This document shows positions 1 through 31,962 of a DNA stretch of 31,962 bases, piece after piece (positions within the stretch are counted from its first letter, which is position 1; every line of letters starts with the position of its first letter). The notes beneath the pieces were generated by a model. The model ran no database searches. It saw nothing but the letters and a program-made list of their open reading frames with translations, and was not told the origin of the DNA. The stretch spans positions 1-31,962 of IMG/VR virus record IMGVR_UViG_3300032242_000899; one strand, given 5' to 3'. A program made the translations under genes and the position numbers. This DNA comes from a virus.

Positions 1-52
1 AGGGCATCACAAACATCACAAGGCTGGTGACTATCGCTGTTAGAACTTTCAT
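1..52 (-). CDS. Partial gene, hydrophobic N-terminus (signal peptide or membrane anchor)
   Basis: Only the first 17 codons are inside the window; the gene continues past the left edge. The start ATG overlaps the stop of the preceding gene in a TAATG junction. The visible residues are one basic residue (Lys2) followed by an almost uninterrupted hydrophobic run (Val, Leu, Ala, Ile, Met, Phe), as in a signal peptide or a first membrane span. Function cannot be assigned. Confidence 0.45.
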   Translation of the reverse strand, partial: MKVLTAIVTSLVMFVMP

Positions 53-135
53 TATTCACCTTTCTGATACCACTGATACAGGAGGATGTAGATACAACCG
101 AGCGCCACGGCTCGAATCAGGATGTCTGCGCCCAT
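52..135 (-). CDS. 27-residue single-span membrane microprotein
   Basis: A 27-codon frame joined to its neighbours on both sides by TAATG junctions (135 and 52). The product has a short polar N-terminus, a hydrophobic stretch from about residue 5 to 20 (Ile, Leu, Ala, Val, Tyr) and a polar tail ending in Lys-Gly-Glu, so it can span a membrane once. Its support is the coupling at both ends in a region where every real gene is coupled this way. No family recognised. It follows a small cysteine-pair gene and precedes another hydrophobic product. Confidence 0.45.
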   Translation of the reverse strand: MGADILIRAVALGCIYILLYQWYQKGE

Positions 136-254
136 TAGATTGCCTCCTCGCAGGTGCATTCCTCGCCGTAGTTGGTCACGGCCTCGCACTTCTCGCACCA
201 GATAGGGTCGGGGAACTCCATCGACCAGTCGGTGTAGAGAACATCCTTACTCAT
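135..254 (-). CDS. 39-residue predicted zinc-binding protein
   Basis: The 39-residue product has a Cys20-x2-Cys23 pair and a Cys33-x-Cys35 pair in an acidic C-terminal half, the spacing expected of a single zinc knuckle. The frame extends further upstream, but the start at 254 is chosen because its ATG overlaps the stop of the 74-residue gene as TAATG, like its neighbours. Function unknown. A protein of this size is probably a one-zinc structural or binding module rather than an enzyme. Confidence 0.55.
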   Translation of the reverse strand: MSKDVLYTDWSMEFPDPIWCEKCEAVTNYGEECTCEEAI

Positions 255-478
255 TAGTTTGCCTCCGGTGTCCACAACGGACTGATAGGAGCAACGGGAG
301 TTACCTCCTCGGGAGTAGCTTCGACTTCGATGGTCGAGAACTGATCGGCGATAGCCTTTGCCCAGTTGCGCTCCTCTTGTGGCAGCCTGGTGTCGTGCGC
401 CGTCCACAGCAGAGCGTTCATGATGATTACAAGCGCATCCTTATTAAAGCTGATGCTGATGTTGTTACTTTCGGTCAT
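254..478 (-). CDS. Hypothetical protein, 74 residues
   Basis: A small soluble protein with no cysteines. Residues 1-45 look helical, including a patch with Trp25 and a later Asn-Trp-Ala-Lys run. Residues 50-74 are Pro/Val/Glu-rich and probably disordered. Its start overlaps the end of the upstream membrane-protein gene by 14 bases and its stop is shared with the next start (TAATG). No family recognised. Confidence 0.6.
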   Translation of the reverse strand: MTESNNISISFNKDALVIIMNALLWTAHDTRLPQEERNWAKAIADQFSTIEVEATPEEVTPVAPISPLWTPEAN

Positions 479-734
479 GCTTTTTATCCTTTGCCATAGT
501 ACGGATTACCTTATCGCGTCGAAGGTCATCCATCCAATCAAGAACAGATGCCGACGCCAGCCAAAGTACAAAAGCAGCCATCATTCCAGCAACTATTCCC
601 CCGAGAACCATCGGATGCGAATGCCCGATTTTCTGCACTGCAATAATGAGTAGACCCAGTACTAAAGCTCCTGAACCTATGAATGCTATCGTCACTAATA
701 AAGCTGATACGTAGTGTGTGAACTTTCTATTCAT
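465..734 (-). CDS. Two-span membrane protein, 89 residues
   Basis: Two hydrophobic segments are clear, about residues 9-35 and 44-67, separated by a short loop containing His-Ser-His-Pro. They are followed by a strongly charged, basic tail rich in Asp, Arg and Lys. The start at 734 is chosen over an in-frame Met 15 bases upstream because it gives an ATGA overlap with the stop of the winged-helix gene. The topology would fit a small holin-like or superinfection-type membrane protein, but the gene lies far from the lysis cassette and no family is recognised. Confidence 0.65.
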   Translation of the reverse strand: MNRKFTHYVSALLVTIAFIGSGALVLGLLIIAVQKIGHSHPMVLGGIVAGMMAAFVLWLASASVLDWMDDLRRDKVIRTMAKDKKHDRK

Positions 735-1249
735 GCTGCAACTCCCCAAATGTTAGCCATCCTGTTTGATGGTGTTTTCTTCTTGCCGATACTTTCGACG
801 AGACCTTTATGGTACAACTCGACCCTCCTAGGACGGACGGTATTCTCCGATAAACCAAGGTGTGCAGACAGTTCAAGATCCGTCATTCCACGGACTGCGA
901 GAGCCTCATAGACCATGTTACGGATGCTTTCGGCGGCTGTAACCATGGAGATTGCTGCTTCGACGCTAGTGTCGGAGTGACCCTGCGCTGGTAGCGTCTC
1001 GAAATCTGCAACGTCTGCCAGGAAGTAGTGGTGTGCGGTCGCCCACACTAGGTTGTAGGCATCCTGCAAGACCTCACTGTCGTAGGTGTAGCACTCCCCT
1101 TCGACAGTGATAATCCCTGCCTTGACTAATGCAGCTCGCCATAGACGGTCTGCGACCACGCCGTACCTAGCCCTGTACTCGGGATTAGGTTGTGGCGCGC
1201 CTACTAACGCTCGGTTAAGCGTGTCAATGTTTGGTGTTGTTACTTTCAT
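731..1249 (-). CDS. Winged-helix DNA-binding protein
   Basis: The 172-residue product has a C-terminal winged helix-turn-helix at about residues 105-170. The pattern is a first helix, then Thr-Asp-Leu-Glu-Leu leading to His-Leu-Gly-Leu-Ser-Glu-Asn-Thr-Val with Arg-Pro-Arg-Arg in the recognition helix, then a basic wing of Lys and Arg. This resembles MarR/ArsR-type winged helices and small phage proteins with the same Arg-Pro-Arg-Arg signature. The N-terminal 100 residues are helical and unassigned. AAGGGA lies six bases before the ATG. The start overlaps the upstream zinc-ribbon gene by 26 bases and the end overlaps the next gene as ATGA. It is the only obvious transcription-factor candidate in the window; its target is unknown. 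Confidence 0.75.
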   Translation of the reverse strand: MKVTTPNIDTLNRALVGAPQPNPEYRARYGVVADRLWRAALVKAGIITVEGECYTYDSEVLQDAYNLVWATAHHYFLADVADFETLPAQGHSDTSVEAAISMVTAAESIRNMVYEALAVRGMTDLELSAHLGLSENTVRPRRVELYHKGLVESIGKKKTPSNRMANIWGVAA

Positions 1250-1379
1250 CGTTGTCCCTTACTAGTTGGAAGGCTTCAAGCCTCATGTTGTTTGCTGGAC
1301 ACCGATGGGTGACATCTGTGGCCAACGCTTGTACCTTAGCATTACATTTTTTGCAGACGAAGCTTCTAAGCTTGCTCAT
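1224..1379 (-). CDS. 51-residue zinc-ribbon-like protein
   Basis: A 51-codon frame starting ATG-AGC-AAG inside the 3' end of the methyltransferase gene (14-base overlap) and ending inside the winged-helix gene (26-base overlap). The product has Cys9-x2-Cys12, then His26-x-Cys28 followed by Pro, so it could hold one zinc ion. It fills what would otherwise be an unexplained gap between two coupled genes. Possibly a protein- or nucleic-acid-binding adaptor; function unknown. Confidence 0.55.
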   Translation of the reverse strand: MSKLRSFVCKKCNAKVQALATDVTHRCPANNMRLEAFQLVRDNDESNNTKH

Positions 1380-2547
1380 TCATAACCTCTACGATTCCGT
1401 TAATGATCCACTCTACTACCGGAACAGCAACGGCGTTACCCATCTGCTTGTACCGGTGGGAATCTGCTTGGTCTGCTGTCCATCCATCGGGGAACCCCTG
1501 CAAGCGTTCGCACTCCATAGAAGTAAGTCGACGCACTGCTCCTGTGGTAAAGAGCGTTTGGTTGTTGCCGGTAGCAAGCGTCAGAGACTGGTCATACTTA
1601 ATCAACGGCACCTTGCCCCCTCCGTCCTTGCCTTCTCGCATAGTCAGCAGCGCCGGTATCTCGATGTGGGCAACAGCGTTAGGGTGCGCTCCAGCAGGCT
1701 CCATAACGCCCATCCCATGAGAAGTGACGCCCAGTGCAGGACTGTCTACCCCACTGATCGGATCCTGCGTCATGTGAAAAGCGATTGGCTCTACAATAAG
1801 GTCGGTAGCATCTTTCCAGTCACGTGCTTTGGTTGTGGAGAATGTTCCATCGTCGGCATAATCTCCGAACCCGACCATGCGGTTGACTATCGGCTCTAGC
1901 CCATCTCCACCCGTGACCGTAGCGCCCTGTCTAGCGTCTCGGGCAGGTTCGTCCCCCTGCGCTCCGCTCGACGAAGTATCCCCTCGCACGCTCTGACGCT
2001 CAAATAATACTTTGGCAACACTGGTGATGTCTCCAGCACGTCTCGCAACGATGAAGACACGGCGCCTCCGCTGGGGAACTCCGAAGTTTTGCGCGTCCAG
2101 CACTCGCCACCCAACGCCATACCCCCTGTCAGCCAGCGCACCGACAACTGCTCCCATGTCTGCCCCTCCTGAACTTGTAAGTAGACCAGGGACGTTTTCG
2201 AGGACGACCCACTCCGGCTCCGTCTCGTCGATGAGACGGGTGATTTGCCAGTAGAGGCCGCTTCTCGCTCCATCCAAGCCAGCTCTCTTTCCGGCGATTG
2301 AGAGATCTTGGCAGGGGAACCCACCTGTAAGTATCCCTCGACTGGGAGTGAAGCCTGATTCTCTAAGTTGTCCACCTGTTACCTCCGTAACGTCATTAAA
2401 TAGTTTCGATGTTGGGAAATGCTTTTCGAGAATGCCTCTCGCGTGTTTGTCAATCTCGACTGATGCTACGACCTGAACCCCTGCACGTTCCATGGCAAGG
2501 TCAAAGCCGCCGACACCAGCAAATAGTGATACTCCTGTTAGTTTCAT
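1366..2547 (-). CDS. DNA (cytosine-5)-methyltransferase
   Basis: A full-length C5-cytosine methyltransferase (393 residues) that transfers a methyl group from S-adenosylmethionine to C5 of cytosine in a specific DNA site. Motifs occur in family order: motif I (FAGVGG, 9-14), motif IV with Pro-Cys-Gln and catalytic Cys79, motif VI Glu-Asn-Val (117-119), motif VIII Gln-Arg-Arg-Arg-Arg (159-163), motif IX (about 339-353) and motif X with Gln-Met-Gly-Asn-Ala-Val (368-373). The target-recognition region is roughly 220-335. The start overlaps the upstream gene as ATGA. No restriction endonuclease is recognisable nearby, so this is probably a solitary enzyme that protects phage DNA from host restriction or marks it. 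Site specificity cannot be read from the sequence. Confidence 0.95.
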   Translation of the reverse strand: MKLTGVSLFAGVGGFDLAMERAGVQVVASVEIDKHARGILEKHFPTSKLFNDVTEVTGGQLRESGFTPSRGILTGGFPCQDLSIAGKRAGLDGARSGLYWQITRLIDETEPEWVVLENVPGLLTSSGGADMGAVVGALADRGYGVGWRVLDAQNFGVPQRRRRVFIVARRAGDITSVAKVLFERQSVRGDTSSSGAQGDEPARDARQGATVTGGDGLEPIVNRMVGFGDYADDGTFSTTKARDWKDATDLIVEPIAFHMTQDPISGVDSPALGVTSHGMGVMEPAGAHPNAVAHIEIPALLTMREGKDGGGKVPLIKYDQSLTLATGNNQTLFTTGAVRRLTSMECERLQGFPDGWTADQADSHRYKQMGNAVAVPVVEWIINGIVEVMNEQA

Positions 2548-3155
2548 GCTCTACTCTTTAGCACATCATCTAGCACCGTTGCAAGCGCTAATCCAAGTTT
2601 CGGCGTCCTAACGTCTCCGACTAGGTACAATGCATAGCACCAAGCCATCTCATCGGTATCAGATTCGATAGCCCTAGACGCCCAGATAATCCAAGGATCC
2701 ATGGAGTTTAACGCCTCGGGTAGTAGTGGCTTATCGCCACCCTCAAACACTCGCTCGAACATACGGTCTCGCCATCCCTTGACTACGTTGTAGTTAAAGG
2801 TCAGCTCGGGCTGGAGTGAGATCTTGCCCTCGTACCTGTCCTGAATCATTAGGTCGAACCACTTGGCAGCCAGTACCCTTGCGTCGGATGGCAGTAGTTC
2901 GCCATACTCTACGGTTGGAGTGACCTCGCCAAAGAACGCCTGTCCGTCAATGTGGTGGTACTCGCCATCAACATCGACGCGAAACAGACGTGCTGGGAGG
3001 TTGCGCCATGGGATACTGTCGCAGACGCGAGAGCCAGGGTAGACGTGATATCCCTTCTCCGAGCCGCTATTGACTGCTACTTCACCCAGTTCTGGCCAGA
3101 TGGTACCCCAGATGGGGTCTACCATGTCCCTGTTTAGCCATTTGTACCACGCCAT
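2544..3155 (-). CDS. Hypothetical protein, 203 residues
   Basis: A soluble, Trp- and acid-rich protein with no membrane spans. The N-terminal 90 residues, starting Met-Ala-Trp-Tyr-Lys-Trp and containing Gly-Tyr-His-Val-Tyr and a Phe-Arg-Val-Asp-Val-Asp-Gly-Glu strand, loosely resemble small phage and actinobacterial domains that begin Tyr-Lys-Trp and carry a Gly-Leu-His-type turn; I cannot name the family with confidence. The C-terminal half (about 95-203) is helical. The gene is coupled by TAATG to the 48-residue gene upstream and by ATGA to the methyltransferase downstream. An accessory role in DNA modification is possible from context only. Confidence 0.65.
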   Translation of the reverse strand: MAWYKWLNRDMVDPIWGTIWPELGEVAVNSGSEKGYHVYPGSRVCDSIPWRNLPARLFRVDVDGEYHHIDGQAFFGEVTPTVEYGELLPSDARVLAAKWFDLMIQDRYEGKISLQPELTFNYNVVKGWRDRMFERVFEGGDKPLLPEALNSMDPWIIWASRAIESDTDEMAWCYALYLVGDVRTPKLGLALATVLDDVLKSRA

Positions 3156-3301
3156 TACAAGTCCGCACCTGCTGGATGCTGAATGTTCATGAGCAAGTTA
3201 CGGAGTTGCCATGTCTCGTCGATAAGCCACTGAATCTGGTCAGTCGTGATGGACTGATCCTTGTACCAGTTGGTCTCGATTTCTAATAGGGCGTCCTCCA
3301 T
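3155..3301 (-). CDS. 48-residue acidic helical protein
   Basis: The short product is acidic and Trp-rich (three Trp), predicted mostly helical, with no cysteines and no membrane segment. The frame is open further upstream, but the start at 3301 gives a TAATG junction with the stop of the HslV-like gene, and the stop overlaps the next start the same way. Because it is immediately coupled to the protease-like gene, it could be a partner, inhibitor or adaptor of that protein; this is inference only. Confidence 0.55.
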   Translation of the reverse strand: MEDALLEIETNWYKDQSITTDQIQWLIDETWQLRNLLMNIQHPAGADL

Positions 3302-3813
3302 TATGCCTCCACCGTCACAAACGTATGGTCTGCGGTGCAATCAGTCCACTTAGCGGCCGCTTCGAAAGCCACCGTGATACGTAGACGTGATGGGCCGTAG
3401 TCCTCGCTGGAGTAGAGGGAACCGAGAGCGAACTGGGCGCCGGAGCCGATGGCATGAAAGTCACCAAAGATGGCGATGTGTCCGAGGTCAGGCTGAATCT
3501 CGAACCATTGACCGGAGTACCCGATAAGGAACGTAGTGTCCTCATTCTTAAACTCTGCCTCGCGCCATGCCTCTGCAATCGCCGCTGTCATGTCATGGAT
3601 GTTGCAATCGGGACTGTCAACATCTAAGTCCTTTAGAGCTTGGACGCCTAGTTCCCCTCCTCGCCACGAACCGGCGAAACCGATAGCGACTGAACTACCG
3701 ATTCGGTAGACCTTGGGTGTGTCTGTTACCACCATGGTCTGTCCGTCTGATGCTGACTTGTCGCCAGCTATGTAGAGATCAACTCCATTTGTGTATCCGA
3801 TAATGGTTGTCAT
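3301..3813 (-). CDS. HslV/proteasome-like N-terminal-nucleophile hydrolase
   Basis: A 170-residue protein, close to HslV in size (about 175), with no propeptide. After removal of Met1, Thr becomes residue 1. Counting from it, Asp17 (in Ile-Ala-Gly-Asp), Lys33 (Pro-Lys-Val) and Gly47 (Gly-Phe-Ala-Gly) fall at the canonical numbers of proteasome beta subunits and HslV. A Gly-Ser-Gly at 122-124 corresponds to the conserved Ser129 region, and Asp157-Asp161 lies where the C-terminal Asp/Ser pair is expected. The likely activity is threonine peptidase, perhaps in a self-assembled ring. HslV normally needs the HslU ATPase, and none is present here. The start is fixed by an ATGA overlap and GGGAAG six bases upstream; a longer upstream frame would bury the nucleophile. 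It could instead be a non-proteolytic Ntn hydrolase or an Anbu-like protein. Confidence 0.8.
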   Translation of the reverse strand: MTTIIGYTNGVDLYIAGDKSASDGQTMVVTDTPKVYRIGSSVAIGFAGSWRGGELGVQALKDLDVDSPDCNIHDMTAAIAEAWREAEFKNEDTTFLIGYSGQWFEIQPDLGHIAIFGDFHAIGSGAQFALGSLYSSEDYGPSRLRITVAFEAAAKWTDCTADHTFVTVEA

Positions 3814-3998
3814 GAAAACTTCCCTGGTATTGGCCCTGTGTAGGGGATTACTTCGTTGCCTGGCATAAATACTTTGCCACAATGGTTGCAGATAACACGG
3901 TCTCTGCCTACCGATGAAAGGTGTAACTCCCATCGGTGCTGGTCTCGCATACTCGCTGCAAGGTCTTCTCGACGCTTACGCGCCTCACTAGTAGTCAT
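3810..3998 (-). CDS. 62-residue CxxC protein
   Basis: The N-terminal third is basic and helical. It is followed by His21 and His26, then Cys37-x2-Cys40 (Cys-Asn-His-Cys) followed by Gly-Lys-Val-Phe as in a zinc knuckle; the C-terminus is Pro/Gly-rich. One zinc could be held by the Cys pair and the upstream histidines. It lies between the annealase and the HslV-like gene, with TAATG before and ATGA after. Possibly nucleic-acid-binding; no family recognised. Confidence 0.6.
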   Translation of the reverse strand: MTTSEARKRREDLAASMRDQHRWELHLSSVGRDRVICNHCGKVFMPGNEVIPYTGPIPGKFS

Positions 3999-4645
3999 TA
4001 GAAAGGCTCATGTCCGTCAGGAACTGCCTTGGTGTTGAGTTCGTCAATCCATGTCGACGCCTCTGCCTTGGTCAGTTCTTCTGGTGCCTTACTCCAACGT
4101 GCCTTAGCCTCGGCTACGCCGTCCTTGCTCTGACGCTTGAGAATGGTCGACAGCGCCTTGAGTTGTGCTGGCGATGCAGTCTCGGTCGATGATGCCTTGG
4201 GTCGCTCGGAGTGAGGAGCTGGCAGGGGAGCAGAAAACTTCTGGGCGTAGGGTGGGTTACTGGCGGCATTGCCATCATCGTCCACGTCTGCTACGAGACC
4301 TAGTGCGGCCATGTAGGAGTATCGACGAGCATAAGTAACTGCTGATCCTTGCGCCTGTGGGTCATCCTTAATCAAGTGCAACTTCATCGTATGGGCAATG
4401 AACTGACCAGATGAGTGCAGAAGGTAGGTCGTGAGTGCGTCCGTACCGTCCTCTGCTTGTCCGATGAACTGACTGATTGACAGACCGTACTTGGTAAGGA
4501 CTGGCGTAGCAGTCTTGACTACCTCGGGGAGTGCAGCGTAGGTGGACTTAAAGAAAGGGTTTTTGCTTTCTTTAGGCACCGCTGAAAACTCTGCCTGGGC
4601 CTTGGCGAGCGCGCTCGCCAGCTCGTTGATTTGTTCTGACTTCAT
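3998..4645 (-). CDS. erf: ERF-family single-strand DNA annealing protein
   Basis: A phage recombinase (215 residues) that anneals complementary single strands after exonuclease resection, for replication-linked recombination or genome circularisation. Residues about 5-128 match the ERF domain: Asn-Pro-Phe-Phe-Lys-Ser-Thr-Tyr-Ala near 29, Tyr-Gly-Leu near 53, and the diagnostic stretch from Asp95-Pro-Gln through Ser-Ala-Val-Thr-Tyr-Ala-Arg-Arg-Tyr to Leu-Gly-Leu near 117, followed by an acidic Asp-Asp-Asp-Gly. Residues 130-160 are a Pro/Ser/Ala linker, then a helical C-terminal region. The protein ends Gly-His-Glu-Pro-Phe, reminiscent of the Pro-Phe tip of SSB tails. It is coupled by TAATG to the 58-residue gene that separates it from the exonuclease. 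Confidence 0.92.
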   Translation of the reverse strand: MKSEQINELASALAKAQAEFSAVPKESKNPFFKSTYAALPEVVKTATPVLTKYGLSISQFIGQAEDGTDALTTYLLHSSGQFIAHTMKLHLIKDDPQAQGSAVTYARRYSYMAALGLVADVDDDGNAASNPPYAQKFSAPLPAPHSERPKASSTETASPAQLKALSTILKRQSKDGVAEAKARWSKAPEELTKAEASTWIDELNTKAVPDGHEPF

Positions 4646-4821
4646 TACTTTCCCTCTTTCGTTAGGACTTCAAGGCCATCATAGACCTTCTGTAATACAT
4701 CTCGAATCTCACGGGCGTAGATTGCTACTCCTGTGTTTGATGACTTAGCCATCTCTGCGTAAATCGTGGTGATGCTGTCAACGGCATCGGCAAACAACCG
4801 GAAATCGTGAACGGCGCTCAT
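4645..4821 (-). CDS. 58-residue helical protein between exonuclease and annealase
   Basis: The frame starts as an ATGA overlap with the exonuclease stop and ends as TAATG on the annealase start. The product is almost all helix-forming with heptad-like hydrophobics (Leu, Ile, Val, Tyr), no cysteines and a charged C-terminus. Its position between the two recombination enzymes suggests a bridging or regulatory partner, but no family is recognised. Confidence 0.6.
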   Translation of the reverse strand: MSAVHDFRLFADAVDSITTIYAEMAKSSNTGVAIYAREIRDVLQKVYDGLEVLTKEGK

Positions 4822-5696
4822 CGTGCCACCTCCACGATGCCAGTGCCATCTGCAATGCAGGTCTGCTTAAAAGCGCAGTAGTCGCATTTCCAGTATGGAC
4901 GTGCCGCTGACGGATCAAGGTTACGGAGTTCCAGCGTACCGTCATCGTTGAGACCTTCGACAATGACGGGCTTTGACAACCATCCCTGCTCGGCCGCATC
5001 GACCAAGTTCTCCTGACGGCGAATCTCTGCTTCGGCCCACGGCATCCAAACAGCCTTGGGGATGTGCCACTCTGCAACGAATCGACCGATGGCATCAAGA
5101 CCTGCTCCAGCACCGACCGTCTTACTCACGGCTTCGAGGGCGATAGCACCAATGATTAGTGTGTCGCAGTCGTGGGTGTAGGCATTGAGTGCAGCTTGGA
5201 GTACGGCAGAGATGCGTGGCCCCTCGGGGTTGGTCAACTCTTTAGTGCGACGCTTGAGGCCGATGGACTTCTCGAAAGCAAAGCCACCCATCGTCTTAAG
5301 TTCAAACAATGCACGACCACCCTCCCAGTTAGGGATGATTGCCGTGATGACCTCGCCGTCAAGAACACCGTCAGATGACCCTGATGTGATGTTGCCGATG
5401 CGACCCTTGGGTTCAAACACTGCGCCAGGGTAGCGTCGACCAATCGCGTCTTGCACCCATTCGTGAATCTCTGTTCCAAGTGTTGTCACCCAGATAGCAG
5501 GTGCGTCAAAATCGTTTGTTACTTCGTACTCAAGTGCTTGGTATCCGAGAGCGCGTGAACAATCTCCTGCGCTGCTGAATCGAAGCTTGGTGTCGAATGC
5601 TTTTGGCTTCGGCCCCTTTGAGTTGTGATCCTCGATTAACTCATGGATGAGTGAATCGGTGAGAATCGGTGACACTGGTGTACGCCAGTCTGACAT
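4818..5696 (-). CDS. Cas4-like PD-(D/E)XK exonuclease with predicted Fe-S cluster
   Basis: A RecB/Cas4-type nuclease (292 residues), likely the phage exonuclease that resects DNA ends for the ERF annealase. Visible motifs are His78 (Glu-Ile-His-Glu-Trp), Asp109 (Ser-Asp-Gly), Glu132-x-Lys134 (Phe-Glu-Leu-Lys) and Gln167 with Tyr173 (QxxxxxY). Cys46 near the N-terminus with Cys271-x2-Cys274-x5-Cys280 at the C-terminus gives the four-cysteine layout that holds a [4Fe-4S] cluster in Cas4 and AddB-type nucleases. The ribosome site AAGGGAG lies six bases before ATG 5696. It is the first gene after the 172-base spacer, so it probably opens a transcription unit. No CRISPR array or other cas gene is present, so the Cas4 likeness reflects the fold only. 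Confidence 0.9.
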   Translation of the reverse strand: MSDWRTPVSPILTDSLIHELIEDHNSKGPKPKAFDTKLRFSSAGDCSRALGYQALEYEVTNDFDAPAIWVTTLGTEIHEWVQDAIGRRYPGAVFEPKGRIGNITSGSSDGVLDGEVITAIIPNWEGGRALFELKTMGGFAFEKSIGLKRRTKELTNPEGPRISAVLQAALNAYTHDCDTLIIGAIALEAVSKTVGAGAGLDAIGRFVAEWHIPKAVWMPWAEAEIRRQENLVDAAEQGWLSKPVIVEGLNDDGTLELRNLDPSAARPYWKCDYCAFKQTCIADGTGIVEVAR

Positions 5697-5742
5697 GTAA
5701 TGCTCCCTTCATATGGTGAGGGCATCACAGTACACCAGGGTT

Positions 5743-5760
5743 ATGACATTTGCAAGTCAT
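5743..5760. promoter_or_regulatory. Imperfect dyad, operator candidate
   Basis: ATGAC and GTCAT form 5-base arms around an 8-base centre that itself contains the palindrome TTGCAA. It lies 47-64 bases upstream of the exonuclease start and overlaps a weak -35 candidate, where a dimeric repressor could bind. The winged-helix protein encoded at 731-1249 would be a natural candidate to test. Confidence 0.3.
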
Positions 5761-5772
5761 TGGTTAGGAGGG

Positions 5773-5816
5773 GAGCTAGGCGATGGGACAAACAAGAAAA
5801 ACCCATCGCCCAGCTC
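5773..5816 (-). other. Long stem-loop, 9 bp plus 5 bp around one mismatch
   Basis: GGCGATGGG (5779-5787) pairs perfectly with CCCATCGCC (5802-5810). Beyond one A/C mismatch, GAGCT (5773-5777) pairs with AGCTC (5812-5816). The loop is 14 bases and U-rich on the minus strand. No U-tract follows on either strand, so a classical intrinsic terminator is not supported. An RNA-processing, stability or leader function is more likely. Confidence 0.7.
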
Positions 5817-5852
5817 AACCCAACGGCAGGAAGGGACGTACTGCCACTAGTG

Positions 5853-5883
5853 ATTGTAGCACATAGTTTTAGTGCTTATTCAA
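5853..5883 (-). promoter_or_regulatory. Putative promoter with extended -10
   Basis: On the minus strand TGCTACAAT (TG-N-TACAAT) gives an extended -10 element at 5853-5858 plus TG, with TTGAAT at 5878-5883 as a possible -35, 19 bases away. The -35 half overlaps the last codons of the phosphoesterase gene. The same TG-N-TACAAT form recurs before the scaffold gene. A sigma-70-like call from sequence alone is weak. Confidence 0.35.
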
Positions 5884-6708
5884 GTTTGGGTATTTCTTTG
5901 CCAAAAACTTTTCTAAAGGAACGTTCTCGTATCGCCGACACAGATAGTCCAAACTAACGAACATGGGGTCGTAGGATCCATTGCGAACCTCATGTTTGAC
6001 GACAATGCCGCGCCAGTGAGCATTACCCTGCGGCCCCTTGTAATCCTCATCATGTAGGTAACACGCCCCAGCGACCAGACCATGTTGGCTTGCTCCTGCG
6101 ACAAACCGGAGACCATACATAAGCGTCTGTTGATGCCCCATCGTGAACGAATGCCCAATGCTCTTGAGACGTGATTCAACGTTGCCTCCAAGCGGCTTGC
6201 CCGTCATGGGGTTGTAGAAGAAATGGGAGTAGCCCACTCCGTCCAGCCATAGGATTTCTTTGAACGGTTTTACTTGCCATCCGGTACGGACGTAATCAAG
6301 GTCATCCGTGGAGATAACACCTTCGAGCTGGGCGTCACCTTCGACTGCTCGGTTGATTCGATCTTCGTGATTACCGAGGAGGATGTATCGCTCGGGGTGC
6401 CATCCCTTGTGCTTCGTCCTGGCGCGTGTCTTATTGAGTTCGACCATCGGAGCGTTGAGGATTGCCCATGCGCTGTTAGCGGCTTTGATGTCCTCGGTGT
6501 AGCGCCGGCCCTCCATGGATTTCTTGCCCTTGTCGTACATCGAGAGCGAGGGCATGTCGGCATGGTCGCCAAGGTGAATGATGCGAACATCCTCATCTCG
6601 AAACTCGTCGACGAGGTACTGCCCTATCCAGCGAAGGTGGTCAGTAGGGACGCCGGCCTTAGCCTGCGTGTCCGGTATGACAACGTGAGTTATGGGCTTC
6701 ATGCTCAT
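5869..6708 (-). CDS. Calcineurin-like metallophosphoesterase
   Basis: A 279-residue two-metal phosphoesterase. The metal-binding blocks appear in order: Pro-Asp-Thr-Gln with Asp13, Gly-Asp-His-Ala-Asp with Asp48, Gly-Asn-His-Glu (112-115), and later histidine-bearing blocks, including a Gly-His near 190 and Ser-Gln-His-Gly. The usual first Asp-x-His is Asp-Thr-Gln here, as in several phage members. The substrate is unknown; phage relatives act on nucleotides, nucleic-acid ends or phosphoproteins. It is coupled by TAATG to the permuted papain-like gene upstream and ends just before the spacer, so it probably closes the late transcription unit. Confidence 0.85.
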   Translation of the reverse strand: MSMKPITHVVIPDTQAKAGVPTDHLRWIGQYLVDEFRDEDVRIIHLGDHADMPSLSMYDKGKKSMEGRRYTEDIKAANSAWAILNAPMVELNKTRARTKHKGWHPERYILLGNHEDRINRAVEGDAQLEGVISTDDLDYVRTGWQVKPFKEILWLDGVGYSHFFYNPMTGKPLGGNVESRLKSIGHSFTMGHQQTLMYGLRFVAGASQHGLVAGACYLHDEDYKGPQGNAHWRGIVVKHEVRNGSYDPMFVSLDYLCRRYENVPLEKFLAKKYPNLNKH

Positions 6709-7199
6709 TACAAGCCGAAGTCTAACACATCCTTTAGCTCTTGTGGGGTAACGGTGTAAATGTCAGGCCATAGGCCCTTGCGCACCCACCCACCGGTTCG
6801 GAGGGCCTCTGCCACTAAAGCGGAGCAAATCCATGAACCTTCGCTACGGAATGCAGGGAACCATTTGGGAGTAATAATGTCGATAGCAATGTTGAGAATG
6901 GTCAGCCATCCGTAGGGTTTGCCCACATTCTGCTCGCAGAAAACAAATACCTTCTCAATGTCCACATGTTCAGGGAATGGCATAAGCCAAACCTTGCCGC
7001 CAGGGGCTACTTCGTCTAGGGTGCGAGTACTGGTTACTCCACGTGCCTCTGCCTGCCAGACCTTGCCGGATGGGTGGACGATGAAAGCGTGGTTGACAAC
7101 GCCCTTGCGGAACCGTAGGCGCTCCCCCAGACGGATGAGGCGACCGATTAGTCCTTGGCTCCGGCAGAAGCCGATTGCGCCGTTTGCTGGTATCTCCAC
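6708..7199 (-). CDS. Permuted NlpC/P60 papain-like enzyme
   Basis: A 163-residue papain-fold protein in which catalytic residues appear in permuted order: His37 (Asn-His-Ala-Phe-Ile-Val), Glu51 (Gln-Ala-Glu-Ala-Arg-Gly-Val), then Cys125 (Ile-Cys-Ser-Ala-Leu-Val). This is the order of YiiX/YebB-type permuted NlpC/P60 proteins, which act as amidases or peptidases. The Gly-Lys-Pro-Tyr-Gly-Trp near 93-98 fits the same group. The start is a GTG directly after the upstream TAG, with a near-perfect AAGGAGGT ribosome site, one of the strongest in the window. It follows the membrane proteins of the lysis region, so a role in cell-wall degradation or lipid/peptide hydrolysis at lysis is likely. Confidence 0.8.
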   Translation of the reverse strand: MEIPANGAIGFCRSQGLIGRLIRLGERLRFRKGVVNHAFIVHPSGKVWQAEARGVTSTRTLDEVAPGGKVWLMPFPEHVDIEKVFVFCEQNVGKPYGWLTILNIAIDIITPKWFPAFRSEGSWICSALVAEALRTGGWVRKGLWPDIYTVTPQELKDVLDFGL

Positions 7200-7544
7200 C
7201 TAAACCTCCTTAGAGGGCGTTAGAGAGGCTTCTAGGGTGCTTAGACGGGCTTCTAGCGCATCTAGGTCAGCGTCCTGGCGCACGTCTGTAATGTCGTCAA
7301 TACCCTTGTGTCCATGGTGGGTGGCGATGTAGGTCGAGACCCCTGCACTAAAACAGCAGGCAACGATGACGCCTAGGTGAAAGTTGTCGATGGCGAACTT
7401 GGTAGCAACAATGTTGGCAAGATAAAATGCCATTTCGGTCACGGCAGCGATTGTGGATCGACCACGTGCCTCGGCCTGAACCATTAGTACGGCAAAAATG
7501 TTCGCTACAAAAAGCGAACCGGAGGCAATAAGGATTTCTTTCAC
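7200..7544 (-). CDS. Holin candidate, three membrane spans
   Basis: The 114-residue product has three hydrophobic segments (about 4-23, 33-51 and 57-75), then a charged, helical C-terminus with regular Leu/Ala positions that could form a coiled coil. Size, span number, charged tail and position next to an endolysin gene fit a class I-type holin. The start is GTG in a GTGA overlap with the preceding membrane-protein gene. The family is not recognised by sequence, and which of the two small membrane proteins is the holin cannot be settled here. Confidence 0.65.
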   Translation of the reverse strand: MKEILIASGSLFVANIFAVLMVQAEARGRSTIAAVTEMAFYLANIVATKFAIDNFHLGVIVACCFSAGVSTYIATHHGHKGIDDITDVRQDADLDALEARLSTLEASLTPSKEV

Positions 7545-7780
7545 TTGATACTTTCTTGTCCCTTGTGGTAGGAAATGTGGTTTTCCAGTTCGTGCTGGGT
7601 GTCCTTCACCATGGTTTCGATACGGTCAACGGCATCTCGAAGGCTGGTACCGGAGTTGGGCTTAAGTTCGTGGCGAATCTTCTGCCAGAGCAAGCGACCT
7701 AACCATGCAGTTAAAGCGAGCGCAGGAGCCGTAGCCGTTGAGTAGTTGGCAAGGTCTCCCCAGTGGAGTGAACCCATCAT
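7541..7780 (-). CDS. Small single-span membrane protein of the lysis cassette
   Basis: The 79-residue product has one hydrophobic segment (about 15-33) followed by a basic stretch and a long charged amphipathic helix (about 46-75). This is the layout of phage accessory lysis proteins, antiholins and some minor holins. It overlaps the endolysin stop as ATGA and the next start as GTGA, so all three lysis genes are translationally coupled. Holin, antiholin and spanin-like roles remain open. Confidence 0.65.
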   Translation of the reverse strand: MMGSLHWGDLANYSTATAPALALTAWLGRLLWQKIRHELKPNSGTSLRDAVDRIETMVKDTQHELENHISYHKGQESIK

Positions 7781-8256
7781 GCGGCGTACTCAATCTTAGG
7801 CCACTTTTGGGTGGTGTCATAGCGAAAGTACTGAACAGGTCGATGGTCATCAGAGGCCCTACAAAAACTGGGGTCGCCCTCTTGTCCAAGACTGACGAGT
7901 AGTGGGTTCTTGAGATCCTTTTGCACGACTACGGCAACATGCTGGGTCGAGAGAGGTTGACCAACGTTGAAGATTGCCAGGTCGCTAGGACGCGCCAAGG
8001 CAGCTGGAACCCTGCGCCCATTCCGAGCAAGGGTTTCCGTATTGCCATAGCCGTTGTAGTGGTACACGGGGCCGTTGGGGTCGCCAGCACCGGCTACCCG
8101 ATAGCAGAGCGCCGCAAAGCTGGAACAGTCAAACTTCATCACCTTGCTGATGACGTACTGAACCGGACGGTATTGCAGGTAGTGAAACAGTTTTTTGTTA
8201 TGAACTGCCCAGACTGCGAACCAGCCGATATCGTTTGCTACATCTTTATTTGCCAT
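7777..8256 (-). CDS. NlpC/P60-like endolysin
   Basis: A 159-residue papain-like peptidase, predicted to cut peptidoglycan at lysis. The catalytic Cys44 lies in Phe-Asp-Cys-Ser-Ser-Phe and the His106 in Gln-His-Val-Ala-Val-Val, the standard (unpermuted) NlpC/P60 or CHAP order; the third polar residue is not certain. There is no signal peptide and no added cell-wall-binding domain, so release through a holin is expected. TAATG joins it to the fibre-like gene upstream and ATGA to the first membrane protein downstream. Confidence 0.8.
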   Translation of the reverse strand: MANKDVANDIGWFAVWAVHNKKLFHYLQYRPVQYVISKVMKFDCSSFAALCYRVAGAGDPNGPVYHYNGYGNTETLARNGRRVPAALARPSDLAIFNVGQPLSTQHVAVVVQKDLKNPLLVSLGQEGDPSFCRASDDHRPVQYFRYDTTQKWPKIEYAA

Positions 8257-9092
8257 TATGCTGATAGTCCAATCACGAATAGACGGTTTTGAGCTGCCGT
8301 AGGCGTAGTGCCAGTGCAGTTAAGGTTGACGGTTGTGGCAGTCGTGGGGACACCTTCGACCGCATAAAACGTGACTATGGTAGTGTATTGCCCCGTTGCC
8401 GTAAGTGTCGATCCAACAACATTTAGCGTAGTAGAGGCTCCAAAGTCAATATTGGCGTTGTAGGTGCCAGCTCCACCTTGGATGTACCGTACCCCTACGA
8501 CTACATACTTAGTGAACCCAGATACGGAAACCGTTGCCGAAGTGTTGGCAGTCGTGGAAGTAGCGATAAAAAGGTCTGCAATCGCAGGCAGGAGGGACGC
8601 TATTGTTTTCCACGATGGGGCTACGCCGGAGCCATTTGATGTCAGCACCGAGTTGTTAGCGCCGATAGAAAGACGAGCAAGGCTATTAACGGCATCGCCG
8701 TAGAGCAAGTCTCCAATAGCAGAGATGTTGCCAACTGTTTCAGAAACGGCGTAGTTCGCTTCGTTTAGGTCAGTCGCTGTCATCACGGGAACGACTGTCG
8801 TACCGCTGGCATGGTACTGATCCGAGGTGCCATCCTGACCACGTGTGACGGAGACAGTAACGCTACCCGAGGCCCAGTTGTAGTCTGCTGGGCCAACTAG
8901 AACCTTCTCCTCGGTGGATGTGCCGTAGCCAATCGAGAGGTAGAACGCCGTGTTATTAGGCGATGCGCCTCCTAGACCGTTCCAGGACGTATCGGTTCCA
9001 GTAATCGTGACGGTGGTGGCGCCAGCGTTAAGTGCAGCGGAGATGGAGGCCGCTACTGCGCCGCCAACATAGCTTTTTCGGGTGTATGCCAT
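8256..9092 (-). CDS. Virion fibre-like protein
   Basis: The 278-residue product is rich in Ser, Thr, Ala, Gly and Val with alternating beta-type sequence. Residues about 20-120 match the N-terminal module common in phage tail and fibre proteins: a Thr-rich strand repeat, an Arg-Gly-Gln-Asp-Gly-Thr turn, Tyr-His-Ala-Ser-Gly and then an Asp-Leu-Asn-Glu-Ala-Asn helix. The C-terminal 100 residues look like a jelly-roll or receptor-binding head. It is the last structural gene before the endolysin, a usual place for a receptor-binding or minor tail protein. Confidence 0.7.
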   Translation of the reverse strand: MAYTRKSYVGGAVAASISAALNAGATTVTITGTDTSWNGLGGASPNNTAFYLSIGYGTSTEEKVLVGPADYNWASGSVTVSVTRGQDGTSDQYHASGTTVVPVMTATDLNEANYAVSETVGNISAIGDLLYGDAVNSLARLSIGANNSVLTSNGSGVAPSWKTIASLLPAIADLFIATSTTANTSATVSVSGFTKYVVVGVRYIQGGAGTYNANIDFGASTTLNVVGSTLTATGQYTTIVTFYAVEGVPTTATTVNLNCTGTTPTAAQNRLFVIGLSA

Positions 9093-9108
9093 TCTTCTAT
9101 TTTACTTT

Positions 9109-11013
9109 CTAATAAGTAGGTTGGGGGTCAAGGGTAAAGCCGTTGATGGTCTTCATCTTGATAATGAGGTTCCCACGGTATCCACCTTGGAAGTTGTCGC
9201 GTCGCTCATAGGGAACCCATCGACAATCCGTGATAATCACGTCTGCACTGATTGGGCCTTCAAGGTAGGAGATGATTTGCTGGCTTCGACGGAGGCTGTC
9301 AATGTACATGTACTCCTCGTAAGGGTCATACGAGTAGTCAATACCGTTCACATTCACTACATCTGCAAGGTCGATAACTTGGGTAATCAAAGTCTCGGTA
9401 GCAATGGCTGGCGCCGATCGGAGTGTCCAACGGGTCACTTGCGAGCCAGATGGGGCAGCCTCTAGGACAAGTTTCACATTGAAGTATTCGCCACGGGGGG
9501 AAGGTGTGATCTGATAGTCCGAGGACGTAAGGGGTGGAGGCATCATTGCCGTCAGGGAGAAGTCTCCATCATTTGTTGAGAGATAACCGTACACATTTCC
9601 TACCGACTTGGAAACGTTGAAGTGGATGAAGGCAGCAATCTTGTCATCGGGGATGCCGTAGGTGATTCGCCCACTATCCATAAACCCTGACGTAACGTAA
9701 GTAGTCGCCTCCGTGTAAATGCCATCTCCTACAATGGACATCAACGGGCCATTTGTGATGGGACACCAATCTAGGTTCATTGAAGTAGCGGTCGATTTGG
9801 TAATCATCAGGTCGCTGGCATACGCTGGCTCTAGGTTGTCGACAAAGCTGGCAAGATCCATGCGACCAAGGCCGCTAGATATGCCGTCGTAGTTGTTCCA
9901 CGTAAACCATACATACTGGCCGTTGCCGGTAAAACCTGTGACGGGTCGGGTGACCTTCTCATTAAGAGCAGGGATTAGTGCGCCAGCAGTCAGGTAGTTG
10001 TTCTGCGAAGGTTGTGCCATACGGACGCCATGGTTAGACCCGATAAACATGAAGTTTAGGTAGCCATAAAGTGCCGTAACGTATTCACCGCTTGTAAGAG
10101 GTAGAGCCACGATAGGAACGTTTAGGTTGCTACCAGTGATTCCTGCATTGTAAGTCGAGAAGTAGACTGCGCCATTCTTGTACGAAGTCAACGATGGAAC
10201 TGATCCTGCCATGTAGACAGCACCCTGGCAAGTGGCGAATGAAGTCCAGCGGAAACTAGATGAGGGGTGCGACCACAAAAGCACCACGTTGCTACCTGTG
10301 GTAGCCACATAAAGACTTGAGTTAGCAGCGCAGATTAGTTTGTCAAGTTGCCACGATACGGCGTAAAACAACTTTGATGGTTCATGGAGACTGGTTTGCT
10401 GGGTGGTTGACCCTACGCTCCAAGACTTGATGTGGTCGGTGCCATCCGCTACCCATACGTAAGTACCGTTTGTAGTGATGTCTGTACCGATGACTGACGT
10501 AGTGCCGTCCTTGACCTCTTGCCAGGAGGAGTAGTCAGAGGTGTAGAAAACGCCAGTCGAGGTCACGGCATAGACGTAGACCCCAGCTGCGATAGTCTTA
10601 ACCAGCGTTCCACCTGGGCCTGTCTTTTGTACAGTGTCGTGGAGAAGTGAGAGTTCCCACTTAGTCCATGGGTTGATTCCCTTAGACTTGTAAAACCGGT
10701 TAGAAACGGATAGAGGACGGTCAAGAAACAACTGTCCTGAACCTAGGCTCCAGTCGTTCTGCTCACGGCGCCAGAGGCCGTCCGTGTTAACGGTACCTTC
10801 ACCAGCAATATTGGTGAGGTTGATTGACTGACGTTGTGCGGCAAATGAGTCGTGGCTAAAAGCGTCTCGACGGAATGCCTCGTAGTTGGTCTCAACGTTG
10901 TACCAGCGACCAGCGATGGAGACGGTAAAAACCCCCTTGGGGCTTACATCTCTAACTGATGTGAACGAGTTGAACTTTGCTCCACCACGGTAGGCATTCG
11001 AGATTTGAACCAC
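9109..11013 (-). CDS. Tail tube/nozzle-like protein with propeller-like repeats
   Basis: A 634-residue beta-rich protein. From about residue 110 to 400 it shows repeated short blade-like units in which Tyr-Val-Trp, Val-Tyr-Ala-Val, Ser-Leu-Tyr-Val and Ala-Val-Tyr-Met strands alternate with Gly/Asn/Asp turns, as in beta-propellers. The C-terminal 200 residues are a different beta-rich domain. Such proteins form the tail nozzle (tail tubular protein B type) in podoviruses. It begins at a GTG sharing one base with the TAG of the adaptor-like gene (TAGTG), and this adaptor-then-nozzle order is typical of short-tailed phages. Family membership is inferred from architecture, not from a specific motif. 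Confidence 0.6.
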   Translation of the reverse strand: MVQISNAYRGGAKFNSFTSVRDVSPKGVFTVSIAGRWYNVETNYEAFRRDAFSHDSFAAQRQSINLTNIAGEGTVNTDGLWRREQNDWSLGSGQLFLDRPLSVSNRFYKSKGINPWTKWELSLLHDTVQKTGPGGTLVKTIAAGVYVYAVTSTGVFYTSDYSSWQEVKDGTTSVIGTDITTNGTYVWVADGTDHIKSWSVGSTTQQTSLHEPSKLFYAVSWQLDKLICAANSSLYVATTGSNVVLLWSHPSSSFRWTSFATCQGAVYMAGSVPSLTSYKNGAVYFSTYNAGITGSNLNVPIVALPLTSGEYVTALYGYLNFMFIGSNHGVRMAQPSQNNYLTAGALIPALNEKVTRPVTGFTGNGQYVWFTWNNYDGISSGLGRMDLASFVDNLEPAYASDLMITKSTATSMNLDWCPITNGPLMSIVGDGIYTEATTYVTSGFMDSGRITYGIPDDKIAAFIHFNVSKSVGNVYGYLSTNDGDFSLTAMMPPPLTSSDYQITPSPRGEYFNVKLVLEAAPSGSQVTRWTLRSAPAIATETLITQVIDLADVVNVNGIDYSYDPYEEYMYIDSLRRSQQIISYLEGPISADVIITDCRWVPYERRDNFQGGYRGNLIIKMKTINGFTLDPQPTY

Positions 11014-12044
11014 TACCAGCCTCGCAGACGGACGTTGTACTGACGTGCAAGGCGGTCGCCTTCTGCGTCGATACGGGCTTGGCGCTGGGCCATCAGGGGA
11101 CGAGTGCTGGCAGCAATGGCTCCACTAGGTACGTCAGCTGCCTTACGGCTGTCCGGCTGACCTTCAATGAAGTTGCGCTTAATCTCTCGGCTTGCCATCA
11201 ACGCTATTTGTGCGCCGAGGACGGGGATGTCAAGTGCCGTGGTGGGCAGGTTGGCTACCGTGATTGGCTTACCATCGCCGTCAAGCGGTACCGTTCCCTT
11301 GTAGTTGTAGGGAGCATCCTCTTTGTCTAAGTTGTTGATAGGCGTGTAAGTCACATCGTCCGTGAGGTTGACTAACGGGATGAACGGCGCCGCATAGGTA
11401 AGGTACATCGGCAAACCAGGGTATCCACCCTGATAAAGCTGGATGCCTTGACCAGATGGGAAAATACTGTCAGCAGCACCTGCGGCACTAAACATCTGGC
11501 GCTGAACACGCCAGTTACGGATGGCAGGGAAGTTATGCGATGGTGGGGCAATACGGTAGTTGACTGACAGAACGTCAAGGAAGTTATTAGGCAGGTCGCC
11601 TAGGTCGTAACCCTGAAAGACTGGGTTGAAGGGAATGCTGGTGCTTTCGATACGGAATAAGCCATTGGTAGGCGAGGACAGGTCGAGCAGGTCATCGTTG
11701 ATGGCTACACCAATATCGAACTTGGTGAACTTGGGGTTGACGTAGACAATGGCACTACGAGCGTGAGCAGTTGCCTTAGATCCGCTGTAACCACGGGCAA
11801 CTGTGGCCTTAGTGCCATCCCATGATTCAATGTACATAACCTCAAGGTCAACCGACAAGTACCCACCAGGGGTAATCATGTTCGCTTGAACGCCAGACAG
11901 TTCGATAGTGGATGTCGTATCATCGTCGATGCTCTTAGTCAACGAACAGGTGATGTCACGCTGTCCTGACAGCAAGCGACGGTAGACCTTCTCGATTAGG
12001 TCGCTGAAAGTGGCGCCTTGGGTCGAAGTGAACGTGTAGGTCAT
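11013..12044 (-). CDS. Head-tail adaptor-like structural protein
   Basis: The 343-residue product starts with a helix (Thr-Phe-Ser-Asp-Leu-Ile-Glu-Lys-Val-Tyr-Arg-Arg-Leu). It then has a module with Glu-Val-Met-Tyr-Ile-Glu-Ser and Val-Ala-Arg-Gly-Tyr-Ser-Gly-Ser-Lys-Ala-Thr-Ala-His-Ala, a signature shared by many phage connector and tail proteins. The middle is beta-rich, and the C-terminus is helical and Arg-rich (about 260-343). It lies just before the nozzle-like gene, so an adaptor or gatekeeper role below the portal is the best guess. The start overlaps the FmdB-like gene stop as ATGA. Confidence 0.6.
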   Translation of the reverse strand: MTYTFTSTQGATFSDLIEKVYRRLLSGQRDITCSLTKSIDDDTTSTIELSGVQANMITPGGYLSVDLEVMYIESWDGTKATVARGYSGSKATAHARSAIVYVNPKFTKFDIGVAINDDLLDLSSPTNGLFRIESTSIPFNPVFQGYDLGDLPNNFLDVLSVNYRIAPPSHNFPAIRNWRVQRQMFSAAGAADSIFPSGQGIQLYQGGYPGLPMYLTYAAPFIPLVNLTDDVTYTPINNLDKEDAPYNYKGTVPLDGDGKPITVANLPTTALDIPVLGAQIALMASREIKRNFIEGQPDSRKAADVPSGAIAASTRPLMAQRQARIDAEGDRLARQYNVRLRGW

Positions 12045-12430
12045 AGTACCCCTGATGCTTGCAGTTGAGTTTTAGATTCGTCGATACGCTTGGAGATGTA
12101 GGAATCGGTGATTGTGCCGCTCTCGACCTCGTAGCGTGAGTTGGCACGTGATTCAAGTTCGGCCGCACCAACAGTAGATTTGGGTTGCAGACCTTCGGAT
12201 CGGAGGCGAGCGTAGGCTGGCAAGTCCTTCTCCAACTGCTTCTCATGGTGATTGCGAGTAGCGACATCGCTGTTGCGCGTAGGCATAGCAGACGGCGAGA
12301 AGTTGATGTTGCCGTAATACTTGAAGACATCCCCACCGCATTCGCACTTAGTCAGGGAATCATCCGAGAAAGACTGGACAACTTCAAAAATCTTTTGTTC
12401 TGCTTGGCAGATGTAATCGTATCTAGGCAT
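12041..12430 (-). CDS. FmdB-like zinc-ribbon protein with a lost cysteine
   Basis: The N-terminal 45 residues match the FmdB zinc ribbon: Met-Pro-Arg-Tyr-Asp-Tyr, then Cys, Phe-Glu-Val, Ser-Phe-Ser-Asp, and Cys-x-Cys-Gly-Gly. The first knuckle, normally CxxC, reads Cys-Gln-Ala-Glu, so one zinc ligand is replaced by Glu or absent. The remaining 85 residues are charged and helical. An in-frame extension upstream to 12748 overlaps the preceding gene and has unrelated composition, so the start at 12430 (8-base overlap) is used. FmdB-like proteins are common small genes in phages. Here it sits inside the tail genes, possibly as an assembly factor. Confidence 0.75.
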   Translation of the reverse strand: MPRYDYICQAEQKIFEVVQSFSDDSLTKCECGGDVFKYYGNINFSPSAMPTRNSDVATRNHHEKQLEKDLPAYARLRSEGLQPKSTVGAAELESRANSRYEVESGTITDSYISKRIDESKTQLQASGVL

Positions 12431-13640
12431 TGACCGGCTCCAGGTAAGCGGCGTATCCGGCGTGGACAAGCTCGTTTGCAAGTTCTTGCGATACCATTGT
12501 AGTTTCTCCACCCAAAAAGATTTGGACGATAGGGTTCGGCAGGTGATACTCCTCGATGGTGCCGTTCCAGTTGTGGACGTAGGCATAGAGGCCGGAAGGG
12601 TCGTTCGGGTTGTAAGGGTAGGGAACATTGGCGTTGCTGTTCTCTGGCGTGGGGTAGTCCTGAACGAATGTGCCATCCTTAAGGCGAAACACGTTGACGT
12701 GCCGTTCTCGAATCTCGTAGTGGCGGAAAAGCATGTAGGAGGCGCCACGGCTATCCGGCAGGATGGGTGGGACTACCTTGGTCTTCGGGGTACTAAAGTT
12801 GATCATTGGCAATATTGCTTGGTCGCCAAATGAAATGCTTTCGGCCAGTGCAACGTAGATTTTGCGCTGACCGAATACAACATCAGTTAATCCATATGCT
12901 TCGGTTACTTTGACTGACTGAAAAGCCGCTGAACCTTGGGCGCTAGAGGCCAAGGTAATCGACTGGCTCACCGATACTGGAAGGGTGACTTGAGCAGTCG
13001 TACCCACATTTACTGCAATGGCGTCAGATGCAGTTTTTGTGAACTTACGGTAACTGGCAACACTATCGGAGAGCGTCAAAGTTTGTGCTTGAGCTACGCC
13101 ACTCTTGGATACGCGCTCGCTAAAGGCGAGGGTATCCGTTGCGGCCGCTAAGTATCCTCCAACAAAAACACCAAATGTCCCAATCGAGGGGGATAAGCTA
13201 GAAACTGCTGGGGTGAACTGAACTAAGTTAGTAGAAACAGTACTTACATTTGTCGCCCTAAAGTTTTCGCTGGCAGATCCAAAACGTACAAGAGCATTCG
13301 CAGGGATGATGACGCCATCACGAATGTAAAACTGTGACATTCCAGCTGTAACAGGTGTACTAGTTTTACCCACCCAGATAATGCTGGTGGTGGCTAGGTT
13401 CAAGTTGACCGTAGATGTGACCGTAATAGTTTTGGTCGTGATGTTGACCGAGGCTAGAGGATAGGCAGCGGCAGTAGCAGCTGGGCCAATCCACACCTTG
13501 TAAGTCGTAGCGTTGGCGGCTGTCAGACCAAGAGGCAAAGCCTTTAAAACAAGTGTTTTGCTATTTACCGTTGCGGCAGTAAGGGTTGTTGAACCATTCT
13601 CCGTAAAGATTTCTGTGTACTTAATCTGGGGGAAAGCCAT
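12423..13640 (-). CDS. Repeat-containing virion surface protein
   Basis: A 405-residue beta-rich, Ser/Thr/Ala/Val-rich protein. From about 165 to 280 it carries degenerate units of the type Leu-Ser-Asp-Ser-Val, Phe-Ser-Glu-Arg-Val, Gln-Ser-Ile-Thr-Leu and Glu-Ser-Ile-Ser-Phe-Gly-Asp spaced about 20-30 residues apart. The last 100 residues change character: aromatic, Pro- and Tyr-rich, with Phe-Arg-His-Tyr-Glu-Ile, then a final helix with Ala-Asn-Glu-Leu and Ala-Gly-Tyr. The same short repeat occurs in the upstream 596-residue protein. Likely an external tail or head fibre component. TAATG coupling precedes it. Confidence 0.6.
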   Translation of the reverse strand: MAFPQIKYTEIFTENGSTTLTAATVNSKTLVLKALPLGLTAANATTYKVWIGPAATAAAYPLASVNITTKTITVTSTVNLNLATTSIIWVGKTSTPVTAGMSQFYIRDGVIIPANALVRFGSASENFRATNVSTVSTNLVQFTPAVSSLSPSIGTFGVFVGGYLAAATDTLAFSERVSKSGVAQAQTLTLSDSVASYRKFTKTASDAIAVNVGTTAQVTLPVSVSQSITLASSAQGSAAFQSVKVTEAYGLTDVVFGQRKIYVALAESISFGDQAILPMINFSTPKTKVVPPILPDSRGASYMLFRHYEIRERHVNVFRLKDGTFVQDYPTPENSNANVPYPYNPNDPSGLYAYVHNWNGTIEEYHLPNPIVQIFLGGETTMVSQELANELVHAGYAAYLEPVNA

Positions 13641-15430
13641 TAGACCAAACCACCTAAGAACGGAGGCGAGGAGCCATCAATCGGGTCAGGAGTACCAATA
13701 ACTTGTGGGACTACTGCCATGGCGTTAACAAAATCTTGAAACGTAACTGTTGCTGGTATTAAGTAAGCCCAGCGGAAATAGGAAATCGACTGTGATCCTG
13801 TTGGCACGTTAGGTTCAACATAAACGTAAAGAATACCATTGGGGTTGCCAAAACCGTCGATGACTTGACCGCCACCTGTGATGTTAATAGGCCCAATCAC
13901 AGAACCATCAGCTCCAGCAAGGATCATTTGCATACCTGATTGGAACCAATCAAAGTTATCGGAGATGACATACAAAATGCTGTCACCGCTAGTAGCGATA
14001 CCCCTAGCCGCTCGATACTGGTCGGTGGTGATGTCGTTGTAGACAGACTCCCACGCTTGGGCTATGGCAGATGGGTTAGACGAAAACTCTACTGGGCCGT
14101 ATGGGTAGTTGAACGAAATGCTGTCAGTATTAAAAAACGAACGACCAGAAGCATTGGTATCGCTTAATGATAATGATTGCGATAGTGATCGAGGAAGAAT
14201 CTGTTGGAGTTTTGGAAAGTCAATAAGGGTAATGGTGGGCCAGGATGTTTGGCCTCCCACAGTGGGGACTACACCGTTAAGGTTAATAACATAACCATTA
14301 CCAGCATCGTTGATGACCGCATAGTTGATAGGGACGATAGTTGATGTGCCGTTAGTAAAGATAGCGTGAGTAGCATTGGCTACAACGCTGCTAAGGCTAC
14401 GGACATAGAACCCTGCATCGCCAGCAACAGGAGTACCCGAGTACTGCCATACGCCCAAGCTTACATTGTAAGTAAGGTTGGCGTAAGAGGTGAATGGCGC
14501 GTAGGGGCTATCGTTCACCGAGGCTGTATCGCTAGATGCCACGGTGCGAGTTACCGTTGATTTCTCGCCCAGAATGATAGAAGTAGCGTTCATCGTGCTA
14601 GAAGCAGATGATGTGATGGTATTGGTTGTGTTGTTAAGCGAGGTGCCTAGCCTGTAACAGATGCGAAGAATGGTGTTAGCGATACCTGTGGGGTTAGTAA
14701 GTTGTGTCCATCCAGCAGTCTGACCGTTAAGCAGAGAGCCAGTAGCCATAGTAAATGCTGCCATCTGCCCACCGGAAGGGCCATTAACCCAGTTGGCGGT
14801 GTTACAGGCGAGTGAAGTAGCCGTAGCAGAAACGTTAATGTTCTGGTTCTGGAACCACGTCTGACCGCCAGGCGCATTGGTCAGTGTGGTGGCCGGAGTA
14901 CCAGACATAGAAAGGTCTGAAACTGCGCCAGTGGCGGTTGGGGAGAAGTTAGAGGACGTAGCAGGGGTAAAACTGATAACCGAGCGAATCTGCAAAGTGT
15001 TAGTACCCGAAGTAATAAGGTCACGTCCACCAGGCGCGTCAACACCAGAGACAGGCGTACCACCAGTAAAAGTAGTGGTGTTCGTCAGGGTGGCTATTGC
15101 GCTTAGATTTGTCCAACCGGAAAACTCTGCGACAATGATCCCGTGTACAGCAGTACTACCAAGGAACATGTTGATAGATGTAGTGGCGCTAGTTACTGTA
15201 CCTACCCAAGCGGAAACATTGTAAGATCCGCTTACTCCAAGGCGCGTTCCAACACAGGCAAAAGTCGCCGGCCCAGACATGGCCCAACAGTATCCACCGG
15301 CCGACTGTGGGGTAAGAGTAAAGACAACAATCTGCCGCCCCACCGTTGGCGTGAAGCCTGTGGTGTAAGTCCAGGTGTTGGCAGGAGCGCCGATTAAACC
15401 TGCCGACTGGTTTGCTAGGGCAATAGCCAT
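13640..15430 (-). CDS. Large beta-rich virion surface protein
   Basis: A 596-residue protein that is very rich in Ser, Thr, Asn, Gly and Ala, with few charged residues. Alternating hydrophobic strands suggest stacked beta-sandwich domains, roughly 1-220 and 220-400. A short region near 410-450 carries the Ser-Leu-Ser-Leu-Ser-Asp-Thr repeat shared with the next gene. The C-terminal 150 residues contain Trp/Tyr-rich strands such as Asp-Asn-Phe-Asp-Trp-Phe. Composition and place among tail genes point to a fibre, spike or decoration protein. The ribosome site AGAAGGGA lies upstream. No enzymatic motif is visible. Confidence 0.6.
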   Translation of the reverse strand: MAIALANQSAGLIGAPANTWTYTTGFTPTVGRQIVVFTLTPQSAGGYCWAMSGPATFACVGTRLGVSGSYNVSAWVGTVTSATTSINMFLGSTAVHGIIVAEFSGWTNLSAIATLTNTTTFTGGTPVSGVDAPGGRDLITSGTNTLQIRSVISFTPATSSNFSPTATGAVSDLSMSGTPATTLTNAPGGQTWFQNQNINVSATATSLACNTANWVNGPSGGQMAAFTMATGSLLNGQTAGWTQLTNPTGIANTILRICYRLGTSLNNTTNTITSSASSTMNATSIILGEKSTVTRTVASSDTASVNDSPYAPFTSYANLTYNVSLGVWQYSGTPVAGDAGFYVRSLSSVVANATHAIFTNGTSTIVPINYAVINDAGNGYVINLNGVVPTVGGQTSWPTITLIDFPKLQQILPRSLSQSLSLSDTNASGRSFFNTDSISFNYPYGPVEFSSNPSAIAQAWESVYNDITTDQYRAARGIATSGDSILYVISDNFDWFQSGMQMILAGADGSVIGPINITGGGQVIDGFGNPNGILYVYVEPNVPTGSQSISYFRWAYLIPATVTFQDFVNAMAVVPQVIGTPDPIDGSSPPFLGGLV

Positions 15431-15448
15431 TTGGCTACGTCCCTTCTA

Positions 15449-16177
15449 CTAGCTCTGGCTGATAGTTTCCGTGACTACCAACTGGTCGTTGATAGCTGAA
15501 ACGGTCGGAGCAGAGGCAACTTGAGTGCAAAACAGCAGGGTATCAAGGGTCGCGCCACGTGTCGCTTGGGCAATGTACGGAGCATTAAAGATTCCGATTG
15601 CATTAACCGTGACTGCGCCAGCAGCCGTAAGCGTCCAAGTAGACGAAAGTGTAATCGTGCTGGTCGTGTTGCTCGCACCGGTAGGTGTTGAGACCGAGGT
15701 GACGGCAACGGTAGCCAACTTACGGACAAGACCGTTAGCAGCCAGTTCGTTGAAGGTAGCTTCGGTAGCAGTACCAAATGCAGCACCAGTCCATGATCCG
15801 CTGTTCAGGGCAGAAGTAGGGGCAGTCGAGAGTGACAAGTAGTAACCAGGGAGAGGCTGACCAACAATGGTCACGGTGCCAGCTCCGACCGTCAGCGATG
15901 TAGTGACTGCACCGCTGCTCTGGGTGTACCAACCGTCGACAGTCACCGAGGTACCGGTCGTGTCTGCCTTAGCAAGACCAACATAGGTTGAACCACCAGT
16001 CGTGACGATGATTTGATTACCAAAGGCTACGTTGGTCGACGCGCTAAGCGTCACCACAAGACCAGAAATACCAGTTGTGGCGGCTACGAGGGCATTAGTC
16101 GTGCCAGCGGTAGCGGAATAGTTGTAACCAAACAGAGACTTGATAAGGCTCTTTGATCCGTTTTGAGTGATTGCCAT
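15449..16177 (-). CDS. Beta-rich structural protein, 242 residues
   Basis: The product has a short basic N-terminus (Met-Ala-Ile-Thr-Gln, then Ser-Lys-Ser-Leu-Ile-Lys-Ser-Leu-Phe-Gly-Tyr) followed by about 200 residues of Thr/Val/Ala/Gly-rich beta strands. It ends with Thr-Glu-Thr-Ile-Ser-Gln-Ser, resembling one unit of the repeat in the two following proteins. Probably a virion component such as a decoration or fibre-base protein. It is coupled by TAATG to the 105-residue gene upstream. Confidence 0.55.
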   Translation of the reverse strand: MAITQNGSKSLIKSLFGYNYSATAGTTNALVAATTGISGLVVTLSASTNVAFGNQIIVTTGGSTYVGLAKADTTGTSVTVDGWYTQSSGAVTTSLTVGAGTVTIVGQPLPGYYLSLSTAPTSALNSGSWTGAAFGTATEATFNELAANGLVRKLATVAVTSVSTPTGASNTTSTITLSSTWTLTAAGAVTVNAIGIFNAPYIAQATRGATLDTLLFCTQVASAPTVSAINDQLVVTETISQS

Positions 16178-16494
16178 TAGTTGTCCTCGGGGTTAACGCG
16201 CTCACCTACGGGGCAACCGTAGATAGCGGAAAGTTGTGATTGCAAGTTTTCATTCTCTGACCAGACCCATGATGGGGCGTCAGCAAGTGAGTGTGATTTC
16301 CAAATGCCATTGGGGGAGATAATCATCAGTAGTGCATCTGAACCAGGGATGTTCATTTGACCACGGAAAATCTGCCCTAAGACCTCGGGGATGTCTAGGG
16401 TTCCAGCAACAGAAACATCATCAGGAAAGTCGATGTATGTAACGCCAACACCGTCTTCTCCGATTGGCTTTGGGTTGCCTAACTGAACCTTCAT
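16177..16494 (-). CDS. Hypothetical protein, 105 residues
   Basis: A soluble, acidic protein with an N-terminal beta region (Val-Gln-Leu-Gly-Asn-Pro, Gly-Val-Gly-Val-Thr-Tyr-Ile-Asp-Phe), a central stretch with Leu-Met-Ile-Ile-Ser-Pro-Asn-Gly and a Trp-rich turn (Trp-Val-Trp), then a C-terminal helix. The frame extends to 16614, but ATG 16494 forms an ATGA overlap with the preceding gene and is preferred. Its place in the head-to-tail interval suggests a minor structural or completion protein; no family recognised. Confidence 0.6.
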   Translation of the reverse strand: MKVQLGNPKPIGEDGVGVTYIDFPDDVSVAGTLDIPEVLGQIFRGQMNIPGSDALLMIISPNGIWKSHSLADAPSWVWSENENLQSQLSAIYGCPVGERVNPEDN

Positions 16495-16712
16495 CGCTCG
16501 ATGTCTCCATCGGCCATAGATCCAAGGTTTGCGGTATCCGACCAACCACGGCTCGACGAGGTAGTCGTGCGACCAGGTACCCCTTCGCCTACTGGCATGG
16601 TTAGCGGCGTCCATCCACCGTTCATCTTTTCGTCAGCAAGTGAGGTAGGGCCAAAGTCCATCATGGCGTAGCCATTGCGCTTGCGGTCGGTCTGTCCGTC
16701 ACGATTCGCCAT
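16491..16712 (-). CDS. Hypothetical protein, 73 residues
   Basis: A small polar protein, basic at the N-terminus (Arg-Asp-Gly-Gln-Thr-Asp-Arg-Lys-Arg), with Gly/Thr/Ser-rich disordered sequence after residue 30 and no cysteine or membrane segment. It is joined to both neighbours (TAATG at 16712, ATGA at 16491). It belongs to the run of five tiny genes downstream of the capsid gene. Function unknown. Confidence 0.5.
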   Translation of the reverse strand: MANRDGQTDRKRNGYAMMDFGPTSLADEKMNGGWTPLTMPVGEGVPGRTTTSSSRGWSDTANLGSMADGDIER

Positions 16713-16966
16713 TACATGCCCTCACGGGTACGGAATGGGTCAACAGGAGGAACAACGCCGTGGGCATAGCTCAAGACCGTAACGCCCTCTGGGGCGCCCA
16801 TGGGCATCCCCTTGGAGCGAGCAGTGTTAGCCTCAACGCCACGAAGGTTCTTGGTAGGGCCAGGGTTCTGGTATCCGGCGGTCGTAGGGTTGAGGGTCAT
16901 GCCCTCGCTCATTCCCTTGGAACCGTCTAACTCCTGCTCGGTAGCAAGGTGTGCAGCTTTATCCAT
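16712..16966 (-). CDS. Hypothetical protein, 84 residues
   Basis: The product begins with a short charged helix (Met-Asp-Lys-Ala-Ala-His-Leu) and continues as Gly/Pro/Asn/Met-rich, probably disordered sequence. A longer frame to 16999 exists, but ATG 16966 shares its A with the TAA of the preceding gene (TAATG), matching the junctions on either side. No family recognised; possibly a virion-associated small protein. Confidence 0.5.
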   Translation of the reverse strand: MDKAAHLATEQELDGSKGMSEGMTLNPTTAGYQNPGPTKNLRGVEANTARSKGMPMGAPEGVTVLSYAHGVVPPVDPFRTREGM

Positions 16967-17148
16967 TACTTCATTGCCTTTCGGGTCATGTCGCAGCAAC
17001 CGCAGTAACAGGGGTCAGGCTGCTGGTCGTACTTGGAATACATGGCGTCGTTCTGACGGGCATACGCTTGGCGATTGAACGTTGATCCTCCAGGGACGCC
17101 TGCGCTCTCCATACCCATTGTTAGACCGAGGCTTGTGGGGTTAGCCAT
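16966..17148 (-). CDS. 60-residue protein with a Cys-rich knot
   Basis: The first 40 residues are Gly/Ser/Met-rich and low in structure. Residues about 47-52 contain four cysteines within six positions (Cys-Tyr-Cys-Gly-Cys-Cys), followed by Asp-Met-Thr-Arg-Lys. Such dense cysteines could bind one metal ion or form disulfides in the particle. TAATG junctions on both sides. No family recognised. Confidence 0.5.
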   Translation of the reverse strand: MANPTSLGLTMGMESAGVPGGSTFNRQAYARQNDAMYSKYDQQPDPCYCGCCDMTRKAMK

Positions 17149-17300
17149 TAGTTACCTTCTTCGTGGTCGGGGCCGTACTGCTCTGATAGGGGAACTGGAG
17201 TGCCATCCGCTGTGGTCAAACGACCGCAGATGAGACACTGGTGTTCATGAATCAACTCCTGAATCTCTCGGGAGCCGCATGATCCGCAACGGATGGTCAC
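17148..17300 (-). CDS. 50-residue zinc-ribbon protein, GTG start
   Basis: It fills the gap after the capsid gene. The frame starts at GTG 17300, with an in-frame TAG a few codons upstream, so no longer start is possible; AGGTAA lies just before it. The product carries two standard knuckles, Cys5-x2-Cys8-Gly and Cys22-x2-Cys25-Gly, then a polar acidic tail: a rubredoxin-type zinc ribbon. Its stop overlaps the next start as TAATG. Function unknown. Confidence 0.65.
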   Translation of the reverse strand: MTIRCGSCGSREIQELIHEHQCLICGRLTTADGTPVPLSEQYGPDHEEGN

Positions 17301-17316
17301 TCTAGTTACCTAACTA

Positions 17317-18396
17317 CTACTGGTCTGCTGGTGCAATGTTGGGGTCGTTGTAGGTCAGCGATGAGGTGCTGGCTACGGCACGAACCGATGCCTTACGGAA
17401 ACCACTGTAACCACCGAGCCAGTACCAACCAAGTGGTACGAAGCGACGGAGGTAGTCGGTGATAGGACCAGGAACAATGTGAGGAACGGCACCGTTGCCA
17501 TCGACAATCGAGTGAGCCTTAGCAAGACCCTGGCGACCCATGCAGATTGACAAGTACACGTCACCGGCAGGGTTGCCCGAGAGGCCCGAGTTCTGCTGGT
17601 CAGCAGGAGGCGTGAAGGAACTGTCAGCGTAGACAGGCGCACGTGGGGTTTCGATGAAGCGGAAACCTTCGAATGCACCCATTTCACCCGACCAGATTTC
17701 ACCTGGCTGCGAGTAGACGTGGGGGAGGCGCCATCCGGCGGCTCCGGTGTCCTGCTGGATGTCGAATACTACGTCGGGGTGGACGTAGGCAACGTAGAAA
17801 CCACCAAAGGCAGCAACGTTGCTTGCACGAAGCGCAGCGCGCTGCTTAGCAAAGTCGGAACCCTTGGCCGTAGCACCCGTACCAGTGAAGGTCGTGGAGA
17901 CGTTGGATCCACCGTTGGTGCCACCCGTAGGAGTACCGGTGACGGTAGCGGCAAGCGTACCGGCGCCAGCGTTGTTCCAGTAGGAAGAACCGTTGGTCAT
18001 TACGAAGTCACGGAGGACGTTACGTGCAATGCTGTCAAGGGACAGACCAGCGTTGTAACCGATTACGTTGGCGACAACTGGGTCGATTTCAACGAATGAG
18101 GTTCCACGGAGCTTAGCGGTTGTGAGTACGGCGTTACCGTATTCAGCCAACGAAACCGTGACAGTGCTGTCGCTAAGTGCAACAGCGGAAATGTCGCTGA
18201 CTTCGGAGATGGCAGTGGAAGCGACTGGAAGGTCGTTAACAATGGTGAACTGAACCGACGAACCAGGCATTGACTGGGCGGTCGGCATGACATCTGCGGC
18301 TTGGTCAAAGTAAAGCTCGGGACGGAGTGCGAAGTATGCAAGCCGGTCGTAAGCCTTCTGTGAAAAGTCGAGACTGGAAACTTGAGTGATTGCCAC
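17317..18396 (-). CDS. Major capsid protein, N4-gp56-like
   Basis: The 359-residue product forms the icosahedral shell. It begins with a short helical arm, has a region around 77-100 (Thr-Val-Thr-Val-Ser-Leu-Ala-Glu-Tyr-Gly-Asn-Ala-Val then Thr-Thr-Ala-Lys-Leu-Arg-Gly) and later Tyr-Val-His-Pro-Asp-Val-Val and a Gly-Glu-Met-Gly-Ala-Phe-Glu-Gly-Phe-Arg-Phe-Ile-Glu block. Both patterns are typical of the N4-gp56 major capsid family, an HK97 fold. The start is GTG with AGAGAA upstream. No prohead protease gene is recognisable in the window, which fits a coat that is not N-terminally processed. It follows the scaffold gene by 37 bases. Confidence 0.85.
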   Translation of the reverse strand: MAITQVSSLDFSQKAYDRLAYFALRPELYFDQAADVMPTAQSMPGSSVQFTIVNDLPVASTAISEVSDISAVALSDSTVTVSLAEYGNAVLTTAKLRGTSFVEIDPVVANVIGYNAGLSLDSIARNVLRDFVMTNGSSYWNNAGAGTLAATVTGTPTGGTNGGSNVSTTFTGTGATAKGSDFAKQRAALRASNVAAFGGFYVAYVHPDVVFDIQQDTGAAGWRLPHVYSQPGEIWSGEMGAFEGFRFIETPRAPVYADSSFTPPADQQNSGLSGNPAGDVYLSICMGRQGLAKAHSIVDGNGAVPHIVPGPITDYLRRFVPLGWYWLGGYSGFRKASVRAVASTSSLTYNDPNIAPADQ

Positions 18397-18433
18397 TTGA
18401 GATTCTCTTTCTATGAAGGGTTAAAAAACGGGA

Positions 18434-18925
18434 CTAAAAACTGCCAGGAGGAGTAATACCGAGTTCGGGATTGCTTCGAGCAAACTTTGTGATCACGGCC
18501 ATTGCATCCTTTTCCGAGTTGGCATCTCCCATTTCGGCAAGAAACGCTTGTCCAGCATCTACCGGTGGATTGCCACCAGCACTGGTTGCGGCTCCTGCAA
18601 CGCGACGGAAACTGTCGAGTTCGGAATCTGACACGGAGTTGTCTTGACCTTGATGGTCGGAGTTACCAAGTACCCCATACTTTGCAGCTTCGGCTTTAAC
18701 AGCCTCTGGGGTATTTTCGCCCTGGTATGCCACACGGAGCAGTGCGCCCACACCATCCTCGGGGATTCCAGCCTTAGCAAAGGCAAGTTCCTTTTGGAGT
18801 GTTGCTAACTGTTCCCGTGAGGATTGCACTTCTTGTGCTACCTTTTGGGCTTCACGTAGCTGTTTCCGAATGTTCGGATCCAATACGTTAGTATCTTCGG
18901 TTTCTTCAAGTTCAAAGTTGTCCAT
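18434..18925 (-). CDS. Scaffolding protein
   Basis: The 163-residue product is acidic at the N-terminus. Residues about 20-55 form a clear coiled coil (Lys-Gln-Leu-Arg-Glu-Ala-Gln-Lys and so on), the middle is Gly/Asn-rich and flexible, and the C-terminal helix ends in Pro-Gly-Ser-Phe. This layout, together with its place immediately before the capsid gene, is typical of phage scaffolds, which guide shell assembly and leave before packaging. ATG 18925 is preferred to 18940 because AGAGAG lies just upstream. It is the first gene after the 373-base gap and so may start a transcription unit. Confidence 0.75.
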   Translation of the reverse strand: MDNFELEETEDTNVLDPNIRKQLREAQKVAQEVQSSREQLATLQKELAFAKAGIPEDGVGALLRVAYQGENTPEAVKAEAAKYGVLGNSDHQGQDNSVSDSELDSFRRVAGAATSAGGNPPVDAGQAFLAEMGDANSEKDAMAVITKFARSNPELGITPPGSF

Positions 18926-18947
18926 GTCGCTCTCTAGCATTTACGCA

Positions 18948-18968
18948 GATAGGTAAGAGGCACCTATC
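18948..18968 (-). other. Perfect 7-bp hairpin before the scaffold gene
   Basis: GATAGGT (18948-18954) pairs with ACCTATC (18962-18968) around a 7-base loop. It ends about 8 bases before the ATG at 18940 and about 23 before the preferred start at 18925. No U-tract follows, so it is not an obvious terminator. Translational control or mRNA stabilisation of the capsid transcript is possible. Confidence 0.6.
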
Positions 18969-19067
18969 CGATGTTGGGTTTGCACTACTACGCACCAGAG
19001 GATGTGCAGCCTTTGGCGGCTTAACGGCCTAGCGCACCTCGTAAGGGCCAAGCTCTCGTTAACATCC

Positions 19068-19076
19068 ATTGTATCA
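19068..19076 (-). promoter_or_regulatory. Putative extended -10 promoter of capsid genes
   Basis: TGATACAAT on the minus strand matches TG-N-TATAAT with one difference, and matches the element before the left-end genes (TGCTACAAT) except at N. No good -35 lies 16-18 bases upstream, so it would rely on the extended -10 or on an activator. It lies inside a non-coding gap at a module boundary, which raises its credibility. Confidence 0.35.
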
Positions 19077-19102
19077 GCAGAAAAAGTCTTGTGGGGGCGC
19101 CG

Positions 19103-19167
19103 TTATCTGATTTGGCACCGTTTTATTATCGGATTTGGCATTTGAGTAAAAATGCAAAGATATGGCA
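19103..19167 (-). repeat. Direct repeats upstream of the capsid genes
   Basis: TTATCNGATTTGGCA occurs at 19103-19117 and 19126-19140, differing only at N, and a nine-base partial copy (GATATGGCA) lies at 19159-19167. The start-to-start spacing of the core is 23 and 27 bases, about two to two and a half helical turns. This suits repeated binding sites for an activator or repressor just upstream of the putative -10. Confidence 0.55.
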
Positions 19168-19313
19168 AAACCATACCGGAACTGGGATAGTTCTGCCATC
19201 AAAAGTGGGGGAGAAGTGGACAAAAACGATAGAGTGGAGCAGTCGGGTTCCTGCCCGATACACTCAAAGGGTTACAGTCGAAGGGTATCGCTGGGAAGCG
19301 AGGCTCCTAGACC

Positions 19314-20732
19314 CTACTGGGCGTACCCTGCACCCTTGACACCGGACTGGTCTGCCAGCATCTGACCACCAGCCTTCGACGCTTGTGCGCGTTCCTGTTG
19401 GGCTTGCTCGACCTGCTGTTGTGCGCCTAGTTGGTCGGTGCCGTAGCCTCCGATAGCGGCTCCAAGAACGTTCTCGGAACTAGCAGTGGTCTGATTGGTC
19501 ATACCGTAAGACTGCTTCTGCAAATCACGGAGGGAGTTCGCTTGGTCAACTGCCTTATTTGCCGCCTCTTGGGATACACCCGAGAATGGGTTGTCGATGA
19601 GGGCGGTAAGTTTGTTGCCTTGGTCGGCGTTGATACCGGCACTAGCACCACGTACCTGCATTGAAGCACTAGCCATCTGATCCTTGATGCGCTCGTAGCC
19701 GTTAACAGGATCAAGAATGTAATGCGCCGCTTGGCCAGGACTAAGATTCCATTGCTTTTCCAGCATATCTTTAACACCTTGGGGAGCATTCTGATACGCC
19801 TCGACTGCTAGTTGGGCGCGCTGGGTCAAAGTCTGGGGAGTGATGTTATTAGCAATCATGGACGCAGTAGTCGCAGCGTCAAGTTTTGGCATGCCGTATT
19901 GTGCCATCACTGTCTGATAATCAGTGACTGCCTGCTGATACTGTGCTGGGGTTTGTACGTTGATGGCATTGCCCGTTTGGTGTGCCGTGACTAAACCAGG
20001 GAAATCTTTTTGAAATGCCTGAACGGTCTGCGCCAACGCACCGGTTGACCCCTTTGGATCATAGAGTGCGCTCTCGATTTGCTTGGCAGTCCAGCCGGAG
20101 TTCACCGCTTTAATAATCTCATTTTGCACAGCTGGTTTGTCAAAGGTTGGCCAATACTGCATAAATGCATCTACGCTGTCGTAGTTACGGTTCTGCGAGT
20201 AAGTCCAGTTCTTCATAATGGCGCCGCCAGAAGCATTGGACTTGTAAGGGTATGTGGCAACGTAGGAACTAATAGTGTCAGGTGCCGATGTAGGAACTAC
20301 GCTTACACCGATGCGGTTAGCCGCATCTCCCATGGCATTGTTAATAACGTCTCGCATGTGGAGAAAAGTGCCTTGTGTTTGCCAGTTTTTGTAGGCTTCA
20401 CCGCTTTTTTGACTCATTCCAAGCGTGGAGAACAGCGTATCAAAAGCAGAGTTTTGCACCCCTGTCAGTTTGTTATCATGGCGCATCATGGTCAGTGCTG
20501 CTATGTCCTGCGACGAAACGTAGGACGTGCCGTTGATATTATCAAGTCCAAGACCCTTACCGATATCGGAGTATGAGACAGGGATGTACACTCCAGTTTG
20601 AGTAGCCCACTTGCCAAACTGACGTGCAGCAATCGCCTTTTTGTCGCCTACTAGATATTTTTTAGCGTAATCAAGTTGCTTAAGTGTACCGGTACTATTG
20701 GCATTGGAATCTAAGATGTTGGAATCAGCCAT
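19314..20732 (-). CDS. Probable internal virion (ejection) protein, 472 residues
   Basis: A Gln/Ala/Asn/Ser-rich, mostly helical protein. The N-terminal 100 residues contain Tyr/Gly-rich turns. The middle (about 200-340) is helical with several Tyr-Gln and Gln-Thr runs. The C-terminal 90 residues form a Gln/Ala coiled region ending in Gly-Gly-Gln-Met-Leu and Gly-Ala-Gly-Tyr-Ala-Gln. No catalytic motif is seen. Composition and position, after the giant protein and before the scaffold, fit an internal core or ejection protein that leaves the capsid with the DNA. It starts two bases after the upstream stop. Confidence 0.5.
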   Translation of the reverse strand: MADSNILDSNANSTGTLKQLDYAKKYLVGDKKAIAARQFGKWATQTGVYIPVSYSDIGKGLGLDNINGTSYVSSQDIAALTMMRHDNKLTGVQNSAFDTLFSTLGMSQKSGEAYKNWQTQGTFLHMRDVINNAMGDAANRIGVSVVPTSAPDTISSYVATYPYKSNASGGAIMKNWTYSQNRNYDSVDAFMQYWPTFDKPAVQNEIIKAVNSGWTAKQIESALYDPKGSTGALAQTVQAFQKDFPGLVTAHQTGNAINVQTPAQYQQAVTDYQTVMAQYGMPKLDAATTASMIANNITPQTLTQRAQLAVEAYQNAPQGVKDMLEKQWNLSPGQAAHYILDPVNGYERIKDQMASASMQVRGASAGINADQGNKLTALIDNPFSGVSQEAANKAVDQANSLRDLQKQSYGMTNQTTASSENVLGAAIGGYGTDQLGAQQQVEQAQQERAQASKAGGQMLADQSGVKGAGYAQ

Positions 20733-20734
20733 CG

Positions 20735-21295
20735 TTACGCCTTTCGTGGAGTGTGGAGTAGGTTATGAAGTTCGCTCAACACAGCATCCTGCTGGGCCTG
20801 TCCTTTTTCGGTCTTGTGGAAACCGAACTCTGGGTTTGTCAGGAGTTCCTGGCGCCAGTGTTCTAATGACATGGGGGTAGGGCGTCCAGTCTTCTCGTCG
20901 ACATTACCTGTAAGAGCCTTATTCCAGTTTGGGTCGGTAAAGTTAGGCTCCACCTCTTGCCCGAGGGTCTGCTTTGCCAGCATGCGGTACGGATCGAGAA
21001 GCGCCTTGACAGGGATACCTTGCTGGATTTGTGGTGCAAGCGTGGGGTAGAGACCTGATGCCATTTGCTGAATGTATTTTGAGAACTCACCGACTGCCTC
21101 GGAATGCTTCGTGTGGCGACCTGCAAGGTTCTGGCCCCAGTCCTTGATTGCTTCAAAGTCCATGGGAACGTGGTTGTCTTCGGCTACCTTCTGCAAAGCA
21201 CCGAGGACGTGGAAGTTGTGCAGGGTATCATCTCCCTGTGGTGTGGCGTCCATGGTTGGAGTAGCTTCTGGCATAGTTTCGTTAGGCGTTGTCAC
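20735..21295 (-). CDS. Hypothetical virion-block protein, 186 residues
   Basis: A soluble, helical protein with a disordered Thr/Pro/Met-rich N-terminus (1-25). It has a helical core containing Trp53, and Asn-Leu-Ala-Gly-Arg-His, Tyr-Pro-Thr-Leu-Ala-Pro and Pro-Met-Ser-Leu-Glu-His-Trp-Arg segments, with no cysteines and no membrane span. The start is GTG and overlaps the end of the giant gene by 14 bases. Because it lies between two putative internal virion proteins, a chaperone or core-protein role is plausible; no family recognised. Confidence 0.55.
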   Translation of the reverse strand: MTTPNETMPEATPTMDATPQGDDTLHNFHVLGALQKVAEDNHVPMDFEAIKDWGQNLAGRHTKHSEAVGEFSKYIQQMASGLYPTLAPQIQQGIPVKALLDPYRMLAKQTLGQEVEPNFTDPNWNKALTGNVDEKTGRPTPMSLEHWRQELLTNPEFGFHKTEKGQAQQDAVLSELHNLLHTPRKA

Positions 21296-24200
21296 TTAGC
21301 TTTAATCCTCTAAAAATCGAAATGTAACCTGATGTGATAACAGGGTGTTGCTTGACAAAATCAGTCAAGTAGGCTTTCCAGTCATCTTCGAATGACTGCT
21401 TCCAACCAGTACCTGCATACTGCCAAGACTGGTGCATCTCATCATACTTACTAATGATTTGCTTTACTAATGGTACCGTTTCTTTAAAACCAGTGCGGTC
21501 GGAAAGATTTTGGACACCAGTTTTGCTGTTAAGCATGTCTCGGACTTCCTTGAAAGCGGCTACACGAATAACCTTGGTGTCACCTTGACTTTGCGCCCAA
21601 ATGGTGTTCTGACTTCGGTAGTCGCGCTTAAGTTGCGAAAGTAGTGCAGGATCATCTCCACCCTGGTCTTTGACAAACTTCGGCAAGAACTCATAGGCAT
21701 ACCAGTTGCCCTCTTGTCGACGTGCTTCCTTGTACACCGAACGGGCATCAAGGTTAATACGCGAACCAGAGATTTGTTGATTATGGTATTCCGCAGAATC
21801 AAACTTTGCACCTTCCTTTGTGTGTGGTACAAAAGCCAGCGCGCCAGATGGGTATTTGTCGAATACATCAGGGTTAGCATTAGTGATACGTGACATATCA
21901 ACGGTTGCCTGTAACGGTAGACCTGTTGTTGAAGCGGTGCTGTGTGCGGCGAACCAAACGGCATCAAGATTGTCATTGTACAACTTGGCTAGTTTGCCAC
22001 TATCAAGACCAGCAATCTGTGCATCACGGACAAGTTTTTCCAACTCTGGTCGAGCAGAGGTAAGTTGCAATGATAGAGGCGAAACAAACGAAAGAACAGA
22101 TCGAGCGGCGTAAAGAGCTAATGCACCTTGCTTAGTCTCGTTAAGCATTTGATTCATCGACTTGTTTTGCCACATTTCCTTGATCGGCCCAAGGACAACT
22201 TTGCCGTTCTCAATGATTCCTGTTTCTACCAAGTGGCGAGCATTCTCTCGAACACTGTTGGCGTATTTGGCAGGTTGCTCTGTCTTGTATGCAGGGTTGC
22301 TCTTATCAAAGTAGTTTTGCATGTACTTTTCTGCAATCATGTACCGTCTGCGGTTTTCTTGCGCCAAAGCGTCCATCATCAGGCTCACCTGAATAGCGTG
22401 AAGTTGCATCGTAACCGAGTTACGACCACCTAGTTGAAAGGCCGCTAGTGAGGTGGCAGCTCGAATACCAGAGTTAGGTACCATCATTTGAAAAGTGCTG
22501 GCATTAGCGCCGATTTTGCCAAGGATTTGTTCGTTAGCCTGCTGAATCCACTTTTGGTGAGGGAATCTCATAGCAAGTTGACGTAATGGGAATGCTACTG
22601 CTGGCCCGAAATCAGGCTTAATAGAATCGAGCAACGAAACGGCACTGCCAGGGTTGCTACCCGTGGGGTCAGTCCAAGGCATAACAGATGCCAACGAAGT
22701 AAGTGATCCGGTTAAACCAATCGGTACTCCACTAGCAGGAGCCATGCCAAAAAAGTGCAAAACGTCAGTAGCATAACGACCAACCATTGTCGAACCTGGC
22801 AACAGCATTCCATTTTGATTGTCTAGGTTAGCCATGGTGTCAGCGCCATAGTGCTGCATAGCGAGCATAGAACGAACATACGCTTGGAAACGGGCTGGGT
22901 CTTCAATAGCAAACCGCCCAGCTCGACGGAGCGCCTGATTCTTAGCAAACCAGAATGGGAGATAGGCTCTTGACCATTGTTCTAGGACGTATCGGTCAGC
23001 AGGGTTGTGAACGAATGAGATAGCCTTAATGACTGCGCGCTGGCGAGCAATATTACGAGCCACCGCTGGGTCAAGGTCTTTCCATTGCTCTAGGTGATCT
23101 AGCGCCTTGTTGTACTCCATGAGATACAAAGGCTGGCGGCTAAGAGTGTCAATGATGGGCTGGGAGAACCGGTCATGGATTGCGCTAGAGGCGCGTCCAA
23201 TCGTGGCATTGAAAACATTGTCCATAAAACCACCGATTCCCTTGGCAGATGCCGTTGGTGTGGGAATGTAGTTAGGGAAATGAACGCTAGTTTCGCCACT
23301 AGTGTCTTTGTACTGTTCGGCAATGGAACGCTTGGTTACTGCACTCTTAGTAATGCGAGTAGTTGCTTTGTACTTTTCCGGTGTGTACTTGGCGCGAATC
23401 ATGTCCGATTTTTCTTTGTCGGACAAATCTTGGAACGCTTGATCCTTGTAGTCAGGAGCAAAGCGTGGGCCAACACGGGACGCTGGCAGACCAAAGTAAG
23501 TGTGTTCCTCTGGGGTCAACGTTTTAAGGTCGCTAAAGTCCTTACCCGAGTGCAGCAGAACTTCGTGATGAGATTGCATTTTGCCAGGAAACTTTGCGCC
23601 GGACGTTGCCCGTACATTAAGTTCACGGTGAGCTTCAATACGTGCTTGCTCTAAGGTTGGGCGTAGGTACAACTCTTGGATTCCCTCTGCTGTTTTAGGC
23701 AAGCGGTTGTTAGCAAGACGTTGGAGAACGTGGCGGTGGAACCGAGATTCCGTCATATTCTCAAGAGTGAATCGAGCGTTAGATGGGCCTCGACCATGGG
23801 TAAGCCACAGAATATGTGTCATCAGGCTATGCGCCCACTCACGGGTGGAATCAACGTCACGAAGTCGTCGAGACATAAGCTGACGTGCTTCTACGGAGTT
23901 AATGTCCGTAATGCCAGGGGTTGACAAAACTTCTTTTTGAATGCGCTCTAATGTGTCTCGGTTGATAGTTGCTTTACGAATAAAATTGTCGTAAGTCTTG
24001 GGGTCTGACCTCATAAGTTGCGACAAAGACGCCGTGATATTGTCTTCGGCCTCTTTCAGGCGCCAGCCAAGCGACATGCCAACATGTTGTTGCGGAGAAA
24101 GAAACTTGTAAAGGATTTGTGCTGACTTACGACCCACGGGGCTATTAGCGACATCATACAGTTGGCTAGATAAAGCCCTCATTGTGTCATCATTTAAAGC

Positions 24201-27200
24201 ACTCGATGGCAACCATGATCCGTTGGTATTACCCTTAGCAAGTTCATTACCTAAAACGCTGATTCTTCCGTCAACGTGCTGTGAACTTAAACCTCTTAAA
24301 TTGCCGCCAGTTTCTTTGATGTCTTGCGCTGCGCGCTCAACGAGCTTGCCTAGACCACCGCCTCGGGCGACACCCTTCATAAACTCATGTTCAACATCGT
24401 TTAAAGCTTGCAAACTATTATGAACTCTTTGCATAATCCAGTTGTGTTCTACTGAACCACCGATTTCTTCGCCAACAACCTGCTTGGCTCCGCGGTTAGC
24501 AGCTTCAATACCTTTAGCAACATGGTGGGCGAGTAGTGCCTTGCCGAACTCTTTACCACCAAGACGGAACATCGTAGCGATGGTTTCACTGCTAGACACA
24601 CGGGTAGCGAAACCAATAGTTGCAAGAGCCATAGGACGGAAATACTTGTCAATCAACCATTCACGGGTAAAATCGTGAAACATGTGTAGACCCTCGGATG
24701 TGTTAATCATCCGTTTTTCAGGAGCATCAAAAAACTCGTAGTTGCCAATCTTTTTTTGTACTTCTTCAACTTTTTGGTCAATCAGCGACTTAGATTGCAC
24801 CCCAAGGTCATCAAAGTATTTTTGAAGTGTCATCAAGTGATCAAGGTCATCGTTGTTTCGCTTTATCCCAGCAGCTTCATCATCAGTAATCTTTTTGTTT
24901 AAAGTAGTGATTTCATCAGAGATAAGATTTTGACGGTGGGCGATTTGAAGACGTTGCACTTCAAATGGACGACCAATGATTTCGGCAGCTTTGTCAAGTA
25001 CAACATTTTTCAAACTCTTGCTTCGATTGCTGGCAAGACCCTTGGCCACATATCGAATGTAATCATCAACAGCTTTGTAGTCAGGGAGCGTAATGAGGTG
25101 TTCGTGCGATTCAAGTAGACCAGCTGTGGGGTATTGCGAACTGCGCTGAAATGGGTTTCGACGGTCAACTACCTGGCTAATGTCAGCACCGGAATAGTTC
25201 CCAGACGCTCCACCACCACCCCATGCGTTAGCATACTCGTCCATAAGGGGAGCAAACTCTTTTTCTAAAACGTTACGTAGTTCAAGAGCATCGGTACGAC
25301 CGAGACCACCAGTACGAACTAGGTCTTGCAGAACCGCCTCGGAGTGGACATGGAATGTGTCACGGATAGCATTTTCAAAAACTACTTTCCATTCACGCGC
25401 ATTGGCAGTGTTGGCAAGACGGTTGATTGTCCAGTCAACAACATGAGGATCCATCCCCATAGCCAAAAACATTCGGCGGCCTAGGTCAAGTGATCGAGGG
25501 TCTCCAACCTTGATTTCTTTATTGGAGAAGTTCATCATGGCGTCAAAGTAGGTTGGCTTGAGGCTGACGGCACCGCGAGCAAGTTTGCCTTGTGCGCCAG
25601 GAGCTTTACGAGTTACTTTTTCTCCGGCGCGAGTATTACCTGGTGTAAAGCGGTTGCTTTCACGAAGTGCTGGAGTAAGTTCCTTTTGCGCTTCTAAGTT
25701 TTCTGTGTATTTCTTGTCTTTGTATTCCGTAAAACGTCCGTATGACGGCATGCGGTTTGGGTTGGCTAGTGCATGGGTCTCGACCGCCTTACCAAGAACA
25801 TTCACTACATCCTCTGGCGTTTCAGCGCGTGATAACAAATGAATCAAGTTGAGGGCTTGGTGGCCAGCTTCGGGGGTGACTGTGTTAGCGAACTGGGGGA
25901 ACACGCGAACGATGCGAGACGCGGAACTAACTTCTGCACCGTATTTGGCAAAGACGCGTCCCTCCAGCATTTTGTTAATCTGCTTCATCTGGCCACTAGC
26001 CTTAAGCAGATTTACTTTCTGGCGAGCCTCACTTGGTTTTTTACCGCTGGCAATGTGCTTACGGTAAATCTGGTCAAAGTATTGCTTTTCCTCTTTAGAT
26101 AAGGCTTCACGAAACTTTGTGTTTGCCTCTCGACTATGGGTGGCAATGTATTCAGCCATCTTTTTAAAAGCAGGATTGCTTTCGTACATGCGATACACGT
26201 CAGTTTTGCTAGTAAGTGCTGGGAGAGATTTGCCAAAAGGCAATGCTTTCATAACTCCAATGCTGGGATCGAAGTTAAACATGGTCAGCAAATCAGATAC
26301 ACCGGAAAGAGCATCAAAAGTAAAAGTGTTTTGGCGAAGACCAATCGAACTAGCCAGGTCTCGACCTAGCGAGACTGGGCGACCAGTGTTAGGGTCACGG
26401 TAGTTTTTACCGTCTCTAGTCGCCTCCCATGCATCTTTCCATCCCTTAGCCATTCCGGCAGCATCAGTATTGGCAGCAAGGTAGGCAGAAGTTTGGATGT
26501 TGATGGGAACTCGATAATGGTTCCATGAGTAGTTAAAAACCGAGTTCGTAGCGTTGGCGGCTCCCTTGAGACCCTTGCCTACGCCAGCAGAAAGACGGTC
26601 AAAGTTGTTTCCGTACTTGCCAGTAGCAGCGAGAAGTTCTGATTCAAGTGGATCAACAGAATCTTTAGCACCATGCCGGAGCGCAAGATCAGTGAGTCTT
26701 TTCAGGAGGGCAGTGCGCTCTGGGTCAGGCTTGCTAAGAATGAACTGGTGAGCCATACGGAGATACTGGGTGTGTTGCGATTCATTGCCAGCAGCTTGTG
26801 CCATTAAACGTAGTTCTGGTGCGTCAAGGAACTTGATAGCATCTTCGCCTATCATGGCGGCGACTTGCTTACGAAGACCAACAATCTCCGAAGCCTTTAG
26901 GAGCATGCCAAGACCCTTGGTAGCAGTGTGTAGCAAAATACCGCTACCGATTACGGCGCCAGCAGCTTCTGCGGCGGCAGCCTTACCTTGGGTAGCCTCG
27001 ATGTGGTGAAGCCACCGGACACTGTGCTGAATATTAGTAACAGATTCGATTAAGTTGCCAGCAGAGTTTGCTACCCCCATAATCCCACCGAAAACAGCAT
27101 GCCCGATTGGGTTGCCATCTTCAAATGAATACTGTTGGTTGCCCGTTGATTTGTCGATAGTTGTAGGTGTAGCAGATTCACCTGTGGCGTAGGCAACTCC

Positions 27201-27908
27201 ACGTTCAGCTTGAGTCAGACCCCATTGGACAGAGTTGGAGACCGATGTAAAAGCATTTCCTACTGCACCAAGTGTCTGCCCAAACACATCAGGAGCAAGA
27301 CGGTTAGCAGCGTTTTGAGCAGCGTTACTCCACCCCTCTTGGCTATTCATCAAATCACGGTAGACATAGGCAAGGTCACTCATAGTCGCCATGTGTCGCA
27401 TGTCATTAGCCTTGAGGTCTGACATGGCGGCTGCGAGAAGTAGTTGTGGGTGACGAATCAGGGTGCTGTCATTGCCTAGAGCGTGAGCAAGAGCAATAGC
27501 AGCATTTTCTTTTCCGGCTGCTGGATTGTCAATGTATGATTCAGGATGCCAAACCGAGTTGGCCTTTTTAAACCATGTGCCTTGCTGGTTCCCCGTAGGG
27601 TCAACACTGGCCATTTGCATGCCTTGATTTTTAGCCCAATCTGTTTTGGCTTTGCTTTGCCAGGTGGCTGCAAGATCTGGAGATAGTTGCTCCATTTGGT
27701 CAAGGCGGTTGGCTTCAATCTTGGCCTTGCGCTCGGCAGCCATTTGGTCTAGTTGTTCATGTGCGATAGCCGTGGGGCCAGATCCGACAATAGGTTGCTG
27801 GGTATCAACAGCAACTGCTCCGGTATGTGGCCGACTAGGGGCATACATAGGAGTAGAAGGCGGTGTTGCTGGCGCAGTTGCCGTAATCGGAGTTTGTGGT
27901 GTTGCCAT
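21282..27908 (-). CDS. Giant virion-associated protein, 2208 residues
   Basis: One uninterrupted frame covering about a fifth of the window. Residues 1-45 are Pro/Thr/Ala-rich and disordered. A glycine/alanine-rich hydrophobic stretch lies at about 308-338. Long helical regions follow, including coiled-coil-like segments near 1020-1060. Near 1643-1670 a block with Tyr-Leu-Pro-Phe-Trp-Phe-Ala-Lys-Asn resembles the amphipathic, aromatic-proline segments of large internal or polyvalent phage proteins. I found no lysozyme, ADP-ribosyltransferase, protease or RNA-polymerase signature by eye. Size, helical content and place after the portal fit an internal ejection protein analogous to T7 gp16 or an N4-type giant virion protein, but that is inference. 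TAATG joins it to the gene before. Confidence 0.65.
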   Translation of the reverse strand: MATPQTPITATAPATPPSTPMYAPSRPHTGAVAVDTQQPIVGSGPTAIAHEQLDQMAAERKAKIEANRLDQMEQLSPDLAATWQSKAKTDWAKNQGMQMASVDPTGNQQGTWFKKANSVWHPESYIDNPAAGKENAAIALAHALGNDSTLIRHPQLLLAAAMSDLKANDMRHMATMSDLAYVYRDLMNSQEGWSNAAQNAANRLAPDVFGQTLGAVGNAFTSVSNSVQWGLTQAERGVAYATGESATPTTIDKSTGNQQYSFEDGNPIGHAVFGGIMGVANSAGNLIESVTNIQHSVRWLHHIEATQGKAAAAEAAGAVIGSGILLHTATKGLGMLLKASEIVGLRKQVAAMIGEDAIKFLDAPELRLMAQAAGNESQHTQYLRMAHQFILSKPDPERTALLKRLTDLALRHGAKDSVDPLESELLAATGKYGNNFDRLSAGVGKGLKGAANATNSVFNYSWNHYRVPINIQTSAYLAANTDAAGMAKGWKDAWEATRDGKNYRDPNTGRPVSLGRDLASSIGLRQNTFTFDALSGVSDLLTMFNFDPSIGVMKALPFGKSLPALTSKTDVYRMYESNPAFKKMAEYIATHSREANTKFREALSKEEKQYFDQIYRKHIASGKKPSEARQKVNLLKASGQMKQINKMLEGRVFAKYGAEVSSASRIVRVFPQFANTVTPEAGHQALNLIHLLSRAETPEDVVNVLGKAVETHALANPNRMPSYGRFTEYKDKKYTENLEAQKELTPALRESNRFTPGNTRAGEKVTRKAPGAQGKLARGAVSLKPTYFDAMMNFSNKEIKVGDPRSLDLGRRMFLAMGMDPHVVDWTINRLANTANAREWKVVFENAIRDTFHVHSEAVLQDLVRTGGLGRTDALELRNVLEKEFAPLMDEYANAWGGGGASGNYSGADISQVVDRRNPFQRSSQYPTAGLLESHEHLITLPDYKAVDDYIRYVAKGLASNRSKSLKNVVLDKAAEIIGRPFEVQRLQIAHRQNLISDEITTLNKKITDDEAAGIKRNNDDLDHLMTLQKYFDDLGVQSKSLIDQKVEEVQKKIGNYEFFDAPEKRMINTSEGLHMFHDFTREWLIDKYFRPMALATIGFATRVSSSETIATMFRLGGKEFGKALLAHHVAKGIEAANRGAKQVVGEEIGGSVEHNWIMQRVHNSLQALNDVEHEFMKGVARGGGLGKLVERAAQDIKETGGNLRGLSSQHVDGRISVLGNELAKGNTNGSWLPSSALNDDTMRALSSQLYDVANSPVGRKSAQILYKFLSPQQHVGMSLGWRLKEAEDNITASLSQLMRSDPKTYDNFIRKATINRDTLERIQKEVLSTPGITDINSVEARQLMSRRLRDVDSTREWAHSLMTHILWLTHGRGPSNARFTLENMTESRFHRHVLQRLANNRLPKTAEGIQELYLRPTLEQARIEAHRELNVRATSGAKFPGKMQSHHEVLLHSGKDFSDLKTLTPEEHTYFGLPASRVGPRFAPDYKDQAFQDLSDKEKSDMIRAKYTPEKYKATTRITKSAVTKRSIAEQYKDTSGETSVHFPNYIPTPTASAKGIGGFMDNVFNATIGRASSAIHDRFSQPIIDTLSRQPLYLMEYNKALDHLEQWKDLDPAVARNIARQRAVIKAISFVHNPADRYVLEQWSRAYLPFWFAKNQALRRAGRFAIEDPARFQAYVRSMLAMQHYGADTMANLDNQNGMLLPGSTMVGRYATDVLHFFGMAPASGVPIGLTGSLTSLASVMPWTDPTGSNPGSAVSLLDSIKPDFGPAVAFPLRQLAMRFPHQKWIQQANEQILGKIGANASTFQMMVPNSGIRAATSLAAFQLGGRNSVTMQLHAIQVSLMMDALAQENRRRYMIAEKYMQNYFDKSNPAYKTEQPAKYANSVRENARHLVETGIIENGKVVLGPIKEMWQNKSMNQMLNETKQGALALYAARSVLSFVSPLSLQLTSARPELEKLVRDAQIAGLDSGKLAKLYNDNLDAVWFAAHSTASTTGLPLQATVDMSRITNANPDVFDKYPSGALAFVPHTKEGAKFDSAEYHNQQISGSRINLDARSVYKEARRQEGNWYAYEFLPKFVKDQGGDDPALLSQLKRDYRSQNTIWAQSQGDTKVIRVAAFKEVRDMLNSKTGVQNLSDRTGFKETVPLVKQIISKYDEMHQSWQYAGTGWKQSFEDDWKAYLTDFVKQHPVITSGYISIFRGLKLSDNA

Positions 27909-28378
27909 TAAATAACTGCGTACCGCATAAAGTCGGCAAGGTCACGAACAACTGAACTTGAGTATGGGCCTTTTGCCATGGTATCAAGTGCATCTAAAAT
28001 ACGCTGATGTTCAGGGTCACGCTGGATTACTCCACCAATGGCATTATTACGCCCTCCCTCATGGCTGTCTAGGTAGTCCTGGAAAGCAGTGGGATTATCA
28101 GGAGCATCATGGAGAGTAGGCGTAGGTGCGCTTAATGGGCTACTAGTCGCCTCGGGAGTTGGCATACCGGTTGGAGCAGGAGCAGGGGCTGGCATTCCAG
28201 CATTCTGACCTTCTAATGGCATGGCACGTTGGGCGGCACGTTGAGCGCCAGCTTCACCATAACCTTGACCGGTAGCAGCCTGGATAGGCAATGCTTTCGT
28301 GTCGTTTAAGTCAGTACGGTTAGCGTAAGCAGTTCCATCGGAACCACCTCGCTTGCCACCTTTACCAGCTCTCGGCAT
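27908..28378 (-). CDS. Proline/alanine-rich protein, 156 residues
   Basis: The N-terminus is basic and Gly-rich (Gly-Lys-Gly-Gly-Lys-Arg-Gly-Gly). The centre (about 55-90) is a low-complexity Pro/Ala/Thr/Met run. The C-terminal 65 residues contain a likely folded helical part with Phe-Gln-Asp-Tyr-Leu-Asp-Ser-His-Glu-Gly-Gly, Ile-Leu-Asp-Ala-Leu and a final Phe-Met-Arg-Tyr. It overlaps the zinc-ribbon gene by 17 bases and shares TAATG with the giant gene. The giant protein starts with a similar Pro/Thr/Ala-rich tail, so the two may interact. Function unknown; probably virion-associated. Confidence 0.55.
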   Translation of the reverse strand: MPRAGKGGKRGGSDGTAYANRTDLNDTKALPIQAATGQGYGEAGAQRAAQRAMPLEGQNAGMPAPAPAPTGMPTPEATSSPLSAPTPTLHDAPDNPTAFQDYLDSHEGGRNNAIGGVIQRDPEHQRILDALDTMAKGPYSSSVVRDLADFMRYAVI

Positions 28379-28532
28379 CGTCTACATCCTCTACTAACTG
28401 GATTAAATACAAATGACAGGGCATACAAACTGCTTGGTCAATCGTAGCATCATCATCAAGCGGATCGGGGAATAGTTCAACGTCTTCTTCTTTGCAACGC
28501 CAACATACGCCGAACACTCGAATCTCAACCAT
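28362..28532 (-). CDS. 56-residue zinc-ribbon protein
   Basis: The frame starts with an ATG sharing its A with the portal stop (TAATG) and ends 17 bases inside the next gene. The product has Cys10-x2-Cys13 (Cys-Trp-Arg-Cys) and Cys36-x2-Cys39 (Cys-Met-Pro-Cys-His), separated by an acidic stretch of Glu and Asp, then an acidic helical tail. It is a clear zinc-ribbon candidate. Lying just after the portal, it may assist assembly; no family recognised. Confidence 0.65.
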   Translation of the reverse strand: MVEIRVFGVCWRCKEEDVELFPDPLDDDATIDQAVCMPCHLYLIQLVEDVDDAESW

Positions 28533-30400
28533 TATTGGACAAGACCTCGTTCTGCGGCTGACTGATTAGAAGGTCGACGAAGACTTGAAAGCAATGATTG
28601 AAGGTCGCCTTGACCTGGTGCCGGTTGGATTGGTGCGCCTGGTTGACCGCCAGCGGCCATACCTGGCATTTGGTCAACCATGTTTGGCTGCTCTGGGTTA
28701 GCGGCCTCTTGTCCAGGGGGAGCCATCTCTTGTCCCTGCTGTTGAGCTTGCTGTGCCATGGCTTGCTTTTTCTGCATTTCCTCATGGACACGATTTACTG
28801 CTACTTCAAGAGGTACGTGTTCACTGGCCTTAATAACAGCGATGCGAGCAATGCTGGCAGGGTCAAGCTGGCCAGACGAAGCCTGCTGTTCTAGTCCTGT
28901 GAGCAGAGCCTGACGGATACCTTCAAGTTCAACTTGGTCGCGCTCTCTGGTTGGGTCTTCAATCGCTGGATCCATTTCACGTGCCGTTTGCTTCGACATG
29001 ATTCCTGTCCCCACGCGCTGTCCAATAGCGATAACCATTCCGTTGATGTCGGAGCCAGGGACAGAGTACTTGGCGTAACACAGGTCGGTTTCGAATGCTT
29101 CATTTGGTACATAGTCCTTTTGGGTAACGACACCAGACGTACCCATGACAAACTGACTTGGTTTGTCGCCATAATAAGCCTTCTGAAAGGCGATGGCACG
29201 TCGAATCTCTGCCTCCATACTAGCAGCAAAGATTTCTTGGTATTCCTGAATAGGCATGTCGATTGTGCTACCCATGACCATCTCGCCTCGACGAGCAGTA
29301 CGGATGTTCGAGCCTGATTCTCCACCAAACTCTGATGGGATACCAGCGGTGATGCGCTGGGCGCGCTCCAAACGATCTTGCGCCATTGCGCCGGCCTGCG
29401 AAGGTTGTATTCCAACCGTCTGCAACATACCGTTTTCAATCATTCCACGGCGACCCTGCTTACCATCGGCCTCCTCAACAATACGAGGCTTGCCGCTAGA
29501 GTTAGGGTGCGAGACAATCCATTCGTCTTGGAAAATGCTGCGGAATACGGCGATAGTCTCAAGAGCATCAAGTTTAGCCTGACGCTGGTACATACCAAAC
29601 AACTGGTCGAACTGACCGGAAAGACGGTCTAGGGTAACACGTCCTGGCATGACCACTGGGCAAATACCAGCTCGGTTTGGGATACGCTCCAAGACAGTTT
29701 GCATCGACCCACCAGATGACGGATCATTGTAGCCATTGGGGTTTCTCATAGCGCCCATGGCGACTAATACTGTTTCTTCGGCGTCTACGTATTCAAGTAT
29801 TTCAAACAGCGAATCTTCACGCTCTTTGGCGGTGTAGAGGACGCGAGCCTGCTCGGGGTAGTTGGCTCGAAGCCATGTCAAGGGTCGACGGTCAACGAAG
29901 ATGCAGTTTTCGGGTTCAATGTTGTCAGGGTCGTAAGACTGCGATGGGAATGTAGAAAGTGGGTTACGAGGGCGCCAATAGGGAATCTTGCGCTTGTCGT
30001 TAGGGTCAAGGGAGACTGGAGAAATGCTGACTGGGGAACTACCATATGCAGTCATAAAGCGAGCGCGTCGGCGCATCTTCATTGCATACTTGTTCATGTC
30101 CATCCAGCCAAGGGTGGCTAAACGGCGCTGGCGAGCCTTATCCTCGGATGCCTGAATGCCAGGTCGGAGGGCAGGGAATGCTACATCGGGCATAACCGAT
30201 GCAATCCGCATGGAGAACTGGTCAATGCCTTGGGCGATTAGGTTGGCAACCGCTGGCTGCTCAAGATCGTCAAGTTCTGGCAAAGGTACGACAATCTCAC
30301 CGTTGTAATGGCGTCGAGCTTCATCCATGCGTTGAATGACGGGCGCACGTTCACGACTGCGCTGATGGTACAGGTTGACGATTTCTTCTGCTGTTTTCAA
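28532..30400 (-). CDS. Portal protein
   Basis: The 622-residue product forms the dodecameric ring at the capsid vertex through which DNA is packed and ejected. The N-terminal helix, the Asn-Leu-Ile-Ala-Gln-Gly-Ile-Asp block, the Arg-Arg-Arg-Ala-Arg-Phe-Met-Thr-Ala-Tyr-Gly segment near 110, the Pro-Arg-Asn-Pro-Leu-Ser-Thr-Phe-Pro strand and the long helical region after 260 are as in HK97/SPP1-type portals of phages. The C-terminal 80 residues are Gln/Pro/Gly/Met-rich and disordered. The start overlaps the terminase stop by four bases (ATGA), the usual terminase-portal pairing. Unusual only in the long low-complexity tail. Confidence 0.88.
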   Translation of the reverse strand: MKTAEEIVNLYHQRSRERAPVIQRMDEARRHYNGEIVVPLPELDDLEQPAVANLIAQGIDQFSMRIASVMPDVAFPALRPGIQASEDKARQRRLATLGWMDMNKYAMKMRRRARFMTAYGSSPVSISPVSLDPNDKRKIPYWRPRNPLSTFPSQSYDPDNIEPENCIFVDRRPLTWLRANYPEQARVLYTAKEREDSLFEILEYVDAEETVLVAMGAMRNPNGYNDPSSGGSMQTVLERIPNRAGICPVVMPGRVTLDRLSGQFDQLFGMYQRQAKLDALETIAVFRSIFQDEWIVSHPNSSGKPRIVEEADGKQGRRGMIENGMLQTVGIQPSQAGAMAQDRLERAQRITAGIPSEFGGESGSNIRTARRGEMVMGSTIDMPIQEYQEIFAASMEAEIRRAIAFQKAYYGDKPSQFVMGTSGVVTQKDYVPNEAFETDLCYAKYSVPGSDINGMVIAIGQRVGTGIMSKQTAREMDPAIEDPTRERDQVELEGIRQALLTGLEQQASSGQLDPASIARIAVIKASEHVPLEVAVNRVHEEMQKKQAMAQQAQQQGQEMAPPGQEAANPEQPNMVDQMPGMAAGGQPGAPIQPAPGQGDLQSLLSSLRRPSNQSAAERGLVQ

Positions 30401-31962
30401 ACTCTAGTCCTCAACCAACTTGGGCGCCATGCTGTCGATTTGCGCTGATGCGTAGGCGTGTAGATATTAGGCAGGTTCCATTCACCAAACCACTGCGCCA
30501 TAACACAGTCATCGGTACGGCCATAAGGGTAGTGAGTTACCTCCTCTACCAGCTTAAGGCTAATGATTCTGCCTTCATTTCTCCATGGTAATCTTACACG
30601 ACCAAAGCGATAATGTGGGGCGATTGTCTCAACACCATATTCTCTATCGGTTTTATTGCGTCCAGTGTCGTGACCAATGATGTCCACGCCATACTGCGCT
30701 CGCCATCGACGAACGTGATCGTATTGAAGCAAAAACCGTTGTGCGGCGTTCTGTTCTACAATCCATGTGGAGATTGGGAACCCAAGCGAAATGCTCATGT
30801 TCTGCCAATCGTTCATTACACCGACAAACTCTCGGGTGTCTGGGTGATAGTCAAGAAAATCTGGTGCATCCATCTTTTGACGAATCAGGTCAATCAGGAA
30901 TCGTTGCTCTGATTCGGGGTGGTAGACCCACCATTGAATAGACCAGTAGTTAGTGGGCGATGGGTCAGCTGTGGCATAGGAAACACAGTCAGTAGCGTTC
31001 AACCCACGTGGTAGCTCGAGACGGTCTCGGTCTTTATCAAGGCATCCTGGAAAGTCGTCGTCGCCGTAAATCCATGGTTTAGGTACGAGTACCTCGGTAG
31101 GGTCGATGTCCTCCTGCTGATAAACAACGGTAAATCGCTCACCACGGTTTTCTCGAAGGGTCTGAATCTTGCGCCATGGCAAACGGCGAGGAGATAACAA
31201 ACATCCGTCAGGATACGCTTTGGCGTTCTTGCCATGTTCCCCAGTGCAAATGTCGTCATAGTGGGCTTTGAAAATAATGTGGTGATACTTTTTGTCTGCT
31301 CGGTCTAGTCGGCGCCCATCGTCCAATACTTCGGCGGCAGCCTCCTCATCCTCATCCTCCTCGTCAAGTGGAGAGGTCATGTCTAGGGCATAGCGGTAAA
31401 GATCGTCGGATGAGATTCTCTGACCCTGCAAGATAAGCAGTCCACCTGGCTCAAGACGGGTTTCACCAACGTCGACCCACATATCTTGCAAATCCTCTTT
31501 CTGTTCAAGGCTGCGGAGTTTGCGAGGGTCTACAAGGTCGTCCCAGATAACAAAGTCGTAACGTCCACCGATGAATGCCGTGTCTCGTCCGTAGGCAGAC
31601 CAGGTAGGTTCCTTTTCGGCAATGGCACCAGCATCGTCATACTGCATAACGATAAAAGCATCACTAGTCCACATTTCTCGGTCTAGTGGCTTAAACCGTC
31701 CAAAGTCCATGGCAAGGGTAGATTCGGCATCCAGTGCATCCCCACGTCGAAGCAAGGTCGGGTCTGCCTTTTCTGGTTGCACACGTTCTAATGATCTACG
31801 GAGACGTAGTACATTTCGCTTGGCAAGGCTCATAGTTGCGGAGCCAACCATCCCACGGATGTTGCGGTTTCTGACTGTTACCCATGCAGGGATGTCATGT
31901 ACAAAGCAAGCGGTCTTACCAGCACCAGGAGGAGCGTTGATAACTACGTATTCTTCGTTAGG
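30397..31962 (-). CDS. Terminase large subunit (partial, N-terminus outside window)
   Basis: The packaging ATPase-nuclease. The frame is open to the right edge, so the N-terminus is missing. Translation from 31962 shows the Walker A loop Ala-Pro-Pro-Gly-Ala-Gly-Lys-Thr, upstream of the in-frame Met at 31851, which is therefore not the true start. Counting from that Met, Walker B is Val-Ile-Trp-Asp-Asp (101-105) and the coupling motif Leu-Gln-Gly-Gln-Arg (141-145). The RNase H-like nuclease residues are Asp296 (Ala-Asp-Pro-Ser), Glu366 (Val-Glu-Gln-Asn) and Asp447/Asp448. A strongly acidic linker (about 162-180) separates ATPase and nuclease parts. No small subunit is in view. Confidence 0.95.
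   Translation of the reverse strand, partial: PNEEYVVINAPPGAGKTACFVHDIPAWVTVRNRNIRGMVGSATMSLAKRNVLRLRRSLERVQPEKADPTLLRRGDALDAESTLAMDFGRFKPLDREMWTSDAFIVMQYDDAGAIAEKEPTWSAYGRDTAFIGGRYDFVIWDDLVDPRKLRSLEQKEDLQDMWVDVGETRLEPGGLLILQGQRISSDDLYRYALDMTSPLDEEDEDEEAAAEVLDDGRRLDRADKKYHHIIFKAHYDDICTGEHGKNAKAYPDGCLLSPRRLPWRKIQTLRENRGERFTVVYQQEDIDPTEVLVPKPWIYGDDDFPGCLDKDRDRLELPRGLNATDCVSYATADPSPTNYWSIQWWVYHPESEQRFLIDLIRQKMDAPDFLDYHPDTREFVGVMNDWQNMSISLGFPISTWIVEQNAAQRFLLQYDHVRRWRAQYGVDIIGHDTGRNKTDREYGVETIAPHYRFGRVRLPWRNEGRIISLKLVEEVTHYPYGRTDDCVMAQWFGEWNLPNIYTPTHQRKSTAWRPSWLRTRV

Follow-up and report, generated by a model that had tools for sequence, protein, structure and literature searches.

An apparently intact proteasome-subunit-like hydrolase of a known phage family, encoded at several fixed but differing genome positions

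Known proteasome homologues in bacteria and phages

Proteasome-like enzymes are central to cells, the proteasome being the cell's protein shredder. A survey by Fuchs, Alva and Lupas (2021; PMC8665760) reports 22 new proteasome homologues and places PPH, AAH, and CPH in phages. The survey describes no gene context hinting at the function of these homologues and no AAA+ partner co-occurring with them. It presents connectase as a proteasome homologue that is monomeric and ligates proteins, and the betaproteobacterial proteasome homologue (BPH) as a bacterial enzyme that has a longer acidic pore loop and works without an unfoldase. HslV genes without HslU have been reported in a Salmonella jumbo phage (PMC7823757). 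Among the virion proteins listed for one 121Q-group jumbo phage is a Clp protease subunit, and the term "HslV" is absent from the text on it. In our literature search, the phage family treated here was represented by annotation and one survey, and no study of activity, oligomeric state, expression, or function was found.

Here we describe a member of this family encoded in IMG/VR record IMGVR_UViG_3300032242_000899. The whole stretch of DNA analysed, 31,962 nt long, is called the window. The protein is a member of PHROG 1040, a family already catalogued in phages. The original prediction had considered the gene part of a possibly undescribed system; the family was known before, from PHROG 1040 and from PMC8665760.

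The hydrolase gene and its operon

The gene is a real ORF at exactly the coordinates predicted for it (Table 1), with its ATG at 3813–3811, 170 codons, and a TAA at 3303–3301 on the minus strand. A Shine-Dalgarno-like AGGGAAG lies just 5' of the ATG. The ORF listing also holds an alternative form of 210 aa, which starts at an ATG at 3933, within the 62-aa gene. The overlap with the 62-aa gene is the ATGA at 3810–3813, and the hydrolase stop and the start of the 48-aa gene share the sequence TAATG. Relatives of the small genes are found in L154 and L157, both for the 62-aa gene (blastp E 1e-11 and 2.5e-18, respectively) and for the 48-aa gene (blastp E 2.5e-7 and 5.9e-7), and the latter has a dN/dS of 0.125 against L001. 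The 203-aa gene has no Pfam match. As predicted, the setting is a recombination cluster, an operon shared with an ERF annealing protein and a Cas4-like nuclease. A cytosine-type DNA methyltransferase gene (phrog_116, E 1.2e-88) lies downstream in the same direction, at 1366–2547 of the window.

Table 1. Features of the window; residue numbers in parentheses follow the proteasome convention.
Feature	Position	Strand	Remarks
Proteasome-beta/HslV-fold Ntn hydrolase gene, PHROG 1040	3301..3813	-	170 aa + stop
62-aa gene, one CxxC	3810..3998	-	upstream of hydrolase; ATGA overlap
48-aa gene	3155..3301	-	downstream of hydrolase; TAATG overlap
203-aa gene	2544..3155	-	next in operon after 48-aa gene; relatives in L154, L157
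ERF single-strand annealing protein	3998..4645	-	Pfam PF04404 E 3.4e-23; phrog_2324
Cas4-like nuclease	4818..5696	-	phrog_1706 E 4.2e-11; phrog_1990
Portal protein	28532..30400	-	22% identity to ct2KA10 protein matching portal phrog_104
phrog_8200 gene	27908..28378	-	follows portal
Thr2 codon (nucleophile Thr1 once Met is removed)	3808..3810	-	T 150, S 1 among 151 relatives
Asp18 codon (Asp17)	3760..3762	-	D in 151/151
Lys34 codon (Lys33)	3712..3714	-	K in 151/151
Gly48 codon (Gly47, oxyanion hole)	3670..3672	-	G 141, S 6, T 4 among 151

The hydrolase and three of its neighbours have no match among the PADLOC models (E up to 0.1), and this lack rules out a known defence gene. A chance ORF is ruled out by the dN/dS values and by the uniqueness of the active-site pattern in the window, both given below.

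Predicted fold and active site

The protein has no propeptide, and removal of the initiator Met brings Thr1, Asp17, Lys33, and Gly47 into the canonical register that had been read from the sequence. Window ORFs of at least 120 aa have 350 start points, with nested starts counted separately, and a single one of these, that of the hydrolase gene, shows the pattern T/S2-D18-K34-G48. The Pfam Proteasome family (PF00227) matches residues 2–49 with 26.6 bits against a gathering score of 22.4, and PHROG 1040, annotated as "peptidase HslV family", matches residues 1–166 (E 1.1e-22). A profile of 24 relatives compared with the PDB matches HslV (1m4y, E 7.2e-16) and BPH (E 1.7e-12). The AlphaFold2 model based on 24 relatives (pLDDT 88.7, pTM 0.86) has the alpha-beta-beta-alpha Ntn fold, with helices 50–62 and 72–85 both predicted. 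Foldseek places HslV 4hnz first (E 3.8e-12) and aligns BPH 5ovs with a TM score of 0.80, while VIA-align superposes 165 residues of the model on HslV 1m4y (Z 20.9, rmsd 2.6). Among solved structures, HslV and BPH come closest to the model. By Pfam, PHROG 1040, the PDB profile, the model, Foldseek, and VIA-align, the likeness to HslV/proteasome-like Ntn hydrolases exceeds chance, and the 170-aa length bears out the predicted likeness to HslV. By its fold and its Thr1, Asp17, and Lys33, the window protein is a member of the proteasome-like superfamily, and it is apparently an intact proteasome-subunit-like enzyme.

The chemistry of such an enzyme could still be other than general proteolysis. 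Proteasome homologues include the ligase connectase (PMC8665760), and the phage proteins have diverged far from HslV (20–28% identity within phages; 25–27 bits to the HslV models), as would fit a non-proteolytic or highly specific, connectase-like Ntn enzyme. In the model, both helix pairs are present and nothing is inserted over the active site, in contrast to connectase as the survey describes it, and we consider such an enzyme distinctly unlikely here.

Relation to described families

The match to PHROG 1040 is full-length, and the window group forms a divergent branch with 25–30% identity to the other phage members. With one family member as a tblastn query, 177 of 50,697 phage records are matched (E up to 1e-3), and with a second query 171; the carriers are mostly Salmonella and Escherichia phages, many of them T5-like. 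The original statement that phages seldom carry such a gene is right as a count and misleading otherwise, since a named family is fixed in some phage groups.

Despite its likeness to HslV (ClpQ) in fold, length, and active site, the protein falls far under the curated equivalog cut-offs of the HslV NCBIfam models (26.9 bits against 137, and 25 against 157.75), which rules out an HslV orthologue; a further difference is that the phage has no HslU. To BPH it is similar in fold and in the profile match; according to PMC8665760, BPH differs in being bacterial, with its longer acidic pore loop, whereas the window protein is phage-encoded. Scans of cellular genome contigs found no cellular relatives of the hydrolase.

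With Group I of that survey the protein shares Thr1, Asp17, Lys33, and Gly47, the lack of a propeptide, and a compact subunit. Like the phage homologues described there, it occurs in phages and has no AAA+ partner. PPH is given there as having about 140 residues and no helix H2, and the window protein is ruled out as a PPH by its 170 residues and a second helix predicted at 72–85. Among PPH, AAH, and CPH, it is from PPH only that the protein is set apart. The survey states that no actinobacteria-specific phage with AAH was found; the phages studied here, whose hydrolases may or may not be AAH, appear actinobacteria-specific.

Conservation and selection

We gathered 152 distinct relatives, one of which lacks its start at a contig end, leaving 151 to be scored. 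Asp17 and Lys33 are invariant in these and position 1 is always Thr or Ser, as the original prediction would have it, among relatives picked with a profile that itself includes the catalytic columns. The hydrolase dN/dS is 0.084 between the window and L001 and 0.106 between L154 and L157; dS is saturated between the window and either L154 or L157. The gene is under purifying selection, with dN/dS about 0.1.

Two variations within the family were observed. Some hydrolases encoded before the terminase gene (L108, L134, L116, and others) lack the Ser of the GSG motif, which reads VGIAAEL in L108; they still keep Thr1, Asp17, and Lys33, and the Ser is kept in most other relatives. Aeromonas phage 2L372D carries two tandem PHROG 1040 genes (L248:6001-7454), coding for 183 and 294 aa, and their products could form mixed rings.

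Genome positions of the gene

Among phages whose portal and terminase proteins are homologous, the gene occupies three positions. The first is that of the window clade, in which the order is ERF, a short Cys gene, the hydrolase, a gene of 46–57 aa, and a gene of about 205 aa. Three distinct lineages of the clade (window/L001, L154, and L157) preserve this five-gene order, and to that extent the small system proposed with the 48-aa and CxxC genes has local support. Outside the clade, in the phages compared, the neighbours of the hydrolase differ. Even within the clade, a 79-nt gap replaces the overlap between the hydrolase and the small gene in L157, and the CxxC of the window is a CxC in L154 and L157; the coupling to neighbours is therefore local.

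The second position is that of the ct2KA10-type phages, in which the hydrolase gene lies between the portal gene and the phrog_8200 gene. Among 80 loci chosen through their hydrolase, the gene directly follows the portal in 79. A second sample avoids the bias of picking by hydrolase, its loci being picked by the portal of L092, itself a carrier; it consists of the best 80 of at least 597 IMG/VR relatives and shares at least 8 contigs with the first set. Eight of these loci are too short; in the 72 that can be assessed, the gene directly follows the portal in 68 and is absent from there in four. This locus is kept down to 43% identity. In the four exceptions (L171, L177, L186, and L204), a 75–87-aa ORF occupies the slot, the head genes are unchanged, and inspection by eye reveals no other protease-like gene there. 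Nor is there a copy elsewhere in these four records (12.7, 14.5, 24.6, and 37.5 kb), some of which are fragments.

The third position emerged from 44 records selected with the portal protein of the window, itself without a PHROG match. The hydrolase is present in 19 of them, twice in the ERF cluster and 17 times upstream of the terminase, at 1.1–2.7 kb from the terminase match in 17 of 17. The remaining 25 records, mostly fragments, are without it, and it is missing from G005, G031, G035, and G039, which are 30–44 kb long. In G005 and G035 (L162 and L163), ERF is followed by an SSB-like gene, in place of the Cys gene and hydrolase of the window clade.

The window also encodes a 2208-aa protein after the portal (21282–27908), with no PHROG match; its counterpart at that place in ct2KA10 is 1764 aa long and likewise lacks a PHROG match.

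PHROG 1040 is matched by the after-portal and before-terminase proteins as well as by proteins of T5-like, Microbacterium, and Actinomycetia phages. Metabolism genes surround the hydrolase gene in 121Q, Geobacillus E3, Vibrio, and T5-like phages. The T5-like phages EPS7 (L246:7001-7579) and TrudiRoth (L247:7001-7579) carry it between thymidylate synthase and RNase H, in a neighbourhood that includes genes for ribonucleotide reductase and dihydrofolate reductase. Thymidylate synthase, dihydrofolate reductase, or PhoH genes adjoin the hydrolase in several phages and not in others. Nucleotide-metabolism and RNase H genes of this type are described as early genes in the relevant passages of PMC8624392 and PMC3326045.

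The slot directly after the portal, in both the hydrolase-picked and the portal-picked loci, is what would be expected if the enzyme were a head-maturation or virion-associated protease that acts during assembly to trim the scaffold, the portal, or the giant internal protein. The constant place in the head module that characterises a prohead protease is seen in ct2KA10-type phages and fails in the window clade, in which the gene lies with ERF at about 25 kb from the portal. Another clade has it upstream of the terminase, the phages named above have it among metabolism genes, and the four portal-picked exceptions keep their head genes without the hydrolase or a substitute protease. The varying position and these hydrolase-less loci with the same head genes rule out an obligatory head protease, and we judge a head or virion protease of any kind to be improbable, more so than a connectase-like enzyme.

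Not all such phages need the enzyme, as the four of 72 loci and G005, G031, G035, and G039 demonstrate. Its absence from some close relatives might even point to an accessory gene unimportant to the phage, or to a decaying copy. Against this stand the dN/dS of about 0.1, the conserved catalytic residues, and the retention of one locus down to 43% identity, and we give the idea hardly any credence. The three positions in related phages suggest that the phages need the enzyme, and since the addresses are fixed but differ, what selection favours seems to be possession of the enzyme and not of a partner gene.

Phylogeny of the hydrolases

In a tree of 39 hydrolase sequences (172 columns), the window clade falls together (SH-aLRT/UFBoot 100/100) with sequences from Vibrio, Geobacillus, Psychrobacter, Moorella, Ochrobactrum, and E. 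coli 121Q phages. Hydrolases encoded before the terminase make up a clade of their own (100/100), and the after-portal hydrolases form another (99.6/100) that adjoins DSL-LC01 and Pumpernickel (87.1/85). The AU test narrowly rejects a tree that unites the three positions in one clade (p 0.0498) and does not reject pairwise unions of the position groups (p 0.249, 0.114, and 0.084). More than one gain of the gene is therefore favoured, and the best tree suggests three independent gains.

Hosts and ATPase partners

WhiB is an actinobacterial regulator. WhiB genes occur in 15 of 19 related records covering the three position groups, and a control search matched one of 14 genomes, that of Corynebacterium glutamicum. 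The WhiB genes point to actinobacterial hosts, and the virus would be one of freshwater actinobacteria. The window capsid protein has relatives among the capsid proteins of Streptomyces phages, FlowerPower for one; the 16 kb of FlowerPower inspected carry no annotated hydrolase. Two cultured actinobacterial phages, Microbacterium phage Pumpernickel and Actinomycetia phage DSL-LC01, do carry PHROG 1040 members.

No HslU match was found in any of six phage records, the window record included, and no AAA_2 domain in any of 12. PF00004 is absent from the window record and its two nearest long relatives, in line with the earlier observation that no ATPase gene is nearby. Seven of 12 records, all ct2KA10-type, do have PF00004 matches, and the one inspected is a 260-aa AAA_25/DnaB-like protein and not an unfoldase. 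A phage-encoded partner ATPase is ruled out by these scans.

The phage enzyme might nonetheless borrow and redirect an AAA+ ATPase of the host, such as HslU, ClpX/ClpC, or the actinobacterial Mpa/ARC. The closest solved structures include HslV, and the family also occurs in phages of hslU-bearing hosts (E. coli, Vibrio). In the phages studied here, this reading is opposed by the lack of HslU or AAA_2-type ATPases in the records scanned and by the actinobacterial look of the hosts, a phylum for which HslV is not marked in Table 1 of PMC8665760. The use of host HslU that had been suggested for the window protein finds no support on the same grounds. The survey also found no co-occurring AAA+ partner. 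HslV Lys80, a likely contact of the HslU tail according to the pertinent passage of PMC6429459, aligns with a Glu in the window protein, a weak point that concerns a single residue. Dependence on an unfoldase is, in our estimate, unlikely.

Proposed function

We give about an even chance to a stand-alone threonine hydrolase, probably a protease, that acts in trans during host takeover. This proposal builds on what computation has established, namely the fold, the active site, the selection, the changing genome position, and scans of phage records that turned up no ATPase partner. Removal of the initiator Met would expose Thr1 and yield a catalytically competent N-terminal-threonine hydrolase, which may assemble as a ring or a smaller oligomer without an AAA+ unfoldase. 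Its substrates would be small, unfolded, or newly made proteins, cleaved without ATP. These targets may be host or phage proteins, met in trans in the phase of takeover and DNA synthesis, with no single adjacent partner. Early action in trans is suggested by the changing genome position and by the early-type neighbours both here and in the T5-like phages, early expression being derived from gene order alone.

HslV, a dodecameric double ring that HslU activates, is nearly inactive without HslU, so stand-alone activity of the phage hydrolase is not assured. The constant after-portal place in ct2KA10-type phages would suit a virion role equally well, and this counts against a role in takeover.

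More tentatively, phages of freshwater actinobacteria may rely on a self-sufficient, unfoldase-free threonine protease, a "mini-proteasome" gained repeatedly by phages whose head genes are related and held at fixed but differing loci, that clears host or defence proteins early in infection. We regard this wider picture as possible, if somewhat unlikely.

Implications

At least 597 portal relatives in IMG/VR represent uncultivated phages, and in most of those examined the hydrolase gene has a fixed address beside the portal. The gene bas30_0067 of TrudiRoth, a T5-like phage of E. coli K-12, belongs to the same family, which makes the function directly testable in laboratory strains. If the "mini-proteasome" reading is true, this enzyme would become the first viral proteasome to have its own role. 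The window hydrolase is a further member of a known phage family, and its multiple fixed positions sharpen the question of what role this enzyme plays.

Follow-up and report, generated by a model that had tools for sequence, protein, structure and literature searches.

Ejection of podovirus core proteins is established for T7 and P22, in which the internal proteins are encoded together in sets of three (gp14, gp15 and gp16 in T7; gp7, gp16 and gp20 in P22). In phage N4, the virion RNA polymerase gp50 is a giant of 3500 aa, and its gene lies close to an N4-gp56-type capsid gene. Several cargo proteins of crAss001 are predicted to be all-helical and are thought to unfold during exit (PMC10172136), and polyvalent proteins join several disparate domains in one chain (PMC5512222). 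The giant protein described here, P0001, belongs to a family that includes gp10 of the Streptomyces podovirus Manuel, which is annotated only as a hypothetical protein (phrog_10618).

The cassette between portal and capsid

The window (the whole stretch analysed, a virus record of 31,962 bases) is probably incomplete. All of its virion genes lie on the minus strand, and the features below are followed by tail and lysis genes.

30397..31851, minus: terminase large subunit, possibly truncated by the end of the record (phrog_38, 1.7e-27)
28532..30400, minus: portal protein, from its position and homology to a ct2KA10 ORF that matches phrog_104
27908..28378, minus: small conserved gene (156 aa) between portal and giant, from neighbour profiles
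21282..27908, minus: giant protein P0001 (2208 aa, 244 kDa, pI 9.2)
20735..21295, minus: g186 (186 aa), with a shared C-terminal domain (phrog_34303/6654) that is fused to NlpC/P60 in Manuel
19314..20732, minus: g472 (472 aa), the third protein of the cassette; an iterated profile connects it with Manuel gp14 (phrog_8424)
18434..18940, minus: probable scaffold protein (phrog_7813)
17317..18396, minus: major capsid protein, N4-gp56-type (Phage_capsid_3 / phrog_1357)

A preliminary description had placed a giant gene between portal and scaffold genes, and it does lie there, separated from the portal gene by one small gene and from the scaffold gene by two others. Neighbour profiles show that the order portal, small gene, giant, g186, g472, scaffold, capsid is fixed wherever a contig reaches, and the position is kept in about 85 viral contigs as well as in cultured Streptomyces podoviruses. 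Streptomyces assemblies also hold contigs with the giant, g186 and g472 side by side, adjoining the capsid gene. Members of the g186 family have in common a C-terminal domain of about 130 residues, which stands nearly alone in the g186 of the window; elsewhere it is preceded by N-terminal parts of up to about 720 residues. Manuel has one copy with NlpC/P60 (E 2.6e-29) and a second whose annotation is glycosylase. The Streptomyces podoviruses have two such paralogues in tandem (L003:12627-15235), one with NlpC/P60 and one annotated as a glycosylase.

By analogy, P0001, g186 and g472 would be a set of three co-encoded internal proteins like those of T7 and P22. The gene order differs, however, and P0001 lacks a transglycosylase domain. 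Against the T7 ejection proteins, the set used for comparison, there is no detectable sequence similarity.

The giant frame, region by region

P0001 is encoded by one intact ATG frame of 2208 codons running from 27908 to 21282 on the minus strand; the single 6.6-kb frame had been reported earlier with no strand. It is a real gene under purifying selection, mostly outside the first 360 residues when compared with its nearest relative (L002, 80% amino acid identity), because substitutions between the two fall at codon positions 1, 2 and 3 in numbers of 358, 218 and 978 and because its ATG overlaps the stop of the upstream gene (TAATG). The regions of the protein are as follows.

27774..27908, minus: residues 1-45, Pro-rich head, predicted disordered (pLDDT about 30; 10 Pro in 45)
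26826..27908, minus: residues 1-361, fast-evolving N-terminal region, 37-57% identical even to the nearest relative
26922..26978, minus: residues 311-329, mildly hydrophobic Ala/Gly segment (mean Kyte-Doolittle 1.26)
26052..26825, minus: residues 362-619, N-module, of which 476-575 is present in most relatives
25620..26051, minus: residues 620-763, helical segment with 94% identity to L002, missing from most relatives
24927..25619, minus: residues 764-994, module mainly of the nearer clade, with a Gly-rich motif (WGGGGASGNYSGAD...)
24786..24941, minus: residues 990-1041, insertion hot spot, with 160-1089 extra aa in relatives
23979..24836, minus: residues 1025-1310, central helical module, mainly in the nearer clade (profile and model)
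23232..23978, minus: residues 1311-1559, variable linker, partly with pLDDT <50; second insertion site in relatives
21285..23231, minus: residues 1560-2208 (about), C-core, kept across the whole family including Manuel gp10
22896..22982, minus: residues 1643-1671, family signature R...PF..A..Q..RR..R.....P, from alignment conservation

Column occupancy shows that residues 1-361 are nearly missing from the rest of the family, and that residues 476-575 are its second most shared part after the C-core. The N-module contains an SG..D......DP motif at residues 535-548, and insertions in relatives cluster at positions 990-1041 and 1339-1536. A second motif, the Gly-rich WGGGGASGNYSGAD...H.H...LPD (window 25074-25241, minus; residues 890-945), recurs in the nearer clade. 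Conservation across the family is strongest at R1647, P1651, F1652, A1655, P1704, P1765, P1769, P1811 and P1944. The conserved residues of the C-core are mostly Pro, Gly, Arg and aromatic, with no invariant catalytic-type residues in the conservation analysis, and from the alignment they look structural rather than catalytic.

Much of the preliminary description holds at this level. The Pro-rich head is borne out and is predicted to be disordered, and the aromatic-proline block it noted at 1643-1670 forms the family signature and ranks with the best-conserved blocks. The hydrophobic Ala/Gly stretch is present at 311-329 but is only mildly so: since this segment averages 1.26 and a Kyte-Doolittle scan of P0001 finds none reaching 1.5, there is no clear transmembrane helix. 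It had also found no recognised enzyme signature, and P0001 indeed has no Pfam match at E<=5, no PHROG enzyme match and no PHROG match of any kind better than 0.13. A PDB sequence search with P0001 gave no match, and neither did tblastn with P0001 and three relatives against 50,697 phage records.

A family that reaches Streptomyces phage Manuel

Relatives were collected from IMG/VR using the capsid gene as bait, followed by an iterated P0001 profile over all open frames; the search set held 171 sequences. About 90 giant frames joined the profile, with lengths of 1,500-2,470 aa when complete. The ct2KA10-type giants entered at round 2 (E 1e-19) and gp10 of the Beephvirinae at rounds 5-6, and the best match of a reversed-sequence control reached an E of only 0.08.

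Two further checks do not depend on this chain of inclusion. An alignment of the family members from viral contigs, made without any Beephvirinae, matches Manuel gp10 in hhalign over 531 columns (E 1.2e-14), and a Foldseek search with the predicted C-half of P0001 finds Manuel with an E of 6.6e-6 and probability 1.00. At the SG..D......DP motif, the N-terminal region aligns with residues 204-275 of Manuel gp10 in the same order (hhalign E 5e-4). P0001 has a C-terminal core homologous to that of the Manuel gp10 / phrog_10618 superfamily. The link came via profiles only, as a direct pair comparison of P0001 with Manuel gave no significance. The phrog_10618 profile does not match P0001 at E<=1, although two relatives match it (best E 0.003); because P0001 has no direct match to this PHROG profile, it is a distant superfamily member outside phrog_10618 itself.

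Manuel gp10 and its Beephvirinae relatives share with P0001 the C-core, an SG..D......DP-like N-terminal motif, the gene order and a podovirus setting; the gp10 family also takes in Abafar, a podovirus by microscopy (PMC11536984). In contrast, Manuel gp10 has 1646 aa to the 2208 of P0001, the nearer-clade modules 764-994 and 1025-1310 were not detected in it, and the Manuel locus encodes two long g186 proteins, one of which carries NlpC/P60, and contains an additional gene of 271 aa. P0001 is thus not an orphan; it is a conserved giant of a known general kind, in an undescribed family. No match over its whole length to a well-described family was found.

Structure prediction, which had been proposed for each domain, gave a usable model for the C-half (mean pLDDT 73.8, pTM 0.59, almost all helix), which finds Manuel. 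The N-half model (pLDDT 50.5) is too poor for fold claims; its best match is Manuel again, at E 0.064. PDB searches by profile and by fold gave no significant match. In VIA-align the best Z was 6.1, over 61 residues of helical-repeat proteins and under the program's stated helical-noise level, and it was set aside.

Role, cargo and alternative readings

On balance we think it probable that P0001 represents a large and so far undescribed podovirus family of internal virion (ejection) proteins and is capable of carrying cargo. We favor this because the gene keeps a fixed portal-to-capsid position, the protein is predicted to be all-helical, like several crAss001 cargo proteins, and a neighbouring family carries NlpC/P60 in Manuel; because homology to Manuel gp10 is supported by independent profile and predicted-structure comparisons and that family includes the podovirus Abafar; and because of the Pro/Gly/Arg/aromatic core, the in-frame NADAR and DUF4326 domains of one relative, and the constrained summed length of the cassette. 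Judged from context, packaging and ejection of P0001 are most likely. Against this stand the findings that P0001 has no sequence or fold link to any proven ejection protein and no clear transmembrane helix, and the poor quality of the N-half model.

That relative, L135, has a 1089-aa insertion in the same open frame (L135:1-7293) with NADAR (E 9e-25) and DUF4326 (E 3e-33) matches. NADAR and two stretches of DUF4326 lie between family modules, at the hot spot, where NADAR would be the clear case of an effector. NADARs are described as reversing guanine ADP-ribosylation (PMC11125620, PMC11543638). A search of further inserts (L022, L025, L107 and L161 among them) for NADAR-like cargo found none; weak matches to ParB, PI3K, GNAT and SbcC in relatives were rejected as not localised or coiled-coil-like.

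In a set of 45 cassettes, longer giants go with shorter downstream parts (Spearman -0.76), and summed cassette length is 2788 +/- 165 codons, where an SD of 317 would be expected if the parts were independent. Independent contrasts on the capsid tree agree (r -0.66, sign-permutation p 0.002), with the limit that a few deep contrasts may drive the result. By group, rho is -0.44 among the shorter giants and there is no trend among the longer ones. We read the trade-off as a hint that internal cargo may be limited. A test for movement of the giant's extra part from g186 or a neighbour gave only one shared segment, of 46 aa, between the L032 giant (L032:1315-6279, aa 955-1000) and the N-terminal part of g186 in L146/L167 (E 8e-5), a possible domain exchange judging from sequence. 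It is tempting to view the whole family as a modular delivery chassis, with a packaged and ejected helical C-core, a hot spot that takes lineage-specific effectors, and a roughly fixed cassette mass in which the giant's gain is its partners' loss, though we hold this only tentatively.

Beyond a conserved cassette protein with a predicted helical and conserved C-core, conserved neighbours, a variable N-terminus and insertions, our picture of the mechanism is an inference, modelled on podovirus internal proteins and on crAss001 helical cargo proteins. Together with g186 and g472, P0001 would sit near the portal inside the capsid, anchored by its C-core. At infection the three proteins would exit through the short tail ahead of the DNA, unfold and refold, and may help build a path for the DNA through wall and membrane into the (probably actinobacterial) cytoplasm, with wall hydrolases possibly provided by g186-type proteins in some phages. 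P0001 has no clear transmembrane helix, so any channel would need a contribution from g472, g186 or amphipathic helices. Extra domains inserted in the giant chain would travel along as effectors, such as the NADAR of one relative; P0001 itself has no recognisable effector and therefore its role would be mainly structural.

With its gene between those for portal and scaffold, the giant could instead have a part in assembly, remaining in the head as an internal core or as a portal-scaffold adaptor. Its gene is placed before those for scaffold and capsid and its conserved core looks structural, but known podovirus core proteins are ejected, and delivered cargo accounts better for the size variation and the inserted NADAR, so we regard retention in the head as unlikely. 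Far less probable still is a divergent virion enzyme, for example an N4-type RNA polymerase or a lysozyme/transglycosylase. The size of P0001 and its N4-gp56-type capsid neighbour do recall N4. However, sequence similarity to gp50 and a polymerase profile match are both absent (PHROG, Pfam and hhalign), and hhalign against N4 gp50-54 and T7 gp14-16 gave no match of the P0001 family above shuffled controls. No T7-like single-subunit RNA polymerase fold is listed among the C-half matches, the N-half model being too poor for this comparison. P0001 also shows no lysozyme or transglycosylase domain (Pfam, PHROG, or hhalign against T7 proteins), no MuF or ART profile (Pfam, PHROG) and no DarB-type methylase or helicase domain (Pfam). 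The preliminary description was therefore right to see no T7- or N4-type polymerase, lysozyme or MuF/ART motifs. Its suggestion of a hidden enzyme is not sustained, as no enzyme profile matches P0001 and invariant residues of a catalytic type are absent from the conserved core; where enzymes occur, they are inserted cargo in a relative.

A possible but doubtful reading is that P0001 is an LPD38-type polyvalent protein; it would then be a multi-domain effector that is injected and has a diverged LPD38 domain as its C-core. The LPD38 region in gp20 of Bacillus phage Pony and relatives aligns with residues 1609-1679 of the family profile and has the same PF..A..Q......R.....P grammar. The score of 26.2 compares with 15.4 +/- 2.1 in 100 column shuffles (maximum 22.9), but such shuffles lose helix periodicity and a reversed control scores 20.3, and the hhalign E is only 0.06-0.07. 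Foldseek adds a match to M1IP02 (probability 0.89 but E 0.14), probably HTVC010P gp20 judging from its 504-aa length, and HTVC010P gp20 in turn is similar to the Pony LPD38 region (E 5e-26). The NADAR cargo of L135 would also fit. Pony gp20 is likewise a large phage protein with a similar signature, and the Pony capsid protein is a distant relative of that in the window, whereas Pony gp20 lies near the holin and the P0001 gene sits between portal and capsid. The Pfam LPD38 model misses P0001 and its relatives while recovering Pony at 2.6e-30; a single weak match, in L094 (13.7 bits), falls outside the signature and was dismissed. P0001 also lacks disparate enzyme domains. Altogether, the evidence is suggestive only that the family may be a remote LPD38 branch. 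The earlier proposal of a new type of ejection protein thus stands in that ejection fits the evidence and the family is undescribed; its novelty is reduced by the existing phrog_10618 entry and the possible LPD38 connection.

The analysis gives a name to a conserved cassette so far hidden behind the label 'hypothetical protein'; the podoviruses that carry it are a widespread group, with Streptomyces as host of the cultured members. This offers a testable account of how such phages may bring proteins into Gram-positive actinobacteria, and a NADAR within a likely ejected protein would be a possible counter-defence delivered ahead of the DNA.

Three other minus-strand frames in the window have matches of their own. 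A C-5 cytosine DNA methylase lies at 1366-2547 (PF00145, E 5.3e-68). The frame at 7777-8256, adjoining two small holin-like frames, is a probable endolysin, with a weak, below-cut-off match to CHAP/NlpC-P60 (E 1.7e-4). The frame at 3301-3816 starts MTTIIGYTNGVDLYIAGDKSA and has an above-cut-off match to Pfam Proteasome (PF00227, E 5.3e-6); on this match it is a predicted phage-encoded proteasome-beta/HslV-like protein.
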